Part shown: positions 1-64,000 of the stretch, in pieces | Numbering within the stretch: the stretch's first letter is position 1 | Layout: every line of letters starts with the position of its first letter | Assembly: GCA_023249725.1 (NCBI GenBank) | Contig: JAHFBZ010000003.1 | Location: 1-64,000, forward strand | Length of the DNA: 64,000 bases | Direction of reading: 5' to 3' | DNA from: Methanobacteriaceae archaeon | GTDB taxonomy: Archaea > Methanobacteriota > Methanobacteria > Methanobacteriales > Methanobacteriaceae | The notes under the pieces: model-generated | Told to the model about the DNA's origin: nothing | Databases searched by the model: none | The model's input: only the letters and a program-made list of their open reading frames with translations | Made by a program: the position numbers and the translations under genes

Positions 1-100
1 ATTATTAGATTATTGGGATTTAATAATCCATGGAATTCGATGTTATTAAACTATCAAAAATCAAATTATCTAACTTACTTATCAATTATATGGTGATTAA

Positions 101-1183
101 ATGGTAAAAGAGGCAAAACTTGCTTTAGAGGACGGAACTATTCTCACAGGAGAAAGTTTTGGTTATGAAACAATTAAAACAGGAGAAGTGGTATTTGCCA
201 CTGGAATGACTGGTTATGTTGAATCCCTTACGGATCCTTCATATAAAGGCCAAATATTAATGACAACTTATCCATTACAGGGTAATTATGGTACAAGTAC
301 TGAGTGGTACCAGTCTGAAGGTATCAAGGCCGAAGGATTTATTGTAAGAGAAGAATGTATTCATCCTTCCCATGGGCTTTCTGAAAAAGGATTATCTGAC
401 TTTTTAAGCGAATTTAAAATTCCAGGTATAGGTGGAATTGATACTCGAGCATTAACCATAAAAATAAGAGAACGGGGAACCATGAAAGGGGCTCTAGCAA
501 CTACAGAAGTTTCTGACAACGAATTATTGGAAATGACTGTTTCTCAAAAGGATATTACTCAAATGGATCTAGTGGATAAGGTCTGTGTTAAGGAACCAAA
601 AATTCTGGGAGAAGAATTCTCAGAAAGAGTGGTTATTGTTGACTGTGGCATAAAAAATAACAGTATAAATGCTCTATTAAACCGAAAAGTTGGTGTAACT
701 GTTTTACCATACCACACACATCTAAAAGAAATACTGGACCACGACCCAGACGCTGTACTCATCTCCAGTGGCCCTGGTGACCCTACTCGTGTAAAAGAAA
801 CCATAAATGTTATTCCTAAACTGGCAGAAAGGCTACCTGTATTTGGAATTTGCCTGGGCCAACAATTAATCTCTCTGGCTTTCGGGGCTAAGATTTACAA
901 AATGAAATTTGGACACCGGGGAATAAATCAGCCAGTCAAAGATCTAAAAACTGGAAAAGTAACCATAACTTCTCAAAACCATGGCTTTTCCGTAGACCCT
1001 GACTCTATAATTGATAAACCAATAAATGTCACTCAAATCAACTTAAATGATGGCACAGTTGAAGGAATAGAGCACGAAGAACTGCCGGTTAGTAGCGTGC
1101 AGTACCATCCTGAAGCCGGGCCTGGTCCTCATGATACTGAATTTACCTTTGATATGTTTGTTAAATCAATGAGAGATTACTGA
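101..1183 (+). CDS. carA: carbamoyl-phosphate synthase small subunit
   Basis: This is the glutaminase subunit of carbamoyl-phosphate synthase. It releases ammonia from glutamine and channels it to CarB for pyrimidine and arginine synthesis. The N-terminal CPSase domain covers roughly residues 5-140 and a class I glutamine amidotransferase domain covers 175-355. The nucleophile is Cys251 in GICLGQQ, with His336 and Glu338 in YHPEAG completing the triad. The length of 360 residues is normal. A GGTGAT ribosome-binding site at 92-97 fixes the ATG at 101. carB follows after 163 nt, so the two genes are probably co-transcribed. Confidence 0.97.
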
Positions 1184-1346
1184 ACATAAAACAGATTAAA
1201 AATTTAAAAATTAATCATAATTAAAATTATTATTTAATATGGATTATTAATCCTTGAAAATCAATAAAATTCTAATAAATTTCTTAAATTTCATTTCTTA
1301 AATTCTATAAATCATTAAAAAAGGATAAAATAAAACGGGGATAGGA

Positions 1347-4300
1347 ATGCCTAAGGATCAAAAAATAAAAAAAGTACTCATAATAGGTTCAGGGCCCATT
1401 CAGATAGGTCAGGCCGCTGAGTTTGATTATTCTGGCTCTCAAGCGTGTAAATCTTTACAAGAAGAAGGTATTGAAACTGTACTGGTAAATAGTAACCCTG
1501 CTACCATTATGACTGATATGGATATGGCAGACAGCGTTTATGTGGAGCCATTAACACCAGAAATAGTGGCTAAAATCATTGAAAAGGAAAAACCGGATGC
1601 GGTGTTACCTACTATGGGTGGACAAACTGGTCTAAATGTGGTCACTGGCTTGGAAGAAATAAATGCCTTGGAAGGAGTTCAAGTACTGGGTTCTACTGTG
1701 GAGACCATACGCAATGTAGAAGACCGGGACTTATTTGACAGTTTCATGAAAGAACTCAATGAGCCAGTACCTAAAGGCAAAGCTGTAGAATCAATTGATG
1801 AAGCGTTAGAAGCAGTGAAAGATATTGGATACCCTGTTATTGTGCGACCTGCATTTACCCTGGGTGGTACTGGTGGTGGGGTGGCATATAAAGAAGAAGA
1901 ACTTATTGAAATTGCCACCCTTGGCCTGGACATGAGTTATATCAGCCAGGTACTCATAGATCAATCAGTAATGGGTTGGAAAGAGTTTGAATACGAGGTA
2001 ATTAGGGATAAAAACGACACTTGTATTATTATTTGTAACATGGAAAACATTGATCCCATGGGAGTACACACTGGGGAAAGTATAGTGGTGGCCCCTTCCC
2101 AGACCTTAAGTGATGTAGAAAACCAGAGATTGAGAAACGCGGCCCTTAAAATTATAAGGGCCTTAAAAATCCAGGGCGGTTGTAATATACAGTTTGCCGT
2201 ACACCCGGAAACTGGGGATTACAAGGTAATTGAAGTAAATCCTCGTGTGAGCAGGAGCAGTGCCCTAGCTTCTAAAGCGACTGGTTATCCTATTGCCAAG
2301 ATCTCAGCAAAAATTGCTATTGGAATGACCCTGGACGAAATCCAGAACGACATTACCAAGGAAACTCCTGCTTCTTTTGAACCCACACTTGATTATGTGG
2401 TGGTCAAGATACCGCGATGGCCATTTGACAAGTTTAAAGGTATAAGTAAGAAAATTGGGGTGCAAATGAAGTCCACTGGTGAAGTAATGGCCATTGGACG
2501 AACTATTGAACAATCTCTGCACAAAGCAATACGTTCTCTGGATATAGGTCGATACGGTTTTGAAGAGGTTTCTTTCACCAGGGATGATCTGGCCAATCCT
2601 ACTGATGAGCGAATGTTCCAGGTTTACACGGCCTTAAAGCAGGGAACCAGTGTAAATGAAATTCATCATATTACTCAAATTGACAAATTTTTCTTATATA
2701 AAATATTGAATATAGTTAATTTTGAAACGCAGCTAAATGCTGATTCTATTCAAGACCCTATATTAATGCATAAGGCCAAGAAAATGGGCTTTGCTGACGC
2801 TGAATTAGCTGTCATAACTGGTTTAGAAGAATCAGAAATTCGAAAACTTCGAAAAGACGCCGGAATAGTACCAACTTATAAAATGGTAGATACTTGTGCT
2901 GCGGAATTTGAAGCTAAAACTCCTTATTATTATGGTACTTATGATATGGAAGATGAAGTGCCTGTTTCCAATGAGCGGAAAATTGCCATTATTGGCGCAG
3001 GCCCTATACGGATTGGACAAGGAATTGAATTTGATTACTGTTGTGTTCATGCTTCTTTAGCCCTTAAAGATTCGGGTGTAGAAACTATAGTTATTAACAA
3101 CAATCCAGAGACTGTAAGTACGGATTATGACATATCTGGTAAGTTATATTTTGAGCCACTGACCCTGGAAGATGTTATGGGGATAATGGACAAGGAAAAA
3201 CCAGAAGGTGTTGTGGTACAGTTTGGAGGACAGACTTCCATTAATCTGGCGGTTCCTCTTGCTGAAGAAGGTGTTAAAATTATGGGAACTCCCCACGAGA
3301 GTATTGACCGGGTGGAAGATCGGGAACAATTTACTCAAGTGTTGGAAAAACTGGACATACCTCAGGCCCCCTATGGAATAGCTAAATCATTTGAAGACTC
3401 TAGAAAAGTAGCTGAAAGGATAGGATTCCCTGTTCTGGTACGTCCATCTTATGTGCTGGGTGGTCGGGCCATGCAAATTGTCTATGATGATGATGAACTT
3501 CGAGAATACATGAAAGAAGCCGTTAAAGTTTCTCCAAAGCATCCGATTCTGGTGGATAAATTTTTGGAAGATGCTATTGAAGTTGATGTGGATGCTCTCT
3601 GTGATGGGGAAGACGTATTCATTGGAGGAATCATGGAACACATTGAAGAAGCGGGTGTTCACTCTGGAGACTCAGCCTGTGTTATTCCACCACAAAGTAT
3701 CCCCGAAGATACTTTAAACACTATCAAAGAATATACTCATTATTTGGCACTGGAATTAGAAGTTGTTGGATTAATGAATATCCAATACGCTGTAAAAATG
3801 GACTCTGATAATGAACCGAAGGTTTACATATTGGAAGCCAATCCACGGGCCAGCCGTACAGTACCCTTCGTTAGTAAAGCAGTGGGTATTCCACTGGCCA
3901 AAATTGCAGCATTACTCATGATTGGCAAAAAATTGGGCGATTTAGGACTTAAGGATGAAATTAAAATCAACCACGTGGCAGTAAAAGAATCTGTTTTTCC
4001 ATTCATTAAATTGCCCGAGTCTGATTCAATCTTAGGTCCGGAAATGAAATCCACTGGGGAGAGTATGGGTATTGATGACAACTTTGGTCTGGCTTATTAT
4101 AAGTCTCAACTTTCAGCCAACATGGATCTTTTAACTGAAGGAAAAGTCTTTATCAGTGTTCGGGATGCAGATAAGGATAAGATTCAGGATATTGTAAAGA
4201 AAGCTGATGAATTGGGCTTTGATATTGTTGCTACTCGAGGAACAGCCAAAGCAGTGGAAAATGTGGCGGATATTGAAGTCATAAGGAAGGTTAGTCAAGG

Positions 4301-4532
4301 ATCTCCGAATATACGAGAATCTATATTAGATAAAGAGATTGGCCTTATTATAAATACTCCTTCTGGAAAACAATCTGCTGATGATGGTTACCTTATTCGT
4401 CGAATGGCTATAGAGTTGGGAATTCCTTATGTGACAACTTTAGCTGGTGCTCGTGCTGCTTTAAATGCTATTGAAGAAGTAAAAGATGGGAAAATTGTGG
4501 TTAAGTCACTCAATGAATACCATAACCTCTAA
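1347..4532 (+). CDS. carB: carbamoyl-phosphate synthase large subunit
   Basis: This is the synthetase subunit, which makes carbamoyl phosphate from bicarbonate, ammonia and two ATP. The 1061-residue chain has the family's two homologous ATP-grasp halves: the first starts near residue 8 ([11 protein letters not shown]) and the second near residue 555 ([11 protein letters not shown]). Typical ATP-grasp segments recur in both halves ([12 protein letters not shown] and [12 protein letters not shown]), and a C-terminal MGS-like allosteric domain begins near residue 940. The chain is full length with no disruption. The ribosome-binding site is weak (GGGGATAGGA just before the ATG). Confidence 0.97.
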
Positions 4533-4785
4533 TTCTTTTTTTAAACTTTATTTGTTATTTAAAAAACTTTTTTAAGAATTATTTTTTCGTCTTTTTTGTT
4601 TATATTTACACTAAAAAAATTTCTAATTGTTTTTGGTGAACAATCTCACATTAATTAACTGAAATATATTATATTGGTGAATAAATAGAATTATATACAA
4701 TAATTTTATATACTTGTGAAAAAAATGAAATTAAAGAAAAACTTAATATTATTCGATTATTTAAAAATCATGGGGAGGTAATACT

Positions 4786-6195
4786 ATGGATGGAAAAAAT
4801 AAGAAATTTAAAGGTTATTTACTTTTTTTAACACTCCTAGCTTCGCTTTTAGTGTTCGGTTTGGCAACGTTACCAACTGCACAGGCCCAAATAGTTATTA
4901 TTGGGGCCCCAAGTGATGATTTACCTACTGGTCCTTATGGTTATCTCGAGGATTCTATAAAAATAGCTAATATGCTAAAGGCTAAAGGATACACTGGAGA
5001 TAAATTAGTTGAGCTTTATGGTAAAAATGCAACTTCAACTAACATTTTAAAGGCCATGTACAACGCAGATGCAGTTATTTATATTGGTCATGGTGGGTAT
5101 CAGTATGGACATTATAATGGAAATGGTGGGACTGCCACACCTCCGTTTTCATTAGTAGGATACGCTCCATCCACTGATACCTCTGGAAATGAGTTTATTT
5201 GGGGTATTGGAGATAACATGAGGCAAGGATGGTCTGGCGATGTATTCACAGCTCCATTCAAGTCAAATATTCCGGTATTCTTACTCCATGCATGTTTTTC
5301 TACTGGTGATGTGGAAGGAACACAAGTTGCTAATCAAGTAGAAACCATATATAACTTTGCAACCATGTTCACGGGAGCAGGAGCTAATTATTATGCTTCT
5401 GCTAATTTCAATGGACACATAATTGATACATTTTTAAAAGGTGCAACTAATTTCTGGGATGCGAATAATAAAATAAATTCTGATGAAAAACTATATAAAC
5501 GGTCATCATATGCAGAATCTAATATTTATCGAAGTTATGATAACTATGTAGCCTTTACAGGTAATTGGGCTGGCACTTTTCCAAGTTTAAGCCAAGTTAC
5601 AGATTATAATTCTACTGCTGCATTAGCATGGTACAATTCTAAGGCTCCTAAAGCAAGTTTTTCATATACTCCTCTTTCTGGACTAAAAATAGGAACATTA
5701 ATTAGTTTCACAGGTTCTGCTTATGATCCTGATGGGGATACAAACTTAACCTTAGATTGGAACTTTGGAGATGGATCTAAATCTACAAGTGCTGCTGCTT
5801 ATCATGCTTATGGTCAAAATGGAACTTATAAGGTCAAATTTAAGGCAACAGATAGCTATGGTAAATCTTATACTGCATCCAAATTGATTACCGTGGGAAC
5901 AACAGTTGTTTTAAAACCAGATCTTTACATAGCTTCCATTAAAAAATCTGGCAGTAAAAGATATATAAAAATTAAAAACAAAGGAACGGCCACATCTAAA
6001 GGGGTTTATGTACGAATATGGCCTGCTAAATCTTCAAAAAAACATTACAGACAAGTATATGTCAAATCATTAAAACCAGGATATTCAACAACGGTAAAAA
6101 TTACTAAATATTACTATAAACATGGAAAGGCCAAAGTTGACTACACTAACCGAGTATCTGAAAAAAGTGAGACCAATAACGTAAGAAGCTTCTAG
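4786..6195 (+). CDS. secreted clan-CD-like cysteine peptidase with PKD and CARDB domains
   Basis: This is a predicted exported protein of 469 residues. The first 34 residues form a signal peptide (basic N-terminus, hydrophobic stretch at 11-30, AQA cleavage site). Residues 35-250 carry two hydrophobic strands ending in His-Gly (VIYIGHGG, His102) and Ala-Cys (FLLHACFS, Cys170), the dyad layout of clan CD peptidases such as gingipains and caspases. A PKD domain (about 288-368, with LDWNFGDGS) and a C-terminal CARDB adhesion-type domain (about 375-469) follow. No wall-anchoring motif is visible. A strong GGGGAGGT ribosome-binding site supports the start. The protease call is inferred from the motif only; a non-enzymatic adhesin is the alternative. 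Confidence 0.72.
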   Translation: MDGKNKKFKGYLLFLTLLASLLVFGLATLPTAQAQIVIIGAPSDDLPTGPYGYLEDSIKIANMLKAKGYTGDKLVELYGKNATSTNILKAMYNADAVIYIGHGGYQYGHYNGNGGTATPPFSLVGYAPSTDTSGNEFIWGIGDNMRQGWSGDVFTAPFKSNIPVFLLHACFSTGDVEGTQVANQVETIYNFATMFTGAGANYYASANFNGHIIDTFLKGATNFWDANNKINSDEKLYKRSSYAESNIYRSYDNYVAFTGNWAGTFPSLSQVTDYNSTAALAWYNSKAPKASFSYTPLSGLKIGTLISFTGSAYDPDGDTNLTLDWNFGDGSKSTSAAAYHAYGQNGTYKVKFKATDSYGKSYTASKLITVGTTVVLKPDLYIASIKKSGSKRYIKIKNKGTATSKGVYVRIWPAKSSKKHYRQVYVKSLKPGYSTTVKITKYYYKHGKAKVDYTNRVSEKSETNNVRSF

Positions 6196-6460
6196 CTTTT
6201 TATGTTCTATTTTTTATTTTAGCTTATTATTCAATTATTTCGTTTATAATTTCTTTTAATTTTTTAAAATCTTGAAGTAATTTGTATTAATTAATTTTAC
6301 TCAATTAGTTCATTTTAGGCCTTACAAATTAAATGAATTAAGTCATATTTGATTTTATTTTTAATTCAAATTATTTGTACTAGAAAAACACATAAATATT
6401 TCTGTAATAGTTTTATTATTTCATTTATCCAATATTCATCTATCAATCGGGTTTGATTTC

Positions 6461-7618
6461 ATGATAGTTATAGAAAATGGTCTGGTACTTACTGGAAGGG
6501 ATTTAATTCCTGAAAAAGTGAATATAGCAATTGAAGATGGTGTGATACGCGAAATCACTACTGAAAAAATTTCATCATCTGATAAAATTGATGCTAGTGG
6601 ATGCATTGTTCTACCATCATTTATAAATGCCCATACTCATATCGGGGACGCAGTGGCCATGGATGAAGGTGACGGAAAGTCCATAGATGACATAGTAAAG
6701 CCCCCTAATGGCATTAAACACCAAATTTTAGAATCAAGTTCTTCTAAAGATTTAATTCAATCTATGAAAAATGCCATGTGGGATATGCTTGATACTGGAA
6801 CCACAACTTTTATTGATTACCGGGAAGGTGGAATTGATGGAATTAAATTATTGGAAAAGGCCTCAGAAGATATTCCTATTAATAAAATTGTTTTGGGCCG
6901 AGATCCAGTAATTTTTGATTCAGAAGCTAGTGATAGCGAAGTTCGATCAAAATTGAAAAAGATCTTAAAACACTGTGATGGTATTGCTCCCAGTGGATTT
7001 GGAGAAATAACTGATGAAACCGCCAAAATAATCGTTGAGGAATGTGAAAAACAGGGTAAAATTGCTTCTATTCATGTAGCCGAACACGAAAAAGTTCAAA
7101 AAGATTCAATTGTGTGTACTGGGAAAAGTGAAGTTGAAAGGGCTGTAGAAAGTGGATTTAAACTTCTGATTCACTTTACTCATCCTCAAAAAAGAGATTT
7201 TAATGCAATATCTTCCATTGATGCATCTATAGTTTGCTGTTCACGGTCAAATGGTACTCTTTCTGTTGGGATACCTCCTATATCTGACATATTACATAAT
7301 AAAATCAATATCCTTTTGGGAACTGATAATCTAATGTTCAATTCTCCAAACATGTTTCGAGAAATGGAATATGCACTTAAAACTACTCGTGGATATTCTA
7401 AAAAATATTTATCACCTTCAGATGTCCTTAAAATGGCAACTACTAACGTTTCTAAGGCCATAGATATTGATTCTGGCATTATAAAAGAAGATTGTGTGGC
7501 AGATATTATGCTGGTTAAACAGTTATCTAAAAATCCATGGCTTTCTATTATCAATAGAACTGAATCGAAAAATATAATATGTTTAATTAGGAAAGGTAAG
7601 ATAGTATATATGAGGTGA
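6461..7618 (+). CDS. amidohydrolase family protein
   Basis: This 385-residue metal-dependent hydrolase belongs to the amidohydrolase superfamily (TRZ/ATZ, chlorohydrolase or cytosine-deaminase-like). Metal-binding motifs are in order: HTHIGD near residue 59, HVAEH near 205, IHFTH near 237, and the catalytic Asp in LLGTDNL near 289. The substrate cannot be read from sequence; nucleoside or methylthioadenosine deaminase-like activity is possible. The uspA-like gene starts 4 nt after its stop, and that gene's GAGGTGAG site lies over this gene's last codons, so the two are translationally coupled. Confidence 0.85.
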
Positions 7619-7622
7619 GCCA

Positions 7623-8054
7623 ATGTACAAAAAAATTCTATTGCCAACCGATGGTTCTGAATATGCTAATAAAGCTACCGAACATGCTTTATGGATTGCT
7701 AAGGCTAGTGGTGCTGAAATAATTGCTTTGGGTGTAACTGATACGTCTTCGTTAATAGGTCTTCCTTTAGATGATGTAATTGTCAGAATTAAAGAAATGC
7801 TTCAGGAGGAAGCTGCTAAATCCTTGGAAGCTGTTGCTAAAATAGTTGAAGAGTATGATAATAACATTAAAATCACTTTAAGAAATGAAGATGGCTCTCC
7901 TGCGGATGTAGTTGTAAAGACAATTAAAGAAGAAGAAATTGATCTGGTGGTTGTTGGAACTTCTGGAAAACATGGTCTTGATAGATTCCTATTGGGAAGT
8001 GTGGCCGAAAATGTCGTTAGGTCATCTATTTGTCCAGTTTTAGTAGTTCATTAA
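7623..8054 (+). CDS. universal stress protein, UspA family
   Basis: This is a single-domain 143-residue Usp protein. It begins with the typical KILLPTDGS strand and ends with the ATP-binding signature [15 protein letters not shown] around residues 117-131, so it belongs to the nucleotide-binding subclass. Its ribosome-binding site GAGGTGAG lies in the end of the upstream amidohydrolase gene, indicating an operon. Its role in stress or nucleotide sensing is family knowledge only. Confidence 0.93.
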
Positions 8055-8125
8055 ATAATATAAATTACCGATTTTTTTTAATTTATTTAATTTAAACATA
8101 TTAATAAACTGTAGTTGGTGTAATA

Positions 8126-8962
8126 ATGCTAGTAAAAGACATTATGTCTGATGAAATTCATTATGTAAAAGTTCCCGGCAATCGTGCCAATGCAATGAGT
8201 CTTATGCGAAAGACCAATGTATCTGGAGTGCCTGTTGTCAAAGAAGGAACTAAAAAACTTGTTGGTATAGTAACCCGTTCTGATCTGGTTGGGAATCCTG
8301 ATGAGGAACAAATAGCGCTTATCATGACTAGAGATCCTGTCACTACCTCTTCTGACGAGGACGTACGTGAAGTGGCTTCTAAAATGATTGAGAACAATAT
8401 AAGGAGAGTTCCAGTAGTTGATGATGATGAACTAGTGGGTATTATCACAGCATATGATTTAATAGCAGATGCACTATCTCAAATTGAAATCAACGATCCT
8501 GTAGAAGGTTACATGGTTAAAACAATTCCTACTACTTGGGAAATGACTCCATTAAGCACAGCATTTGAAATTATGCGTTTTTTTAATTTAAAAGTACTCC
8601 TTTCTCTAAATAAAGATGGGAAATTAACTGGTGTGCTTACTGAAACTGATTTTTTAAATGAAAGTGAAGTTGTATCTGAGAAAACAGTCCACAATACTTC
8701 TGTAGGTACTGAAGGCGACAAATGGTCTTGGGACAGCAAAAGTGTTCTTTATGTTATTAAAAACCATCTTAAATTTTCTGATAAGGACGTTAAAGATGTT
8801 GCCACATCGGATATGGTCACAGTTAACACCAGAACTTCTGTATCTACCTGTGCTTCAAAAATGAAACAGAGAAACATAGAACAAATACCCGTAACCAATG
8901 TGGAAGGAGAATTAGTTGGTCTGGTAAGGGCTACAGATCTTATTAGGGCATTAAATGATTAA
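8126..8962 (+). CDS. protein with four CBS domains
   Basis: This 278-residue protein consists of two tandem CBS pairs (about residues 1-55, 62-118, 124-185 and 215-275). Each repeat has the usual motif of a conserved strand, G-(V/I)-(V/L)-T and a following D-L. No catalytic or DNA-binding domain is attached, so it is probably an adenylate-ligand sensor acting on a partner. GGTGTAATA precedes the ATG. The next gene overlaps its stop codon, suggesting that the unknown protein downstream is functionally linked. Confidence 0.92.
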
Positions 8963-9404
8963 TATGGAAGATTCAGTAACTTTATCAAATTCACCAAGTC
9001 TGAGAATAACTGCTTCGCACGGTGTAATTAAAGTAGCTGCTAAAAACAAGGGCGAAGTTTCAATTAGAAATATCCAGTTAAAGCTTTTATGGGGATATTG
9101 TTGGTGGCAGGGCCTTCCTGAGGTAGAAACTTTTCTAAAATTATTTGAAAATGCCGTAAAAAAGGTCATTTACGATGTCTTACCTAATCATGAGCTTTTA
9201 ATTGATTATGACATTGAAACTAATGATGGTTTGGAAAAATCATCTATAGTTATTCTAACTTTCAATGAAATTGGTGCTGATCAAATAAGTTTTGAATTGA
9301 TTGGGGATGTTTTGGCATTAGAAGGTCCAGATGATAGAGGGTCCTTTTCTAAACTAACTAGTTTCAGAAGAAAGATTAAAGAAAATGTAAGGAAGACATT
9401 ATAA
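8955..9404 (+). CDS. conserved protein of unknown function
   Basis: I do not recognise this 149-residue protein. It is soluble, mixed alpha/beta, and has a distinctive aromatic segment ([13 protein letters not shown]) near residues 44-56. No signal peptide or membrane segment is visible. Its start overlaps the stop of the four-CBS gene; an alternative ATG at 8964 falls just after that stop. Neither start has a strong ribosome-binding site, which favours translational coupling to the CBS gene. It could be a partner of the CBS sensor. Confidence 0.7.
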
Positions 9405-9484
9405 TTCCAATAGATTCTTAGTTTTAACTAATAATTCTTCACTCTTTTATATAGAATTTAAAAGTTATTTTTTTATTATTTCTA

Positions 9485-9549
9485 ACAAAATATAATTTAG
9501 TTTATTTCTACAAAATATAATTTAGTTTATTTCTACAAAATATAATTTA
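9485..9549. repeat. 25-bp tandem repeat, 2.6 copies
   Basis: Two perfect 25-bp copies (9485-9509 and 9510-9534) and a 15-bp partial third copy (9535-9549) lie between the convergent ends of the CBS-associated gene and the LarE-like gene. The unit is AT-rich and contains ACAAAATATAATTTAG. There are no spacers, so it is not a CRISPR. Its position suggests a terminator region or a slippage-generated repeat. Confidence 0.9.
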
Positions 9550-9589
9550 TAATTGCTAGTAAATATTTTAAATTCAATATGTTTAAAAA

Positions 9590-10648
9590 TTAATTTTGAA
9601 TAATTCTTCTAATTCTAGGTAAAACCTTTATTAGAATTTTTTCAGCATCTTCTTGATCTTGGACCTTCCGGGCCACAATTTTACCATTTTTAAAAACGGT
9701 CACATTCCTCCCTTCAATTTCGCACATAGCAATCCCCATTGATTCTGAGCACTTTAATTTACCCAGAATTTCCAACTGTTTACAAGTGTTTTTTATGTCA
9801 ATTTCATAGGGAAGTTCAGTTTCGAACATTATTTTATTTTTCTCGTCCTTGCAGGGTTTGTAAACCACTAGATCCTTCTTCTCTTTCTTAGCACTTCCAA
9901 TGTCTAAAGTGACTCTTTCAAAACCTACGGCCTTTAATTCAGCATCAATATGCTTTAAAACATTTGAATTTAATATCAGTTCAATATCTACTATCTCAAT
10001 TTGAGCCACATCTTTTTGATCTCGAACTCTCACTATATCATTTTTAGAGAGTGTTTTTACTAAAGATTCAGCATAAGATATCCTGTTGATTTTTTTGGTA
10101 GTTATTTCATCCCCGGTTGATATTCGGGTGGCCATACAAGTTGTGGACACGGAATAATTAATATTATTTTCATTTAAATAATTTAAAACATCTTCGCGAC
10201 TTATTCCAGCTTTTACCAAAGGACTTATAATATTTTTTTGATAATTAACCATTAATCCAGGCCTATCTTCTAACAGATCGCTGATATTAGTTCCATCGGT
10301 GATTATGGGAAAATTTCTCTCTTTAGCAATTTCTTCTAACTTGCTATACATCTTATTTTTACATATAAAGCAGCGATTAGAATTATTAGCTTTAAAATTA
10401 GGATCTTGCATAAAATTTTCTATTACCACCTCATGTGATAATCCAATTTCATCTGCAATCTTTTTAGCATTGTTTATGCAGTCTTTAGGTAGCACTCCAT
10501 TATCTACAGTAACTAAAAGGAACTCTCCAGTGATTTTTGAGGCTATATTGGCTAGTAATGTGCTGTCGGCCCCTCCTGAAAATGCAATTATCATTTTCTG
10601 ATTTTTAAGCTCTGCTTTAACTTGCCTAATTTTTTCTGTCATTTCCAT
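9590..10648 (-). CDS. larE: LarE-like ATP-dependent sulfur transferase (PP-loop)
   Basis: This PP-loop ATP pyrophosphatase of about 352 residues is related to LarE, which inserts sulfur into the nickel-pincer nucleotide precursor. The PP-loop SGGADST lies near residues 24-30. Three cysteines, Cys93 and Cys96 (CFIC) and Cys171 (TTCMATR), match the arrangement of LarE proteins that use a [4Fe-4S] cluster rather than a sacrificial cysteine; such a LarE is known from a methanogen. The ATG at 10648 is chosen because AAGGTGAT precedes it by 4 nt; a GTG nine bases upstream lies within that site. It is followed on the same strand group by tfuA and ycaO, so it may feed sulfur chemistry there, but larB and larC are absent. 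Confidence 0.82.
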   Translation of the reverse strand: MEMTEKIRQVKAELKNQKMIIAFSGGADSTLLANIASKITGEFLLVTVDNGVLPKDCINNAKKIADEIGLSHEVVIENFMQDPNFKANNSNRCFICKNKMYSKLEEIAKERNFPIITDGTNISDLLEDRPGLMVNYQKNIISPLVKAGISREDVLNYLNENNINYSVSTTCMATRISTGDEITTKKINRISYAESLVKTLSKNDIVRVRDQKDVAQIEIVDIELILNSNVLKHIDAELKAVGFERVTLDIGSAKKEKKDLVVYKPCKDEKNKIMFETELPYEIDIKNTCKQLEILGKLKCSESMGIAMCEIEGRNVTVFKNGKIVARKVQDQEDAEKILIKVLPRIRRIIQN

Positions 10649-10816
10649 CAAAATCACCTTTTATTATTGAAATGTTATCATTAATTTGTATATTGATATT
10701 TTTACTATTTTTTAGTTAGATTAACTATTTTTCAATATTAATTACTTAATTTAAAGTTTTTTAAGTTTTAAAATGATTATATTTGGATTATAATCGATTT
10801 ATAATAGACATAATCT

Positions 10817-11473
10817 TTAATTTGAATCTATGAATTTATTTTTAATGTATTTTAAAACCTCTATGGCGTCTTTTCTTTTAACGTCATATCCATGTTCTTG
10901 AATATATTGTTTAAGTGACTCAATAACTTTTTCATCAAGATTAGATTCTTTAAAAATCTTTTCATAAGTTCTCTTGGGGTAAAATATGGATTTGGAAATA
11001 TCTAGCAATTCTTCAAGTTCCCGGTTAGATAGAATCCCAGCATCTCTAGCTTTTTTTAAATTATAGTCAATACTAATCAATGAATCTGAAAGTTGTTCAT
11101 GTGTTTGGGGATTTAAAATCACCGCCACGGCATCGTCTGATTCCACGGCTCCTGTTTTATATTGCTGATAAACATAACCTATTCCAATCATTCCCAATTC
11201 ATCCAGCTCAGAAGCCCTTAAAGCACCCATGCTAGAACCACCCACCACCACAATTCCATTTTTAAGTGCTTCCAGTATCTCACGGTGGGAAACTGCTGGC
11301 TGTTGATGGAATACTCCGTCAATTATTCCAATTACATCTGGCGATTCTGCAATAGCCTCTAAAATATCCCCTCGTTTTATAGGATATCGATATTCAGCTT
11401 CTAAAATCTCAGATGCTTCTTCTATACTAATGGAAGGCCCGGTAAAAATTATTATTTTCTTTGAAGCAGTCAT
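10817..11473 (-). CDS. tfuA: TfuA-related McrA-glycine thioamidation protein
   Basis: TfuA-family proteins partner YcaO to make the thioglycine of methyl-coenzyme M reductase, probably by delivering or activating sulfide. The core motif VSHREILEALKNG through GGSSMGALRASEL (about residues 80-110) is the TfuA signature. The ATG at 11473 follows GAGAGGGAAT and gives about 218 residues; a TTG twelve bases upstream is inside that site and less likely. ycaO is upstream on the same strand with a 210-nt gap, so the two are probably co-regulated. Confidence 0.9.
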   Translation of the reverse strand: MTASKKIIIFTGPSISIEEASEILEAEYRYPIKRGDILEAIAESPDVIGIIDGVFHQQPAVSHREILEALKNGIVVVGGSSMGALRASELDELGMIGIGYVYQQYKTGAVESDDAVAVILNPQTHEQLSDSLISIDYNLKKARDAGILSNRELEELLDISKSIFYPKRTYEKIFKESNLDEKVIESLKQYIQEHGYDVKRKDAIEVLKYIKNKFIDSN

Positions 11474-11683
11474 ATTCCCTCTCAATTAAATTAATAAAAT
11501 ATTATTATTATTATTTAACTAGTTTGAAAATTTTAGTTAATATAAATTTCAATTTTTAATGTAATTCTTCATTTATACATACTCAAAATATGAAAAAAAT
11601 TATTATAATTAATCATTGAAAAATAGATAAAATGAGAAAATAAAACTCTGATAAACCTGTTTTTAAAAAATTAAATTTAAAAC

Positions 11684-12883
11684 TTAAATAATTTTACAGA
11701 CCCTATCTCCAGCTCTTTCTGGATCCACGGAAAATACTTCCATTCTAGGAATAATCACTCTTACTACTGGAACATCTACTTCTTCTCGAGTTAAATCGAC
11801 GAAAAATACATCTTTAAGTCCGCATTTTGCAAGTTGTTTCATTGTAGTTTCAATATCTTCTTTAAAAGAGTTAGAACACCTATTTTTAATACTTTCTAAT
11901 TCTATGACTTTTTCACTCTCATTGAACCAATGGCCATTGATTTTTTTCATTCGTTCATATCCTGCTTTTCGCATGAAAACGGCACGGGAAGTGTCTTCTC
12001 TGGTACCATGGATTTGGGTGGCTCTACTTTGGGCAACTTCAGTAATGGCCCTTATTGCTGCAATTTCTGGATCTAAATGAGTTCCAACTCCCATAGTTAA
12101 AAGGGCAGGGTCTTTTAAAATGTCATCGTCAGCAACAGCAGCGATAGTAGGGACCTTAATGTCTGCAGTTAAATCAATAAGTTTTACTCCAATTCCAGCA
12201 TCTTTAAATTTACCTAAAAGATCAATAATAATAGAATTTTCACTACTGGATGCGTCAATTTCCACTTTATTTTTATGGGCTTCAAAAATACTCCAAGCAT
12301 CTCTTTCAATTACTTCTGCCATCCCATGAAAAACAGCCTCTTCAACAATATTTCCGGAAGCCAGTCCGTTGGTATTGGATTTAAAGATATTTGATGTATT
12401 TCTTGAACGATAGGGGTGATATGCTGCATTTGCTGGAATTAAAACCTTTTCTTCATTTTTAATATTAACGGATTCTATCCATTCCAGCTTGGTGTGGTGG
12501 GGATTGCTTTGCAATCGTCGGGGTAAAATAAGTGAAGATGGCTCTAAGGCATTTTCTAGCTCTTCGTAAGTTCCTTTAATTATTTTTTCGCTATCACAGT
12601 CTTGTTTTTCAGCAGAATACCTTTCAAAAGCTTCCATCATAGCGGAAGCTTTGGCCTGCTCTTTAGTGGCCCCTTTACCAGCATAAATACTCACGGCACC
12701 GTCCTGAGCAGTAGGCCTTATTGCAGAGAATACTGGTATTCCCACACGATCCAAATGTGTTATTTCGGTTACACGGGTAACTCCTGCTTGTTTTAATTTA
12801 CTTTCAACCTTTTCAATGGTTTGAGAAGGGTTTATAGCACGATGAGTGCAACTAAAATACTTTACAGGTACATTTGAGAACAT
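11684..12883 (-). CDS. ycaO: YcaO-related McrA-glycine thioamidation protein
   Basis: YcaO enzymes activate a peptide amide with ATP. In methanogens the YcaO/TfuA pair installs the thioglycine in McrA. The ATP/Mg-binding segment [22 protein letters not shown] lies near residues 70-92 (long motif, positions given), with further acidic motifs near EVIERDAW and [11 protein letters not shown]. The ATG at 12883 is preferred because GGTGA lies 5 nt upstream; a GTG at 12892 overlaps that site. That gives about 399 residues, usual for the family. The gene is followed by tfuA and then larE on the same strand. Confidence 0.93.
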
Positions 12884-12923
12884 GAGGGTCACCGTTTTTT
12901 GAAATAATTAATTTGTAAGTTGA

Positions 12924-13514
12924 TTAGAATAGATGGATGTACTGGTTAAATGTCATAATAAATGCTACGGCAGCAGTCAATATCCAAATTATAGGATTCC
13001 AACGCAATATTTTGGCTCCATCTAATGCACTAAATGGAATTAGATTGAATAAAGCTATGAAACTATTTATACTGAATCCAATAAAACCAATAGTTTGTAA
13101 AATAGGTGAAGCAGATGAAATACTTAATAATCCCAGGAATATCAGTGCTAGGAAAATATTGGTTAAAGGCCCTGCCAGTGAAATTTTTCCATTTTGTTCA
13201 TCAGAGATATATTCTCCGTGAATATAAACTGCACCGGGTGCAGCAAATACAAAACCAAAGAATGATGTAATAATGGCTAGTACTAGTCCTTCTGCCCACA
13301 GTTTGTATTCTGCCCAGAATCCGTAGTGTATGGCTACAAATTTATGAGCCAGTTCATGCAGTACAAATCCAAGCCCTACGGCGATTAAAGTAATAGGAAA
13401 CAAATTAATTGCTAAATTAATGTTTCTTTCGCTTAATATGTAAGCAAATACTCCAGCTATTACTAGCATGGAAATGAGAATATCTCTAATTTCGCTTGAA
13501 CTAAATTTTACCAT
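12924..13514 (-). CDS. M50 family (site-2-protease-like) membrane metalloprotease
   Basis: This 196-residue integral membrane protein has about five or six hydrophobic segments. The zinc motif HELAH is near residues 51-55 ([15 protein letters not shown]). The second motif, with its Asp ligand, is in [15 protein letters not shown] near residues 160-174. This matches minimal site-2 proteases that cleave within membranes. It has no PDZ or CBS domain. It is the first gene upstream of ycaO on the same strand, 40 nt away; its substrate is unknown. Confidence 0.88.
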
Positions 13515-13720
13515 AATTAATAGAACCTAATTTTAACATATAATGATTTCTATTACAATTTGTCTATTGTTATTAAAATAAAAACATTGTTTTAAAAATT
13601 TTTTTTATTAATTTAATTATAATAAAAAATAATCTAAATTAAACAAATTAATTAACAAATATAAAACTTAACCAGAACAATAAAATTGAAAAATGGATTT
13701 AATTATGTTATTTTTAAATT

Positions 13721-15208
13721 CTATATTTTATAAACCGCTGCATTAAAAATAATTAAGAAGCTGCTGCCTTCATCACTTCTTATTTCTAAAGAACCATCTA
13801 ATTGGTTTACTAAAGTTTTAACCAGTTTAAGGCCCAACGAGTCACTAATATTTATTTTCCCCAGGTCAAAACCAACTCCATCATCAGAAATTGACAGAAC
13901 AACATTTTCTGAATCCTGATTAAGAGATATGTTTATTTTTCCCTTATTTCTATTTTTAAAAGCATGCTTCAAACTATTGCTCACCAGCTCATTTATTATT
14001 AGGCCGCAGGGGATGGCAGTTTCTATTTCCAGGTTTACATCCTGTAAATCCAGATTTAGGGTGATGGTGGTGGTTGGGGATGAGTATGAATTAAATAACT
14101 GACTGGTTATGTTCTTAATATATTCCGCAAAATTTATACTGGCTAAATTTTCAGATTGGTAAAGTTGTTCATGGATTAGGGCCATGGATTTCACTCTTAT
14201 TTGACTTTCTTTAAAAATTTCAAGATCTGCTGGGTCTTTAATATGATATGCTTGTAAATTTAAAAGGCTGGATATTATTTGAAGATTATTTTTTACTCTG
14301 TGGTGAATCTCTTTTAACAAAACATCTTTTTCTTCTAATGATTTGATTATCTGTTCTTCTGCTGCTTTTCGAGCAGTTATATCCATTAGGGAAACTAAAC
14401 TTTTGTCAGTTCCAGGTATGATGGCTATGGTAGCAACCACATATTTCAAATCACCATTTTTATTGAAACCAATGGTTTCATATTCTTTTGGTGCCAGTTC
14501 TATCTTATTTCGGCACATTTGATGATATTTTAAAGTTTTAGGTAATTCTTCAGGATGTAAAAAGTCTTTAAAGCTTTTTTTACCTTCAATTTCTTCTCTT
14601 GAATAACCGGTAAGGGTTTCAAAACCAGTATTTACACGAGATATGGTGGTGTCTTTTTCTAAAATAACCGTGGCAGATCCAGTATTTTCAAAAATAGTTC
14701 TGTAATAATCTTCTGATTCTTTCAAGGTTTTTTCTGCAGCAATTCGGTCTCTAATGTCTCGGGCAACCATTACTGAATATAAAATTCCACTAAAATAGAC
14801 CATACGGGTGCTGACTTCCATAGGCATGAGTTCATTATCTTTTTTAATAAAAAAAGCTTTAAATTTTAATTTTTTTTTAGAAATAGGGCGGTCTGGAATT
14901 GAAAAAATATTAATAAACTTCTGTCTGTCTTCTGGAGCTACAATATCAATAATGGATGTTTTAATTAATTCTTTAGGTGAATAACCTAATTGTTCATAGG
15001 CTGATTGATTCAAATCAGTTAATAAAAATGATGAAACTTCAACTAGAAAAATAGCATCATTAGTTTGATCTAAAAGAGTTCTAAATCGTTTTAATTCGTT
15101 TAAATGTTCTTGTAATTCAGGATAGTAACTTTTTTTTATTGATTTTTCACCTAAACCAATAATTTTTTCCCTAAGTGTGGACCATTCATCTGGAATATCA
15201 GAGGGCAT
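13721..15208 (-). CDS. PAS-domain sensor histidine kinase
   Basis: This is a cytoplasmic two-component kinase of about 495 residues with no membrane segment. It has two PAS domains (about residues 40-155 and 165-285), a HisKA_2-type phosphoacceptor helix ([20 protein letters not shown], near residue 300), and a HATPase domain with N-box ([12 protein letters not shown]) and G1 box (DDGVGFD). I choose the ATG at 15208 because GGAGAT lies upstream; a TTG at 15226 would add six residues. Either way it overlaps the end of the alcohol dehydrogenase gene, so expression is coupled. No receiver or effector is adjacent. Confidence 0.88.
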   Translation of the reverse strand: MPSDIPDEWSTLREKIIGLGEKSIKKSYYPELQEHLNELKRFRTLLDQTNDAIFLVEVSSFLLTDLNQSAYEQLGYSPKELIKTSIIDIVAPEDRQKFINIFSIPDRPISKKKLKFKAFFIKKDNELMPMEVSTRMVYFSGILYSVMVARDIRDRIAAEKTLKESEDYYRTIFENTGSATVILEKDTTISRVNTGFETLTGYSREEIEGKKSFKDFLHPEELPKTLKYHQMCRNKIELAPKEYETIGFNKNGDLKYVVATIAIIPGTDKSLVSLMDITARKAAEEQIIKSLEEKDVLLKEIHHRVKNNLQIISSLLNLQAYHIKDPADLEIFKESQIRVKSMALIHEQLYQSENLASINFAEYIKNITSQLFNSYSSPTTTITLNLDLQDVNLEIETAIPCGLIINELVSNSLKHAFKNRNKGKINISLNQDSENVVLSISDDGVGFDLGKINISDSLGLKLVKTLVNQLDGSLEIRSDEGSSFLIIFNAAVYKI

Positions 15209-16358
15209 TTTTAAGAATCTCCGCAATGTTTTCTACAGATGGTTTTCGGGGGTTGGTGACTACGCATGGGTCATTAATGATATTTTTAGCCAGAGGAACA
15301 ATATGCTTTTCTTCTAAACCCATTTCACCGAGATTAAAATCCATTTCACATAAAAGTTTCAGTTCTTTCAATTTATTTAGTAGAGCTTCTTTTTTAGCAT
15401 TGATATCTAAACCATTAAATTTGATTCCTAGGGCCTCACCAATTTCAATGTATCTTTCAGGAGATGAATAGAAATTAAAATCAACCACATATTCTAAAAC
15501 GGCAACATTACACTCTCCATGAGATAAATCTACTATTCCTCCTAAACTGTGGGCAATAGCATGTACGAGACCTAAACTAGCATTTGAAAAGGCCAAACCT
15601 GCTTCTAAACTACCCATCATCATGTTGCTTCTAAATTCTAAATTTTTAAGATCATTAAGCACAGGAGAAATATTTTGGTTTATTATTTTTATGGAGTCCA
15701 GAGCATGTAAATCAGTTATCTGTGAGCTTGCATTGGATACATATGATTCTATAGAATGTATCAATGCGTCAAAACCAGTTACACTAGTCAAATGGCGATC
15801 CATAGTTAATGTAGTAAATGGATCAATTAATGCAATGTCGGGAACAACTGCTTTACTTACAATGGCCACTTTTAAATTTTCTTCAGTATCTAAAATTATT
15901 GCAAACTGGGATACATCTGCAGATGATCCGGCGGTAGTGGGAATACAAATTAATGGGGGTGAGGGCACTGGAACTTTATCGACCCCTTTAAAATCTAAAA
16001 TATGCTTTTTATTGGAACTAACAATTCCAATGCCTTTTGCACAGTCCATAGGGCTTCCACCACCTAAGGCAATAATAAAATTACATTCCTCACTTGAAAA
16101 TACTTCTGCACCTTCCATGACCTCATAATCTCGAGGATTTGGTGTTACATTGGAGAATATTTCATATTCTAAATCTTTTTCAGTTAATGTATAACTTAAT
16201 TCATCAACCAGACCAGTTTTTATTATCCCCGGATCAGTAACAATTAATATCTTTTTAGCTGCTAAGTTTTTAGCATATCTACCCGCAAAAAGGCGTGCTC
16301 CATCTCCAAAAATAAATTCAGGGGTTACAAATTTTCTAAGTTCTAACTGAGGAAGCAT
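15198..16358 (-). CDS. iron-containing alcohol dehydrogenase
   Basis: This 386-residue protein belongs to the group III, Fe-dependent alcohol dehydrogenase family. It has a nucleotide-binding region with GGGSPMDCAKG near residue 98 and the metal-binding pattern D-A-(3)-H near TGFDALIHSIE, followed by HAIAHSLGG and the SHGEC histidine. It probably oxidises or reduces a small alcohol or aldehyde with NAD(P). It overlaps the PAS kinase start by about 11 nt. Related dehydrogenases such as ErcA are linked to sensor kinases in pseudomonads, so a sensory role is an alternative. Confidence 0.88.
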   Translation of the reverse strand: MLPQLELRKFVTPEFIFGDGARLFAGRYAKNLAAKKILIVTDPGIIKTGLVDELSYTLTEKDLEYEIFSNVTPNPRDYEVMEGAEVFSSEECNFIIALGGGSPMDCAKGIGIVSSNKKHILDFKGVDKVPVPSPPLICIPTTAGSSADVSQFAIILDTEENLKVAIVSKAVVPDIALIDPFTTLTMDRHLTSVTGFDALIHSIESYVSNASSQITDLHALDSIKIINQNISPVLNDLKNLEFRSNMMMGSLEAGLAFSNASLGLVHAIAHSLGGIVDLSHGECNVAVLEYVVDFNFYSSPERYIEIGEALGIKFNGLDINAKKEALLNKLKELKLLCEMDFNLGEMGLEEKHIVPLAKNIINDPCVVTNPRKPSVENIAEILKNAL

Positions 16359-16557
16359 TTAACCACTCACAATTATTAAATTCATAATTAAAATATGTCA
16401 AAATGGATTTTAATTTTTAATTATATTGTTTCTCAAATATTATATAATTAATTACAAAAAAAAGTCGTGAAAATAGGCCTAAATTTATAAATTATTTATA
16501 TTTGCTGGGGGTATATTATTTATAAAATAATCTTAATTTTTTTAGGGGATTTTTATA

Positions 16558-17022
16558 ATGAATGAATGTGAATATTGTGCAATTGACGGGTTTTATGGTA
16601 AAAAAGTCCAAGAAACTGAATACTGGATAATTTTTTTAGCTCCCAGTCAGCGGTACTTAGGTACCTGTGTTGTCTCGCTTAAAAGACAGTGCAGGGATTT
16701 AATGGAATTAAATAATGAAGAATGGATCGAATTTGGAAAAATAGTTCAAATGATGGAAAAAGCACTGGCAGAAATATTAAACCCATCTTTATTTAATTGG
16801 AGCTGCTTTAAAAATGCAGCATTCAGAGCAAAAAATCCTAAACCTGAAATTCACTGGCATTTCATTCCCCGATATAAAGATTCAGTAGAATATCAGGGAA
16901 TTACCTTTAAAGATCCTGATTTTGGATATGTGCCTCAGCCAATTGCTCGTGAAATCCCTTCCGAGGTTATGGATGATTTATTTGATTTAATAAAATCTGC
17001 TATGGATAAATATTCCATTTAA
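16558..17022 (+). CDS. HIT family protein
   Basis: This 154-residue protein is a histidine-triad nucleotide hydrolase or transferase. The triad is visible as H-W-H-F-I-P near residues 101-106. The N-terminal segment MNECEYCAIDG contains a CxxC pair typical of zinc-binding HIT proteins. The substrate is probably an adenylylated metabolite. GGGGATTTTTATA before the ATG supports the start. It is followed by an M24 peptidase with its own ribosome-binding site. Confidence 0.88.
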   Translation: MNECEYCAIDGFYGKKVQETEYWIIFLAPSQRYLGTCVVSLKRQCRDLMELNNEEWIEFGKIVQMMEKALAEILNPSLFNWSCFKNAAFRAKNPKPEIHWHFIPRYKDSVEYQGITFKDPDFGYVPQPIAREIPSEVMDDLFDLIKSAMDKYSI

Positions 17023-17144
17023 AACAGCGGCATGGATTTTATTATACTCTAACTTTATTTAATTTATTTAATGGTGAATTTAGTAATTAGCACGAACATT
17101 CAGCAGTATATTAAATTCACTGGACTATTATTGGAGATTTTAAA

Positions 17145-18155
17145 ATGGATTTTGATATTATTAATCATAAAATGGAATTGGAAAATATTCAAACTTTATT
17201 ATTTTTAAAAAATGAGAATATTGCATACTTATCTGGTTTCAGTCCTTCCAGTTTTTCAATGGTTCTTTTTACAGAAGAACCTATTCTTTTCGCATCAAAA
17301 ATGGACTTAGAAGAAGCAAATATTATTTCTAAAATCCCTGTAGAAGAATTTAAATCTTTTAAAGAAATTAAAACACTTTTAAAGAAAGATGGAATTAAAA
17401 CTGTTGGTCTGGAAAGTTCTGTTTCATTAGGAACATGTAAAAATCTCAGAGGGGATTGGAAAATAGTCATTAGTGACACTGTTAACCAACTAAGGATGAT
17501 TAAAACCCCTCAAGAAGTTAAATATATTGAAAAGGCCATAAGCATCGCTGAAATCTCTATAAAATCATTAAAATTACAAGGAAAAGAATGGGAAGTTGCC
17601 AATCAAATCAATCACCATATGAAATCTAATGGTTCTCAAAAAGAGGCATTTGACACCATAGTTGCATCTGGCACTAGATCCAGCCTTCCTCACGCAGAAC
17701 CTTCTGAAAATAAAGTTGAAGATAATGTTTTAATTGATTGGGGAGCTAAGTGGAATGGTTACTGTTCAGATTGTACTCGAACATCTGTTTCTACAGAAAA
17801 ACAAGAAGAAATTAGAGAAATTGTTTTAGAATCTCAAAAAGCAGGTATAAATGCAATTGCTCCAGGTGTACTGGCTTCAGAAGTAGATAAAATAGTTAGG
17901 GATGTAATTTTTGATTATGGGTATGGTAAAAATTTTATTCATTCCACAGGTCATGGTGTGGGATTAGAAGTTCATGAAGAACCTTCTTTATCTTTAAAGA
18001 GTGATTCAAAGCTAGAAAAAAACATGGTCGTTACTGTAGAGCCGGGAATATATTTTGAAGGTGAATTTGGAGTTAGAATTGAGGATATGGTTCTGGTTAA
18101 GAAAAATCCTAAAATATTAACTAAATTGCCAAGTAAATTTAATTTTGAATGTTAA
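17145..18155 (+). CDS. pepQ: M24 family metallopeptidase, Xaa-Pro dipeptidase-like
   Basis: This 336-residue protein has a creatinase N-terminal domain (about 1-115) and the pita-bread catalytic domain (about 125-330). The five metal ligands of the family can be placed: Asp in LIDWGAKW, Asp in YCSDCTRT, His in HSTGHGVGLEVHE, Glu in TVEPGIYFEG and Glu in VRIEDMV. It probably cleaves Xaa-Pro dipeptides. The start follows TTGGAGATTTTAAA. Confidence 0.9.
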   Translation: MDFDIINHKMELENIQTLLFLKNENIAYLSGFSPSSFSMVLFTEEPILFASKMDLEEANIISKIPVEEFKSFKEIKTLLKKDGIKTVGLESSVSLGTCKNLRGDWKIVISDTVNQLRMIKTPQEVKYIEKAISIAEISIKSLKLQGKEWEVANQINHHMKSNGSQKEAFDTIVASGTRSSLPHAEPSENKVEDNVLIDWGAKWNGYCSDCTRTSVSTEKQEEIREIVLESQKAGINAIAPGVLASEVDKIVRDVIFDYGYGKNFIHSTGHGVGLEVHEEPSLSLKSDSKLEKNMVVTVEPGIYFEGEFGVRIEDMVLVKKNPKILTKLPSKFNFEC

Positions 18156-18537
18156 TTAATTAAGATTTACCTCCTAACTAATATTTATAAAAGTCTAAAA
18201 AAATTAACATCTTTAAAACAATTTATCTTTATTATTATCCTTTTTTAATTATGATGATTTCAATTAATTTACTATTTTAAAAATAGATTTTTGATTTATT
18301 TTATAAGTTGATTAAATTGAATACATTTACAATTAATATAAATATCATGTCATCATAAAAGTAATATAATACTAGATTATAATAAAATTAAGCACAATAG
18401 ATTGATAAAAATCTAACTGCAATTTAATTATAACATACTAATCCGTTTAATAATGATTTCACAGCATTATTCATTAAATTTTTTAATATAACTCAAAATA
18501 ATAATTTTCATAATTAATAAATTGAAGGTGTATAAAT
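18156..18537. other. 382-nt AT-rich intergenic region
   Basis: This stretch is AT-rich and has stop codons in all frames. It must hold the terminator of the M24 gene and the promoter of the TadC-like gene. No repeat or RNA structure stands out. Confidence 0.6.
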
Positions 18538-19470
18538 TTGGCCATTATTCCTCAAGCATTAGCACCAGTTTCCAATATTATTGACAGTATAGTTCCAGAT
18601 AGGTTTCAAATTAGACTTCAAGAAACTTTAATCCGAAGTGGGATGTATGTTAAATCAGCGGACATGATTACATTAGCAGGCATGGCCAGCATATTTTTGG
18701 CAATTATGGTATTGGGGTTGGCTTTTTTTGTTGGTATTGATCCAATTATACCTGCTATTCTTGCGCTTTTTATCCCACCTTTATTGATGGGGGGTTACAT
18801 ATTCATAATGATGGAAAGGCGGGTTGATGCCATTGAAAACTCAACTCCTGATTTTTTAAGGCAAATTGCATCGCTTTTAAGGGCAGGTGGTGGATTAGAA
18901 ACTGCTTTGGAGGATGTAGCTAGGCACGGGGGAGGGCCACTGAATAGTGAGCTTAAAAGAGCAGTTATTGAGATAAAAATTGGGCGTACTTTTGATGACG
19001 CTATTCTATCTATGGGTGAACGACTTCAATCTAAAAATTTAGATCGGACTTTCAGAATGATATTGGAAGGTAGGCGTGCTGGGGGTAGTCTATCTGATGT
19101 TATAGAAACTGTTGCAGAGGATTTAAGGGCAGTTATAGCGCTTCAAAGGGAGAGAAAAGCTAATGTAATGATGTCTGTAATGTTTTTAATCATCGCAGCC
19201 ATTGTGGCCGCTCCTTTTGCTTTAGGAATGATATCAGTTTATTCTAGCTTTATTGCATCATTGGGGAAAACTAATGCTCTTGCAGACGCAGCATCTATTG
19301 CTTCGGGAGGATATATTATTATTCACTCTATAATTGCAGGATTATTGATTGGAGTTATTATGTATGGTAGTGCTCGTAAAGGTATTAAATTTGCCATACC
19401 TCTTGCTATAGCTGCTTATGGTATATTTTATGTTGTAGGGAAATTCGCATATCTTATTGTCGGAGTTTAA
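18538..19470 (+). CDS. type II secretion/pilus assembly membrane protein, TadC/FlaJ-like
   Basis: This 310-residue protein has the T2SSF domain: three to five membrane helices surrounding a cytoplasmic helical domain (about 100-215, with [21 protein letters not shown] and a second copy [22 protein letters not shown]). It is the membrane platform of an archaeal type IV pilus-like machine. The start is a TTG preceded by AAGGTGTATAAA; no ATG fits. The next gene encodes a class III signal-peptide pilin. The usual secretion ATPase is not in this window. Confidence 0.85.
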
Positions 19471-19480
19471 GGGTGTAAAC

Positions 19481-19672
19481 ATGAAAATTATTATGGATGA
19501 GAAGGCACAGGGATCTGCAGAGTTAATTTTACTCTTTGGTGGAATAATTGTAATAGCTATTGTGGCAGTAGTTTATTACAAAAATTATGTCAAAGGTTTA
19601 GGTAATGAGATCAATAGTAATGATGTTAAAAACCTCACTAAAGCTATTAATGGCCTTAAAAATAAATTTTAG
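19481..19672 (+). CDS. small pilin with class III signal peptide
   Basis: This protein of about 63 residues starts with a short basic leader ending in Gln-Gly (DEKAQG), followed by SAELILLFGGIIVIAIVAVV. This is the class III signal peptide, cut by the EppA-type prepilin peptidase before a hydrophobic polymerisation helix. I use the ATG at 19481, which follows AAGGGTGTAAAC; the frame is open upstream into the previous gene. It lies 10 nt after the TadC-like gene and is its likely substrate. Confidence 0.87.
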   Translation: MKIIMDEKAQGSAELILLFGGIIVIAIVAVVYYKNYVKGLGNEINSNDVKNLTKAINGLKNKF

Positions 19673-19800
19673 ATAAAATATTTTTATTTTTTTAAATCAT
19701 GTATAATGATCTTAGTTATATTAATTACAAAAGCATTTAAAAACGCATTTCATTTTTTATAGTTTTAAATATGGTTTAAACATTTATTTGAGGAAATTCC

Positions 19801-21213
19801 ATGAAAATGTTGATTAATGGGAATTTTGTTGATTCCAAAGAAAAAATTGATGTAGTAAATCCTTTTAACCAGGATTTAATTGATCAAGTTCCAGCTGGAA
19901 CTCCAGAAGACGTTAAAAAAGCTATTAATTCGGCTTATGTCATGAAAAATGAATTAAAAAATTTTTCTGCCAGAAAGATTTCAGAAGCTTTATATGCTTG
20001 TGCGGTAGATTTATCTGATGATTTAGAAGAATTTGCAATATTAATATCTATGGAAACTGGTAAACCTATTAATGCTGCTCGTGATGAGGTTAAACGATCT
20101 ATAGATACAATTAAGTTGTCTTCTGAGGAATCTAAACGTATATATGGTGAAACTGTGCCTATTGATGCAGGTATTGGGGGCAAAGGATTCATGGCATTCA
20201 CTTTAAAAATTCCTTTGGGAGTGTTAGGTGCCATTACTCCTTTTAACTATCCTTTAAATCTTGCGATTCATAAAATTGCACCGGCGCTTGCTGCTAAAAA
20301 TACAGTCGTTTTAAAGCCATCGGCAACGGCACCTTTGACTGCTTTGAAAATGGCAGAAATCATAAATTCTCATTTTCCAGATGGTGCATTAAATGTGGTA
20401 ACTGGCCGAGGAAGCATAATTGGGGATGAATTAGTTAAAAGCGAAAAAATTGATAAAATTTCATTCACTGGAAGTGTAGAAACTGGAAGAATGATTTCCC
20501 AAAGAGCAGTAATGAAAAAAATCACACTGGAACTGGGAGGTAATGACCCGTTAATTGTTTTAGAAGATGCGGATATTGAAAAAGCAGTAGAAGCTACAAT
20601 ACGTGGCTCATATCTTTACACGGGCCAGGTTTGCATTGCTGTAAAACGTTTAATAGTTGATGATCCAGTTGCTGATGATTTTGTGGAGATGCTCCTTAAA
20701 GAAACTAGAAAACTTAAAATGGGAGATCCATTAAGTACTAAAACTGATATAGGGCCGTTAATTAATGAAAATGCTGCAAAAGTTGTTGAAAGAATTGTTT
20801 CAAATTCTCTAAAAGATGGAGCAGAACTTTTACTTGGTGGAACTCGGAATGGGAACTTTTTTGAACCTACAGTTCTGGATCAAGTTACTTCTAACATGAA
20901 AGTGGTCCAGGATGAAACATTTGGGCCTATTTCACCTATAATTCGTGTAAATGGTATTGATGAGGCAATTAATGTGGCCAATGATACTAGATATGGTCTA
21001 CAGGCTAGTATATTCACTGAAAATATTCGTCATGCTTTGAAGGCGGTTCAAGAAATTGAAGCAGGATCGGTTATGGTGAATAAACAATCCACTTTTAGAA
21101 CAGATAATATGCCTTTTGGTGGATTTAAAATGAGTGGTATGGGCAAAGAAGGTGTAAAATATGCTGTAGAAGATATGACGCGAACTAAACTCGCTGTTTT
21201 GAATACGAGATAA
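19801..21213 (+). CDS. NAD(P)-dependent aldehyde dehydrogenase, CofA-like
   Basis: This 470-residue aldehyde dehydrogenase has the glycine motif FTGSVETG near residue 225, the catalytic Glu in LELGGNDP near 246, and the nucleophilic Cys in GQVCIAVKR near 279. Overall it resembles methanogen lactaldehyde dehydrogenase (CofA), which makes lactate for coenzyme F420 synthesis. Non-phosphorylating glyceraldehyde-3-phosphate dehydrogenase is the alternative. It has its own leader and is probably monocistronic. Confidence 0.85.
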
Positions 21214-21445
21214 TATTTTTAGTTTTTTTTCTCCATAGCTCTTTTAAAAATATATTTAATTTAATTTAATTTAATTTATTTTCAATTTTTATTTTTTATT
21301 TTTAATAATAATTAATTTTTAAGAAATGAATCAATTAAAATTATTTATTAAAATAAGTATAATTAAATTAAAATGGATTAAACAGAATTTAACTATTGAA
21401 ATCAATTTAAAAGAATAAATAAGGATAAAATATAATATTATTTTG

Positions 21446-22171
21446 TTAATTTTTCAGGAAAGATTCTATCAGGTTTCGAGTTTCATTTAAAGCTTCAAGA
21501 GGTATTCCATGAGGCATTTGCCCTAATTCTCCTTCAACATCTTTTAAAATACCTTCACCCGCACCTAAAAACATTCCTTCGCTACTTATTCCCATGAATG
21601 TGCTAGGTGGGAGCATGGAAATGGCTACACGATTGTTTTCTTTTACTTCCATATCATTGGTAACTACAGTAATGGCCCTATCACCTAGATTAACGTTACA
21701 AATCATTAAGCTATCTGCCTGAGGATGTTTACCCGCACTCATTATTTCTCCCACAACAATATCGATTCCAATAATCGGATCATTTATGGGGCCTAATGAA
21801 ATCCGCTTTTCCAGGCCTAAAAAAGTATTCAAGAAAAACTTGACCTTAGTTATGCTTTCTTCTGTTTTTTCCTTTTCATCTTTGGTGGCCATATCTAGAA
21901 ACTTTTTATTCCAGTCTGCCCCACCTAAAAATTCCTCAATTTTTTCGGTTTTTTCTTTGATAGTTGTTATATGTGGAGATTCCAGAAGGTCTTCTGGTTC
22001 CATGTATGAATAAGCAACAGCTTGAAGTTCTCTACTTATTTCCTTTGCAGTATCTATGGCTGGTCTCTTTTTCCAGTGTCCTTTAAAACTTTTGCCGTCG
22101 ACAGTTCTTACAAAAAGATCAATAGATTTTTCTGCGACTAATAATCGGTAATCTTTGCTGGTGTCCCACAT
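21446..22171 (-). CDS. tRNA-binding domain (EMAPII/MetRS-beta-like) protein
   Basis: This 241-residue protein has a mostly helical N-terminal half of unknown function and a C-terminal OB-fold tRNA-binding domain (about 125-225: [22 protein letters not shown], then [20 protein letters not shown]). Domains of this type bind the outside corner of tRNA and occur as MetRS beta or Arc1p-like cofactors. No synthetase gene is adjacent. GTGATAAT precedes the ATG. Confidence 0.85.
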
Positions 22172-22524
22172 ATTATCACTTTAATTAATTTAAATTCAAC
22201 TGAATTTATTTACACATGAATCCACATAAATAATTCTAAATTTTTCTTAATTTCATGAATTAGTCAATAAAATAGAGAATTTATTAAATAAAATTCTCTA
22301 AACTCAGGAATCAATTTCAAATATTTACTTTACTACTATTTCGATATATTTTTTGACTATTAATAGATAGTTATTGAATTGATTATAAAAATAGTCATTT
22401 TCATCCTTTCAGTACTAAAGTATTTAAGTTATTAAGTGATAAAATATCTTATAATTAGAAATTTAACATTGAACAGCCTTTCTTATTAAACTTGAAGTGA
22501 ATTTAAAAATCTGGCGGTGGAAAA
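22172..22524. other. 353-nt divergent intergenic region
   Basis: This region separates the divergent tRNA-binding and PRC-barrel genes and must carry both promoters. It is AT-rich, and I see no additional gene or clear structural RNA. Confidence 0.6.
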
Positions 22525-22848
22525 ATGGTCGAATTGTCCAATCTTTATGGTCTAGACATATATACAATTAGGGGAAAGTACGTGGGAAGAGTTCAAGATG
22601 TGGTTCTCAACATTAAAAAGGGCAGAGTTTCCAATCTTAAAGTTAGAGCCATGAGCCCAGATAAAAAGAATGTAGGGCTTAAAGAAGTTATAAAAACCAG
22701 CATAAGAATGGTTCCAGAAGCTGATGAAATCAGGCCTCTTAAGGAAGAAGGGGTAATGGACATTGCTTATGACCGGGTTCAAGCAGTAGGTGATATATTG
22801 ATTATAACTCCAGATTTGCCTGCTGAAAAAGCTCCGATTTCTCCATAA
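22525..22848 (+). CDS. PRC-barrel domain protein
   Basis: This small 107-residue protein has a single PRC-barrel fold (LYGLDIYTIRGKYVGRVQDVVL and KKGRVSNLKV). PRC-barrel proteins act in RNA processing (RimM-like) and, in archaea, in cell division (CdpB family). Which role applies cannot be read here. GGTGGAAAA precedes the ATG. Confidence 0.88.
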   Translation: MVELSNLYGLDIYTIRGKYVGRVQDVVLNIKKGRVSNLKVRAMSPDKKNVGLKEVIKTSIRMVPEADEIRPLKEEGVMDIAYDRVQAVGDILIITPDLPAEKAPISP

Positions 22849-23100
22849 TATTCCTATAATCTTTTTTAGTTCTCTTGAACTTAAAATTGAAATTTAATTA
22901 ATATTTTTTTATTTATTTAAGTAAATTCAGGTACATACAATTTATCAGTTAGTTAAGCATTGATAGCAGTTAAATGCCAGTAACTGCATAAATTTTTTAA
23001 GATGAGTTTTAAATTATTATACTTTTTAAAATATTTATAAATTAGATTTAAATTCTTGTTAATAGAAAATCATTCTTTTATTAAATTACTAGGTTATTCA

Positions 23101-23865
23101 ATGATTGTTGGAATAGTAGGATGCGGAGCCATAGCTAATATTATTACTAATTATGCTTTGGAAGGAAAACTGGGAGTTGAACTCAAATATTTTTATGATC
23201 GAGACGTGGAAAGGGCTGAAAATCTCGCTTCTCAACTGGATGGGCGGGCTGTTTTAAAAATTGAAGATATGCTGGATCATGTGGATCTGGTTATTGAAGC
23301 AGCGGCACCACAAGCTGTGGCTGAGGTCGTCCCTGAAATATTGGAAAAGGGTAAAAGCGTCATAATAATGAGTATTGGGGCCTTGATGGATTCTGATGTA
23401 AAAAATAATCTTGAAAATCTGGCTAAAGAAAATAATGTGAAGATTTATGCTCCTTCGGGTGCTATTGTAGGTTTAGATGGGATTAAAGCAGCATCAATCG
23501 GAACCATTAGAAAAGCCACATTGACTACTAGAAAACCACCTAAATCACTGGGAATCGATATATCTGAAAAAGAAACTCTTTACCAGGGTAAAGCTTCAGA
23601 AGCAGTTAAAAAATTTCCAGTAAACATCAATGTCGCAGCTGCATTAAGTATTGCTTGTGGTATGGACGTGGATGTGGAAATCATAGCTGACCCTGCAGTG
23701 GATCGTAATGTTCATGAAGTTCTAGTAGAAGGAGATTTTGGTGAATTCAGAACCACCACTAAAAATATTCGATGTGCAGTGAATCCTAAAACCAGCGTCT
23801 TGGCAGCATATTCTGCTATTAAACTGCTTAAAAGCTTAAACGAACACTTTATTGTAGGAACTTAG
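23101..23865 (+). CDS. nadX: L-aspartate dehydrogenase
   Basis: This enzyme oxidises aspartate to iminoaspartate, the first step of NAD synthesis. The N-terminal Rossmann motif is [10 protein letters not shown] at residues 4-13. The C-terminal catalytic domain contains [11 protein letters not shown]-like and [11 protein letters not shown] segments with the family's conserved His. I use the ATG at 23101 because the Rossmann strand begins right there (255 residues, close to the M. thermautotrophicus enzyme); a TTG 45 nt upstream would add an unlikely extension. Confidence 0.92.
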
Positions 23866-23948
23866 TTAATACTGATTTAAATCCGTTCATTATAATTTTA
23901 CGAATATTTATTGGTAAATATTTAATTAAATTGGTGGATGTTAGTTTT

Positions 23949-24773
23949 ATGAAAGAATGTGAAATGTTCTCTAGTCTAAAGGTCCCTTGTGGCTCTAAAA
24001 TATTACTTAGACTTGATGGAAGAGGTTTTTATAATTTATCAAAACAAATAGGCCTTAAAAAGCCTTACGATCCTCTTTTCCTGGATGCTATGGTGAATAC
24101 TGCCACTGAAATCTTTAAAGAATTCAGCCCCTCATTTATTTACACATTTTCTGATGAATTTAATATACTACTGGCAGATATTCCATTTGCTGGAAGAATT
24201 GAAAAGTTAAATTCAGTTTTTGCCAGTTTCACAGCCAATTCATTTTATTCTAACCTCATTAAAAATAAATTGTCTCCAAGAATATCCCAAAGTAGTGAGA
24301 ATAATAATAATAATAATAATAATATCAATAAAGAAACTATAATTGGGGATTTGGAAATAGAAAAAATCTTCAAAACCTTAAAAACGATTTCTTTTGACTG
24401 TCGAGTTATTCCATTATCTTCTGAAATGGTTTCTGAATATTTTAAAGGCCGCCAAGACGAGGCCTGGCGCAACTGCCTCAATGGATATGTTTACTGGACA
24501 CTCAGGGATGAAATGGCTAAAGAAGAGGCAATGAAAATATTAAAAGGCCTCAAAGCAGATAAAATCCACGATATCCTTTTTGAAAGGGGAATTAATATTG
24601 CAGAAGTTCCTTCATGGCAGCGAAGAGGAGTAGGCATTTATAAAGTTGATAAAATGGTGAATGGTTACAATCCTTTGTCTAAAGAATCAACCACATCTTC
24701 AAGAAGAGTGATTAAGGTTGATTTTGACCTTCCTAGATTTGATAATGAATTTTTTCATAATTTCATTGAATAA
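23949..24773 (+). CDS. thg1: tRNA(His) guanylyltransferase-like protein (Thg1/TLP)
   Basis: Thg1-like proteins add nucleotides in the 3'-5' direction, for example G-1 on tRNA-His or during tRNA 5'-end repair. Signature motifs are LRLDGRGFYNLSK near residue 20 and the second metal-binding segment TFSDEFN near 66. A run of eight Asn at about 118-125, encoded by (AAT)n at 24300-24324, is inserted in a loop before the conserved FDCRVIPL segment. I prefer the ATG at 23949 preceded by GGTGGA (about 274 residues); a TTG at 23931 is possible. Confidence 0.9.
   Translation: MKECEMFSSLKVPCGSKILLRLDGRGFYNLSKQIGLKKPYDPLFLDAMVNTATEIFKEFSPSFIYTFSDEFNILLADIPFAGRIEKLNSVFASFTANSFYSNLIKNKLSPRISQSSENNNNNNNNINKETIIGDLEIEKIFKTLKTISFDCRVIPLSSEMVSEYFKGRQDEAWRNCLNGYVYWTLRDEMAKEEAMKILKGLKADKIHDILFERGINIAEVPSWQRRGVGIYKVDKMVNGYNPLSKESTTSSRRVIKVDFDLPRFDNEFFHNFIE
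24298..24324 (+). repeat. (AAT)n microsatellite coding for poly-Asn
   Basis: About eight consecutive AAT codons lie within the thg1 gene. A change in copy number would alter only the Asn loop length and would not shift the frame. Confidence 0.9.
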
Positions 24774-24919
24774 TCAATCTTTTTAAATAGAAATATGTGC
24801 TTAATTAATTGTGAGATTGAATAATACATCTTATAGCTGATAATTTGCGGTTAATCAAATTTTAAATCAATTATAAATATTTTTAATAAATATTTTTATT
24901 TTAATTCAAGGATGAGAAA

Positions 24920-25351
24920 ATGAGTAGACTGGACAATTTTATTAGTTATTTACTGGGAAATGACAAGCAGAAATATGAAGAGGTGAATATTGATTCTGAA
25001 GTTCTGGATGAAATTATGGAAATTTCCAAAGAATCTTATCCTAATGAGTTTGTGGCCCTTCTACAGGGTAAAATAAAAGATTCAGTTCTTCATATAGATG
25101 GCCTAATTTTCCTTCCAGGAGAAACATCTTCTGAAGGTGCAGTAATGAAAATATTCATGCTTCCACCAATGTCAGGATCTATAGGTTCGGTCCATTCCCA
25201 TCCAGGTTACAGCAACCAGCCTTCTCAGGTGGATTACCATTTCTTTGCAAAAAATGGCCTTTTTCACATGATAATTGCTGAACCATATAATGTGGAAAAT
25301 ATTGCGTCTTATAATTCATTTGGTGAAAGAACTAATTTTAATAAGGTTTAA
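24920..25351 (+). CDS. JAMM/Mov34 (MPN+) metalloprotease-fold protein
   Basis: This 143-residue single-domain protein has a complete JAMM zinc motif: Glu43 (PNEFVALL), His92 and His94 (HSHP), Ser102 and Asp105 (H-x-H-x7-S-x2-D). Such enzymes cleave isopeptide bonds next to ubiquitin-like proteins (SAMPs) in archaea. No SAMP or E1-like gene is adjacent. The intact motif supports activity. A T12 tract downstream probably terminates transcription. Confidence 0.9.
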   Translation: MSRLDNFISYLLGNDKQKYEEVNIDSEVLDEIMEISKESYPNEFVALLQGKIKDSVLHIDGLIFLPGETSSEGAVMKIFMLPPMSGSIGSVHSHPGYSNQPSQVDYHFFAKNGLFHMIIAEPYNVENIASYNSFGERTNFNKV

Positions 25352-25449
25352 CTGATAAAATAGTATAATAAAATCAAATTATATTTATTTAAACTATTAA
25401 CTATATTAAAACTAAAAAATAAGTTTAAGCTATAATATTAAAATAAGAG

Positions 25450-25461
25450 TTTTTTTTTTTT
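25450..25461 (+). terminator. poly-T terminator after the JAMM gene
   Basis: A run of 12 T lies on the plus strand about 100 nt after the JAMM stop codon, between convergent genes. T-rich tracts are the normal archaeal termination signal. Confidence 0.6.
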
Positions 25462-25492
25462 AAATGAAAAAATTAAAAATATATTAAAAATA

Positions 25493-27073
25493 TTAGAGAT
25501 ACATGGAAACAGCATCTTCAACATGTTCTAGCTTAGTAACTTCTTTTATTACATCTTCAGGAACGGTTTGGTCCACTTTAAGTACCATAACAGCTTCTCC
25601 ACCAACTTCTTGGCGTCCAACTTGCATGGTAGCAATATTTATTCCATATTCGCCCAACTTTGTTCCAATGGCACCGATTGTTCCAGGTAAATCCTGATAC
25701 TTGGCAATGAACATGGTTCCTTCTGGTTTGACATCTACCCAGTAATTGTTGATTTTAATTATTTTAGGTTCATCAACATAGGTTCCTTCTACTAGGTAAT
25801 CACCTGCATCTGTTTTAACATGTAATACAATAATGCAGCGGTATCCTTCAGATTCAGATCTCTTACCTTCAGTAATTACCAGACCTCTCCTTTTAGCAAT
25901 GGATGGAGCATTAATCATATTCACAGGTTCATTTAAAATAGGATTTAAAATCCCCTGGAGTATGGTTCTGGTTAAAATATCCTTTTTAGGCATATCAGCG
26001 AGTTCGCCGCAGTAGGTAACATTCAGCTCCTGAATATTTCCTGGTGCGGCCTGTACTACAAAACTTCCCAGTTTTTCAGCCAGGTTAAGATAAGGTTTTA
26101 ATCCGGTGTAAGTTTTAGAATCAAGAACAGGCATATTTAAAACATTTCGAGCTGATCCACCTTTAAAAACTTCTATAATCTCATTAGCTACTATTAAAGC
26201 AGCATCTCTTTGTGCTTCGGCGGTAGATGCTCCTATATGGGGAGTAACTACAATATTGTCCAGTCCTAAAAGTGGGCTTCCTTCTGGTGGTTCTTTTTCA
26301 AATACGTCTAAAGCTGCACCACCAATTTTGTTTTCAGTTAAGGCGATATAAAGGGCGTCTTCATCAATTATTCCACCACGGGCACAGTTAATTATGAAAG
26401 CACTATCTTTCATCATTTCAAAGGCATCGGTAGAAACTATATGTTTGGTTTCAGAGGTTAAAGGCACGTGAATGGTTATAACATCTGATTCTTTAAAGAT
26501 GGTTTCCAAGTCTACTACTTCTACTCCCAGGTCTTTTCCCACTTCTTCGCTGATATATGGATCGTAAACCATAGCATCCATTCCAAATGCTTTGGACCGT
26601 ATAACTACTTGTGATCCAATCCGACCCATACCAATAATTCCCAGGGTTTTGTTTTTGAGTTCTAATCCCATGAATCTACTTTTTTCCCATTTACCTTCTT
26701 TAACAGATTTATCTGCAATGGAAATCTTTCTAGACAGGGAAAGCATTAGTCCCATAGTCTGCTCGGCTACCGTAATGGATGTGGATTCTGGGGCGTTTAC
26801 TACCATAATTCCCTTTTCTGTAGCGGCTTCTACATCCACATTGTCCACACCTACTCCGGCTCGAGCAATTATCTTGAGCTTTGGGGCGTTTTCAATTACC
26901 TCACGGGTTACTTTAGTTCTACTTCTTACTACAATAGCGTCGAAATCTTTAATAACTTTAACCAGTTCTTCTGGCGTAATGCTGGTATCAACTAATACTT
27001 CAGCAACTTCTTCAAGATCAGAAATTCCTTTTTCATTAATTGAATCCGCAATGATTACTTTCATTTGATCCAT
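25493..27073 (-). CDS. serA: D-3-phosphoglycerate dehydrogenase
   Basis: This enzyme oxidises 3-phosphoglycerate in the first step of serine synthesis. The 526-residue chain contains the substrate/NAD-binding core with GMGRIGSQV near residue 148 and the catalytic Arg, Glu and His ([26 protein letters not shown]). An intervening allosteric substrate-binding domain and a C-terminal ACT domain (about 455-526: [20 protein letters not shown]) follow. This is the long archaeal/bacterial form regulated by serine. GGTGAAATT precedes the ATG at 27073. Confidence 0.96.
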
Positions 27074-27333
27074 AATTTCACCATAATAATTTTATTCTCT
27101 TACAATTGGTTTGGTTTAGACTGCATTTAAATATGGTGTCTGAATTAGAATCTATTCATTAAATTCAATGATTTAGTTGAGGTCATTATAATTAAATTTA
27201 ATAAAAATTAGTCCTAAAGAATATAATATAAATTAAATGCTAAATAACCGAGGAAGATTAAAATAAGTTATTATAAAAATAAAATGTTTTAATTCAAAAT
27301 TCAATTTAAAAGATTATTAATGGAGGAATAAAA

Positions 27334-27669
27334 TTGAGAACTGAAGAATTTATTGTGTCTAGTGCTAATCATGTGCCGGGATTTGAAATTTTAGAAACTA
27401 AAGGTTTTGTATATGGTCTTACTGTAAGAAGTAGGGGATTAGGGGGCCAAGTTGGAGCGGGAATTAGGTCCATGTTTGGTGGAGAAATAAAAGAATATGT
27501 TAAAATGATGGAAGAGTCTAGAAATGAGGCCCTAAATAGAATGATTGCCCATGCAGAAGAATTAGGTGCAAATGCAGTAATAAGTGTTCGTTTTGACTCT
27601 GATGAAATTTCCAATGTAATGCAGGAAATTTTAGCTTATGGTACGGCAGTCATTGCTGAGAAGAAGTAA
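27334..27669 (+). CDS. YbjQ family (heavy-metal-binding, DUF74-like) protein
   Basis: This 111-residue YbjQ/UPF0145 protein has characteristic segments VYGLTVRSRGLGG and the helix EARNEALNRMIAHAEELGANAVISVRFD. Family members form pentamers and are named as heavy-metal-binding without firm function. The start is TTG preceded by GGAGGAATAAAA. It is divergent from serA. Confidence 0.9.
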   Translation: MRTEEFIVSSANHVPGFEILETKGFVYGLTVRSRGLGGQVGAGIRSMFGGEIKEYVKMMEESRNEALNRMIAHAEELGANAVISVRFDSDEISNVMQEILAYGTAVIAEKK

Positions 27670-27813
27670 AAATATCTTTTTTTGGGACTATATGAATTTA
27701 AAACTTATTTTAATTAATTATTTTTAATAAATCTTAAATAATCTATCTTAAATAATCTAATTATTAGTCTATTTTTAAAAGTATCTTTTATTAACAATTC
27801 TAATGGTAAAATC

Positions 27814-28560
27814 ATGTTCAACGATTATATTAAAATAAAAGACAAAAAAATACCTCAAACTTCGCTGGGGACCGCGCCTTTCATTGGAATGCCTTATTTT
27901 GGTCACAGATCCCGATTATATCAACTGGATTTTCATAATAGTCCTGAGAACATTCTAAAAATCATGAAAAAATCTCATGAAATGGGTGTTCAGGCCATTC
28001 AGCTAATTCCAGAAGAACCAGTGGTCAAAGCTTTGGAATTAGCCCAAGATGAAGGAATAAAATTTGATATATGGGGCACGGTTAGAAAAGATAATTTAGA
28101 CGAAGATATTCAACTTTTATCAAGTCTGGAAGCTAGTATGATGCTTTTAGATGAATGGGTAACTGATAAATCAGATATTAATTTTATTGAAGAATCATTG
28201 AATAAAATAAATGATGAAAACGTGGTATCTGGCCTTATAACAGCTTTACCTAAGGAAACCACACCTAAACTAATTGATTCAGATATCAATGATTTTGACA
28301 TTTATATGATTCCAGTTAACAAATTGGGCTATATGATGGATTATCCGGTTTTCATGCATGAAGAACGGGCCGAACTAGCAGAATTACTAAGAAAATTGAA
28401 TAAAGTAGTCATAGCCAATAAGATCTTAGCAGTTGGAATTTTAAATCCTGAAGAGGCCATGGACTTCCTTAAAACTCTGGACTATGTGGATATGGTTACA
28501 CTGGGTGTCGCATCAGAAAAAGAAGCTGAAGAAACATTTAATTTGCTTTTTAACAAATAA
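27814..28560 (+). CDS. conserved archaeal protein, TIM-barrel-like, unknown function
   Basis: This soluble protein has 248 residues and I cannot assign it a function. It begins with IPQTSLGTAPFIGMPYFGHRS and has an alternating strand/helix pattern through KVVIANKILAVGILNPEEAMDFL and VDMVTLGVASEKEAEETF. This resembles the later strands of an aldolase-type or luciferase-like TIM barrel. GGTAAAATC lies before the ATG. The following acetyltransferase is 74 nt away. Confidence 0.75.
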   Translation: MFNDYIKIKDKKIPQTSLGTAPFIGMPYFGHRSRLYQLDFHNSPENILKIMKKSHEMGVQAIQLIPEEPVVKALELAQDEGIKFDIWGTVRKDNLDEDIQLLSSLEASMMLLDEWVTDKSDINFIEESLNKINDENVVSGLITALPKETTPKLIDSDINDFDIYMIPVNKLGYMMDYPVFMHEERAELAELLRKLNKVVIANKILAVGILNPEEAMDFLKTLDYVDMVTLGVASEKEAEETFNLLFNK

Positions 28561-28633
28561 TCGTGGAGAATAAATGTTAAATTTATAATAAAGAAGCTAT
28601 TGAATAGTATATTCCATTTTAAGGGGGCTATAA

Positions 28634-29152
28634 ATGATAAAATATCGTCCAGAAAAAGATATGGATCATGACGCAATTTTTGAAACTAACAAACTCGCAT
28701 TTCCTGAAGATAATGAGGCTCGTCTGGTTGATATGCTCAGAAATTCTAAAAGCTATGTAAATGGACTTTCTATAGTGGCTGAGAAAGAGGGGGAAGTTGT
28801 GGGGCATATATTATTCACCAAATTAACTATAGGGTCCCCAAAGGGTGATTTTGTTGCTCTTTCCCTAGCACCACTGGCGGTTAAGCCGAATTTTCAGCGA
28901 AAAGGAATAGGATCAGGTTTAATTAAGGAAGGAATTAAAAATTGTAAATCATTAGGATATAAAGCAATCGTGGTTGTTGGCCATCCTGAGTATTATCCTC
29001 GATTTGGGTTTTCTTCTGCTCGAGAAAAAGGTTTAGAAACACCATTCCCAGTTCCTGATGAGGCTTTTATGGTATATGAACTTGTTCCAGGATATTTAGA
29101 TAATATTCAAGGAATGGTTAAGCTCGCTCCTGAATTTGATGAATTTATCTAA
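28634..29152 (+). CDS. GNAT family N-acetyltransferase
   Basis: This 172-residue protein has the acetyl-CoA-binding motif A (LAVKPNFQRKGIGSGLIKEGI, about residues 78-98) followed by VVGHPEYYPRFGF. It belongs to the YhbS-like GNAT group. The substrate is unknown. AAGGGGGCTATAA is the ribosome-binding site. Confidence 0.9.
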   Translation: MIKYRPEKDMDHDAIFETNKLAFPEDNEARLVDMLRNSKSYVNGLSIVAEKEGEVVGHILFTKLTIGSPKGDFVALSLAPLAVKPNFQRKGIGSGLIKEGIKNCKSLGYKAIVVVGHPEYYPRFGFSSAREKGLETPFPVPDEAFMVYELVPGYLDNIQGMVKLAPEFDEFI

Positions 29153-29289
29153 TATTTAAATACGATTTAAACTGTTATTAGTTGATATCATCTAAAATAG
29201 ATTAAAATTAGTCTAATAATGTTTAATAAAAATTAATAATGCATTTATTTAATAAGAAAAATTTAAAATTAATTTAATAATTCGGAGAT

Positions 29290-30297
29290 TTAATTACATT
29301 CTTTTCTTTCTTTAATCATCTTTAAAAACTCAGCAGGAGTTTCTATTTCTCCCATTTCCCAGCCGTGGACCACAGGTATCCCATCCAAGGATTCCTTAAT
29401 TTTCTCATTATCCAATATGAAAACAGAACTGGATCCGGTAATAAGTGAAAGATCTTTTAAAGTTATGGCCATCTTTTTTAGCGTTCTTTGTTTTCGATTT
29501 TTTTCTAAATTGGTTATGAGTGGTGTTTCAACATTTTTTGAAATCGGGTTATTGCTTTCCAGTTTGGCCAAAGCATCAAAAGGAGTTTTTTGGGTGGGAA
29601 TAATACCAAAACCCAATTCAACTAGTTTTTGAGGTTGAAATTCATTCATATTAATTTTATTATCATTTAATGGAGATTCATTTGATTTGCCAATATTTAA
29701 TTCTTTTAATGAATCAGGGACCTTGAATAAATCAATAGAAAGAGTTATTTTAAGATTTAAAATGTCTTCCAGCATCATAGCGGTTTCAGGACAGGCCCTT
29801 ACAATTCCATGTTCGTATTTATAAATGGTTTCCCTTGATACATGGGCCAAATCAGCTAAATCTTTTAGAGAAAGATTATAATCTTCACGAACTTCCTTTA
29901 AAACTTCTCCATTTATCTGGACATAATATCCACCACGATCTGCCAGAATTTCAGGATATTCTCCCTCAATAATCATGTTTTTAAGGGTTTCCAGACCAAT
30001 AACTGGTATACCATGTCTTTCATACACCACATCTTCTTCCAGGTGCTCATTTTTTGATTTAAGGCCTACAATCAAGGGGGAGGCCATAAAACTGCGTGAT
30101 ATTTTTCTTATTTCCTGGGCCTGGACGCCATTTATTCCATCTATATTAACTAAAACTTTTAATAGTAAGAGCAATAACTTTCTTCGAGCAACCATGTCAA
30201 AGCAACTTCGCTCATAAATATGGGAAGTTTCAAATCCATTATTGGCTAGAAGTTGGTTAATTTCTTGAAGGACGTGGCCCCGTTTTATATTAGTCAT
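29290..30297 (-). CDS. HTH-type transcriptional regulator (archaeal COG1395-like)
   Basis: This is an archaeal regulator of about 335 residues with a nuclease-like N-terminal part (about 1-120) and a Cro/C1-type helix-turn-helix (LSLKDLADLAHVSRETIYKYEHG, about residues 140-162). The C-terminal region is of unknown role. I set the start at the ATG at 30297, preceded by GGTGCTTTT; the frame is open further upstream. The start codon is only 19 nt from the divergent tiaS start. This makes it a candidate regulator of tiaS and of itself. Confidence 0.88.
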   Translation of the reverse strand: MTNIKRGHVLQEINQLLANNGFETSHIYERSCFDMVARRKLLLLLLKVLVNIDGINGVQAQEIRKISRSFMASPLIVGLKSKNEHLEEDVVYERHGIPVIGLETLKNMIIEGEYPEILADRGGYYVQINGEVLKEVREDYNLSLKDLADLAHVSRETIYKYEHGIVRACPETAMMLEDILNLKITLSIDLFKVPDSLKELNIGKSNESPLNDNKINMNEFQPQKLVELGFGIIPTQKTPFDALAKLESNNPISKNVETPLITNLEKNRKQRTLKKMAITLKDLSLITGSSSVFILDNEKIKESLDGIPVVHGWEMGEIETPAEFLKMIKERKECN

Positions 30298-30302
30298 AAA
30301 AG

Positions 30303-30310
30303 CACCGGTG
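30303..30310. promoter_or_regulatory. palindromic shared Shine-Dalgarno, CACCGGTG
   Basis: The 8-bp palindrome CACCGGTG supplies GGTG ribosome-binding sites on both strands: one 5 nt before the HTH regulator ATG (30297) and one 6 nt before the tiaS ATG (30317). The gap is too short for a promoter, so each transcript must start inside the opposite gene. Confidence 0.85.
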
Positions 30311-30316
30311 AAATCG

Positions 30317-31615
30317 ATGAATGAATTATATGTTGGTATAGATGATACAGATTCCCCAGAAGGAATGTGCACTACTTATATAACTTTTGTAATTATCAAT
30401 GAACTTAAAGATTTTGGTTTTGAGATTGCAAGTTATCCTAGATTAATTAGACTTAATCCATTTGCCAGATTCAAAACCAGGGGTAATGGTGCCGTTTCAT
30501 TTAAATTAATTGTGGATTCTCAGTTAAAAAAAGATGAGGCCAAAAAAATAATTTTAGATGCTGTTAAAAACTTATCAGAAATGGATAATGAAAATACAAA
30601 TCCTGGTGTGGTATTTTACGAGGCAAAAAGTATTAATGGGCAAATGGTAATGGATAATCGACTTCCAGTATTTGCTACTCGTGCAATAAAAGAAATTTTA
30701 ACTATTAAAGAAGCTGAAAAACTTGCTAAAGATGTTAATGCAGAAATACATCAATTTAAAAAAGGTAGGGGAATTATTGGAGCTCTAGCAGCCATAGGTT
30801 GTTATCTGAGAGATAGTACCTTTGAATTACTGGCCTACCGGCTACCTGAAAATTATGGTAGTGCCAGAAAGATTAATCCAGAGTCGGTAGTACATATGGA
30901 TGAAATAACATACCCCCAAACCTTTGATAATCTCGATGAAGGCTACATGGCTATTGAACCACACACTCCCTGCCCTATTTTATATGGAATTAGGGGAGAA
31001 AGTCCTGAAGCAGTTCTGGAGGCTCATAATTTAGTTGAATCACTGGAACCTATTGAAGGATATTTTATTTTCGAAACAAATCAGCATACCGATATGCATC
31101 TTCAAAAAATCAGTAAAATCTCTGATATGAAACAGTTTGCATGTTATATTATAAATGGAGTAGTAAAAGATAACCCTCGCGTCATTGAAGGAGGCCATAT
31201 CTTTTTTACATTAGAGGATTCTTCTGGAGAAATAGAATGTGCTGCCTATGAACCTACTAAAAGATTTAGAAATATTGTTAAAAAACTAATTCCTGGTGAT
31301 AAAGTAGAAATATATGGTGGTATTGGTACTCAAGAGACTTTGAACATAGAAAAAATTAGAATAATGGGACTAGCTCCACTTTTTAAAGAAGAAAATCCAT
31401 TATGTGATTGCGGTAAACGAATGAAATCCGCCGGTGCAGGTAAAGGATTTAAATGCATTAAATGTGGTAATAAATTGAGAGATGGGCAAAAACTGCGAAT
31501 TGAAATTCAAAGAGATATTAATGAAGGTTTTTATGAAGTTCCACCATCAGCTCGACGTCATTTATCTAAACAATTGATTAGAATGGCTAAAAAATCACAT
31601 GATTGTATTTATTAA
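30317..31615 (+). CDS. tiaS: tRNA(Ile2) 2-agmatinylcytidine synthetase
   Basis: TiaS attaches agmatine to C34 of tRNA-Ile2 so that it reads AUA codons; it is archaea-specific and normally essential. The sequence begins ELYVGIDDTDSPEGMCTTY, the family's catalytic N-terminus. An OB-fold domain (about 280-350: GGHIFFTLEDSSGEIECAAY) and a zinc ribbon (CDCGKRM ... CIKCG near residues 360-385) follow. The ATG at 30317 is set by GGTGA; a GTG nine bases upstream lies in that site. T-rich tracts follow the stop. Confidence 0.94.
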   Translation: MNELYVGIDDTDSPEGMCTTYITFVIINELKDFGFEIASYPRLIRLNPFARFKTRGNGAVSFKLIVDSQLKKDEAKKIILDAVKNLSEMDNENTNPGVVFYEAKSINGQMVMDNRLPVFATRAIKEILTIKEAEKLAKDVNAEIHQFKKGRGIIGALAAIGCYLRDSTFELLAYRLPENYGSARKINPESVVHMDEITYPQTFDNLDEGYMAIEPHTPCPILYGIRGESPEAVLEAHNLVESLEPIEGYFIFETNQHTDMHLQKISKISDMKQFACYIINGVVKDNPRVIEGGHIFFTLEDSSGEIECAAYEPTKRFRNIVKKLIPGDKVEIYGGIGTQETLNIEKIRIMGLAPLFKEENPLCDCGKRMKSAGAGKGFKCIKCGNKLRDGQKLRIEIQRDINEGFYEVPPSARRHLSKQLIRMAKKSHDCIY

Positions 31616-31616
31616 T

Positions 31617-31652
31617 ATTTTTTTCTTTTTTTCTTTTTTATTATTTTTTTTA
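31617..31652 (+). terminator. poly-T terminator after tiaS
   Basis: Several T runs, interrupted by single C or A, begin right after the tiaS stop. This matches archaeal intrinsic termination. Confidence 0.6.
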
Positions 31653-31757
31653 AATTTTCAACTTATTTTTAAATTAACATAATTTTTTACATAATTAATA
31701 ATCAACTACACTCAAAAATAGTAAAAATTATATTCACTTAGCCAGTTAGTTAAATCA

Positions 31758-33212
31758 ATGATTACTAAAGAACTAGCAAATTTTATTGTTTCTTTAAAAT
31801 ATGAAGATATACCTAAATCTGCAATAGAAAAGGCCAAGTCGTGTTTTCTGGATTTTTTAGGTGTTTCAATTAGAGGTTCTCAAGAAAAAAGTAGTTTAAT
31901 TGCTTTTAAAGTTTTTAATCCAAATTACAATGATAATTTTGAGTTTAAATCAACTATTATTGGCCAGGGTTTGGGGAGTGCCATGAGTGCTGGTTTTTTA
32001 AATGGGATTTCGGGCCATTGTTTGGATCTGGATGATGGGCATCGTTTAGCTCAGTTGCATCCTGGATGTGCTGTAATTCCCGCGGCCCTAGCCTTGGCAG
32101 AAGAAAAAGATAAAACTGGAAAAGAATTTTTTGAAAGTATAGTAGCAGGATATGAGGTAGCCATAGTACTGGGGAAAGCAATAAATCCTTCACACCGCAA
32201 TAGTGGTTTTCATAGTACTGGCACTATAGGAACCTTTGCTGCTGCTGCTGCATCATCTAAAATCCTAAATTTAGATGTGAAAGAAACTATAAATGCTTTA
32301 GGCCTAGCTGGAACTCAAGCGGCTGGTCTTTTAGAATCTGATCATGCAGGTACCATGGCTAAACATCTTCATGTAGGCAAAGCTGTTCAATCGGGAATGA
32401 TTTCTACCCTTCTCTCACAAAAAGGATTTACTGGTGCAGAAAGTATAGTGGAAGGCAAAGAAGGATTTTTCAAGGCTCTCGGTGGAGAAGAAGTTTTTGA
32501 GAATTCTACTGAAATAGCAAATCAGATTAATTTTGAATTGGGCCAATTTCACATTCAAAATGTTTACTTAAAAAAATATCCTGTTTGCAGGCATCTACAT
32601 TCTACCATTGATTCTGCAGTAGATATTTTGAATGAAATAAATATTTCTGCTATTGAAAATCAAAAAATCAAGAAAATAACCGTTCAAACCTATAAAACGG
32701 CAGCTGAACACGATAATTACTGCCCTATGACTGTAGAATCTGTTCGCCAGAGTTTACCTATCTGTCTGGCCATTGTTTTGAATAGGGGCGAATTAACCCT
32801 AGAAAATATTGAAGACTTTGAAACTAAGCCTGAATTTAAAGAAGAAATCTTAAAAATTGCAGATAAAGTTGAAATTCAGATTAATACCGAATTAAATAAT
32901 TTTCAACCTCAAAAAAGACCTTCAAGGGTGATAATTGAACTTGAAAAAGGATTAAAAATGGTTAATGGATTCAATAATTATACTCCTAACAATAATTCTA
33001 ACAATATTAATGGGGAAAATAATTTGGTTCTAGAAAAGACTACATTTTTACCTAAAGGAGAACCTGAAAATCCTTTCACCAAACAAGAGATTTTTGAGAA
33101 ATTTTACTCTTTAAATCCTGATTTTAAATCATTTAATCTAAATTTAATTGATGAGATATCTTTGCTTAAAATAAGAGATTTTATGATAGATTTTAAAAAT
33201 AACATTTTTTAG
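31758..33212 (+). CDS. MmgE/PrpD family protein
   Basis: This 484-residue protein is related to 2-methylcitrate dehydratase and cis-aconitate decarboxylase. Family segments include DFLGVSIRGS near residue 30, GHCLDLDDGHRLAQLHPG near 88 and KKYPVCRHLHSTIDSAVDIL near 272. An Asn-rich stretch (near residues 403-420) interrupts the C-terminal domain. The substrate is unknown. A U32-like gene, a fumarase-alpha-like gene and a citrate synthase-like gene follow on the same strand, suggesting linked C4-C6 acid chemistry. Confidence 0.86.
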   Translation: MITKELANFIVSLKYEDIPKSAIEKAKSCFLDFLGVSIRGSQEKSSLIAFKVFNPNYNDNFEFKSTIIGQGLGSAMSAGFLNGISGHCLDLDDGHRLAQLHPGCAVIPAALALAEEKDKTGKEFFESIVAGYEVAIVLGKAINPSHRNSGFHSTGTIGTFAAAAASSKILNLDVKETINALGLAGTQAAGLLESDHAGTMAKHLHVGKAVQSGMISTLLSQKGFTGAESIVEGKEGFFKALGGEEVFENSTEIANQINFELGQFHIQNVYLKKYPVCRHLHSTIDSAVDILNEINISAIENQKIKKITVQTYKTAAEHDNYCPMTVESVRQSLPICLAIVLNRGELTLENIEDFETKPEFKEEILKIADKVEIQINTELNNFQPQKRPSRVIIELEKGLKMVNGFNNYTPNNNSNNINGENNLVLEKTTFLPKGEPENPFTKQEIFEKFYSLNPDFKSFNLNLIDEISLLKIRDFMIDFKNNIF

Positions 33213-33500
33213 TTGATTTATTTAATAAATGTTTAAAAATAGGCCAATATGTTCATTAAATGCTTAAAATCTTTTAATCCCCAATATTCTCTCTAAAATA
33301 AATTTCATTTACATTTTATTATTAATAGAACTATTTGATGGATTATTACAACCAAATATTTTATATAATATATAATTAAAAATCCAATTTCCTAATTATA
33401 AAAAAATTAATTAATTACCAAAAATGAATTATTAACTATTAAATCACTTTTTAATTAAATCTCATACCTAAAGTGGATAAAATAAAATGGAGGTGGGATA
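33213..33500. other. 288-nt AT-rich intergenic region
   Basis: The region lies between the PrpD-like and U32-like genes. It is AT-rich and ends with the GGAGGTGGGATA ribosome-binding site of the next gene. I see no further gene. Confidence 0.55.
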
Positions 33501-34412
33501 TTGAAAGATTCAAAGACTTTTTTAGAAAAAATAGGTATAACTGGGAATATTAATAGTTCTTATACCTCTCAAAAAAGATTCAAAGATGGTGCCCAATATA
33601 GATTTGAAGTTCCGGGGATTCAAAAACCTGGTGCCATGGGATCTCTAATTGAGGCCATGGATGAATTTCAGGTCTTAGTGCACAGGGTTACTCAGACTAA
33701 AGGAATAATGCTTTTAACAGACTCTGAAATTGAAGAAATGACGGATCTGGCAAGGGAAGCCAAACTTGAACTCTTTTTAAGTGTAGGGCCTAGAGCGGTC
33801 TATGACACCAGTGCTTCTGCACAAACCAAAGAAGGGGCCCGGATTGGATATCGATTAAGGGGATATAATAATCTTTTATACGCCATTGAAGATGTAAAAA
33901 GGGCAATTTCTCTGGGCGTTAGGGGAATCGTAGTTTATGATGAGGGCCTTTTATGGACCCTAAATCAAATGCGAAAAGAAGGTGAGATTCCAGAAGATGT
34001 TCACTTCAAGATATCAGCCCATACTGGCCATGGAAATCCTGCTTCAGCCAAACTTTTAGAAGAAATTGGGGCGGATTCATTTAATCCAGTTAGGGATCTT
34101 CAAATTAATATGCTAGCATCACTGAGAGATGCCATAGATATTTCGATTGATGTTCACACTGAAAATCCTAAATCTTCTGGAGGATTTATACGGCATTATG
34201 AAGCTCCAGATATTATCCGAGAGGTGGCGCCGGTTTATCTTAAAACTGGGGGGGCAGTAGCTGGTCATCATGGCTGGGACACTACAGAGTCACAGGCCCG
34301 TGAAAGGATTAGACAAGTGTTTTTAGTACAATCCATGATTTTAAGATATTATCCTGAAGCTAAAATGTCTGGTAAAGGTCCATCTGATCTAGCGATACCT
34401 GTTTTGAGGTAA
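33501..34412 (+). CDS. U32-peptidase-related TIM-barrel protein
   Basis: This 303-residue protein looks like a TIM barrel distantly related to the U32 'peptidase' family. Conserved-looking segments are VHRVTQTKGIMLLTD, GARIGYRLRGYNNLLYAI, KISAHTGHGNPASAKLLEEIGADSFNPV, and IDVHTENPKSSGG. The usual U32 cysteine signature is not evident. The start is TTG with an excellent GGAGGTGGGATA upstream. The neighbouring fumarase-like and citrate-synthase-like genes suggest a metabolic rather than proteolytic role. Confidence 0.72.
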   Translation: MKDSKTFLEKIGITGNINSSYTSQKRFKDGAQYRFEVPGIQKPGAMGSLIEAMDEFQVLVHRVTQTKGIMLLTDSEIEEMTDLAREAKLELFLSVGPRAVYDTSASAQTKEGARIGYRLRGYNNLLYAIEDVKRAISLGVRGIVVYDEGLLWTLNQMRKEGEIPEDVHFKISAHTGHGNPASAKLLEEIGADSFNPVRDLQINMLASLRDAIDISIDVHTENPKSSGGFIRHYEAPDIIREVAPVYLKTGGAVAGHHGWDTTESQARERIRQVFLVQSMILRYYPEAKMSGKGPSDLAIPVLR

Positions 34413-34576
34413 TAGATTAAAAACAATATTTTTGTCACATTATACATTAATTATAATATAATGCGAATATTAATATTAAAAATCAAAAAAATTAAAGCAA
34501 TATCTAAGTTGTAAATAATACCTAAGTTGAAAATTATAATATTTTTAAGTATAATATTTTTTTAAGGAACGATTAC

Positions 34577-35419
34577 ATGGATTTGATTAATAAAGTGAAG
34601 GAAGCGGTCATTGAGGCCAGCATAACTTATCGCCCTGATCAGATAGATGCTTATGAAAGAGCACTTTCTAAAGAGACTAATAAAAATGCGGTTTGGGTTT
34701 TAAATATCCTCTTGGAAAATGCAAAAATTGCTGAAGCTGCAAAAAGGCCTTTATGTGACGATACGGGGATCCCTCATGTTTTAATTGAAGTGGGAGATGA
34801 TTCAGAACTCCCAGTTGCTTTTTTAAAGGATATTAAATCAGGTATTGAACTTGGATTACAAGAGCTTCCAGCAAGGCCTATGGCAGTTAAAGGGAATTAT
34901 ATTCATCGAATTGAACAAAGTCAAGGCTTATTTGAAGATCCGGGAAAACTAAGCTCACCTGCAATCTTAATGGATTCTATTCCTGGAAAACAAACCAAAA
35001 TTCATATTTTAATGTTAGGTGGTGGGCCAGAAATAAGAGCCAGTACTTATAGAGTTTTCCATAAGCGGGATAGTAGAAAAGTATTTGAGGAAGTTGTAAC
35101 ATGGTTCAAATCAGAGGTTCCAATGTTAGGGTGCACTCCATGCATCCCGGCAGTGGGCATTGGCAGATCTCATTTTGAAGCAACGTCTTTAATGATTAAA
35201 GCAATGGCTTATGGGAACTTAAATAAACAGTCTGATATTGAAAATTACATTACAGATTCTATTAATGATACTCATGTTGGTCCGCTTGGACTCGGGGGAA
35301 GTTCAACAGCTTTAGGGTCTTTTGTAAAAATTGGACCGCAAAGGGCCAGTGGAGTGAGGATTGTTTCCATGAGGCCTTGTTGTTGTGTAGAGCCTAGAAA
35401 GGCTTTGATTGAAATCTAA
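34577..35419 (+). CDS. fumarate hydratase alpha-type (class I, TtdA-like) subunit
   Basis: This protein of 280 residues corresponds to the N-terminal iron-sulfur subunit of class I fumarase or L-tartrate dehydratase. The family motif CDDTGIPHVLIEVG is near residue 61, with GGGPEIRAST, LGCTPCIPAVGIGRS and RPCCCVEPRK supplying candidate cluster cysteines. The beta subunit is not adjacent, so it must be elsewhere if this is fumarase. Fumarase serves the incomplete reductive TCA branch in these methanogens. Confidence 0.9.
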   Translation: MDLINKVKEAVIEASITYRPDQIDAYERALSKETNKNAVWVLNILLENAKIAEAAKRPLCDDTGIPHVLIEVGDDSELPVAFLKDIKSGIELGLQELPARPMAVKGNYIHRIEQSQGLFEDPGKLSSPAILMDSIPGKQTKIHILMLGGGPEIRASTYRVFHKRDSRKVFEEVVTWFKSEVPMLGCTPCIPAVGIGRSHFEATSLMIKAMAYGNLNKQSDIENYITDSINDTHVGPLGLGGSSTALGSFVKIGPQRASGVRIVSMRPCCCVEPRKALIEI

Positions 35420-35746
35420 AGCTTTTAAATTAATTAAGTCCTAATCAATTACCTATTAAAAAAATATAGAAGTAGAGTATAAGTAGGGTAGTGTATAATT
35501 ATATTTTTAATGATTGTATCTATTTTATACTCTGTAATACGATAATGTGGTGGTTTAATTCAATTTATTAGACGTATTAGATTTTTATACTGAATTATAA
35601 ACCTAAATAAACTTTTTAAATAATTATATTAATAATATGGTATTTGGAATTATTTGGTGATAAAAATCCGTTTTATCATTAATTATCCATTAAAATCAGT
35701 GAATAAATGCGGATTATATTGATATTCGCCACAGGATGTGGTAATC
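35420..35746. other. 327-nt intergenic region upstream of the citrate synthase-like gene
   Basis: The region is AT-rich and contains the TGATAAAA/TTTTATCA palindrome at 35658-35678 but no further gene. Confidence 0.55.
35658..35678. promoter_or_regulatory. 8-bp inverted repeat upstream of the citrate synthase-like gene
   Basis: TGATAAAA and TTTTATCA flank a 5-nt ATCCG centre, about 70 nt before the downstream start codon. The symmetry and position fit a repressor operator, but no regulator is known to bind it. Confidence 0.4.
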
Positions 35747-36595
35747 ATGGCAATAGGAAGAGAATCACTAGAGAACGTTTTCAAGGTTAGCAACCCTAAA
35801 TGGAGAACTTCCATAACAAAGGTGGAACCTAATCGTATAATAACAAGAGGATATTCCCAAGAAGATTTGATTGGTAATGTGTCTTTTTCAGAGATGGTTT
35901 ATCTACTGATAAAAGGTGAAATGCCATCTAAAAAAGAATCTAAAATGCTTGGTTCGGTACTGGTTTCATTCTGTGATCATGGGGTGACCCCTCCCAGTAC
36001 TCAAGCAGCAAGGATGATTGCTTCAGCAGGATCTCCAGTCCATGCATGTATTGCAGGGGGCCTTTTAGCTTTTGGTAAAAATCATGCAGGGGCCATTGAA
36101 AGGTCTATGAAAGCGTTTCAGGATGTTATCCAGCGATCAAATCCTGAAGAAGATATTTTAATTACCGCTAAACGATTTGTAGATGATTATCTAAAAAAAG
36201 GCATTAAAATTCCAGGCTTTGGCCATAGATACCATAGTGAAGATCCTCGCGCTGCTCGCCTTATTGAAATTGCTCAAGAACAAAATTGTGCTGGTACTCA
36301 CACCCGATTGGCTATGGCTGTTCAAGAAATACTTTTAGAAATGAAAGATATAAAAATGAATATTGATGGGGCCAATGCAGGTATACTATCTGATATGGGT
36401 TTCGATTGGAGAACTGGAACTGGAATATTCATGATTGGTAGATTGCCTGGTTTGATATCTCATGTTTATGAAGAAAAGGTAAGAGAACCTGAATTTAGAA
36501 AATTTTTCGACACTGATGAAATTTACTATGATGGAATTGAAGATCAAAAGTTTACTAATTTTTCTGATTTAAATGCAGGGAATACTGGAGATTAA
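35747..36595 (+). CDS. citrate synthase-like / citryl-CoA lyase family protein
   Basis: At about 282 residues this is shorter than normal citrate synthases (370-430). It keeps recognisable active-site regions: FCDHGVTPPSTQAARM, GKNHAGAIE, IPGFGHRYHSEDPRA and NIDGANAGILSDMG followed by GRLPGLISHVYEE. Short forms of this type are annotated as citryl-CoA lyase or citrate lyase-like. Direction and substrate cannot be decided. The ATG at 35747 follows GGATGTGGTAATC; a GTG at 35738 is also possible. Confidence 0.85.
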   Translation: MAIGRESLENVFKVSNPKWRTSITKVEPNRIITRGYSQEDLIGNVSFSEMVYLLIKGEMPSKKESKMLGSVLVSFCDHGVTPPSTQAARMIASAGSPVHACIAGGLLAFGKNHAGAIERSMKAFQDVIQRSNPEEDILITAKRFVDDYLKKGIKIPGFGHRYHSEDPRAARLIEIAQEQNCAGTHTRLAMAVQEILLEMKDIKMNIDGANAGILSDMGFDWRTGTGIFMIGRLPGLISHVYEEKVREPEFRKFFDTDEIYYDGIEDQKFTNFSDLNAGNTGD

Positions 36596-36965
36596 TTTTT
36601 ATTAAGACAAATTCCATAAATTCAATCAAATTTCAATTATTTAATGATATAAATGTTTTATAACAATTATAAATAAACTTTAATTATTTACTATTAGACT
36701 CATACTATTAGACTCATATTCTAAAATTCACGATAAAAAATCATGAATTAACAATCAGAAAAAATTTGAAACACACTACTATTTAAAATTTTAAAATCAT
36801 TATCTATATTAAAGAATTAAAAAAATGATAAGAAAAATGATAAGAAGTGAAAAAAAGACAACGGTTAATAGTATTTTTAGATTTTATACGATTTGATTCA
36901 TGAAAATTAAATAGTAAAAGATAAATATGTCTGCAAATATAATTTGCTATACCATGGTGGTTCAA
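36596..36965. promoter_or_regulatory. 370-nt leader of the ATP synthase operon with tandem and inverted repeats
   Basis: The region contains a perfect 14-bp tandem duplication (36690-36717, unit ACTATTAGACTCAT), a perfect 12-bp tandem duplication (36821-36844, unit AAAAATGATAAG), and an inverted repeat GCAAAT-ATA-ATTTGC at 36933-36947 just before the GGTGG site of atpH. No gene is visible. The operon promoter must lie here. Confidence 0.6.
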
Positions 36966-37280
36966 ATGATAACAATATCGGAAGCTATTACTACGATAAA
37001 GAAAGCTGAAAATGATGCTAATAAACTAATAGAAGATTCAAAATTAAAATCATCTGAAATGATCGATGAAGCCAAGGCTAAATCCGCGGAAATGATGAAA
37101 ACAGCCAAAACTGAGGCTCAAGAGCAATCTGAGACTACTATTTCTGAAGCAGAATCTAATGCTAAAACTGAAGCTGTACACATATTTAATCGTGCCCAAA
37201 CAGATGTGCAAAAAATTAAAACACAATCTGAGGGTAAGGTTGCCGAGGCGGCCAATATTATTATAAAAAGTGTTTTGTAG
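36966..37280 (+). CDS. atpH: A-type ATP synthase subunit H (peripheral stalk)
   Basis: This protein of about 104 residues is an uninterrupted Ala/Glu/Lys-rich coiled coil, as expected for the H subunit that pairs with E in the peripheral stalk. The ATG at 36966 is chosen because GGTGG lies 5 nt upstream and the length fits the family; the frame extends upstream to 36927. It is the first gene of the H-I-K-E-C-F-A-B-D operon. Confidence 0.9.
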   Translation: MITISEAITTIKKAENDANKLIEDSKLKSSEMIDEAKAKSAEMMKTAKTEAQEQSETTISEAESNAKTEAVHIFNRAQTDVQKIKTQSEGKVAEAANIIIKSVL

Positions 37281-37291
37281 TTGTGAGTACC

Positions 37292-39265
37292 ATGTTCTTG
37301 CCAGCAAGGATGCGTAAATTAAAAATAATAACACTGGATCAGTACGCTGATTCCACCGTGCGCTCGCTGCACGAGGAAGGTATCGTACAGATTCATGATA
37401 TATCTGAACGTATTCAGCAAGATGCAGAATGGGCTCAAATTCTAAAACCTTCTAAAGTAACTCCACAAACTGGAAAAATAGCTTCTCTTTTAATGAAAAC
37501 AACTGGACTAGCAGACTTTTTAGGAACAGCCGTTCCTAAAAAAAGTATGATGCAAACAGTTAAAGGATTTATTAATCCTCCTGTTTTTGAAAAGAGAGAA
37601 GTTGAAGAACTTGATACGGATGGCCTTGTTTCTAAGGCAGAATCTGTTTTAAGCCAGGTAGAGTCGCTTACTAAGGGTATAGAAGAAAAGCTCGCTGCTC
37701 TTGACAGTGAAAAAAGTGAGATTGAAACCAATCTAAGTGTGTCTGAAAAATTAATTAATTTTGATGCTGATTTATCAGAACTAACTAGTTCTGAATTTGT
37801 CTCTATAATGGCAGGTAAAATTTCACTGGAAAGCTATAATAAGTTCCAAGATGAATCTGCCAAAGTTACTGATGAATTAATAGTTTTAGAAGCCAATGGC
37901 GATGCTAAAACTGAAAAAACTATTATTATCATAACTTTAAAAAAATATGGTGAAGATATTGCCGGAATATTGAGAAGAATCGAATTCGAAAGATTTGAGA
38001 TTTCTGGCTTGTCTGGTAAACCAAAAGATATAATATCCAGTTCAAATTCAAGATTGGAAGCCATTGCTCCGGAAAGAGAAGCAGCAGTTATTGAACTGCA
38101 AGAAGTCTCTGCTAAATGGGAAGATGAGCTTTTAGTTTTAAAAGAACAACTGGAAATCGAGAAAGAACGGAATGAAATATTCGCTTCTTTTGGAGAAACA
38201 GAAAAAACTGTAATGTTTGAAGCATGGGTTTCAGAGAAAAAACAGGAATCTGCTTTAGAAGTAATTGAAAAATCCACTGATGGACATTCGGTTGTTGAAT
38301 CTGAAGATCCAGAAGATGAAAATGAAGTCCCTGTTTTACAGGATAACCCGCGCTTTGCTAAACCTTATGAAAATTTTGTGGAGATGTATTCTCCTTTAAA
38401 ATATAATGAAATTGACCCAACTATTTTAATGGCCATAGTATTCCCATTTTTCTTCGGGTTCTGTCTTACTGATGCCGGTTACGGTATAATTGATGCCCTA
38501 TTGGGTTACGTCTTGTACCGAGGATTGGGTAAGGTTAATCCATTTATGAAAAACTTTGGAATTATTCTAATTGCTTGTGGTGTATGGGCCTTTATTTTAG
38601 GTATGGTTACCAATGGTTTCATTGGAGATTTCTTCCCGAAATGGTTCTTGGGTGGCGCACCCCTTCCAACTACGATAGCAGCCATTGATGCATTTGTTAA
38701 CCCGCAAAATATTCTGATTTTCGGATTAATTGTAGGTGTTATACACATCAACATGGGTCTGGTCATAGGTGCCATAAACAACATTAGAGCGAATGACTTT
38801 AAGGAAGCTTTAGGAACTCAATTAGTCTGGATTATTTTAGAGTTAGGTATTGTACTATATTTCTTGGGTGGCATGTTTATTGGTGCCCCAGTTATTTTAC
38901 TGGCATTAATAATACTCATATACTCTAATGGGCTCTTTGGAATACTGGATATTTCCGGGTTTTTGGGTACTCTGTTATCTTATGCCCGTCTTCTGGCCTT
39001 GTGTCTTTCCACAGGTGGAATAGCTTTTACAGTTAACATTTTAACTCAATTAAGCATTGATATGATTCCTTATATTGGAATTATATTAGCTCCAATAGTA
39101 TTCATTGGAGGACACATTGCAAATCTTGCTTTCCAGAGTTTAGGTGCATTTATAAATTCATTACGTTTACATTATGTAGAATTCTTTTCCCAATTTTATA
39201 TGGGTGGAAAAATTAAATTTGAAGCTTTTCGCGCTGAAAGAAGTTTCACGAAAATAAGGAGGTAA
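37292..39265 (+). CDS. atpI: A-type ATP synthase subunit I (membrane stator, a-subunit)
   Basis: This protein of about 657 residues has a long cytoplasmic coiled-coil N-terminal half (about 1-370) and a C-terminal half with seven or eight membrane helices that forms the proton or sodium half-channels. The segment LGTLLSYARLLALCLSTGGIAF contains the conserved arginine needed for ion transfer to the K ring. GTGAG lies 5 nt before the ATG at 37292; a GTG at 37283 is within that site. Confidence 0.94.
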   Translation: MFLPARMRKLKIITLDQYADSTVRSLHEEGIVQIHDISERIQQDAEWAQILKPSKVTPQTGKIASLLMKTTGLADFLGTAVPKKSMMQTVKGFINPPVFEKREVEELDTDGLVSKAESVLSQVESLTKGIEEKLAALDSEKSEIETNLSVSEKLINFDADLSELTSSEFVSIMAGKISLESYNKFQDESAKVTDELIVLEANGDAKTEKTIIIITLKKYGEDIAGILRRIEFERFEISGLSGKPKDIISSSNSRLEAIAPEREAAVIELQEVSAKWEDELLVLKEQLEIEKERNEIFASFGETEKTVMFEAWVSEKKQESALEVIEKSTDGHSVVESEDPEDENEVPVLQDNPRFAKPYENFVEMYSPLKYNEIDPTILMAIVFPFFFGFCLTDAGYGIIDALLGYVLYRGLGKVNPFMKNFGIILIACGVWAFILGMVTNGFIGDFFPKWFLGGAPLPTTIAAIDAFVNPQNILIFGLIVGVIHINMGLVIGAINNIRANDFKEALGTQLVWIILELGIVLYFLGGMFIGAPVILLALIILIYSNGLFGILDISGFLGTLLSYARLLALCLSTGGIAFTVNILTQLSIDMIPYIGIILAPIVFIGGHIANLAFQSLGAFINSLRLHYVEFFSQFYMGGKIKFEAFRAERSFTKIRR

Positions 39266-39270
39266 AAAAT

Positions 39271-39753
39271 ATGGTTGTAGAATTAGGAACAGCATTAGCA
39301 GCAATTGGTGCCGGTGTGGCAGTAGGATTTGCTGGTTTAGGATCAGGATTAGGACAAGGTATAGCAGCAGCAGGAAGTGTAGGTGCAGTTGCTGAAGATA
39401 ATGACATGTTTGCTCGTGGTATTATTTTCTCTGCATTACCAGAAACTCAGGCTATTTATGGGTTTTTGATTGCTATCTTGTTACTGGTATTCTCTGGATT
39501 ACTTCAGAAGGAAAATTTGCTTACTGTTACTCAAGGATTAGTAGCTATAGGTGCAGGAGCAGCTATAGGATTTGCTGGTCTCGGTTCAGGTATGGGTCAA
39601 GGTATTACTGCGGCATCCTCTGTGGGTGCAGTAGTAGAAGACGAAGATATGTTTGCTCGCGGTATTATTTTCTCAGCTCTGCCTGAAACTCAGGCTATTT
39701 ACGGGTTTTTGATTGCTATACTGCTCATGGTATTCGGCGGAATCTTAGGATAG
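39271..39753 (+). CDS. atpK: A-type ATP synthase subunit K (proteolipid, duplicated hairpin)
   Basis: This ring subunit of 160 residues is a tandem duplication of an ~80-residue hairpin, giving four membrane helices. Both copies contain GFAGLGSG and SALPETQAIYGF. The ion-binding glutamates are Glu58 and Glu139, so both sites are kept. Duplicated proteolipids are known for Methanothermobacter. GGAGGT precedes the ATG and the gene follows atpI by 5 nt. Confidence 0.96.
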   Translation: MVVELGTALAAIGAGVAVGFAGLGSGLGQGIAAAGSVGAVAEDNDMFARGIIFSALPETQAIYGFLIAILLLVFSGLLQKENLLTVTQGLVAIGAGAAIGFAGLGSGMGQGITAASSVGAVVEDEDMFARGIIFSALPETQAIYGFLIAILLMVFGGILG

Positions 39754-39766
39754 GAGGACAATTAAA

Positions 39767-40390
39767 ATGAGCTCCGGGGCAGATAAAATTGTCTCCAGCA
39801 TATTGTCCGACGCTCAGAGTAAAGCTGATGTTTTTATTCAGGACGCCCAGAAAGAATCTGATTTGATTCTAGAAGAAGGCCAAAAAAAGGCCCAGGCAGA
39901 AAAGGAGAAAATATTGGACGAAGCTAATAAGCAGTCCAATATGAAATATCAGCAATTAATCTCAGAAGCAAAAATGAATGCTCGTCGGGCAGAATTGGAG
40001 GCTAGAGAAGAAGTAATTGAAGATGCCTTTAAAAAGGCTGAAGAAGATCTTACTAAGATCGCATCTTCCTCTTCTGATGAATATAAAAAATCACTGGTGG
40101 AAATCGTCAAAGAAGCAACTTTAGAAGTTGGTGGCGGAGAAGTGATTGTTCATCTAAAAGATGATGATGTAGAAAAAATAAAGGACTCAATTGACACTAT
40201 TGCAAAGGACGTTGAAGCTCAAACTGGTATTAAAACCACTCTGGAAATTGGAGAGAACATAAATACTATTGGTGGGGCTGTTGTTAAAACCAAAAATGGA
40301 GAAATTGAGGTTAATAACACTATAGAGTCTAGAATGTCAAGGTTTAAGAAATCTCTACGTTCAGAGGTTGCTAAAGTTCTATTCAATTAA
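39767..40390 (+). CDS. atpE: A-type ATP synthase subunit E (peripheral stalk)
   Basis: The 207-residue protein has an N-terminal coiled coil (about 1-95) that pairs with subunit H and a mixed alpha/beta C-terminal head (about 100-207, including NTIGGAVVKTKNGEIEVNNTIESR) that contacts the catalytic hexamer. TAGGAGGACA lies before the ATG. Length and position match the family. Confidence 0.95.
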   Translation: MSSGADKIVSSILSDAQSKADVFIQDAQKESDLILEEGQKKAQAEKEKILDEANKQSNMKYQQLISEAKMNARRAELEAREEVIEDAFKKAEEDLTKIASSSSDEYKKSLVEIVKEATLEVGGGEVIVHLKDDDVEKIKDSIDTIAKDVEAQTGIKTTLEIGENINTIGGAVVKTKNGEIEVNNTIESRMSRFKKSLRSEVAKVLFN

Positions 40391-40405
40391 TAGGGGAGAT
40401 AATGC

Positions 40406-41563
40406 ATGGCTGAAAGCATAACTGCAATTGTAACTGCACTAGGTTTCCCCTCTGTAGAAGCTTTTATAGCAGTATTACTTCTGGGCGGGGCAATAATTGG
40501 TGCTATTGTTGTAATAGCTACCATTAGGCCGCTCCTGGATTTGTTTCCATATGCTTATCCCAATGCTAGAGTTAGAGCCAGAGTTGGACGATTATTCTCA
40601 GAAAAACAACTCTCTGAAATCCTGGAATCTGATAACCTGGATGAAGTCCAGAATTATCTTCGGGGTTTCCCAGAGTATGCACAATATGTGGATAAATATC
40701 CTTTGGAAAAAGCACTGGATACTCAACTGGCAGACACTTATGATTTAGTGGCTCGAATTGCACCTGGTGATATAAAGGGTGTATTCCGAGCATTACTGAA
40801 GAAATGGGATATTAGGAACATTAAAAGTGTAATAACTGCTAAAGAAGTAGGTTTAAACTCTGAAAAGACTATGGAATTATTAATACCTTTCGGAGACCTT
40901 AAAAACGATTTAGGACAATTATCAGAAGTAAATTCTGTAACTGATATTATAACAGCTTTAGAAGGCACTGATTATGCTAAAATTTTAGAAGATGCACTTC
41001 CAGCATACCAGAACACCCAAATGGTTCTTCCATTAGAGGCTGCTTTGGATAAATATTATTTGGAAAATCTTTTAAGAGCATCTGCCAATCCTGCTGATGA
41101 TAACGGCAGTTTAGTTCACACCTATGTTGGTTCTCAAGTGGATATAACTAATCTAAAGATTATCCTCAGAGCAAAAGTTGATGGTTTAAAATATGATGAT
41201 ATCAGTCCTTATATGATTTCTAATGGTTACCAAATACGGGATTGGAAACTCAAGGATTTAATGGAAGCTGAAGATGTTAGTGCAGTGGTTAGTGCCATGG
41301 AAGGTACTGACTATGCACCAATACTATCTGAGGCTTTAAATGGATATAATAAAACTGGTTCAGCTGCTTCATTTGAAAAAGATTTAGATATTTATCTAAC
41401 TAAAATGGCCAGAAACTTCGCAGTTAAAAAGCCATTTGGAGCAGGACCTATGATTGGTTTCTTAAATCGAAAAGAGAATGAAATAAGGAATTTAAAAGTT
41501 ATTGCTCGTGGTAAACGGGAAGTAAATTTCCCTGCTGCTAGGATTAAGGAGATGTTAGTGTGA
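40406..41563 (+). CDS. atpC: A-type ATP synthase subunit C (central rotor adaptor)
   Basis: This 385-residue subunit C/d-type protein links the central stalk to the proteolipid ring. The helical vATP-synt_AC39 domain shows the repeat pattern EL/TDYA (GTDYAKILEDAL and GTDYAPILSEAL). The first 45 residues are hydrophobic, which is usual for methanogen C subunits. Its stop overlaps the GTG start of atpF. Confidence 0.94.
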   Translation: MAESITAIVTALGFPSVEAFIAVLLLGGAIIGAIVVIATIRPLLDLFPYAYPNARVRARVGRLFSEKQLSEILESDNLDEVQNYLRGFPEYAQYVDKYPLEKALDTQLADTYDLVARIAPGDIKGVFRALLKKWDIRNIKSVITAKEVGLNSEKTMELLIPFGDLKNDLGQLSEVNSVTDIITALEGTDYAKILEDALPAYQNTQMVLPLEAALDKYYLENLLRASANPADDNGSLVHTYVGSQVDITNLKIILRAKVDGLKYDDISPYMISNGYQIRDWKLKDLMEAEDVSAVVSAMEGTDYAPILSEALNGYNKTGSAASFEKDLDIYLTKMARNFAVKKPFGAGPMIGFLNRKENEIRNLKVIARGKREVNFPAARIKEMLV

Positions 41564-41883
41564 ATTCATCCATTGCTGTAGTTGCTGATGTGGACACTGT
41601 GACTGGCTTCAAATTAGGAGGCATTAAGGAAGGTCATGTGGTTGAAACGTCACAGGAAGCAGAAGAAACTTTGGGTAACATCATAAAAGAAAAAGATGTT
41701 TCCATAATCATAATAACTGAAAAAATTGGTGATGAAATTAGAGATTTCATTGATAGATTCACTAAATCAAATACATTACCCATGATAATAGAAATTCCAG
41801 ACAAATCTGGCCCGTCTGATAGGGCTGTCGACCCGATGGGAGATCTAATTAAACGAGTTATTGGGGTTGAGATGGTAAAATGA
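41560..41883 (+). CDS. atpF: A-type ATP synthase subunit F (central stalk)
   Basis: The protein has 107 residues and a flavodoxin-like fold ([20 protein letters not shown], then [14 protein letters not shown]) that binds the D subunit. The start is GTG preceded by GGAGATGTTA and overlaps the atpC stop; the atpA ATG overlaps its stop (ATGA), so all three are translationally coupled. Confidence 0.95.
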
Positions 41884-43634
41884 TTACTGAAGGAAAAATT
41901 ATTAAAATCGCGGGTCCTGTTATCGTCGCAGACGGGATGAGAGGAACCCAAATGTATGAAATGGTTAAAGTGGGTAACGACAAGCTTATTGGAGAAATCA
42001 TTGAGCTTGAAGGAGATACTGCAACCATTCAGGTTTACGAAGAAACTGCCGGACTAAAGCCTGGTGAAATGGTGGAAAGTACTGGAGGGCCTTTATCTGT
42101 GGAATTAGGTCCAGGTATTATTGGATCTATTTTTGATGGTATCCAAAGACCTCTGGAAACTATTAAGGCAATATCTGGAGATTATATCGAAAGAGGAGTA
42201 GATGTACCATCCCTTCCAAAGGACAAAAAATGGACTTTTAAACCAGTAGCTAAAGCAGGTCAAAAAGTTTTAGGTGGAGATGTCCTCGGAGAAGTCCAAG
42301 AAACATCTGCAGTTCTTCAAAAGATTTTAGTCCCTCCAACCATGGAAGGAACTTTAAAAAGTATTGTTGCTGAAGGTGTATACACAGTAGTAGATGATAT
42401 TGCTGAAGTTGAAACCTCTAAAGGAACTGAAAAAGTTCAAATGATGCAAAAATGGCCTGTAAGGAAAGGAAGACCATACAAAGCCAAACTTGACCCAGAT
42501 ATACCTCTGGTAACCGGTCAAAGAGCACAAGATACCTTTTTCCCTGTTGCTAAGGGAGGAACAGCCGCTATACCAGGTCCTTTCGGATCAGGTAAAACTG
42601 TTACTCAACAGCAACTAGCTAAATGGGCTGACGCAGACATAGTTGTTTATGTAGGATGCGGTGAACGTGGTAATGAGATGACTGAGGTACTTAAAGAGTT
42701 CCCAAAACTGGAAGATCCAAAAACTGGTAAACCACTCATGGACCGAACGGTTCTAATCGCTAACACGTCTAACATGCCTGTGGCTGCAAGGGAAGCATGT
42801 GTATATACTGGAATCACTATTGCAGAATACTTCCGTGATCAAGGTTACGATGTAGCTCTAATGGCTGATTCAACATCGCGATGGGCAGAAGCTATGCGGG
42901 AAATTTCCGGAAGGCTAGAAGAAATGCCTGGTGAAGAAGGATATCCAGCATACCTCGCTTCCAGATTAGCTCAATTCTACGAGCGAGCTGGACGGGTAAC
43001 TACTGTGGGAACTGAAGATAAAACTTCATCTGTTTCTGTAGTTGGTGCAGTATCACCTCCTGGTGGGGATTTGTCTGAACCAGTTACTCAAAACACCCTA
43101 CGTATCTGTAAAGTATTTTGGGCATTAGATGCATCTCTAGCAGATAAACGTCACTTCCCTTCCATTGACTGGTTACAAAGTTACTCACTATATGTGGACA
43201 GTGTACAAGGTTGGTGGGCTGGTAATGTAGGTGATGAATGGAGAGCAACCAGAGATCAAGCTATGATCCTCCTCCAGAAAGAATCTGAACTTCAGGAAAT
43301 TGTGCAACTGGTAGGACCAGATGCTTTACCTGACCGGGAAAGAATTACTTTAGAAACCAGCCGTATGATTAGGGAGGACTTCCTACAACAGAATGCATAC
43401 CACGAAGTGGATACTTACTGTTCTCCTGCTAAACAATATCAAATGCTCAAAACTATTGTTATGTTCCAAGATCAAGCAACCGCTGCCCTGGAAAGAGGAG
43501 CTCCTTCTGCAGACATCATTAACATTCCGGTTAAAGAAGATATCGGCCGTATGAAATTCATTGCTGAAGATGAATTTGAAACTGCAGTAAAGGAAATCCA
43601 GGAAAAAATTGTCAAACAATGTGCTGAGGTGTAA
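41880..43634 (+). CDS. atpA: A-type ATP synthase catalytic subunit A
   Basis: This catalytic subunit of 584 residues has the P-loop GPFGSGKT at residues 233-240, the family's non-homologous insert (about 115-190), and a Walker B region near [11 protein letters not shown]. No intein is present. The C-terminal helical domain is complete. The catalytic glutamate lies in the GERGNEM segment after the P-loop. Confidence 0.97.
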
Positions 43635-43636
43635 AA

Positions 43637-44842
<1,206 letters not shown>

Positions 44843-45037
44843 ACTGAAAGAGATCAAAAGTTCTTGAGATTTGCTGATGAATTTGAGAAACAATTCATTA
44901 CTCAGACCAGGGATGAAGACCGTTCTATTCAAGAAACTCTTGATTTAGGATGGGCGCTTCTAAGCTTATTGCCTCGTGCAGAACTTAAAAGGGTTCGGGA
45001 AGAACACATACCTAAATACCTTCCTGACAATGAATAA
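44843..45037 (+). pseudogene. atpB: C-terminal part of atpB beyond the in-frame TGA
   Basis: The in-frame sequence after the TGA encodes 64 residues beginning TERDQKFLRFADEFE and ending EEHIPKYLPDN followed by Glu and TAA. It contains the conserved C-terminal helices (SIQETLDLGWALLSLLP). It has no own start or ribosome-binding site. Nothing else in it is decayed, which argues for a very recent change or a base-calling error. Confidence 0.88.
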
Positions 45038-45066
45038 CCCCTTTACTATTTTTTTAGAGGGATAAA

Positions 45067-45711
45067 ATGGCACAAGAAATGATTGAAGGGATCAACCCCA
45101 CCCGTATGGAGCTCTTGAAGCTTAAAGATAGGGAAAAACTCGCTGTTAAAGGATACAGTCTTTTAAAAGAAAAGCGAAATGCCCTTATTATGGAGTTCTT
45201 TAACATTTTAGAAAGGGTAAAAGGGTCCCGTGAAAATGTGGAGGAAAAGCTGAAAGAGGCTTTTGAAGATTTAACTGCAGCCCAAGTTATTATGGGTGAT
45301 TTAGCAGTCAAAAAAGCAGCTTTATCTGTAAAAGAATCTGTAAATGTTGATATTGATTCCAGGAGTATTATGGGTGTAGTAGTTCCTGTAGTTGAGTCTA
45401 GCACTTCTCCAGAGAGAACTGTTGTGGAAAGAGGCTACGGCTTTGTGGACACTTCAGTTAAACTGGATGAAGCTGCTAAAAAGTTCGAAGAGTCCATTGC
45501 CCTCATCATCGAACTGGGAGAAATAGAAAAAACTATTATTCTTCTGGCCGGTGAAATCGAGTCTACAAAACGTCGTGTAAATGCGTTGGAACATATTATT
45601 ATTCCACGCCTTGAAAACACGGTCAAATATATTGAAATGAGGCTTGAAGAGATGGAAAGGGAAAACTTCGTGCGATTGAAAATGATTAAAAAATCCATGG
45701 AGATGGAGTAA
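45067..45711 (+). CDS. atpD: A-type ATP synthase subunit D (central shaft)
   Basis: The 214-residue protein forms the long antiparallel coiled coil of the rotor shaft. The family start ([14 protein letters not shown], here [12 protein letters not shown]) and the C-terminal helix [21 protein letters not shown] are both clear. GAGGGATAAA precedes the ATG. Its stop overlaps the DUF22 gene start by one base. Confidence 0.95.
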
Positions 45712-46103
45712 TGGTTCGAATACTAACCCGTTTAGGTGCGGTTAAAAAGGACATTAAAGAATATGAGGATGAACTGGTGGACTTTAAAATTGGAACAATT
45801 TCGGGCAATCTCCGAGCAGTTGTTGCAGATGAAGAAGTTGATTTTAAATCAGGTGAATCAATACCTGTTAAAATTAAAGATATCAGTATTCCAGCCAATT
45901 ACATTTTCTTTATTTCAGCCTATGCATCAAACAGACAAGGCCATACCATTGCTGTTGGTGAAGAAACTCCTTTACCAATAAGTCTAGATAGACATGTTGA
46001 TCATGCTATGTTTGTAGCAGCTGTAGATGGATCTATAAAAAAGAATGATCTTTTAGGAGTAATTATTCTTTTACCTGTGGAATTAACCCACTCATCTATT
46101 TAA
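45711..46103 (+). CDS. DUF22 family protein
   Basis: This 130-residue DUF22 protein is restricted to archaea. Its sequence is mostly beta (VDFKSGESIPVKIKDISIPANYIFFISAYA, then SIKKNDLLGVIILLPVEL). It has no transmembrane segment. Its ATG overlaps the atpD stop (TAATG), so it is translated with the ATP synthase and may be an accessory or assembly factor. Function unknown. Confidence 0.82.
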   Translation: MVRILTRLGAVKKDIKEYEDELVDFKIGTISGNLRAVVADEEVDFKSGESIPVKIKDISIPANYIFFISAYASNRQGHTIAVGEETPLPISLDRHVDHAMFVAAVDGSIKKNDLLGVIILLPVELTHSSI

Positions 46104-46118
46104 TCTCCAAATCTCCTA

Positions 46119-46139
46119 TTTTTTATTCTATTTTTTTTA
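46119..46139 (+). terminator. poly-T terminator of the ATP synthase operon
   Basis: T6 and T8 runs follow the DUF22 stop codon within 40 nt. They are the first strong T-rich tract after the operon. Confidence 0.6.
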
Positions 46140-46354
46140 AATTAATCTGCTGTTTTGACTTATTTTTTTATATTAATTAATTAAATTATAATATTGAAAA
46201 TTAGGAAATTGCTATTTATTTGGTGATTTGAACTAATTTGATTTGAACTTTAATTACTAAAATAAAAACAAAATAAAAATATATATTAAATATTAAAATT
46301 TTTATTATAAAAATACTATAAAAAAATAGCATTAATTTTCTGGAAAATGAATTT

Positions 46355-46789
46355 TTAGTAACTATTACCTAAAAATGATTTCATGGATCCATAAACTTCT
46401 ATCATTACGGCGTCTACCTGTTCTAATAGATCATCAATAGTTATTTTTATATCATTATAACTTTCAATCTTACCCTTTTTTTTAGCTTCAAGCTTTTTCA
46501 TGGCTTTGGCCCGCATGGTAGCCGGCGACTTATTTCCTTTTAACAATTTCCTTTTTCTGGAATTATCTACATTTTCTATAGAAAATTCTTCTCGAATACT
46601 AGTTCGCATACTTAAATATTGAACTTCTGTAGAACGTATATCTCCTCGGATTTGCTCTTTCATATTTATTAAAATTTCTCGCTTTTCTTGAAGCTTTAAA
46701 ATAGTTTTTCTAGATTCTGCAATAGAAGACATTTCTATCTCGAAGTCAATCAGATCGACTATAATTTTATTATAATCATTAATATCCAT
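46355..46789 (-). CDS. coiled-coil protein of unknown function
   Basis: I do not recognise this protein of about 144 residues. The first 75 residues form a predicted coiled coil (EIEMSSIAESRKTILKLQEKRE). A strongly basic segment (about 78-110, with SRKRKLLKGN and MKKLEAKKKGK) and a short helical C-terminus follow. It could bind nucleic acid. The ATG at 46789 follows GGGGAAATATCGT. It is convergent with the ATP synthase operon. Confidence 0.65.
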   Translation of the reverse strand: MDINDYNKIIVDLIDFEIEMSSIAESRKTILKLQEKREILINMKEQIRGDIRSTEVQYLSMRTSIREEFSIENVDNSRKRKLLKGNKSPATMRAKAMKKLEAKKKGKIESYNDIKITIDDLLEQVDAVMIEVYGSMKSFLGNSY

Positions 46790-47663
46790 ACGATATTTCC
46801 CCAATAATATTAATTTGTTTTAATTGACGATTTAAGATCTTTAAAATAAAATCGTGCCGTTATTCATTTATTAAATAGGGTTTAAAATAAATTTAATTCA
46901 TTTTTTGATCTTTTTTGAATTAATTTATTTATTTTTTTACAGGATAGATATTGTATTTTTATCCAGTACTTTCCCTGCATAAAAATTTGGACACTAATAC
47001 ATATAAAATTAATTAATAATTAGTTCATAATTTTAATTCATGAGCCGGATTTTGATAAATCAGATAGATTATTTAAAAAACAAATTTTTAGCTTAAATTG
47101 GCATATTCCTCGTCAAAGAAGGAATCTAAATGATATAATTCATGACGAACGGCCTCATGTGCTTGTGGCTGATTGTTAGTCGCCATAGGTTTAAAAGGTC
47201 AGAATTGAAGGATTTATCTAATTTAATTCATCTGAAGACTATTTGAAATTAAAATTACTTATTTTATATTGACATAGAATCCATGACATCTGGTGCCAGA
47301 ATTTCTGGAAAATTGGAAACTAAAATTGTCAGTATATTATAGAAAATGATAAAGAATCTAATGAAATTCTCATTCATCGGCCTGAGATTAGGGTATTAAA
47401 GAAAAAATTTTCTCCTATTCTCAATACATGTTTCTATTCCGTTAATTATTTTTCAAAAATAATTTATAAAATAAACATTTTTAGTTTTTTGAAAAAAATG
47501 TTTAAATACAATCAATTATAATTCAATAGATAGTTTGAAAGAGTTAGCCTGAGAAATTTTTCTAAAATGAATGACCGTCATAAAAATAGGATATTGGATT
47601 ATTAAACATTTTAATAAAAATTAAATTTTGTTTTTTTTAATTTTATTTAATGAGCTGATAAAT
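46790..47663. other. 874-nt gene-poor region
   Basis: No long frame exists here. A 32-codon minus-strand frame (47088-47186) encodes a peptide with HEAVRHELYHLDSFF but has no ribosome-binding site. The GC-richer patch around 47095-47200 and the frame fragments at 47340-47520 look like eroded coding sequence. I could not identify the ancestor gene. Confidence 0.5.
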
Positions 47664-47813
47664 GTGAGTAAAGATCCCATAAAAGAATATCTTAAGGACC
47701 CAGACAAAAGCGCAAAATATTTCCTTTTTATAGTAGTTGCAAGGATTGTAGTAACATTTTTAATGGTTATTGGTGTGTTTGTTCTTATTTTAAGACTTTT
47801 AGGTATAATGTAG
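47664..47813 (+). CDS. small single-span membrane protein
   Basis: This small protein of 49 residues begins MSKDPIKEYLKDPDKSAKYF (from GTG) and continues into one hydrophobic helix of about 25 residues. The GTG start is supported by GAGCTGAT, one mismatch from the consensus, 5 nt upstream. I do not recognise the family. Confidence 0.6.
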   Translation: MSKDPIKEYLKDPDKSAKYFLFIVVARIVVTFLMVIGVFVLILRLLGIM

Positions 47814-47851
47814 GAATATTCTTTTATTTATTTAATATTTATTTTAAATTT

Positions 47852-49060
47852 TTAAATATTTTTAATCGAATAAATATTTTCTTTAACTTTATTTCGAAGG
47901 TAATTAACGTTATTAAGGGCCTCGTTATATGTTTCTCCAGTTTGGAGAATAGTTACAATTGGTTCTCCTTTTTCGATAATAGTATGTTCTTTAGGAATAT
48001 CATAAACGCCAGGAATATTTATCTTACCAACTAATGATTTTTCTGGGGCGTAAATAATCTCTTTAACAGAATATTTTTCTACTTCAGGAGCTTTTATTAA
48101 CTCTCCCTGGCACGCTTTTATATGTGCATCTATTAAATTAATGTCTAAAGATGATTCTGCACACTCGAAAGTTCCCTGAAACCGAGAATTTACTTCTATA
48201 ATATAAATTTCCCCATTATTAATTATCATATCCACGCCATTGGATCCAATTAATTTAAGATATTTCACTACTTCCTGCCCAATTTCTTTTATTTGTAGGT
48301 CATCTCCGGGATAGGGAGTTATATTCCCACTATAAATAAATTTATTTTCTGATGAATGGTCAGAATTAATTATCTGTGAACTACTGATTATGGATAATGC
48401 TTCTTTTTTGGTAGATATGACTGAAGAGCTAACTTCAATACCAGAAATATATTCTTGCAAAATGAATTTTTCTTTTATGATGCTATTTAAATAATTATTT
48501 TTATCTCTATTATTTCCATAATTTCTATTATCTGGCGACTCAGGATCCTCTGAAACAGTATATGGCCTAAACGAATTAAGATGGGATATACCATAACCTC
48601 CGGAACCATAAACTGGTTTAATTAGATACTCTTTTTCAGGGTTTTGATTTTTTATTTCCCAAGCTTCTTCTAATGATGATAATAAAAATGTTTCTGGCAA
48701 ATTAAAATGTTTCCTAATTTTTTTATATAACTGGTATTTATTTTCAATATTTTCCACATTTTTATTCCCGAGAACTTTAGATGAAGGGAAGTTTTGAGGT
48801 GAAATTCCAGTATATGGTATGATGTAGTCAATTTCATATATCCACTCGGAACATAATTCTCTAAGTTCGGGTGGCCTATATGATTCTTGAAAATAACCAC
48901 AAGAATAATGAGGGTTTTCTTTCAAGATGCACTTTTTATGATGGTAGGAATTAAAATCTGAGGTGCAAAAGTAGCTGGCAGAATATATCTCGTATCCTAA
49001 CTCATAGGCAGACTGGGCCAGAGGGCGGGTATTAACTCCAACAATGAGTAATTTTTCCAT
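47852..49060 (-). CDS. ATP-grasp superfamily ligase (COG2232-like)
   Basis: This 402-residue ATP-grasp protein has an N-terminal domain starting LLIVGVNTRPLAQSAYELGY, an ATP-binding segment YLIKPVYGSGGYGI near residue 145, and the metal-binding INNGEIYIIEVNSRFQGT near 283. A hydrophilic Asn-rich insert (about 172-187) is unusual. The architecture resembles COG2232 carboligases found in methanogens and in H4MPT-using methylotrophs, so cofactor glutamylation is a possible role, but this is inference. Confidence 0.82.
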   Translation of the reverse strand: MEKLLIVGVNTRPLAQSAYELGYEIYSASYFCTSDFNSYHHKKCILKENPHYSCGYFQESYRPPELRELCSEWIYEIDYIIPYTGISPQNFPSSKVLGNKNVENIENKYQLYKKIRKHFNLPETFLLSSLEEAWEIKNQNPEKEYLIKPVYGSGGYGISHLNSFRPYTVSEDPESPDNRNYGNNRDKNNYLNSIIKEKFILQEYISGIEVSSSVISTKKEALSIISSSQIINSDHSSENKFIYSGNITPYPGDDLQIKEIGQEVVKYLKLIGSNGVDMIINNGEIYIIEVNSRFQGTFECAESSLDINLIDAHIKACQGELIKAPEVEKYSVKEIIYAPEKSLVGKINIPGVYDIPKEHTIIEKGEPIVTILQTGETYNEALNNVNYLRNKVKENIYSIKNI

Positions 49061-49332
49061 ATAAATAACCTTAGAAACTTTTAATATCTTTAAATAAACT
49101 TTATCGTTTTATTTATTACTCTATTTAGAATTTGGATATAATATATTGACTATAAGATTATAATTTTAGAATTTACTTTAGAATTTCTAATATTTTTTTT
49201 AATAGTCATATAAAAAAAATTTAATAATTGTTATAATTTTTATTTATGGAATCTTATTAATAAAATTAGATAAATTGGATTTTAAAAATAATTTCAATTA
49301 AAAATGAGAATATAATTAAATTAAAATATAGA

Positions 49333-49404
<72 letters not shown>

Positions 49405-49777
49405 ATACGGGTTTTTGCTAAAAACTGCCCCTTAAATAGGGCAATCTCAATGTTTAACGGACTTCCTATTTATACTTATCGGTTATGATTTATGAATAAA
49501 ATTGTTTGTTTGGGTAATATTCATTTTAATTATCTAAACACTTTAATTTAGTTTATAAAGGCAAAAAATTATTTATTTATAGATTTTAAGAGATTATATA
49601 TTTTAATTTAGAGTATAATGTGTTATTATCATTTTTTGCGAAATTTTATTATAAAAAAATCCTAAAAACAGCATTGATTAACTACTCAATAGATTTTTTA
49701 TAGGATTAATTCAATTAATATAATATTTTAATCAAGTTTTTAAATATAATAAGTATAATTAATCATGGAGGACAAAA
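49405..49777. other. 373-nt divergent intergenic region
   Basis: It contains the tRNA-Gln promoter on the minus strand and the leader of the small membrane protein at 49778 on the plus strand. Apart from the inverted repeats near the tRNA I see no other element. Confidence 0.5.
49431..49440 (-). promoter_or_regulatory. TATA box of tRNA-Gln
   Basis: On the minus strand CTATTTAAG lies about 31 nt before the tRNA 5' end, giving a short leader if transcription starts about 25 nt downstream. It sits in the centre of an inverted repeat TGCCC/GGGCA (49426-49443). Confidence 0.65.
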
Positions 49778-49942
49778 ATGAGCATATTTCTGATTATTAG
49801 TGGCATTATACTAGTTATAATAGCAATTCTTCTTTTAATAATGACAAAAAAACTTCCAGAAGGTGCAAAAAGACCAAATTATCTGGCGGCTATTTTTTGT
49901 GCTGTTGTAGCAGCCATTGTTTTAATAATGGGCATCATATAA
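49778..49942 (+). CDS. small two-span membrane protein
   Basis: This protein has 54 residues: a first hydrophobic helix (SIFLIISGIILVIIAILLLI), a short basic loop (TKKLPEGAKRP) and a second helix (YLAAIFCAVVAAIVLIMGII). GGAGGACAAAA upstream of the ATG is an excellent ribosome-binding site. Function unknown. Confidence 0.75.
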   Translation: MSIFLIISGIILVIIAILLLIMTKKLPEGAKRPNYLAAIFCAVVAAIVLIMGII

Positions 49943-50048
49943 ATATTTAAATTATAATGATTAGTGATTTACTCTAACTTTTTATTAATTTTTTTTATTA
50001 TAATTCAAATAAACTAATTTGAATTTATTTTATAATTTTATTTATTGT

Positions 50049-50681
50049 TTATCCTGTGATAAATGAAAAAATAGAAACAATTACATCCCACCCTAAAACT
50101 GCGGTAAATGTAAAATATAGAGTAGTAACTACTGCAAGAATGTATCCGACCAATATTAAATATCCATCACATTCTAAAGAACCCAAAGCCAGAAATAATA
50201 TGCTATATGCTGGTAAAAAGTCAGTAAGGGGCACTGGGAGAGGCAAGGTTAATAAAAGCGAGCAAAATCCAATAATAGCTGCATTGAATTTGTCTGTTCT
50301 AGATCCACTGCATACTCTTGTGAACCGAGGATTTATAAATTTCTCTATACGGCCCATAATCGTTATAATTCCATTTAAAATCTTTTCCAGATTGTTTTTA
50401 GATATTCTATAGTTCATAATTCTGGTGGGAAGTAGCATATGCTTGTTAAGAATGATACTCACACAGATTACGAATATGGCCAGGCCAAAGGGAATACTAC
50501 TTCCTGGAATTGATACTGGTAGTAAAAAAGGCCCTGTTAAAATGATGCATGTGAATAATTGACCTTCTTCTCCAATTATATCTAAAAACTCTTTTAATGT
50601 GGCCCCATCACCGTGAATTTGAGGCGGAATTTCTGATATCCTTGATGAGAAAGTTGTGACACAATGACTTTTTTCTTGCAA
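50049..50681 (-). CDS. ExoD family membrane protein
   Basis: This 210-residue protein matches the ExoD family (exopolysaccharide synthesis, named in rhizobia). It has about four or five hydrophobic segments, and the N-terminal LKEFLDIIGEEGQLFTCIILTGPFLLPVSIPGSS is typical. The start is TTG with AGAGGAC upstream. The molecular role is unknown. Confidence 0.82.
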   Translation of the reverse strand: MQEKSHCVTTFSSRISEIPPQIHGDGATLKEFLDIIGEEGQLFTCIILTGPFLLPVSIPGSSIPFGLAIFVICVSIILNKHMLLPTRIMNYRISKNNLEKILNGIITIMGRIEKFINPRFTRVCSGSRTDKFNAAIIGFCSLLLTLPLPVPLTDFLPAYSILFLALGSLECDGYLILVGYILAVVTTLYFTFTAVLGWDVIVSIFSFITG

Positions 50682-51095
50682 TTAATGTCCTCTTTGATTT
50701 GAATAGATTAATAATTAGAATAAATAAGGTCATTATTAATCTTTATTGGAACGATCTTTATCTGCTCATAATATAACTGTTTTAAATTAACATTTGAACG
50801 TATAATTCTTAAAATAAGATTTAAACTAATTATTATTGGAATTAGTTTTATTAACTAAAATACCTTTCTTCTGCTTTTTTTAGAGGATGTCTCTTCATAG
50901 GATATATTATTTTTTTAACCTCTCTTGCAGATTATCTGTTAGATATATGGGAATCATTAGACTCCTTATCATAACTATCTCAAAAATAAATTATAAAAAA
51001 AGTTCAAATATTGTTTCTAATATCTGATAGGGAATTTTTAAGTTTTTTTCACAGATTCGTTATTTTTATTTGCTCTTGGTTAATTTATAATAAAA
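50682..51095. other. 414-nt AT-rich intergenic region
   Basis: I see no gene or RNA here. T-rich tracts occur on both strands. It must hold the promoter of the ExoD-like gene on the minus strand. Confidence 0.5.
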
Positions 51096-51575
51096 CTACT
51101 TTAATGCAGGTAATAAAAGGTAAATGGTCATTACCCAGAGTAAAATGGTTAATATTGGCCTTAAAAGGGTGTTAATTACGAATTTCTCTTTCAAACCAGT
51201 ATAAAAATGGTTAACTGAACTGAAAGTGAAAAATACTAGTAAAACCATGTAAATTCCAAGATAAGCATAGAAACCCCAGTTTAAAAACCAAGCAAATATC
51301 ATAGTGATTGTAATAGCCACAAAGTGCATTCTGGACTGTCTGCGCCATGCTTCACCTTGATCACCATAACCAGCTACTTCTCCAGCACCTTCTCTAAAGA
51401 AAATACCTTCTATTGCAGTGAAACCTGCTAAAAATACTGTGCTTAAAATTGCAAAAATAGAAAACTGTAACTGAGGATTATTATTGCCTAAATAAAATGC
51501 GAAAAATATCCCCAATGCTACACCGGCCCAACGCATTATTTCCAAAAAACGGTTTATTTTAGTATTTGCAGTCAT
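51096..51575 (-). CDS. multispan membrane protein, unknown function
   Basis: This protein has about 159 residues with four or five hydrophobic helices and a central hydrophilic loop (FREGAGEVAGYGDQGEAWRR, about 72-91). I do not recognise the family. The ATG at 51575 follows GGGAGCCATTAT; an in-frame GTG or ATG 27 nt upstream is possible but lacks a site. Confidence 0.7.
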   Translation of the reverse strand: MTANTKINRFLEIMRWAGVALGIFFAFYLGNNNPQLQFSIFAILSTVFLAGFTAIEGIFFREGAGEVAGYGDQGEAWRRQSRMHFVAITITMIFAWFLNWGFYAYLGIYMVLLVFFTFSSVNHFYTGLKEKFVINTLLRPILTILLWVMTIYLLLPALK

Positions 51576-51985
51576 ATAATGGCTCCCAATTAATACTCCC
51601 ATTTAATATTAATAATCTGTTCTAATAATCATAAGTAATTTTTGACAGAGGCATGCAGTAAAGTTTTCAGATTTGTTTGCTTAATGCTGCACTATCAGGT
51701 ATTATATTTTTATTTAAAATATCTAAAAGATGCTTGGGGGATTTTTTAGCTTTTTTTAGAATTTTACATGATTAATATATATTTTTAAAAAAATTTAATT
51801 ATGGTCTGAGGACTTAAAGTATTTTAATAATAAAATAAAATGTTCGTTAAACTGTCCTATAACGAATATGCTTTTTTTCTGGATTATTTTAGAAATTACT
51901 TAAAAATAACATTGCTTTTAATATTGACTAAAAAATTCTATGTTTTAAATCAATTAAAAGTAAATCCTTAAAATTAAAATCCCAT
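51576..51985. other. 410-nt AT-rich intergenic region
   Basis: I see no gene, repeat or RNA with confidence. T tracts near 51750 might be part of a terminator for the minus-strand gene at 51986. Confidence 0.5.
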
Positions 51986-52183
51986 TCATGGTTCCAGGCC
52001 ATAAACCAATAGTCCCAATATAAAACCAATTATTCCAAAAGTGAGAAGGGCCATTAATGACGAGTTTAAAACTGCAGAAAACAAAAGTTTGTTGCCGATC
52101 ATTCCCCAAATAAAAAAAACTAATCCACCTAAAATAGCAAGCAATAAACCTATTTTTATTGAATATTTTAAACGGCCTAGCAT
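51986..52183 (-). CDS. small two-span membrane protein
   Basis: The 65-residue protein has two hydrophobic helices (IGLLLAILGGLVFFIWGMI and LMALLTFGIIGFILGLLVYGL). GGATGGAATATTA precedes the ATG. The family is not recognised. Confidence 0.65.
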   Translation of the reverse strand: MLGRLKYSIKIGLLLAILGGLVFFIWGMIGNKLLFSAVLNSSLMALLTFGIIGFILGLLVYGLEP

Positions 52184-52288
52184 TAATATTCCATCCTAGG
52201 GCTCCAACAAATCAACTTAAACTATTATCAAAAATAATTATTTAATAGTCGAGCCATAAAAATAAAAGAAAAAAATTAATAATTTATT

Positions 52289-52732
52289 TTAAGATTCTTT
52301 TTTACTCCTTAAAATTGTAGCTCGTTTACTCAAATGTGCTGTTTGATCAGTTAAACCAACCATTTCGTCTGGAATTTCATCTAGCTTTTCACCATATTTC
52401 AGGTTATCACTAACGGTTTTTTCTTTTCTTATAAAAGTTCCAGCATAGATGTCAAAACCAAAAGGGAGATGAGGTTCACTAACTTCTTTTACTTTCTCAA
52501 TAACAGCTTCATCAGATATTTCCATCAATATTCGGCCGGTTTTAACTTGTAAATCTATTTCTTCACCTTTAACGATGATTACTCTACGATCTGGATGGCC
52601 TATTTCTGATTCAGGTAGGCGCTCTCCTTGCAAAACCATTCTATGGATGCCTTCAATTTCATTTAGTTCTCTTAATAAATTTTCAGTAGTATCAGCACTT
52701 AAAATTCGGTATGGAAAGATTTGTATATCCAC
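52289..52732 (-). CDS. mcrD: methyl-coenzyme M reductase operon protein D (McrD family)
   Basis: This 147-residue protein matches McrD: it starts [19 protein letters not shown], then [30 protein letters not shown] and [18 protein letters not shown]. McrD binds immature MCR and is thought to assist assembly or F430 loading. Normally it sits within mcrBDCGA; here no mcr gene is in the neighbourhood, so it is a stand-alone copy, probably a paralogue. The start is GTG preceded by GAGGCGAT. Confidence 0.88.
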
Positions 52733-52927
52733 GTTATCGCCTCTAAGTTTTTGTAAAGTTTAACTATTAGACTATTGTATATAGCATATTTGATTTATAA
52801 GTTATTTGTTAATGTTTTCTAAATTTTAGTTTTAAATTTTAAAATAAAAACATTATTTATCATATACTCGAAATTAATTTTAAATTATTATTCAATACTA
52901 AAAAATAAAAATTAAAATAAATTGAAT

Positions 52928-54076
52928 TCAATTCTCCTTTTCAAAAGTTCCCCTAACTTCTTTTAGTTTTTCAACAATGGGAATCATTTGAGGACACATT
53001 TTCTGACATTCTCCACACAAATTACACGCAGAAGCTCTTTCTCTTTCAGTTAAAAGGGACATATACTGCATTTGAAGGGCCTGGGGATCATTGAACATAT
53101 AGGCATTGTTCAAAATATCAAAATTTTTAGGAATATTTATTCCTTCTGGGCAAGGCATACAATATCCACAGGAAGTGCAGTCTACTTCTATTTTTTCACG
53201 ATAGCTCATTCTAACTTCTTTCATGATTTCTTTGTCATTTTTAGTGAAAGAATTTGCTATGCCCTGCTCAGCAAAAACAATATTCTCTTTAACTTGTTCT
53301 AAGGTGGACATTCCACTCAATACTATGTCTACCTCTTCATAGTCCCAGAGATATTTCAAGGCCCATTCTGCAGGAACTTTAGGTTCATCGGCCAGATCCC
53401 AAATTTCCTGTACTTCGTCTGGAATTTTTTGAGTTAAACAGCCTCCACGTAGAGGTTCCATTATAACGGTCCCTATATTCTGATTTTTAGCATATTTAAG
53501 GCCTTCAACTCCAGCTTGATAATGTTCATCCATGAAATTAAGTTGAATTTGACAAATATCCCAGTCATAAGAATCAATAACTTCGAAAAATAGATCTATT
53601 TCGCCATGGAATGAAAATCCAGTGTAATTAATCTTTCCTTCTTCTTTTGCATTATCTAAGAATTCAAAAACATTGTTATTAATCAAATTTTCCCAGTAAT
53701 CTGGTTTTAAAGAATGTAAAAGATAAAAATCTAGTTTTTCCCTCTTCAAAGATTCAAGCTGCTGATTCAAATAGTATTCCATATCCTTTTGATTTTCAAT
53801 TAACCAGCTAGGCATTTTTGAGGCAATAAATGTATCTGCAAGGTACTGAGGATATTTTTCAAAGAAATCTCCCAGGAACTTTTCACTTTCCCCATTGTGA
53901 TAGGGATATGCTGTGTCAATGTAGTTTATTCCATTATTTAAAGCATATTTTAGCATTTCTGATGATTTTTTCTCATCAATATTACCATAATCATCATTTT
54001 TAACAGGTAAGCGCATGGCTCCCATTCCTAAGATGGACACATTTTCATTTGTTTTACCTAATTTCCGATAAAGCAT
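52928..54076 (-). CDS. aldo/keto reductase with C-terminal 4Fe-4S domain
   Basis: This protein of about 382 residues has an AKR barrel with catalytic Asp and Tyr in NYIDTAYPYHNGE, Lys in IASKMP, and His in YLLHSLKPD. A C-terminal ferredoxin-like part follows with two cysteine clusters (CTSCGYCMPCPEGI and CNLCGECQKMCPQ). The ATG at 54076 follows GGGGAAATAAAAA; the frame is open 60 nt further up. Its physiological substrate is unknown. Confidence 0.9.
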   Translation of the reverse strand: MLYRKLGKTNENVSILGMGAMRLPVKNDDYGNIDEKKSSEMLKYALNNGINYIDTAYPYHNGESEKFLGDFFEKYPQYLADTFIASKMPSWLIENQKDMEYYLNQQLESLKREKLDFYLLHSLKPDYWENLINNNVFEFLDNAKEEGKINYTGFSFHGEIDLFFEVIDSYDWDICQIQLNFMDEHYQAGVEGLKYAKNQNIGTVIMEPLRGGCLTQKIPDEVQEIWDLADEPKVPAEWALKYLWDYEEVDIVLSGMSTLEQVKENIVFAEQGIANSFTKNDKEIMKEVRMSYREKIEVDCTSCGYCMPCPEGINIPKNFDILNNAYMFNDPQALQMQYMSLLTERERASACNLCGECQKMCPQMIPIVEKLKEVRGTFEKEN

Positions 54077-54357
54077 TTTTTTATTTCCCCTTTGATTTTT
54101 GTTGATTGTGATAATTAATTTCTCATGAAATCGCAATTTAAATATTTACTCTAAACTAAATGTTAATAAGATTATTATTTAATTAGCTATTCATTTATTA
54201 TTTATATAATATTTTTAAATGAATTCTAAATTAAAATAATCTTGAATTTAATAAGATAAAATAGATATTTTGTAAATATCTTTAAAACTATAATTTCTAT
54301 AATCCTAAAAATCCGTAAAAAACCAATAAGTGAAATTCAAAAAAAATTATTTCAATT

Positions 54358-54813
54358 TTAAATAAATTTTAAATAAAATAAGCAGTCTTTATTCCAAGAG
54401 CAATGGCCACAAATATTTTTTATTTGAGAAAAACTAATAATCTCGTTTATTGTTCTGAGAATATCTTTATAAATGTATTCTTGACCACATTCTAGCTTTA
54501 ACAAATTTATAGTCAAATCATCCATTTCTTTAATTCTTTTTTCAGATTCAGGGAATTGTGAGCAAATATTTTTCTCTAAGTGAGTTTTCTCTAGGTGTGG
54601 ACAGTGGGTGCAGATGTCATCGCCATGATTAATAACTTTTATTTTTTTAGATATGACATCAAGTAGGCCTTCATTTAAAAAATATATGATTTGATTCATA
54701 TTATTTATAAAATCTGCACTGTAACCTTTTCCCTGAAATCCCTGGATGCAGAGGAGATGATGTGCTCTGATACGAATGGTATCAGAATACTCTCCAATTT
54801 TTTGACTGTTCAA
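54358..54813 (-). CDS. DUF1284 family protein
   Basis: This 151-residue DUF1284 protein starts IRIRAHHLLCIQGFQGKGYS. The cysteines in HGDDICTHCPHLE, NICSQFPESE and CGHCSWNKDCLFYL suggest an iron-sulfur cluster. The best start is TTG at 54813, which lies within the end of bioY; no later ATG fits upstream of the conserved motif. Translation is therefore probably coupled to bioY. Function unknown. Confidence 0.82.
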   Translation of the reverse strand: MNSQKIGEYSDTIRIRAHHLLCIQGFQGKGYSADFINNMNQIIYFLNEGLLDVISKKIKVINHGDDICTHCPHLEKTHLEKNICSQFPESEKRIKEMDDLTINLLKLECGQEYIYKDILRTINEIISFSQIKNICGHCSWNKDCLFYLKFI

Positions 54814-55444
54814 TATCTACTTCTCCCTCAAAGGGTTCTTTAGGCATTATAACTTTGGTAAATGCAGAAGCTCCAGCAACTTTTATTAAATCCCCAATAA
54901 CAAATGGAATTAATCCCATGGCCAGTAACTGCCAGATTCCAGGGAAACTTCCGGTAGTTGTAGAAATCCATAGCCCCAGACCAATTAGTCCCGGCACGTA
55001 AATTAAAACGAAGCTGGCAAAGATCATGAGTCCGAACATAGTAGTGAAACTTCTTGCTCTGATGTATTTATCTGCAAAATGGCCTAAGAAAAGGGAAGCT
55101 AATACAAATCCAATCAAATAACCTCCGGTGGCACCTAAAGCAATTTCATATCCTCCAGTCATTCCGGCAAACCAGGGAACGCCTAATATTCCTATACCAA
55201 TATACATAACCTGACTTAATCCTCCCCAGTATCTTCCTAGGACTATTCCAGCTATTAAAACTGCGAATGTTTGGGCGGTTATTGGTACTGGAGTCCAGGG
55301 CAATGGAATTATTATTTGAGCCATCATTCCAGTTATGCAAGCCATGAAAAATGCCATAACTGCTTTGTAAACCAATGACTGATGACTCCTCCATTTAAAA
55401 AAGTCAAAACGTTTTTTATAATAATTATTTAATGTTACGTTCAA
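54782..55444 (-). CDS. bioY: biotin transporter S component
   Basis: BioY is the membrane substrate-binding component of biotin ECF transporters. The 220-residue chain has about six helices and the conserved IIPLPWTPVPITAQTFAVLIAG near residue 46. The start is TTG preceded by TTGGAGGATT. No energy-coupling genes are adjacent, so it either works alone or shares a module. It overlaps DUF1284 by about 30 nt. Confidence 0.9.
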   Translation of the reverse strand: MNVTLNNYYKKRFDFFKWRSHQSLVYKAVMAFFMACITGMMAQIIIPLPWTPVPITAQTFAVLIAGIVLGRYWGGLSQVMYIGIGILGVPWFAGMTGGYEIALGATGGYLIGFVLASLFLGHFADKYIRARSFTTMFGLMIFASFVLIYVPGLIGLGLWISTTTGSFPGIWQLLAMGLIPFVIGDLIKVAGASAFTKVIMPKEPFEGEVDIEQSKNWRVF

Positions 55445-55812
55445 TTCAAATCCTCCAATATTTTGGATGCTGCTTATTCAATTCATTTAATTAGCTAATA
55501 ATTTTTCCAAAATTTTTATCAAATTCATTAGTAATTTAGAAATAGGAAGAATATACTTCCTTAATTAATTAGGTGACCGTGTTATAAAAACTTTATTTTA
55601 AAATATATCCATTGATAATAATTCTGATATTCTGTAGTATTATGAATGTAATAAATTAGAATTCTATTATTAGATTTTAGAACTTACTTGTATAATAATA
55701 ATAATAATAATAATAATTTAAAAAACTAAAAATAAGCCGGAATAAATAAACTGAATTAGATAAAATAATTAAAAATAATAAATATTGGGATATTAATTGG
55801 AGCAGATATTTT
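55445..55812. other. 368-nt intergenic region with (AAT)n repeat
   Basis: The bioY promoter must lie here. At 55692-55717 there is a microsatellite of about eight AAT/ATA units. I see no gene. Confidence 0.55.
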
Positions 55813-57189
55813 CTAATTTTGTTCTAATTGATTAATGCGATCTACATATTTTTCTATTTTGAACTTTCTTTTTAATCCATTGGCATTCATATAACGAACC
55901 TTTCCAAATATTTCTCTTTCCTTCCAGGCCCTATCATGTTTTCCAAAACACCATGCAACACCAGTATATCCATTAGGATCTCTTCCATCAATTTCATATT
56001 TGTCATTTAGATATACTGCGATATCATATGCATTTCTAGGATCATTAGTCCATTCTAAAATTTTTTTACCCCAGTACATCCTCATATAGCCGTGCATTTT
56101 TCCAGTAATCACCATCTCTCTTTGAGCAGCATTCCAGTAAGGATCATGTGTTTTAGCGGTTTCAAGTTCTTCTAAAGTGTAACTATACTCTCGAATATCA
56201 TTTTGATGTTCCAGCAAGGTTTTCTTGGCCCAATTGGGCAAACAATCAAATCTATCGTAATTATCATTGTAATGGGCCAAATTCATGCTCAATTCTCTTC
56301 TTATTATTAATTCTTCCAGAAATGAATCTTTCCCAGGACTTTCTATTTTAGAAACTTCCAATGCTAAATATAATGGTGAAATTTGGCCAAAATGAAGATA
56401 AGGACTCATATTTGAAAGATAATCCTCTGAAGGGTCATTTCTCAAGTCTTCAAATTTATCGAGTTTATTTTCTATAAAAGAATGGAATATCTGCAATGCG
56501 TTTTTCGTACCGCCTTGGAAAATGCTTGGACCAACATTATCTTTTAATTCCAATTTTTTAACAGATTTTTTCAAGTTTTCAAGGTCGAATTTTTTGGAAT
56601 CTAATTTTGAATTAGTTTTTAAATCAAAATCCAAAGAATTTTTTTCAAGCGATCTTTCTTGTACTGGGACCATAAAATAATCTAATTCTCGTTGAATCTT
56701 TTTTCGGATTGTTCCTGCAGAATATTCTTCCTTGGGTGACGCTGTTTGAACAGGAACTATTACATTAGTCTCTACTTGAATCAAAGGACATTCAATGGCA
56801 GAAGCCACTTTTTCTCGCCATTCTCTTTGAATTTTTAAGTAACCCCTATCGGTAATGGTCAATACCGCATTTTTTGATAGTTCAATAGCACCCTTCGCGG
56901 GATTTTCTTGCAATAGGACCATATGAATGTTCCGTTTTTTTAAAGATAAAGCAGTTTCTTTCAACCCTTGAATTAAAAAATAATAATGCCTATAATTTGC
57001 ATTAGGAAAATCTTTGCTAATTCCAAAATAAGTGACAAGTGGTTTTTTTAATTCATTAGCTTTTTCAATTGCATATTCTAATGCATGATTGTAATGACTT
57101 CTAGGAGATGCTTGTATCCAGTAAAGAATATAATCTCCTTTTTGAATAGTTTTTGAATTCAAATATTCTATTCTTTCTTTATGAATCAA
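55813..57189 (-). CDS. phr: deoxyribodipyrimidine photolyase, class II
   Basis: This CPD photolyase repairs UV-induced pyrimidine dimers using light and FAD. The 458-residue chain has the N-terminal photolyase domain (about 20-150) and the FAD-binding domain, with class II motifs [13 protein letters not shown] (about 370-382) and [17 protein letters not shown] (about 421-437). The start is TTG preceded by AAAGGTTAAATC. The TudS/YbgA-like gene upstream on the same strand is a conserved photolyase neighbour in bacteria. Confidence 0.95.
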
Positions 57190-57282
57190 GATTTAACCTT
57201 TTTTAGTTATTAGAAGTAATATTAAATTCAAGTTTTTTTCAGGCTTGATATTCTGGAATATTTATTTATTTATTTTCACGTA

Positions 57283-58239
57283 TCATCGTTCTATTGTTGT
57301 AACCGGCATTAATTCTGGAGGATATGGTTGAAAAAAGGTCTGATGAGTTAAATAATCCTGCTCAAATCTAATTATCCAAGATTTTAACAAATTAAGACAT
57401 ACTAATAATGGCATTATTCCATGTCGGTATTTTTCCAGGGAATCTAAGAAAAATGCTTTTTCTTCATTATTAAGTTTATCTGAGACGTATCCAAAAACAT
57501 GCAGCAGTACATTAATATTTGAAGGAATTTCGGGAGGTTTTTTAAGGGTTTTACCTAACATATTGTTGTATTTGGAGAATAAATCATCATTAGAATAATT
57601 TTTCTGTTCACCAAGAATTTTTCCCATTTCTCTCATTATATTTTGATTATAGGCCATTAGCAAAAACTTATTTTGGCTATGGAAATCAATTAATTCAGAA
57701 ACTTTTTGACTTTTTTTCATATTTCTGAAGTCAGATAAAGTGTAAATCGCGGTTAAAAAATCTTCTCTTATTTGTAAATTTCTTAAACGCCCTTCATCCT
57801 CTACAGGAGTATATGGAAATTCATTAAAAACAGAATTTGCAAAAAGTCCTATGCCATCTGTTTTTGGCCGAGAATTTTCTGGATGTGGATAGACTCTAAC
57901 TGCCTTTACACCGCATGAAGGAGACTTATTTTTTAAAATAAAACCATCTATATCTGTCAATGAGCTTAAAAAAGAGCTGGAAAATTCTTCCATACTTTGG
58001 GTTAAATTAAGGTCCTTGGAAGGTTGTATGAGATTTATTTCTCCATCTATTTCTACCAATCGAATGGGGTCTCTGGGTATTCCTAAACCTATTTCTACTT
58101 CTGGACAAACGGGGATAAAATTAACGTAATCTTTTAATTTCTTAATAAGTGGGCTGGCAATTATAAGTCCATTATAACGGCAAGATTCAAATTCTATACA
58201 TTTACTGACTACTAAATTAGGGGTTTGATATTTTTTCAA
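57283..58239 (-). CDS. DUF523-DUF1722 fusion (TudS/YbgA-like)
   Basis: This 318-residue protein fuses two domains. The N-terminal DUF523 domain (about 8-150) has Cys14, Cys45 (PVCPE) and Cys109 (KSPSCG), the three cysteines that hold the [4Fe-4S] cluster in thiouracil desulfidase TudS. The C-terminal DUF1722 domain (about 190-300, with LMAYNQNIMREMG and PLLVCLNLLKSWI) is YbgA-like. The start is TTG after AAGGAG. It lies next to the photolyase as ybgA lies next to phr in E. coli. Activity on thiolated nucleobases is inferred. Confidence 0.88.
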   Translation of the reverse strand: MKKYQTPNLVVSKCIEFESCRYNGLIIASPLIKKLKDYVNFIPVCPEVEIGLGIPRDPIRLVEIDGEINLIQPSKDLNLTQSMEEFSSSFLSSLTDIDGFILKNKSPSCGVKAVRVYPHPENSRPKTDGIGLFANSVFNEFPYTPVEDEGRLRNLQIREDFLTAIYTLSDFRNMKKSQKVSELIDFHSQNKFLLMAYNQNIMREMGKILGEQKNYSNDDLFSKYNNMLGKTLKKPPEIPSNINVLLHVFGYVSDKLNNEEKAFFLDSLEKYRHGIMPLLVCLNLLKSWIIRFEQDYLTHQTFFQPYPPELMPVTTIER

Positions 58240-58657
58240 AATAACTCCTTCATTAATTTTTAAATGTCTGAAAATAAATCATTAATTAATTAGTTAAATT
58301 GGATAGTTAATTGGATTAGTTATAATGTTTATGTTATTCCACAATTAAATAATAATTCATTCTGGAATGTTATTTATTAATAACATTTTTTTAAAATTCA
58401 ATATATAATTATTTAAATAACTTAATTAAAAGTTAAAAATAATTAGATTAACTTCATTAAAATTAATTATTTAATTAAATTTTAATAAGCTAATATGGAC
58501 TATTAAACTATGGATTATTTAGAATTAATTAGTAAATCAATACTAATTTAATAAAATAAATAGAGATAAGCAGATGATACATATTATCTTCATCTGTTAA
58601 GAACAGATTTATCGATTCATATAGTCTTTTTAATAAGAATAAAATTAATCTGAGACC
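58240..58657. other. 418-nt divergent intergenic region
   Basis: The region separates the divergent TudS-like and receiver-kinase genes. It is very AT-rich with many TTAATT motifs and must contain both promoters. I see no gene. Confidence 0.55.
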
Positions 58658-60103
58658 ATGAAAACTTATAATATATTGATACTGGAGGATGTTCCATTTG
58701 ATGTGGAGTTAATGGAGCGTGAAATAAAAAAATCAGGTATTGATTTTAATTCAAGAACAGTAGAACTTGAAGAAGATTTTTTAAGAGAAATAAATGAATT
58801 TAAACCTGATTTAATTTTAGCTGATCATTCGCTACCTCACTTTGATGGTATTTCGGCTATGGAAATTGCCAAGGAGAATTGTCCAGAAGTACCATTTATA
58901 TTTGTCAGTGGAACTATTGGGGAAGAATTTGCAGTAGATGCTCTTAAAAACGGTGCAACAGACTATGTTCTAAAAAGTAATCTTTCTAAAATTGTTCCAG
59001 CAATTAAAAGGGCCATAGAAGAGGTTAAAGAACAACAAAAACGTAAAAATGCTGAAGAACAACTGATAAAAAGTCACTGGCAGTTAATGGAAGCCCAAAA
59101 AATAGGCCATATTGGGAGCTGGGAATGGGATATTCATTCAGGTACTATGGATTGTTCGGATGAATTTTATAGAATTTCTGGTATTGAAAAAGAAACTTTT
59201 AATGCTAATTTTGACTCTTTCATGGATAGAATTCATTTTGATGATCAGAAGTCAGTTTCTGAAAGTATAAATAATTCTCTAGATAATTTAATGCCTTTTT
59301 CTGCAGAATATAGGATATATCGACCTAATGGTGATGTTAGATTTGTTTCGTCCCATGGCGAAGTTATTCATGGAGACCATGGTGAAGTTTTACGAATTAT
59401 CGGAACTGAACAAGATGTTACACGTCGTAAAATTGCAGAAGATAAATTAAAAGAATCTTTAAAAGAAAAAGAGTTACTTTTACAGGAAATACATCATCGG
59501 GTAAAAAATAATTTACAAGTTATTTCCAGCTTACTTAGACTTCAATCTTATCATATTAATGATCCAGAGGCTTTAGAAATTTTTAGAGAAAGCCAGAATA
59601 GGGTTAGTTCTATAGCTCTCGTGCATGAAAAATTATATCAATCTCAGGATATGGGATGTATTGATTTTTCAGATTATCTAAAAAGTTTAACTGGTGATCT
59701 TTTACACTTTTTCCCTACGGACTCCAGTAAAATAAAATTAAAATTAGAATTAGATGACGTTAAATTGAATATTGAAACTGCTATTTCGTGTGGTCTTATT
59801 GTTAATGAACTTTTGACCAATTCACTTAAACATGCTTTCAAACCATCAGAAAATGGGGAAATTTTTGTGGGCCTTAGTAAAGACCTGGAAAATAATAAAA
59901 TTATCCTTAATGTAGCTGATGATGGTCAGGGTTTACCTTCTCAATTGAACTTGGATAAAATCGATAGTTTTGGTTTAGAATTGGTTCAACATCTCAGTAA
60001 GCGAATAAATGGTGAAATGGTTATTGATAGATTTAATGGGACTAGATTTAAAATTAGTTTTCAGGAATTAAATTACAGGGGAAGAATACCTAATGGCAAA
60101 TGA
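58658..60103 (+). CDS. receiver-PAS-histidine kinase hybrid
   Basis: This 481-residue protein has a receiver domain (about 4-120, phosphoacceptor Asp56 in ILADHSLP), a PAS domain (about 150-260), a HisKA_2 helix ([20 protein letters not shown], near residue 280) and a HATPase domain with [12 protein letters not shown] and DDGQGLPS. No membrane segment is seen. It overlaps the next receiver-kinase gene by 11 nt, so both are translated together, probably as a phosphorelay. Confidence 0.9.
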
Positions 60104-61187
60104 GAAAATAATTATTGTGGAAGATGAAGAACTAGTTGCCCAGGATATAAAATTGATTCTGGAAGATTTAGGTTATCATGTTCCAGCTATTACTCCATCT
60201 GGTGAAGAAGCTCTTCTAAAAATAGAGGAGCACTGCCCGGATTCTGTTTTAATGGATATAATGCTAGAAGGTGAAATGGATGGAATCGAAACTGCTCAGA
60301 AAATTTCTGAAAGGTATGATATTCCTGTTGTTTACCTAACTGCATATAGTAATAAAGAAATATTACAACGGGCCAAAAAGACAGAACCTTATGGATACAT
60401 ACTTAAACCTTTCAAAGAAAGAGATCTTCAAATTAATATTGAAATGGCATTGTATAAACATGAAGCCCGTAAGAGTCGTCTTCAACTTATACAGCAAAAA
60501 GCAATCAATAAATACTTAGAAAAATCTTTGAATGAAAAAGAGACATTAATGCGTGAAATTCACCACAGGGTTAATAACAACCTTCAAATTATTATCAGCC
60601 TTCTTTCTCTACAATCAAAATATTTTGAAGATGAACGGGTACATGATTTTTTCAAAGATTATGTAAACCAGCTCAAATCAATGTCTATGATACATGAAAG
60701 AGTTTATCAGTCTGATGATTTATCTAGCATAGATTTTAATCATTATCTGGTTGGTCTAGCTTCTCAGTTATCCAGTTCTTATAAAAAAGATCCAAATATC
60801 AATATTACTATTAATTCCGATGATGTTTTTCTCAATGTTGAAACCGCAATCCCTTGTGGATTAATTATCAATGAAATTCTCAGTAATTCCCTAAAACACG
60901 CTTTTTTAGATTGGTCTGAAATTGATAAAGGAGAAATATTGATTGAGCTTCGTTCTGATAAAAGAGGTAGATATGCTCTTTTCATAGGTGACAATGGTGT
61001 TGGAATACCTTCTGATGTTGAATTCCCTTGTAAAGGATCTTTTGGATTTAGAATGGTTAACACACTTATTAATCAATTAGGTGGTTCTGTAGAATTTGAT
61101 GGAATTGAAGGTACTTCTTTTAAAATTAATTTTGAAGAATTAAGATACACTGAACGAGTAAAATTAGATTATAAAGATGATAATTAA
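60093..61187 (+). CDS. receiver-histidine kinase
   Basis: The protein of 364 residues has an N-terminal receiver (phosphoacceptor Asp55 in [10 protein letters not shown], about 4-120), then a HisKA_2 helix ([20 protein letters not shown], near residue 157) and a HATPase domain ([20 protein letters not shown]). The start overlaps the preceding kinase gene and uses GGGGAAGAA within it. It lacks an output domain. Confidence 0.9.
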
Positions 61188-61276
61188 TTTATTTATTTTT
61201 ATTAGTTATTTATTTCAATGTTTTCTAAAATAATAAATTTTTAAAATTAATTTAAAATTAATAAATAAATTTTATT

Positions 61277-62287
61277 TTAATGAAGCTTGGCCCGATCATA
61301 AACATTCCTAAGGGTTTGCATATCCACACTGGTATAGATTTGGGTTGTAGACAGGTTGGAGTGTCCCAATAATTGCTGAATAGCTCTAATATCCACTCCG
61401 TTCTTTAACAGATGGGTTGCAAAAGAGTGCCTTAGAATATGGGGAGTAACTCTCTTTTTTATGCCGGCCATTTCAGCATAGTTTTTTATCATCATCTGAA
61501 CATAGCGGGGAGTTAAATTATTTCCGAATCTATTCAAAAACAAGTGTTCTCCTTGATGGAACCTAACTTCTATGTAAGTATCAATTAATACTTGGGTTTC
61601 TTCATCAAAAAGCACAATACGATCTTTTTCACCCTTTCCTCGGATTCTAAGTGTTCTATCCTCCAAATCAACATCATCAATTCTTAATGAAACAAGTTCG
61701 GATACTCTAAGTCCTGAAGAGTAAAGTAATGCCAGTATTAATCTGTTTCTGAGTTTATTACTGGTTTGAAGGGCTGAATCTCCATCTTTTGGCCCATCAC
61801 AGTTCACTGCATTGATTAATTTTATTACTTCGCTCTCATTGAGTGATTTAGGTAGGGATTTGGTTCTTTTAGGTGTTTTAACATCCTTTAAAAAATCAAT
61901 ATCATTAAATTCTAAAAATTTCTTAACCACAACTGTAACCAGATAAATATAGTTTTGAGAAACGTTTTTTTCTCTTTTAAGGTATTGTATATATCTTTTG
62001 AATGACCTTAAAACTCTTCTATCATCATAAAGATCTTTTTCATTTAATAAGAATTTATAAAAATTATTTACGATTGATTTATATGTTTTAATAGTATTCC
62101 TTGAATAATTTCTGATTTCAAGTTCTATAAGATACTCTTCAATCATATCTGGAAAATCAAAGACCTCTAGAACTGTTTTTCTCTTGCCATCACTAGACTC
62201 TGCAGGAAAATTCTGCTGAAAACTTCCAGAATCTACTGTAGATGCTCTGCCAATTTGTTGGGAATAGGGATTCATCATATCAGACAT
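61277..62287 (-). CDS. xerA: XerA/XerC-type tyrosine recombinase
   Basis: This tyrosine recombinase of 336 residues has a SAM-like core-binding domain (about 48-135) and catalytic domain (about 150-330). Catalytic residues are visible: Arg in SSGLRVSEL, Lys in GKGEKDR, His-x-x-Arg in [12 protein letters not shown], His in [13 protein letters not shown], and the Tyr nucleophile in that segment. Such proteins resolve archaeal chromosome dimers. Nothing suggests it belongs to an integrated element. Confidence 0.92.
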
Positions 62288-62506
62288 TTTTATTTATTCT
62301 TACAATATTCCATAACGCCCATATTATCATTAAATACATTTTTGAGGTATTTACTCATCAGAAAGTGTATTAGTTTAATATAATATTAAATTCAAATTAC
62401 TCAACTTATTCTTATGCAATGTTGAACTATTTGATTATTTAGATGGGCTATTGTAGTTATAATATGTCTTTATATTATTTTTTATAAATAACTTTTCCTT
62501 AAATTT

Positions 62507-64000
62507 CTACATATAACTACGGTCAACGTTTTCATTTTGATATTTCTTATTGTGAGGATTAACTGATTGCTGGGAGCTAGTTAAATCTTTTTGCAATGCA
62601 TTTTCATAAGTTTTATATCGTTGAATAATTTGATCTTCAATGGATATGGCCTTTTTAGCAGCTAGTTTCATATGTTTTTGCGTTATATATGGATTTTCGT
62701 CCATAACTGCAATATCTCCCGCCATTCTAATTACTCCTCCTAAATCTCTTAATCGGAGGGTAAATGCATCATCTTTATCATCGATAACTTTAGCTCGTTT
62801 TTCGGCTTCTTTAACCAGGATTTTAATAGCGTCTAATGTAGCATGGGGGATTTTTCCATCAATTTCTATTTCTTGAGCGACAAATTGTGCTAATTTAGCT
62901 TCATTTTCTTCGTTAATAGGCATGGTGGTATTCATTAAGATTTCATATCCTTCTCCCTGGATACGTGATCTTAATGGGGGTAATATGTGCTTTAAATCAA
63001 CTATATTGCAAGCTCCTACAAAAATAAAATCACATGGAACATTTTCTACTCTGACTGAACTTCCGGCACTTTGTGGATTTCGCCCTACAATTGGAAAAAC
63101 CTTGTCTTGCATGGCACTAAGAATAAATCTCTGCAAGTGGGAGATATGAACTACTTCATCTACAAATAAAACTCCTTCATGAGCTTCATGAATTGCTCCG
63201 GGAACTACACGTTCATAAGGCTGAGTTCCAAGATCAGGATGTCCTCCATATGGATCGTGTCTAACATCTCCTAGTAATTCTGTTTCACTAGCACCGGTAG
63301 CTTGGATGAAGAATTTTCTTTTAAGAGGAACTACCACATGCATGGGTTTTTCATCTACTAATTCTCTTCGTTTTTCCAGGGCTTTTTGATCAAGAACTTT
63401 GATCTGGTCTCCTCCCAATCTCTCATAAATTACTACCTCTTCTCGACCATTTATTTCACGAGTAGTAGTTACTCTATCTTGAGGAATGTTTACTGGTCCG
63501 GAACTCATTTCAAACATGCCTAAAAGGTCTCCCAAATGTTTTCTTCGGGCATTAATATTTGAAAATTTGTCCCCCCCACAATTAGGACATATACTTTCAT
63601 ATACGCTATTATAATCTCCACAATGCATGCATTTAAATCCTAATCGTTCGGAAACAGCATCTGGAACATTTTTAGGATCTATAAATTCTCCTTCTGCTTT
63701 TTCAATAGCTATTTTATCTGCTATGATTTCTTTTCGAGTTTTAATTTCTATAAAAGGACGTTCTGGTCGCTCAGGGTTGTGAACGGCACTTATTTCCTCC
63801 GAAGGTTGATTTAAATGAAAAGAAATGGCTTGAGCAATAAGAGATTTTCCAATTCCTGGCGGCCCTACTAGTAAAAGATTTCTTCTTTGCTTTGCTGCAA
63901 TTTTAACGACTTGAATAATATCTTCATGCCCTATAACCCTTTCTAGAGGATCTTTAGGAATAATAATATCTTTACTGGTTTCAATATTTTCCGGATTGTT
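62507..64000 (-). CDS. LonB-like AAA+ ATPase without protease domain, 5'-truncated by window edge
   Basis: The frame is open from 64000 down to TAG at 62507-62509, giving 497 visible residues. Walker A is GPPGIGKS (residues 46-53 of the visible part, 63842-63865), Walker B is GVLFVDEV (about 276-283), and TELLGDVRHDPYGG and LTLR-like LRLRDLGGVIRMAGDIAV match archaeal LonB. Between the Walker motifs lies a zinc ribbon (Cys124, Cys127, Cys138, Cys141) where LonB has its membrane segment. After the sensor-2 region the chain ends in about 45 hydrophilic residues; the Ser-Lys protease domain is missing. An internal ATG at 63628 is not the start. Confidence 0.85.
   Translation of the reverse strand, partial: NNPENIETSKDIIIPKDPLERVIGHEDIIQVVKIAAKQRRNLLLVGPPGIGKSLIAQAISFHLNQPSEEISAVHNPERPERPFIEIKTRKEIIADKIAIEKAEGEFIDPKNVPDAVSERLGFKCMHCGDYNSVYESICPNCGGDKFSNINARRKHLGDLLGMFEMSSGPVNIPQDRVTTTREINGREEVVIYERLGGDQIKVLDQKALEKRRELVDEKPMHVVVPLKRKFFIQATGASETELLGDVRHDPYGGHPDLGTQPYERVVPGAIHEAHEGVLFVDEVVHISHLQRFILSAMQDKVFPIVGRNPQSAGSSVRVENVPCDFIFVGACNIVDLKHILPPLRSRIQGEGYEILMNTTMPINEENEAKLAQFVAQEIEIDGKIPHATLDAIKILVKEAEKRAKVIDDKDDAFTLRLRDLGGVIRMAGDIAVMDENPYITQKHMKLAAKKAISIEDQIIQRYKTYENALQKDLTSSQQSVNPHNKKYQNENVDRSYM

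Follow-up and report, generated by a model that had tools for sequence, protein, structure and literature searches.

A 19-nucleotide gap between divergent regulator and tiaS genes in Methanobacteria: abutting Shine-Dalgarno sites and candidate promoter signals within codons

A divergent regulator-target pair with a shared intergenic operator is a general textbook arrangement. The locus described here is similar in that a gene for a helix-turn-helix (HTH) protein lies beside and divergent from another gene, tiaS, but in species with a compact gap there is no room between the two genes for promoters or an operator, and the palindrome found there corresponds to two Shine-Dalgarno (SD) sites. The pair can also be compared with the excludon, which the available text of PMC7154746 describes in bacteria as neighbouring genes whose mRNAs overlap in antisense. 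As in an excludon, the regulator and tiaS are divergent and are predicted to have complementary mRNA 5′ regions, each potentially antisense to the other. Unlike the excludon of that source, this pair is archaeal, and its predicted overlap would span tens of bases over both ribosome-binding sites. The overlap of adjacent mRNAs that defines an excludon would be implied here by the geometry and by SD placement, and the other excludon trait, repression of a gene by its neighbour's transcript, may accompany it.

According to the available text of the original reports, TiaS makes agmatidine, which is needed to read AUA codons (PMC3017900; also PMC5178350), and deletion of tiaS in Haloferax volcanii succeeded only when a copy was supplied in trans (PMC3017900). 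An earlier, sequence-only reading of the locus had called tiaS an essential tRNA-modification gene; the Haloferax work (PMC3017900, available text) supports the term, on a basis that is not from methanogens. On the regulator side, COG1395 is named only as an archaea-specific HTH protein in the available part of PMC1852104, and no solved-structure relative of the regulator was found by sequence. A literature search that left subscription journals mostly outside its reach yielded neither a start-site map for Methanobacteriales nor a prior account of such an arrangement.

The gene pair and its gap across the class

The window, a 64-kb stretch of DNA from a Methanobacteriaceae archaeon, carries the pair as follows.

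29290 to 30297, minus strand: HTH regulator gene, archaeal (NF003162/PRK04140), 335 aa
30317 to 31615, plus strand: tiaS, gene for tRNA(Ile2) 2-agmatinylcytidine synthetase, 432 aa

The regulator belongs to PRK04140, as its match to NF003162 scores 356 bits (cut-off 263), and HTH_3 and HTH_19 are also over cut-off. In the tiaS product, the three TiaS Pfam domains (TCKD, FLD and zinc ribbon) all exceed their gathering scores, and an OB fold is over cut-off as well. Its NF040849 score of 477 bits is below the cut-off of 600, which is reached by none of 95 genomes of the class, so that these TiaS genes would escape automatic annotation based on NF040849. At G000:C33:9119-9565 (L002), a second sequence is distantly related to the TiaS N-terminal domain (32% identity), in agreement with the weak match between tiaS and methanogenesis marker 11. 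The tiaS gene itself carries AUA, the codon whose decoding needs the TiaS product, at codons 8 and 22 (30338-30340 and 30380-30382), and 16 of the 21 compact loci defined below share the AUA of codon 8.

The regulator starts at an ATG complementary to 30295-30297 and tiaS at the ATG of 30317-30319, which confirms the 19-nt separation (30298-30316) noted in the sequence-only reading. Start codons further inside either gene would undo this geometry; homologues favour the annotated starts, and an SD is placed for them in all nine compact genera. An N-terminal extension of the regulator into tiaS was rejected: although the frame ahead of the regulator start stays open over 78 nt in the window, this opening is not conserved and extends for only 0-15 nt in 10 of 21 compact loci.

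A survey of the order (150 genomes) located tiaS in 144 genomes and the regulator in 142. When G150, from elsewhere in the class, is added to form a class-level set of 151 genomes, the divergent pair occurs within 1.5 kb in 125. The ends of the matches are at most 45 nt apart in 21 genomes (compact) and at least 66 nt apart in the other 104 (wide). The earlier reading had proposed comparing the gap in other Methanobacteriales, and the comparison shows a compact gap kept in 21 loci that represent all members of nine genera (g1, g2, g4 and g15-g20), against the 104 wide-gap genomes. The pair was not seen in 26 genomes, where a gene was missing from the assembly, the two were on different contigs or they lay apart. 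All five g8 and all six g14 genomes are among those without a linked pair, which shows that the genes need not be linked; those of g8 are either separated by 8-16 kb on a single strand or placed on different contigs. The phylum pool consisted of 95 genomes, all of one class, and the adjacency comparison covers that class alone.

In a tiaS tree of 39 rows (21 compact, 18 wide or unlinked), compact and wide loci are split on one branch with support 97/93, and the contrast between them therefore represents one evolutionary event, however many species are counted. Because G150, of another order by its kinship label, falls on the compact side, the compact gap was probably ancestral in the class and left once, by the wide-gap clade.

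The gap is also rare within genomes. Divergent gaps were called with a home-made gene finder, which replaced an earlier version (coding share 0.70 and 0.53 in two samples), and their median length was 322 nt in 618 kb of a congener of the window species, 162 nt in 800 kb of g19 and 104 nt in 180 kb of G150. When both genes were required to score at least 40, regulator/tiaS was the tightest of 19, 58 and 11 divergent pairs, respectively, and the next-tightest well-supported pairs were separated by 154, 81 and 29 nt. With weak gene calls included, the pair ranked second of 79, second of 101 and first of 20.

These numbers bear on the possibility that the compact spacing has no regulatory meaning and is simply a gene order frozen by accident, the promoters being located in adjacent coding sequences, as they are in many compact genomes. 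We consider this plausible, although short of an even chance. The short divergent gaps of G150 are consistent with it, and the widening in one clade, together with the absence of a linked pair from g8 and g14, indicates that tight linkage is not required. However, the pair is constant at 19 nt in all three congeners despite the median gap of 322 nt in the sampled congener, and every one of the 21 members of the nine genera has kept the compact gap.

The palindrome between the start codons

The gap and the adjoining end of the regulator gene contain the following features, of which the palindrome was defined by sequence, shuffles and a 21-locus comparison.

30303 to 30310, no strand assigned: palindrome CACCGGTG, two abutting SD cores
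30303 to 30306, minus strand: regulator SD, GGTG, 5 nt from the regulator ATG
30307 to 30311, plus strand: tiaS SD, GGTGA, 5 nt from the tiaS ATG
30284 to 30291, plus strand: weak candidate tiaS TATA box TTTATATT, in regulator codons, which would give a nearly leaderless mRNA

As the sequence-only reading had stated, each strand receives a GGTG from the palindrome, that of the regulator at 5 nt and that of tiaS at 6 nt from the start codon. Two GGTG elements at these distances from starts 19 nt apart must abut, and thus the perfection of the palindrome is not separate evidence. CACCGGTG occurs twice in the window, compared with a mean of 0.10 over 100 shuffles; its second copy, at 43867-43874, is within a coding region.

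Matches to the anti-SD sequence, which we take to be that of the 16S 3′ end, are at least 4 nt long and at a normal distance from their own start for tiaS in all 21 compact loci and for the regulator in 20, so that both sides are matched in 20 of 21 loci (nine genera). The two matches abut in 12 loci and are separated by 1 base in four, by 7 bases in two and by 2, 3 or 4 bases in a single locus each. One half of the palindrome is lost in the congener L008, and none of 50 wide-gap or unlinked loci contains CACCGGTG. When the regions preceding congener genes were searched for motifs without supervision, GGTGA emerged at about −11, which indicates that SD-led translation is normal in the genus.

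A DNA-binding dyad is expected to keep the spacing of its half-sites, whereas ribosome-binding sites keep their distance to the start codon, and leaderless mRNAs would not need SD sites. The fact that each half tracks its own start while the separation varies from 0 to 7 nt, rather than being fixed across species as in an operator, argues against the proposal that the HTH regulator binds CACCGGTG as an operator for both genes, whose mRNAs would be leaderless or nearly so. So do the half lost in L008, the absence of CACCGGTG from the wide-gap loci and the finding that TTTATATT is not kept in two congeners. The perfect 8-bp palindrome of the window and a 12-bp perfect palindrome, ATCACCGGTGAT, in G150 would suit an operator, as would the TATA-like TTTATATT and CATATAAT, which are at about leaderless distance in the window, one per strand. 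On balance we regard an operator as highly improbable, and the earlier suggestion of two leaderless genes flanking one was abandoned. On the comparative sequence evidence, CACCGGTG is two back-to-back SD sites.

Synonymous constraint and candidate promoters within the coding regions

If both SDs are in mRNAs, then start sites would be at or past their far edges and TATA boxes would be inside the opposite genes. The sequence-only reading had likewise placed each promoter inside the opposite coding region. The lack of room in the gap favours this placement for both genes, and the comparative data below support it for the regulator promoter; the tiaS promoter was not located. Three features within tiaS are relevant.

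30376 to 30383, minus strand: candidate regulator TATA box TTATATAA, in tiaS codons 20-23, which would predict a start site near 30353
30371 to 30442, no strand assigned: region of low synonymous divergence, compact species only, about tiaS codons 19-42
30402 to 30418, minus strand: conserved core element (plus strand AACTTAAAGATTTTGGT, consensus AACTTAAANNTTNNGGT), in tiaS codons 29-34, a putative upstream regulator control site or weak BRE-TATA

TATA-like sites were scored with a matrix built on the intergenic regions of g19 (consensus aAAAAATTTATATA; the motif begins at a median of −63 relative to the start codon). This matrix was applied to all species, with coding controls per genome, although g19 is a different genus from that of the window; a matrix trained on a congener failed to settle on a TATA box. 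Within tiaS codons, ACAAAAGTTATATA on the regulator strand scores 8.1 in five loci of g1, g2 and g4, a value reached in the congener by 4.1% of equal-size antisense coding stretches versus 42% of intergenic upstream regions. The core of ACAAAAGTTATATA is TAT-ATA at tiaS codons 21-22. This codon pair occurs at 14 of the 21 compact loci and at none of the 50 wide-gap or unlinked loci used for the Tyr-Ile count, where Leu is encoded in place of Ile. TAT-ATA makes up 13% of Tyr-Ile codon pairs in G138, 6% in G147 and 31% in G150. The hexamer TATATA is absent from g16, g17, g18 and one g19 locus. In wide-gap loci, the best TATA-like site is within the gap for tiaS in 20 of 20 cases and for the regulator in 17 of 20. 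The g10 loci L158-L173 have a gap of about 70 nt, inside which the TATA-like sites of both genes face each other.

Synonymous constraint was measured as the codon-difference rate among residue-identical codon pairs in 12-codon windows. At tiaS codons 25-36, this rate is 0.05 versus 0.31 for the gene in g19 (8 species, 1st percentile), 0.14 versus 0.42 in six f1 genera (8 species, 2nd percentile) and 0.10 versus 0.30 in g18 (4 species, 3rd percentile). The constraint is tied to gap class: in wide-gap species, represented by 20 of the 104 genomes and by g10 and g9 only, the rate is 0.43 (30th percentile; g10, 16 species) and 0.63 (98th percentile; g9, 4 species). In a circular-shift test of the three compact profiles, a joint minimum like that observed (window from codon 23) arose in 0.6% of 20,000 trials (P 0.006), the motif and region having been picked after inspection. 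Leu30 is the sole single-codon column (CTT, 20/20) among 12 Leu columns conserved in at least 18 of 21 species, and GGT is used in 20 of 21 species at Gly7 and Gly34 only, of 26 Gly columns.

Wide-gap relatives lack both the core AACTTAAANNTTNNGGT and TTATATAA. On the regulator strand, the core element precedes TTATATAA by about 30 bp, a position that suits a candidate upstream control site of the regulator. Read as ACCNNAANNTTTAAGTT, it also resembles a weak BRE-NN-TATA, and as a TATA box it scores poorly in g19 (1.5). A regulon search of 1.66 Mb of sampled sequence revealed no recurrence of the core motif at promoters; it returned scattered coding matches and two intergenic near-matches in G147, of which one is a half-palindrome and the other, with up to 2 mismatches, is just before a gene.

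The constraint in codons 19-42 might instead act on the tiaS mRNA, its translation or an overlapping frame, since the region is transcribed as tiaS mRNA and codon difference in compact loci is likewise low over codons 1-12 (3rd percentile). We judge this unlikely, as the signal is absent from wide-gap tiaS and an open continuation of the regulator frame into tiaS is not conserved. An RNA element was tried and rejected: the region gave no Rfam match at E up to 1 and no consistent folding signal, the z-scores of 8 of the 21 compact loci ranging from −1.9 to +1.0 against mononucleotide shuffles alone.

For tiaS, no single conserved TATA box was found among the compact loci. Strong TATA-like sites occur near −198 of tiaS in eight g19 loci (scores 9.6-10.5) and near −166 in four g1/g4 loci (score 8.9), and both sets coincide with regulator codons. 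The regulator coding region shows no joint constraint across the compact groups (shift test P 0.37). Codons 55-66 of the regulator have a very low codon difference of 0.01 in g19 (L019-L026) and 0.00 in g18. The plus-strand TATA-like sequences GCAAACTATTTATA (10.5) or GTAAACTATTAATA (8.6) overlap or adjoin these codons, about 190-200 nt before tiaS, and the segment in these two genera is a possible distant tiaS promoter.

A predicted arrangement of the two transcripts

The interpretation that we favour, and consider fairly probable, combines abutting SDs with promoters inside the opposite genes. The 19-nt gap has little in it besides two SD sites, one per strand, and SD-led mRNAs would start upstream of them, which places each promoter inside the opposite coding region. 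The regulator promoter and its conserved upstream element would be contained within tiaS codons about 19-42. Judging from SD placement, the two mRNA 5′ ends would be complementary across both ribosome-binding sites. The compact arrangement is probably maintained because a wider gap would strand both promoters; in the wide-gap clade, most TATA-like boxes are now in the widened gap. The sequences show directly how the starts are placed, that the SDs are conserved, how rare so short a gap is and that the constraint in tiaS follows gap class. The identity of the promoters, the start sites, the RNA overlap and any control through it, such as the mutual interference or antisense control raised in the sequence-only reading, are what we infer from this arrangement.

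A more ambitious form of the same idea is an archaeal excludon written in codons. The regulator promoter and a control site would be in tiaS codons 19-42, the leader would run over the tiaS ribosome-binding site and the regulator level would be balanced against AUA decoding, in a class-wide system lost once. We view this form as doubtful.

The locus is thus a case in which a gene that is essential in another archaeon apparently carries promoter information within its codons, and the wide-gap relatives provide a natural control for an embedded promoter. If the predicted mRNA overlap is true, then these genera would carry conserved archaeal antisense 5′ ends over both ribosome-binding sites.
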